In this document: positions 1 to 8,473 of the stretch, piece by piece
Layout of the letters: each line of letters opens with the position of its first letter
Position numbering within the stretch: position 1 is the first letter of the stretch
Assembly (NCBI GenBank): GCA_009916335.1
Contig: SAAR01000146.1
Span: 1 to 8,473 of the forward strand
DNA from: Erysipelotrichia bacterium
GTDB lineage: Bacteria; Bacillota_I; Bacilli_A; Erysipelotrichales; Erysipelotrichaceae
DNA length: 8,473 nucleotides
Direction: 5' to 3'
Translations under genes and position numbers: made by a program
The notes under the pieces: generated by a model
What the model saw: only the letters and a program-made list of their open reading frames with translations
Told to the model about the DNA's origin: nothing
The model's database searches: none

Positions 1-2486
1 TTGATGTATTCGTCAAGTTCCATATTTGGCCAGAAATTGACAAGCTGGATGTTCTCATTTTTTGAGCCAAGGCGGTCAATGCGTCCAAATCTTTGAATAA
101 TTCTAACAGGGTTCCAGTGAATATCATAATTGACAAGATAGTCACAATCTTGAAGATTTTGTCCTTCACTGATGACATCGGTTGCTATCAAAATATCTAT
201 CTCTTGGTGCTCTTTGATAGAGGTTTTATCGCGCTCTTTTGAAAGGGGTGAGAAGTTGGTGAGGATGGAGCTTAGGTCTTGATTTTTGGTGGTTAATGTT
301 GTTTTATTGCTTCCACTTCCCGTGACTATGGCACTATGGATACCAAGCTCTTCTTTTGCCCATGAAGCGATATGGTTGTAAAGATACTCTGCTGTATCGG
401 CAAAGGCGGTAAAGACAATGACTTTTTTATTGAGAGCATTGAGAGGGTTGTCTATTTTATGCTTAATGGTCTGTTTGAGTGTTTGTAGCTTTTCATCGCG
501 TAAGGCGTCTATCTCATGAGCAATGCTTAATAGCTCTCTTAATTTGTAGATGTCATTTTCTAAATCTTGCTTCCATTTGATTTGGTCAATATCTCCAATA
601 AGCACTTTGACTTTGTTGCCAATGAGTTGTGAAGCATACTCTTCTGATTCTATATCAACATCCATAATGCTCATATCTTCCACAAAGCCATCACTTTGTT
701 TTTCAAGGAGTGCTATGAGGGTTTCATTGCGGTCGAGTAGCTTTTTAACCGTCAAAGCAAAAGAGTTGATGGAGCTTTCCATACGCTTTAAGAGATTGAC
801 ACGCATAAGGTGAATCAAACTTTGTTCACGATCTACTTGTTTAAAGACACCGCTTCCTACTTGAATATCGTACTTTTTATCATACTCTTCTCGTTTATGT
901 GGCAAGACGTATTTGAGGGGTGAATAGGCACATAAAGTGAGCTTTCGGATGGTTTTATTGATTTCGATAAGGGGTGGAAAATTGTTCTCTACATCAATGT
1001 CAGATTTGATATTGATAGGTTTGTTGCGTTCTGGAAACTTGCCAATAGCGGTAATATCATAATACTTTTCTATGTGTTTTCGGCTTCGTGCAATCGTCAC
1101 TAAATCAAGCAATTTAAAATAATCAAAGTTCAAAAGGTTCATCAATTTATCGGTGGTTCTGTTTTCTTCATCAAGTTTGAGCCACACATTAAATTTTGAT
1201 TGGGCTCTTCTTAGGGTGTTTTCTACACTATTAATCCCACTGTCTTGAAATGCTGCATCATTCCCCTCAGTGATAAATGCCAATTGATTTTTTAAGTCAT
1301 TGAGGCGGTTATTGACGGGCGTTGCAGAGAGCATTAAGACTTTGGTTTTAACACCTTTTTGTAAAACATCTTCTAAGAGTTTGGCATAGCGTGATTTACT
1401 TGTTCGCTTGTTGGTGCTGGTGTTTCTAAAATTGTGAGATTCGTCAATAACAATTAAATCGTAATTTGCCCAGTTGATCGTCGCAAGGTTTATCTCTCCA
1501 CTCATACCTTGTTCGCGTGTTAAGTCTGTGTGATTGAGAACATCGTAATTAAATCTATCGGCAGAGAGAATATTTCGTGTGTCATTGATGGTGTAGAGTG
1601 TCCAGTTATCTCTTAGTTTTTTTGGGCATAAGACTAATACTCTATCGTTTCTCAGTTCATAATATTTGATAACGGCAAGGGCTTCAAATGTTTTACCAAG
1701 TCCAACACTATCAGCGATGATACATCCATTGTAGCGTTCAAGTTTATCAATAGCCCCTAAAACGCCATCTCTTTGGAAGTTGTAAAGCTTATTCCATACG
1801 AGGGTATTTTTAAAGCCTGTTTTGGTGCGGATAATTTTCTCTTCATCTAATTCACCAATGAAATCTTTGAAGATGTGATAGAGTGTAAAAAAATAAAGAA
1901 ATTCTGGGGACTTGTTAGAGTAAATATCTTCTATCTTGGCTAAGACTTCTTTTTTTATATCTGAAACAATGCCATCGTTTTTCCATACTTCGTTGAAAGT
2001 GGCTAAAAAATCATTGGTTGCAGAAGTATCGGTAAGCAATGTGTTCATATGAAAAGCGTTTGAGTATGTGTAACCAAGTCCTGTTGTAGAAAAGTTTGAG
2101 CTTCCTTGAATGGCAATATCCCCAGAAGCATTGTGGGCATGAAACATATTGAAAGGTAAAATGCCAGCCATTTTTACCTCTTTGACTTTGACTTTCTCGT
2201 GAAACCAAGTGGCACATTCTTTGGCAATTTTGACATGTTGAAGGTTGTTTTTGTATCTGCTCTCTTCTTTTTCGCCTGATAAATTTGAAGATGCAAGGCT
2301 TTGAGGTACACTAAAAGGCGCGCTAAAAAGAAGTTTGACTTCATCAACTTTGGAAAGCTCTTTTTTTAAAGCTTCATAGGCATAAATCGTAAAATACGAT
2401 GAAACGATAGAAAGAGAACAATTTTTTTCAATATGCTCTTTGAGAATATCTCCAACTTTACCATTTTTTTTGTTGTCAATTAACAT
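1..2486 (-). CDS. PLD-like domain fused to SNF2-family helicase (C-terminus cut by window edge)
   Basis: This is an open frame of 828 codons that runs off the left edge with no stop. I checked the frame at five separated points and saw no break. The N-terminus (MLIDNKKNGKVGDIL) leads into a phospholipase-D-like fold ending in GSSNFSTTGLG (residues 128-138). A SNF2-type motor follows: GLGKT Walker A (262-266), motif Ia CPKKLRDNW (287-295), DESH Walker B (348-351), motif III SATP (387-390), FTAFADT (692-698), ATDVISEGQNLQ (motif V, about 768-779) and QRFGRIDR (motif VI, 798-805). Such proteins are predicted ATP-driven DNA translocases. The exact substrate is unknown, and the usual HxK pair of the PLD site is not visible. 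The ATG at 2484-2486 has an AAAGG-type ribosome site, and an in-frame TAA lies nine codons upstream. The gene follows the DUF4011-helicase-nuclease gene after 46 bases, so the two are probably co-transcribed. From memory, relatives run to roughly 1000 residues or more, so a C-terminal part is missing here. The architecture is secure; a role in phage defence is inferred from context. Confidence 0.9.
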   Translation of the reverse strand, partial: MLIDNKKNGKVGDILKEHIEKNCSLSIVSSYFTIYAYEALKKELSKVDEVKLLFSAPFSVPQSLASSNLSGEKEESRYKNNLQHVKIAKECATWFHEKVKVKEVKMAGILPFNMFHAHNASGDIAIQGSSNFSTTGLGYTYSNAFHMNTLLTDTSATNDFLATFNEVWKNDGIVSDIKKEVLAKIEDIYSNKSPEFLYFFTLYHIFKDFIGELDEEKIIRTKTGFKNTLVWNKLYNFQRDGVLGAIDKLERYNGCIIADSVGLGKTFEALAVIKYYELRNDRVLVLCPKKLRDNWTLYTINDTRNILSADRFNYDVLNHTDLTREQGMSGEINLATINWANYDLIVIDESHNFRNTSTNKRTSKSRYAKLLEDVLQKGVKTKVLMLSATPVNNRLNDLKNQLAFITEGNDAAFQDSGINSVENTLRRAQSKFNVWLKLDEENRTTDKLMNLLNFDYFKLLDLVTIARSRKHIEKYYDITAIGKFPERNKPINIKSDIDVENNFPPLIEINKTIRKLTLCAYSPLKYVLPHKREEYDKKYDIQVGSGVFKQVDREQSLIHLMRVNLLKRMESSINSFALTVKKLLDRNETLIALLEKQSDGFVEDMSIMDVDIESEEYASQLIGNKVKVLIGDIDQIKWKQDLENDIYKLRELLSIAHEIDALRDEKLQTLKQTIKHKIDNPLNALNKKVIVFTAFADTAEYLYNHIASWAKEELGIHSAIVTGSGSNKTTLTTKNQDLSSILTNFSPLSKERDKTSIKEHQEIDILIATDVISEGQNLQDCDYLVNYDIHWNPVRIIQRFGRIDRLGSKNENIQLVNFWPNMELDEYI

Positions 2487-2495
2487 TTTTACAAA

Positions 2496-2502
2496 CCTTT
2501 TC
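2496..2502 (-). promoter_or_regulatory. ribosome binding site of the PLD-SNF2 helicase gene
   Basis: GAAAAGG on the minus strand sits 9 bases before the ATG at 2486. It favours this ATG over an in-frame TTG seven codons upstream, which has no comparable site. The 46-base gap to the preceding stop codon contains no hairpin followed by a T-run, so I see no terminator between the two genes. Confidence 0.6.
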
Positions 2503-2532
2503 AATTTGCTTTAATTTAAAGACGAAAATATA

Positions 2533-5500
2533 TTACTCATCAGCTTTTTCTAAAATTTCAAAAATATTACTTATAAAACTCAGCTGTTCGACATCTAAAC
2601 TTTGCCTGATTTTCAAAGGAATTTCACTTCGAAATTCATCCATGTCCAATGGCTTATGTTTAATAAAAAGATCAATCATTAAGGGTGACAAAAGGCATCT
2701 TGCATCAATTTTGAACTGCTTAGCTATAACAGTGTCTCTAAAAGCAATAAGCTCTTCTTTAATCGTTTGATCGGAAGAAAATTGACGAGGTTGTTGAGCA
2801 ACGTCTACTTGCAAGTCAGGCTGATTAATTATTACCTGTATTACAACATCATCTTTAATCTCTACCGCCTGATCTACAGTTTGTGTTTCTTTAATAAATG
2901 GTGTGCTTTTTTGCTGCGCTTTTTGAATAATGTCTAAAAGCTTTTTGATTTCATTTTCTCTATTTTTAAACCAATCCACAGACCAAATTCTATGGATATT
3001 CCATCCAAGTTTTTCTAAAACCTCTTGTTTTAATCGATCTCTATCTCTGGCTGATTTTGAGGAATGGTACGTTGCACCATCACATTCAATTCCTAATACA
3101 TACTCATTTGGATTATTCTTTGACACCACTGCTAAATCTATAAAATATCCAGCAACTCCCACTTGAGGAACTACCGTATACCCACAATCAGACAATAATT
3201 GGCTTACAGCAATTTCAAATTCTGAATCAAAACCTCTTTGGTTTAATATTACATTGGAAGACAACTTACCTGTTTCTGCATAATTCAAAAATGCTTTTAA
3301 TGCCATAACTCCGCGCGAGCTATTTGGACTTATAATAATGTCAGAGCTTTGCATTGAAGTGAATATTTCCATTTTTTGCTTGGCTCGTGTAAATAAGACG
3401 TTGAGCCTTCTCCAGCCTACATCTGAATTTATAGGGCCAAAGCGCTGATAGACCCTTTGCGTTTCTCTGTCTTTTCCAAATGTTGTTGAGATAAAAATAA
3501 CATCACGCTCATCGCCTTGTAAGCTTTCCAAATTTTTTACAAAAAATGGTTCATTGGTTTCTGCCCACTTAGTAATAAAGTTTGAAACAACAGGAGAGTT
3601 TTTCTCTTTCTCGTCCATAAGAGCTTGAATTAGATCTCTTTGGTCGGTGTTAAATGTTCCTACACCTAATGAGCAATTGGGGAATCTTTTCATTTGTTGT
3701 TCAAGCGCTTCTACAACGTATTTTGCCTCATGCTTGTTTTTTCTATCAAGATAGAATGCATCTTTTAAATAGTGGTGCTTTATTCCTAATTGATCACTTT
3801 TGGCAATAGTGGGTGATGGAAATACAATCAAGTTACCATCATAAAATTGCTTGTTGGAGAAATCTATTAATGACTCATGCTGTGAACGATAGTGCCATTT
3901 GAGTTGACGAATCGGTTGGTATAGATTCAAACAAAAGTCTAAGATTGATTCACTCTCGCTAATCATACTTTCATTATCTTCTTCAGATTTATCCAATGAA
4001 TCAAAAAACGATGTTGGAGGAAGCTGCTTTGGATCACCAACAATTACAATTTGGTCAACTCTTGCAATTGCACCTATCGCCTCTTCTGGACGCAATTGTG
4101 AAGCTTCATCTATCACAAGAACATCAAAGGTAATATCTTGCGGTGGTAAATATTGAGCAACTGATAATGGGCTCATCATAAAACAGGGTTTTAGTGCTTT
4201 TAATGCCACTGAAGAGCGCTTAACCAATTGTCTTAGAGGCAGATGGCGTCTTTGAAGACTAATTTGATGCGTTAAGAGACTTAGTTCAGTAAGATTTCTT
4301 ATTTTCCCTCCTCTAATACCCTGAGGCACATCTTTTTGCATAGCAAGATGAGCAATTTTTTGACGCGCTTTTTCAATCCACTCTTTATCTAAAGACTTAA
4401 ACTTTTCAATCACTTGCTCATGGCTTAACCGGCTAAATCTATTCATAATAGAGTACTCTCGATAAAGCTCTTTTGCAAGTGTATTAAAAAAATTATAGTT
4501 TAATGAAGCACCAAGCATTTCTGTTGGCAATATCCCTCTCTCATGAGCAACGACAATATCCTCAAGACCTACGCGTTTGAGTTCTTGTGTAAAACGTTGA
4601 TAATCACTCCAAATCATAAGCATATCAATGTTGGAATCGAGAGCACTAAGTTTTTCAATGCCAGCATTTAAGTTAAATGTTTCACCGCAAAAGATGTCCA
4701 ATGACAACGTGGCGTATTGTTCAACTGCTTGCATGGTTGATAATAATTTTTCATCGATATCTTTAATCTCTTTTAATACGACAATATTTTGTGCAAATTC
4801 TTTAAATAGTGTCTCTTTCAAGCAGTTTTGTATCGCAGAGTTTTCAATAGCATCAAAAAGATCTACAGCATTCTTGATTTGGTCTTTGATTTGAAAAATA
4901 TTACCTGATCTCATATTGAGTGCATCATAATTTACTTGCATACTTCTTTTCGCAAAAAGAATAGTTTCAAGCATTTTTTGTGAATGCAACAATGCTGCGT
5001 CATTAATATGCTCATATTGGTTTAAAAGAGCTTCTAAAATCCCTATTTCTGAATCTGCCAAAAGATTCATAAAATCATTTTTTGATAATTCTTCATCTTG
5101 ATGAAACACTTTTAAAAAAGATTCTTGTAGTGATTCGATCTTTGCATCAAATTCTTCTATTTTTGATTTTAATGCAAAGAGGTCTAGCATTCCATAAGTA
5201 TTTAACTCCAGCTGCTTAGCCAATCGTGGTCCATACCCATCAAAAATTCCATTAACGTACTGTTGAACATTTTGCATTGCTTGCTCAATCTCATCATACT
5301 TTGAAGTAAGTGATTCGTGCATTAATTCATTACCACTTAAGAAGAATGTTTGCAAATCAATATTTTTAATAGCTTTTCGAAGTTCTTTACTCCATAAATG
5401 TATTGTTTGAATCGTTTCCCAATCTGTACTTGTTCCTTTAAAATGGATCCCAAATTGTATTTTGTAGCTATCCTTACGCTCAAACTCATCAATGCTTTTT

Positions 5501-7959
5501 TTATAGTGTGTGGCGCGATTAAAATACTCTTGGCATAGCATTTTATTAGAAGGCAATGGGTCATTTAATATTGCCGCTAAATAGCGTTTTGCTTTTTTAT
5601 ATTCTTTTGAGAAAAAATTGAATAATGAGTCTTTTTTTTCATTAAAGGCTTTTTCAACGGCTTGCAATTCTTCCAATTCACATGCAAGCAGTGCTGAGAG
5701 ATTAAAAGGTATTAATGCGTCTATTGCATACGTATTAATACCTTGATTTTGTTGTATCGCTTCATTTAAAATGAGTTCAAACTGCGTTGTTCCAAAGAGT
5801 TGATTTAAACCAATATACTGATTTAGTGGAATTTGGTTTAACATACGAGTTGCATTTAAAATTGACTCAACGTAAAGTATCTCTCCTTTAAATGGTAAAT
5901 TAATCTCTTGATTGAGAGAGGACATTACTGATGAAATAGCCATTATCTTTTTTTCAAATTCTCTATTTAACTGCCTGATTTCATAAAGACGTTTATATTC
6001 ATCGTAAAAGGATAAAGACTCTTGCTCTACAGTATCCATCGCACTAACAATTTTTCTAAATGCATCTGGTGATTTAGAAATCTCTTTTAACCAACCTCCA
6101 GAAATTCCTGCATTATGCGTTAATAAAAGTGGTGTCAATCCCCTCAATAAGTCTAGCTGTTCAAATTCATTTTGTACATCACAAGGTAATTTTGAAAATT
6201 GATGCTGTAATTGCTCAAAGTTGCCCTTCAACTCTTTCAAAAGTAGGATAAAATCATCTTTATCACTAAAATTTAATTTATGGGTATCAAGCCCTTTCCA
6301 GTAGCAGTTTTTTAAGTCGTAGTTTTTATGCAAACTTGCATAGTGGTCAATAAGAGTAACCATCTCTTTGTATTTAGAATGGCTGTTTTTATCTATTTCT
6401 TGTACTTTAAAAGAAAGGTAGGAAGCAGAATGTTGATATCTTTCTACTTTCCACAAAACATCATAAATACTGCACCCAAAATTTCCAAAATCTTGATGAA
6501 TAAGTTCGACATACTCTTTTAGCTCGTTTTTCTTTTTATCAATTTCATCCATAATAGATGTGAAGGTTTGCACATCATGATGTACCGCATCGAGTCTTTG
6601 TTCTATACTCTTTAAAACAGTTGTTTTTTGGGATTTATGACTGTGTAATTCTAAACAAAAATCAGACAAGCCAAGATGACTTAAGCGTTTGTGTACAACT
6701 TCAAGAGCTGCTAATTTTTCAGAAACAAATAAAACCGATTTACCTTCAGCAATTAATGCAGCAATGATATTTGTAATGGTTTGTGATTTACCAGTACCAG
6801 GAGGGCCTTCTATAATGACATTCTTCCCTTCTAAAACATCAACGATAGCACTGTGCTGTGAGCTGTCTGCATCCGTGACCAATAAAATTGAATTGGCTTT
6901 TTTATGTGCATCAATTTCATAATCAGGTGCGATTTTTATACTATTTGTACCATCTCTGCCTAAAAAAATCTCCTGCAAGATTGGATTTTGTAGTAAACTA
7001 TCTTCATCCCACAACTCTTCTTTGAGGTTTTGGTACATCAAAATTTTTCCAAAATGCAAAAAATCCAACGTTGCTTCATGTTTTACTTTCCAAGAAGGGT
7101 GATTTGCAATGGCTGATTTAATGTTTTCAATATATGCGTCATACGTTGTCTCTTCATTCAACTCTGGCAATAAAATTCCATAGTCATTGCTTAACTTTTC
7201 GGCAAGAGAACGGTTACAATCGAGTCCTTCTTGAGAATACTCGATTGTGAAGAGAAATTGATTAGCGCTTTTAATTTTTTTGATAGTAATTGGAATACAA
7301 ATGAGTGGAGATCTATTAATTTCTTCAGAATGTTGAGACTCATTCCAATATAAAAAGCCTAGAGATAGATACAGAACATTGGCACCTGTTTCTTCTATAA
7401 AGCTTCTTGCTTGTCTTTCAATCACCGACAAAATCTTCTCCATCTCGCCAGGATAATGAAGTGTTTGTAGGGATTTGTCTGTATATCTTTGATTTAAAGA
7501 TGCGTTTGCTATATCTAGTCTGGGAAGTTCTTTTGAAATATCTAGATTTATTTCTTGGGCTCTTTCTTCAGGTGTTAATAGTTTTTTATCCAACTGAGCT
7601 TTAATCTTCAGCTCACATTCTTGAATTTGAGCAAGAATGTATGTGGTGTCTTGATCTACTAATTGTTGAGCGGTGTTAATTAACCTTCTTTTTTCTGTTT
7701 GGAGTCTTTCAATTTCTACATAATCTATTTCTGGTTCTGGAATAGATAAAAATTTGAACTTATCTTCTTTTTCAATAAGATGCTGGAAAATAAAATCTGG
7801 TGACTCATCAATAATTCTAAGAAAACGAGATTTTGGAGGAACCCGATAATTAATAAGTTTATTTCTTCTTGATGTATCGATAAGTTTTTTTTGGAGCTCT
7901 GCTAGACCAGTATAAAATGTATCTTTTTCATATTGAGTTAATGAAAAGCCTTTACTCAT
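2533..7959 (-). CDS. hhe: Hhe-like antiphage protein: DUF4011 - SF1 helicase - Vsr/DUF559-like nuclease
   Basis: This single intact frame encodes 1808 residues. The N-terminal DUF4011-type region has LIDTSRRNKLINY (26-38) and a conserved stretch at 194-226 containing NVLYLSLGFLYW. The superfamily 1 helicase core follows: DSSQHSAI Q-motif-like (365-372), Walker A GPPGTGKS (385-392), KPCFMMSPLSVAQYL (1257-1271), Walker B DEAS (1284-1287), GDPKQLPP (motif III, 1308-1315), WHYRSQHE (motif IV, 1355-1362), SLQGDERDVIF (motif V, 1479-1489) and RRLNVLFTRAK (motif VI, 1517-1527). About 800 residues of mostly helical, coiled-coil-like sequence separate motifs Ia and II. The C-terminal nuclease is of the Vsr/DUF559/MTES_1575 type, with E1580/E1582, D1608, E1625-C-D1627-G, H1632, and the tail LGWNIHRIWSVDWF (1651-1664). 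A 140-residue extension follows. This order matches Hhe, reported as a single-gene antiphage system; all catalytic motifs look intact. The ATG is fixed by an in-frame TAA two codons upstream and an AGGGA site. The second helicase gene follows directly. The mechanism, presumably recognition and cleavage of invading DNA, is inferred. Confidence 0.92.
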   Translation of the reverse strand: MSKGFSLTQYEKDTFYTGLAELQKKLIDTSRRNKLINYRVPPKSRFLRIIDESPDFIFQHLIEKEDKFKFLSIPEPEIDYVEIERLQTEKRRLINTAQQLVDQDTTYILAQIQECELKIKAQLDKKLLTPEERAQEINLDISKELPRLDIANASLNQRYTDKSLQTLHYPGEMEKILSVIERQARSFIEETGANVLYLSLGFLYWNESQHSEEINRSPLICIPITIKKIKSANQFLFTIEYSQEGLDCNRSLAEKLSNDYGILLPELNEETTYDAYIENIKSAIANHPSWKVKHEATLDFLHFGKILMYQNLKEELWDEDSLLQNPILQEIFLGRDGTNSIKIAPDYEIDAHKKANSILLVTDADSSQHSAIVDVLEGKNVIIEGPPGTGKSQTITNIIAALIAEGKSVLFVSEKLAALEVVHKRLSHLGLSDFCLELHSHKSQKTTVLKSIEQRLDAVHHDVQTFTSIMDEIDKKKNELKEYVELIHQDFGNFGCSIYDVLWKVERYQHSASYLSFKVQEIDKNSHSKYKEMVTLIDHYASLHKNYDLKNCYWKGLDTHKLNFSDKDDFILLLKELKGNFEQLQHQFSKLPCDVQNEFEQLDLLRGLTPLLLTHNAGISGGWLKEISKSPDAFRKIVSAMDTVEQESLSFYDEYKRLYEIRQLNREFEKKIMAISSVMSSLNQEINLPFKGEILYVESILNATRMLNQIPLNQYIGLNQLFGTTQFELILNEAIQQNQGINTYAIDALIPFNLSALLACELEELQAVEKAFNEKKDSLFNFFSKEYKKAKRYLAAILNDPLPSNKMLCQEYFNRATHYKKSIDEFERKDSYKIQFGIHFKGTSTDWETIQTIHLWSKELRKAIKNIDLQTFFLSGNELMHESLTSKYDEIEQAMQNVQQYVNGIFDGYGPRLAKQLELNTYGMLDLFALKSKIEEFDAKIESLQESFLKVFHQDEELSKNDFMNLLADSEIGILEALLNQYEHINDAALLHSQKMLETILFAKRSMQVNYDALNMRSGNIFQIKDQIKNAVDLFDAIENSAIQNCLKETLFKEFAQNIVVLKEIKDIDEKLLSTMQAVEQYATLSLDIFCGETFNLNAGIEKLSALDSNIDMLMIWSDYQRFTQELKRVGLEDIVVAHERGILPTEMLGASLNYNFFNTLAKELYREYSIMNRFSRLSHEQVIEKFKSLDKEWIEKARQKIAHLAMQKDVPQGIRGGKIRNLTELSLLTHQISLQRRHLPLRQLVKRSSVALKALKPCFMMSPLSVAQYLPPQDITFDVLVIDEASQLRPEEAIGAIARVDQIVIVGDPKQLPPTSFFDSLDKSEEDNESMISESESILDFCLNLYQPIRQLKWHYRSQHESLIDFSNKQFYDGNLIVFPSPTIAKSDQLGIKHHYLKDAFYLDRKNKHEAKYVVEALEQQMKRFPNCSLGVGTFNTDQRDLIQALMDEKEKNSPVVSNFITKWAETNEPFFVKNLESLQGDERDVIFISTTFGKDRETQRVYQRFGPINSDVGWRRLNVLFTRAKQKMEIFTSMQSSDIIISPNSSRGVMALKAFLNYAETGKLSSNVILNQRGFDSEFEIAVSQLLSDCGYTVVPQVGVAGYFIDLAVVSKNNPNEYVLGIECDGATYHSSKSARDRDRLKQEVLEKLGWNIHRIWSVDWFKNRENEIKKLLDIIQKAQQKSTPFIKETQTVDQAVEIKDDVVIQVIINQPDLQVDVAQQPRQFSSDQTIKEELIAFRDTVIAKQFKIDARCLLSPLMIDLFIKHKPLDMDEFRSEIPLKIRQSLDVEQLSFISNIFEILEKADE

Positions 7960-7967
7960 AACTTAAA

Positions 7968-7972
7968 TCCCT
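7968..7972 (-). promoter_or_regulatory. ribosome binding site of the Hhe-like gene
   Basis: AGGGA on the minus strand lies 8 bases before the ATG at 7959. An in-frame TAA lies between them, two codons before the ATG, so the start codon is well fixed. Confidence 0.7.
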
Positions 7973-7986
7973 GCAATTAAATTTAC

Positions 7987-8008
7987 TATGTTATATGTTA
8001 TTATGTTG
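7987..8008. repeat. three near-identical tandem 7-mers in the leader of the Hhe-like gene
   Basis: The plus strand reads TATGTTA, TATGTTA, one extra T, then TATGTTG. On the coding strand this is CAACATA, A, TAACATA, TAACATA. The array sits 15 bases upstream of the ribosome site of the 1808-codon gene and overlaps one arm of the inverted repeat at 7999-8082. It could be a regulator-binding array or simple AT-rich sequence. The copies are visible directly; any function is inference. Confidence 0.55.
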
Positions 8009-8082
8009 CCTCAAATTTACTAATTCTTCGTTGAACTATTTAATATTTTACATAAAACTTTATATGCTATGGCAACATCATA
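7999..8082. repeat. 12-base inverted repeat with 60-base spacer, upstream of the Hhe-like gene
   Basis: The left arm at 7999-8010 (TATTATGTTGCC) and the right arm at 8071-8082 (GGCAACATCATA) are reverse complements at 11 of 12 positions, including an unbroken core ATGTTGCC/GGCAACAT. The arms are among the few GC-containing patches in a very AT-rich leader, which makes chance less likely. Possible readings are a pair of operator half-sites around the promoter, or a long-loop hairpin in the mRNA leader. I see no clear target-site duplication outside the arms, so a small mobile element is less likely. Confidence 0.5.
8045..8075 (-). promoter_or_regulatory. candidate promoter of the Hhe-like operon
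   Basis: On the minus strand, TTGCCA (8070-8075) is followed after 19 bases by TAAAAT (8045-8050), with TG directly before it. The spacing is longer than ideal. An alternative -10 is TATAAA at 8059-8064 without a good -35. Campylobacterota promoters often lack a conserved -35, so the whole AT-rich block from about 8040 to 8135 could contain the start. The -35 candidate overlaps the right arm of the inverted repeat, so a protein bound there could block it. This is a weak prediction. Confidence 0.3.
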
Positions 8083-8151
8083 TATAAGTGTATAATTTTA
8101 AATAACGAAAATATTTAAATTTAATTTATTTAGAACCCCTTAGCAACCATT

Positions 8152-8253
8152 TCAATCCCAATAAAAAACTTCCTTGGGTGCTTCAGCTTTTGGTTTTGAG
8201 AGTTTTGGATCATCATAACCACACTGACATTCTCCATACACAATTGATCCCAC
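8152..8253 (-). CDS. possible small CxC-motif peptide of 33 residues, or remnant of a larger gene
   Basis: A GTG start at 8251-8253 is preceded, at a 5-base spacing, by a full AAGGAG ribosome site. It opens a frame of 33 codons ending in TGA at 8152-8154. The peptide starts MGSIVYGECQCGYDDPKL, continues with a Lys/Pro/Ala-rich middle, and ends EVFYWD. The E-C-Q-C-G-Y segment resembles half of a metal-binding site, such as the N-terminus of small zinc-ribbon-like proteins, but no second cysteine pair follows. It may therefore be a real small protein that pairs with another subunit, or the truncated start of a longer gene whose remainder was lost when the downstream genes arrived. A perfect TATAAT lies 30 bases upstream. 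I do not recognise the family. It lies 192 bases before the Hhe-like gene on the same strand and could be its leader peptide. Confidence 0.45.
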   Translation of the reverse strand: MGSIVYGECQCGYDDPKLSKPKAEAPKEVFYWD

Positions 8254-8258
8254 AGAAT

Positions 8259-8264
8259 CTCCTT
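8259..8264 (-). promoter_or_regulatory. strong ribosome binding site of the 33-codon frame
   Basis: AAGGAG on the minus strand, 5 bases before the GTG at 8253. It is the best Shine-Dalgarno match in the window and the main reason to take this small frame with a GTG start seriously. Three of its bases (8262-8264) also belong to the hairpin at 8262-8280. Confidence 0.6.
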
Positions 8265-8280
8265 ATATTAAAGATATAAG
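8262..8280. repeat. perfect 7-bp hairpin overlapping a Shine-Dalgarno sequence
   Basis: CTTATAT (8262-8268), a 5-base loop TAAAG, and ATATAAG (8274-8280) form a perfect inverted repeat. In the minus-strand transcript the 3' arm ends in AAG, which is the first half of the AAGGAG ribosome site of the 33-codon frame. Folding would partly hide that site. The stem is nearly all A-U and therefore weak. It could instead be a protein-binding dyad just downstream of the TATAAT box. Confidence 0.5.
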
Positions 8281-8283
8281 AGC

Positions 8284-8289
8284 ATTATA
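8284..8289 (-). promoter_or_regulatory. perfect -10 box (TATAAT) before the small frame
   Basis: TATAAT on the minus strand, placed so that transcription would begin around 8275-8278, just before the AAGGAG site and GTG. No TTGACA-like -35 lies at 16-18 bases; a TGGACA lies 21 bases upstream at 8311-8316, which is too far for normal spacing. It could drive the small frame and, with no terminator visible, read on into the Hhe-like gene. Confidence 0.45.
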
Positions 8290-8299
8290 AGGCACGGGG

Positions 8300-8316
8300 T
8301 GGACAGTTTGTGTCCA
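8300..8316. repeat. 6-bp inverted repeat TGGACA/TGTCCA
   Basis: TGGACA, a 5-base loop GTTTG, then TGTCCA. It lies 18 bases beyond the stop of the truncated gene at 8335. As a hairpin it could cap that gene's transcript, but CCCCGTGCC rather than a T-run follows on the minus strand, so it is not a standard intrinsic terminator. It could be an operator close to the TATAAT box. TGGACA/TGTCCA-like ends also occur in IS3-type elements, but nothing else here supports an insertion sequence. Confidence 0.4.
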
Positions 8317-8334
8317 GTTAAAATTTGATTTAGC

Positions 8335-8473
8335 TTATTTTACACAAGAATGGACCATCACTTTAGCCACCTCAGTTAAAAAGTGGCTCTCATGAGGAAT
8401 GATCCCTACCCTACCGATATCCAGTTTATCTGCATCCAAACAGATTTGAACCACCAAGTCTTGATACAAAGGA
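8335..8473 (-). CDS. C-terminal 45 residues of a possible HD-domain hydrolase (start outside window)
   Basis: The frame enters at the right edge and ends at TAA (8335-8337). It reads PLYQDLVVQICLDADKLDIG, then RVGIIPHESHFLTEVAKVMV and HSCVK. The segment around D-A-D-K-L-D followed by G-R-V-G-I resembles the downstream part of HD-superfamily metal-dependent phosphohydrolases, where an aspartate in an ADKLD/ADRLD-type motif is a metal ligand. The family call rests on that motif alone, since the HD dyad itself would lie outside the window. The other two minus-strand frames are interrupted or lack protein-like composition here. It is probably the chromosomal neighbour of the defence genes rather than part of them. 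Confidence 0.65.
   Translation of the reverse strand, partial: PLYQDLVVQICLDADKLDIGRVGIIPHESHFLTEVAKVMVHSCVK

Follow-up and report, generated by a model that had tools for sequence, protein, structure and literature searches.

An Hhe-like helicase-nuclease gene lies before the probable first gene of an extended type III restriction-modification cassette

The window, by which we mean the whole 8,473-nt stretch of DNA analyzed here (contig SAAR01000146.1, from an Erysipelotrichia bacterium), carries two large genes on its minus strand. Gene 1 (2533..7959, minus strand) encodes an Hhe-like protein of 1808 aa made up of a DUF4011 domain, an SF1 helicase and an MTES_1575 nuclease, and gene 2 (3..2486, minus strand) encodes a PLD-like domain joined to an SNF2 helicase, of which the window holds the first 828 aa before its left edge truncates the gene; a near-identical copy in genome G410 is 1066 aa long. 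As the original prediction had described, the 1808-codon gene 1 is intact and ends 46 nt before the PLD-SNF2 gene on the same strand (gene 1 stop to gene 2 ATG, 2487..2532, minus strand), with no terminator-like site found between the two. A promoter scan gave 18 sites, compared with 26.7 expected in shuffled sequence.

Gene 1 has the domain order of Hhe in a single chain, namely an N-terminal DUF4011, an SF1 helicase core and a C-terminal nuclease, and the two halves of its core are widely separated (AAA_11 at residues 365–506, AAA_12 at 1338–1534). The motifs GPPGTGKS, DEAS and QLPPT and the nuclease residues D1608...E1625-C-D1627-G are all intact, and the motor and nuclease motifs are invariant across the 22 sequences, window included, of an alignment of this family (A1). 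Plain Hhe was ruled out by the scores: the Hhe NCBIfam model NF042953 reached 1409.9 bits, below its equivalog cut-off of 2000, and the best PADLOC model was PDC-S37 at 1291 bits (read without a cut-off, as the library displays none) vs 946 for the PADLOC Hhe model. A literature search on PDC-S37 found no paper. The nearest relatives of gene 1 that carry an organism name belong to Sulfurospirillaceae and Aliarcobacter, and the closest proteins, P0001 (98%) and P0002 (69%), came from a protein search, which gives no genomic context. We also noted, on the Sulfurospirillum diekertiae plasmid pSDCE1 (L006 15001–15042), 42 nt that match the last bases of gene 1 (97.6%); this match stops exactly at the gene 1 stop codon, is followed by different sequence and resembles a relic. 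Going by the named relatives and this plasmid match, the bacterium that carries the window would probably be Sulfurospirillum-like. In an excerpt of a published account of the cDHS1 core defence hotspot of Pseudomonas aeruginosa, the right border of the hotspot is a large DUF4011 gene (PMC10250203).

For the PLD-like part of gene 2, a predicted model of residues 1–240 (pLDDT 82.8) showed the PLD fold, and its best structural matches were SauUSI, the NgoAVII R-protein and BfiI, among other PLD-fold proteins. The catalytic HKD motif is degenerate: at residues 116–131 (HAHNASGDIAIQGSSN; 2094..2141, minus strand) the lysine of HxK is replaced by histidine, giving HAH, and because HxK reads HxH, nuclease activity of gene 2 is doubtful. 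Among the 120 best-scoring homologs, the histidine was kept in 112, HxK in 35 and GSxN at the later motif in 85, while HxH occurred in two, and a pattern search found HxK followed by GSxN in 26 of the 120. A third of the close homologs thus retain the HxK lysine, and the HKD motif is absent from a distant clade (G242, G398, G089 and an Enterococcus hirae plasmid). Judging from its sequence, the PLD part encoded in the window is probably not a nuclease, one lost site being no proof of inactivity. Against the DISARM DrmD NCBIfam equivalog, gene 2 scored 169.6 bits, below the cut-off of 610, and the PADLOC single-protein model that matched it was C3a139 (HKD+Snf2).

The genome surveys of both families were samples with strict cut-offs and overlapping sets. 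Gene 2 was present in 12/397 genomes of the phylum (E ≤ 1e-60; one, G019, is a 36% outgroup), in 4/44 of the family of G001 and in 17/398 of the order of G003 (E ≤ 1e-200), and gene 1 in 8/397, in 2/44 of the family of G001 and in 4/104 of the family of G003 (E ≤ 1e-150). Scanning genome contigs with a single protein query returned no relative, and with alignment A1 it returned four loci. At the DNA level, the window had no match in E. coli genomes and three short matches among plasmids (near mode).

The relatives of gene 2 were found to head a gene cassette. By tblastn, the genes ran PLD-SNF2–DUF4391–Mod–Res without exception in the 31 related loci whose downstream sequence extends for 7 kb or more (16 plasmids, four viral contigs and 11 Campylobacterota loci, with PLD-SNF2 identity of at least 45%). 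Some queries derived from counted loci (L002, L003, L005, L052, L055, L093 and L096), and the count of 31/31 was unchanged after self-matches of the query set had been removed; the weakest DUF4391 (L055) was confirmed by Pfam at 81.5 bits. Kept apart from the count were the outgroup L057 and the contig-limited loci L024, L029, L049, L074, L075, L082, L087, L106, L108 and L109, of which L049, L082, L106 and L109 were long enough to show DUF4391, plus Mod where it was reached. The outgroup, 36% identical, has an HAK motif, and we detected no match to DUF4391, Mod or Res behind its PLD-SNF2 gene.

Annotated plasmids tell the same order, with the gene 2 relative first, then DUF4391, a site-specific DNA-methyltransferase and a DEAD/DEAH helicase. 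Annotation of Res is absent in L001, where Res is short, and in L090, where it is split by an IS; L097 annotates its DUF4391 protein under another name, and L089 is unannotated. These plasmids are 16 of the 521 records with a gene 2 match, chosen for spread among the 40 best, a sample that leans to identities of at least 47%, and the cassette ranges over plasmids of several bacterial phyla and one archaeon. Immediately before PLD-SNF2, the plasmid cassettes L001, L092, L095, L096 and L099 carry a small helix-turn-helix gene, which, by analogy with RptR in type I loci, may regulate the operon. The predicted structure of DUF4391 (pLDDT 88.8) consists of an alpha/beta domain and a C-terminal helical hairpin, and since the structural matches listed cover the hairpin part, no function could be assigned to it. 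Our literature search met no title or abstract start describing a PLD-SNF2–DUF4391–Mod–Res cassette, and DUF4391 was named in a single paper of the library searched, where it is listed in a table among domains with enrichment in other bacteria.

The closest guide to what adjoins the window is G410, whose gene 2 is 99% identical to ours in protein (94.7% in DNA over 2491 nt) and heads such a cassette, being followed by DUF4391, Abi_2, Mod, GajA, GajB, DUF2130, RhuM and Res. PADLOC scored this Mod at 767 bits (MTase_III) and this Res at 1101 bits (REase_III). Judged from these relatives, the DUF4391, Mod and Res genes that go with the window most likely lie beyond its left edge. The original prediction had remarked that no methyltransferase was visible and that self/non-self discrimination would have to come from something else; for gene 2 this found no support, because its relatives head a DUF4391–Mod–Res cassette with a type III Mod just downstream, so that a methyltransferase very likely sits just past the left edge and its absence from the window is very likely an edge effect.

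The cassette frequently contains additional genes. At least 500 nt of extra DNA separates DUF4391 from Mod or Mod from Res in 12 of the 31 loci, and the cargo genes that we could identify share the strand of the cassette, while several other fillings gave no family match. In G410, the cargo on the cassette strand comprises a Gabija pair (GajA, GajB), DUF2130, RhuM and Abi_2 (L078 9807–19901 and L079 1–4810). A PtuA-like, Septu-type ATPase was found in G350 and G496:C1, without an identified second Septu gene and, in G496:C1, together with AAA_13 and DUF2130; G414 holds a distant PtuA-like ATPase and PIN. Further fillings were a Pycsar cyclase with PycTM (G238), an AbiLi-like ATPase with RloB (G398), a PifA-like KAP NTPase with DUF3800 (G013), Abi_2 (G242), GmrSD with PDC-M29A (a Persicobacter plasmid), GmrSD_N (an Acinetobacter gerneri plasmid), and a reverse transcriptase with RhuM (viral contig L072). 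The Pycsar, PtuA-like, AAA_13, GmrSD and reverse-transcriptase cargo occupies the two internal slots (L050 3518–5286, L107 6509–15109, L089 14040–17987 and L072 13994–18586). Genome G496 seems to carry a pair of PLD-SNF2 cassettes whose cargo differs, one on C1 (L107) and one on C56 (L106). Embedded defence genes in restriction-modification (R-M) loci are an already known theme, and embedded defences are reportedly treated in a 2024 preprint by Payne et al.

We then compared the junction between the two genes with that of related loci. In both G410 and G414, gene 2 is 98–99% identical in protein (split across two frames in G414) and gene 1 is absent, and DNA homology between the window and these gene-1-less cassettes begins 5 nt before the gene 2 ATG. 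In contig C178 of G415, gene 2 follows the end of gene 1 across an identical junction, with 96% DNA identity to the window over 3502 nt and 14 gap openings in that alignment. A second contig of this genome, C16, joins the left flank of the window to a broken-frame SF2 helicase, an ankyrin gene, two short ORFs and the start of gene 2 at its ATG; because the flanks are the same and the filling differs, C16 and the window point to an exchangeable slot before gene 2. Given their many indels, the G415 contigs may be error-prone or a strain mixture, and C178 and C16 may represent two cassettes or two strains, decay and sequencing error being indistinguishable here. A direct repeat flanking gene 1 was considered as a recombination site and rejected as chance: 22% of 2000 simulated pairs, as well as 13/100 coding pieces, attained its local alignment score of 14.

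Across the wider set, upstream sequence extended for 1 kb or further at 38 PLD-SNF2 loci, and a gene-1 relative stood there in just one of them, G415:C178, a close relative of the window. Conversely, none of the 17 gene-1 loci, whose identity to gene 1 does not exceed 54%, showed a match to PLD-SNF2, DUF4391, Mod or Res within the stretch that was fetched; these loci exclude the contexts of the closest proteins, P0001 (98%) and P0002 (69%), and 16 of them have at least 2.9 kb downstream of the match, L011 having only 0.6 kb. In four genomes with gene-1 relatives (L007–L010), what matched gene 2 was limited to short helicase motifs (best E 1e-8), and G090 has both gene families, on different contigs. 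Elsewhere, the genes upstream of PLD-SNF2 were MksE-like (G350), ArdA (G013), relaxase-like (G410) or thioredoxin-like (G204); some other loci have nothing close upstream on the same strand, and in 3/9 Campylobacterota loci the nearest upstream neighbour lies on the opposite strand. As the fillings varied (the thioredoxin-like gene being one example), the slot is not reserved for defence genes. The relaxase-like gene directly upstream of the G410 cassette (L078 8248–9693; Pfam Relaxase, E 1e-5) hints at a mobilizable element.

The left border of this slot is shared: the 3′ end of a flanking gene in the window (8335..8473, minus strand) is homologous to a 185-aa ORF at L087:682–1239, for which no Pfam match was found. 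Other features of this flank were observed in passing. The sequence at about 8150–8253 is a shortened remnant of a 117-aa cysteine-rich ORF of L087 (region 1318–2461), and the window lacks the neighbouring L087 gene, which is 243 aa long and has a Leu_Phe_trans match. An inverted repeat, TGGACA-N5-TGTCCA, lies at 8300..8316, and similar palindromes (TGGACA-N5/6-TGTCCA) precede small ORFs in the window, in L087 (~1260) and on the plasmid L006 (~14833); noted by eye, these palindromes are a possible candidate for a shared operator.

From these observations, we regard it as very probable that the window covers a stacked defence locus at its 5′ end, with gene 2 heading a type III cassette and gene 1 forming a separate, single-gene system. 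The original prediction had allowed for two independent systems stacked in an island, and this is the reading that the data favour, with the extended type III R-M cassette as the second system. Restriction by Mod and Res is established type III biology: Mod would methylate host sites, and Res would move in an ATP-driven manner and then cut unmethylated sites, the way EcoP15I-type enzymes do. PLD-SNF2 would be an SNF2-type motor, RapA/DrmD-like by sequence, with a PLD domain that is probably non-catalytic, and together with DUF4391 it may serve the R-M enzyme as an accessory that remodels or clears complexes bound to DNA. Our preferred view of gene 1 is that of an autonomous Hhe-like gene, nearer to PDC-S37, in an exchangeable 5′ slot, its autonomy being something that we infer. 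It would load on foreign or damaged DNA, translocate by means of its SF1 motor and cut with its C-terminal nuclease domain, acting independently of the cassette, probably on a shared transcript. Because the gap is short and lacks a terminator, co-expression and some cooperation are possible, as is a functional link between gene 1 and the cassette through shared transcription or a guardian role.

The original prediction had also proposed a two-component Hhe plus PLD-SNF2 system, in which the SF1 motor-nuclease of gene 1 and the PLD-SNF2 translocase form one machine, as the shared strand, the 46-nt gap without a terminator and the exact junction retained in G415:C178 might suggest. We give this reading very little credence, since the pair was seen only in the window and G415:C178, two relatives with a 98–99% identical gene 2 do without gene 1, and the adjacency counts (1/38 PLD-SNF2 loci, the one being a close relative, and 0/17 gene-1 loci of at most 54% identity) show a pair that is not conserved across lineages, while gene 2 is linked instead to DUF4391–Mod–Res (31/31). 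Given that 31/31 linkage, it is likewise highly improbable that PLD-SNF2 acts in defence by itself through a PLD nuclease of its own, a view in keeping with the PADLOC single-protein model C3a139 and the predicted PLD fold but not with the presence of HxK in just 35 of the 120 best-scoring homologs.

A looser connection, which we consider unlikely, would make gene 1 a PrrC-like guardian or backup that is co-regulated with the cassette and steps in once a phage has blocked or evaded the R-M enzyme. It posits no physical partnership between genes 1 and 2, is compatible with stacking and differs from it by the functional link alone. Many kinds of same-strand cargo inside the cassette are consistent with it, and excerpts of published work offer precedents by analogy in PrrC, embedded in a type IC R-M locus (PMC12707154), and DarTG2, which sits within a type I R-M locus controlled by the small repressor RptR (PMC12255303); the relatives of gene 1 that were found with no cassette nearby argue against it. 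Also rather improbable, and offered tentatively, is the broader idea that the cassette is a general chassis for other immune systems, in which defence modules insert whole, at gene boundaries, into three fixed positions (ahead of PLD-SNF2, between DUF4391 and Mod, and between Mod and Res), and in which a non-catalytic PLD-SNF2 and DUF4391 would couple the state of the R-M enzyme to interchangeable effectors, gene 1 included, under common control.

With stacking as the preferred reading, a tempting pairing of genes 1 and 2 is corrected and the likely affiliation of gene 2 is shown. The locus is of moderate interest as a pointer to a widespread yet little-described cassette with defence cargo, whose slots are a place to seek new defence genes, given the recurrent nested cargo (Gabija, Septu-type ATPase, Pycsar, AbiL-type, GmrSD and reverse transcriptase). 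It also raises the question of what a degenerate PLD-SNF2 motor and DUF4391 contribute to a type III R-M enzyme.

Compared with known systems, gene 1 resembles Hhe (NF042953, PADLOC PDLC02194) in being a single gene with DUF4011, an SF1 helicase and a C-terminal nuclease, but it is only 38–41% identical to the Klebsiella plasmid Hhe over the aligned 62–70%, and the PADLOC candidate model PDC-S37 fits it better than that of Hhe. SauUSI is an ATP-dependent restriction enzyme in which an SF2 helicase carries a fused PLD domain. Gene 2 shares the predicted PLD fold with SauUSI, NgoAVII R and BfiI, all PLD-type restriction enzymes, but in the window it lacks the HxK lysine, as do 85 of the 120 best-scoring homologs, and the cassette includes a separate Res nuclease. 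Fusions of an HKD-type domain to an SF2 helicase, as in gene 2, are also described in excerpts on PbeA of the Pbe/CxC-ABC systems (partners PbeB–D; PMC10853773) and on the HKD-helicases of MORC operons that resemble type III systems (partner, a MORC ATPase; PMC2292703), and their partners differ from those of gene 2. The DISARM protein DrmD is an SNF2 helicase related to gene 2 in sequence, with DrmA–C as partners. Like type III R-M systems with EcoP15I-type Mod and Res, the relatives of gene 2 carry MTase_III and REase_III downstream; unlike plain type III systems, the cassette adds two conserved genes, PLD-SNF2 and DUF4391, and has cargo between its core genes in 12/31 loci. As in the PrrC (type IC) and DarTG2 (type I) loci, as far as the published excerpts describe them, foreign defence genes stand inside or beside an R-M operon, whereas here the role of chassis falls to an extended type III cassette, in which at least three positions are filled.
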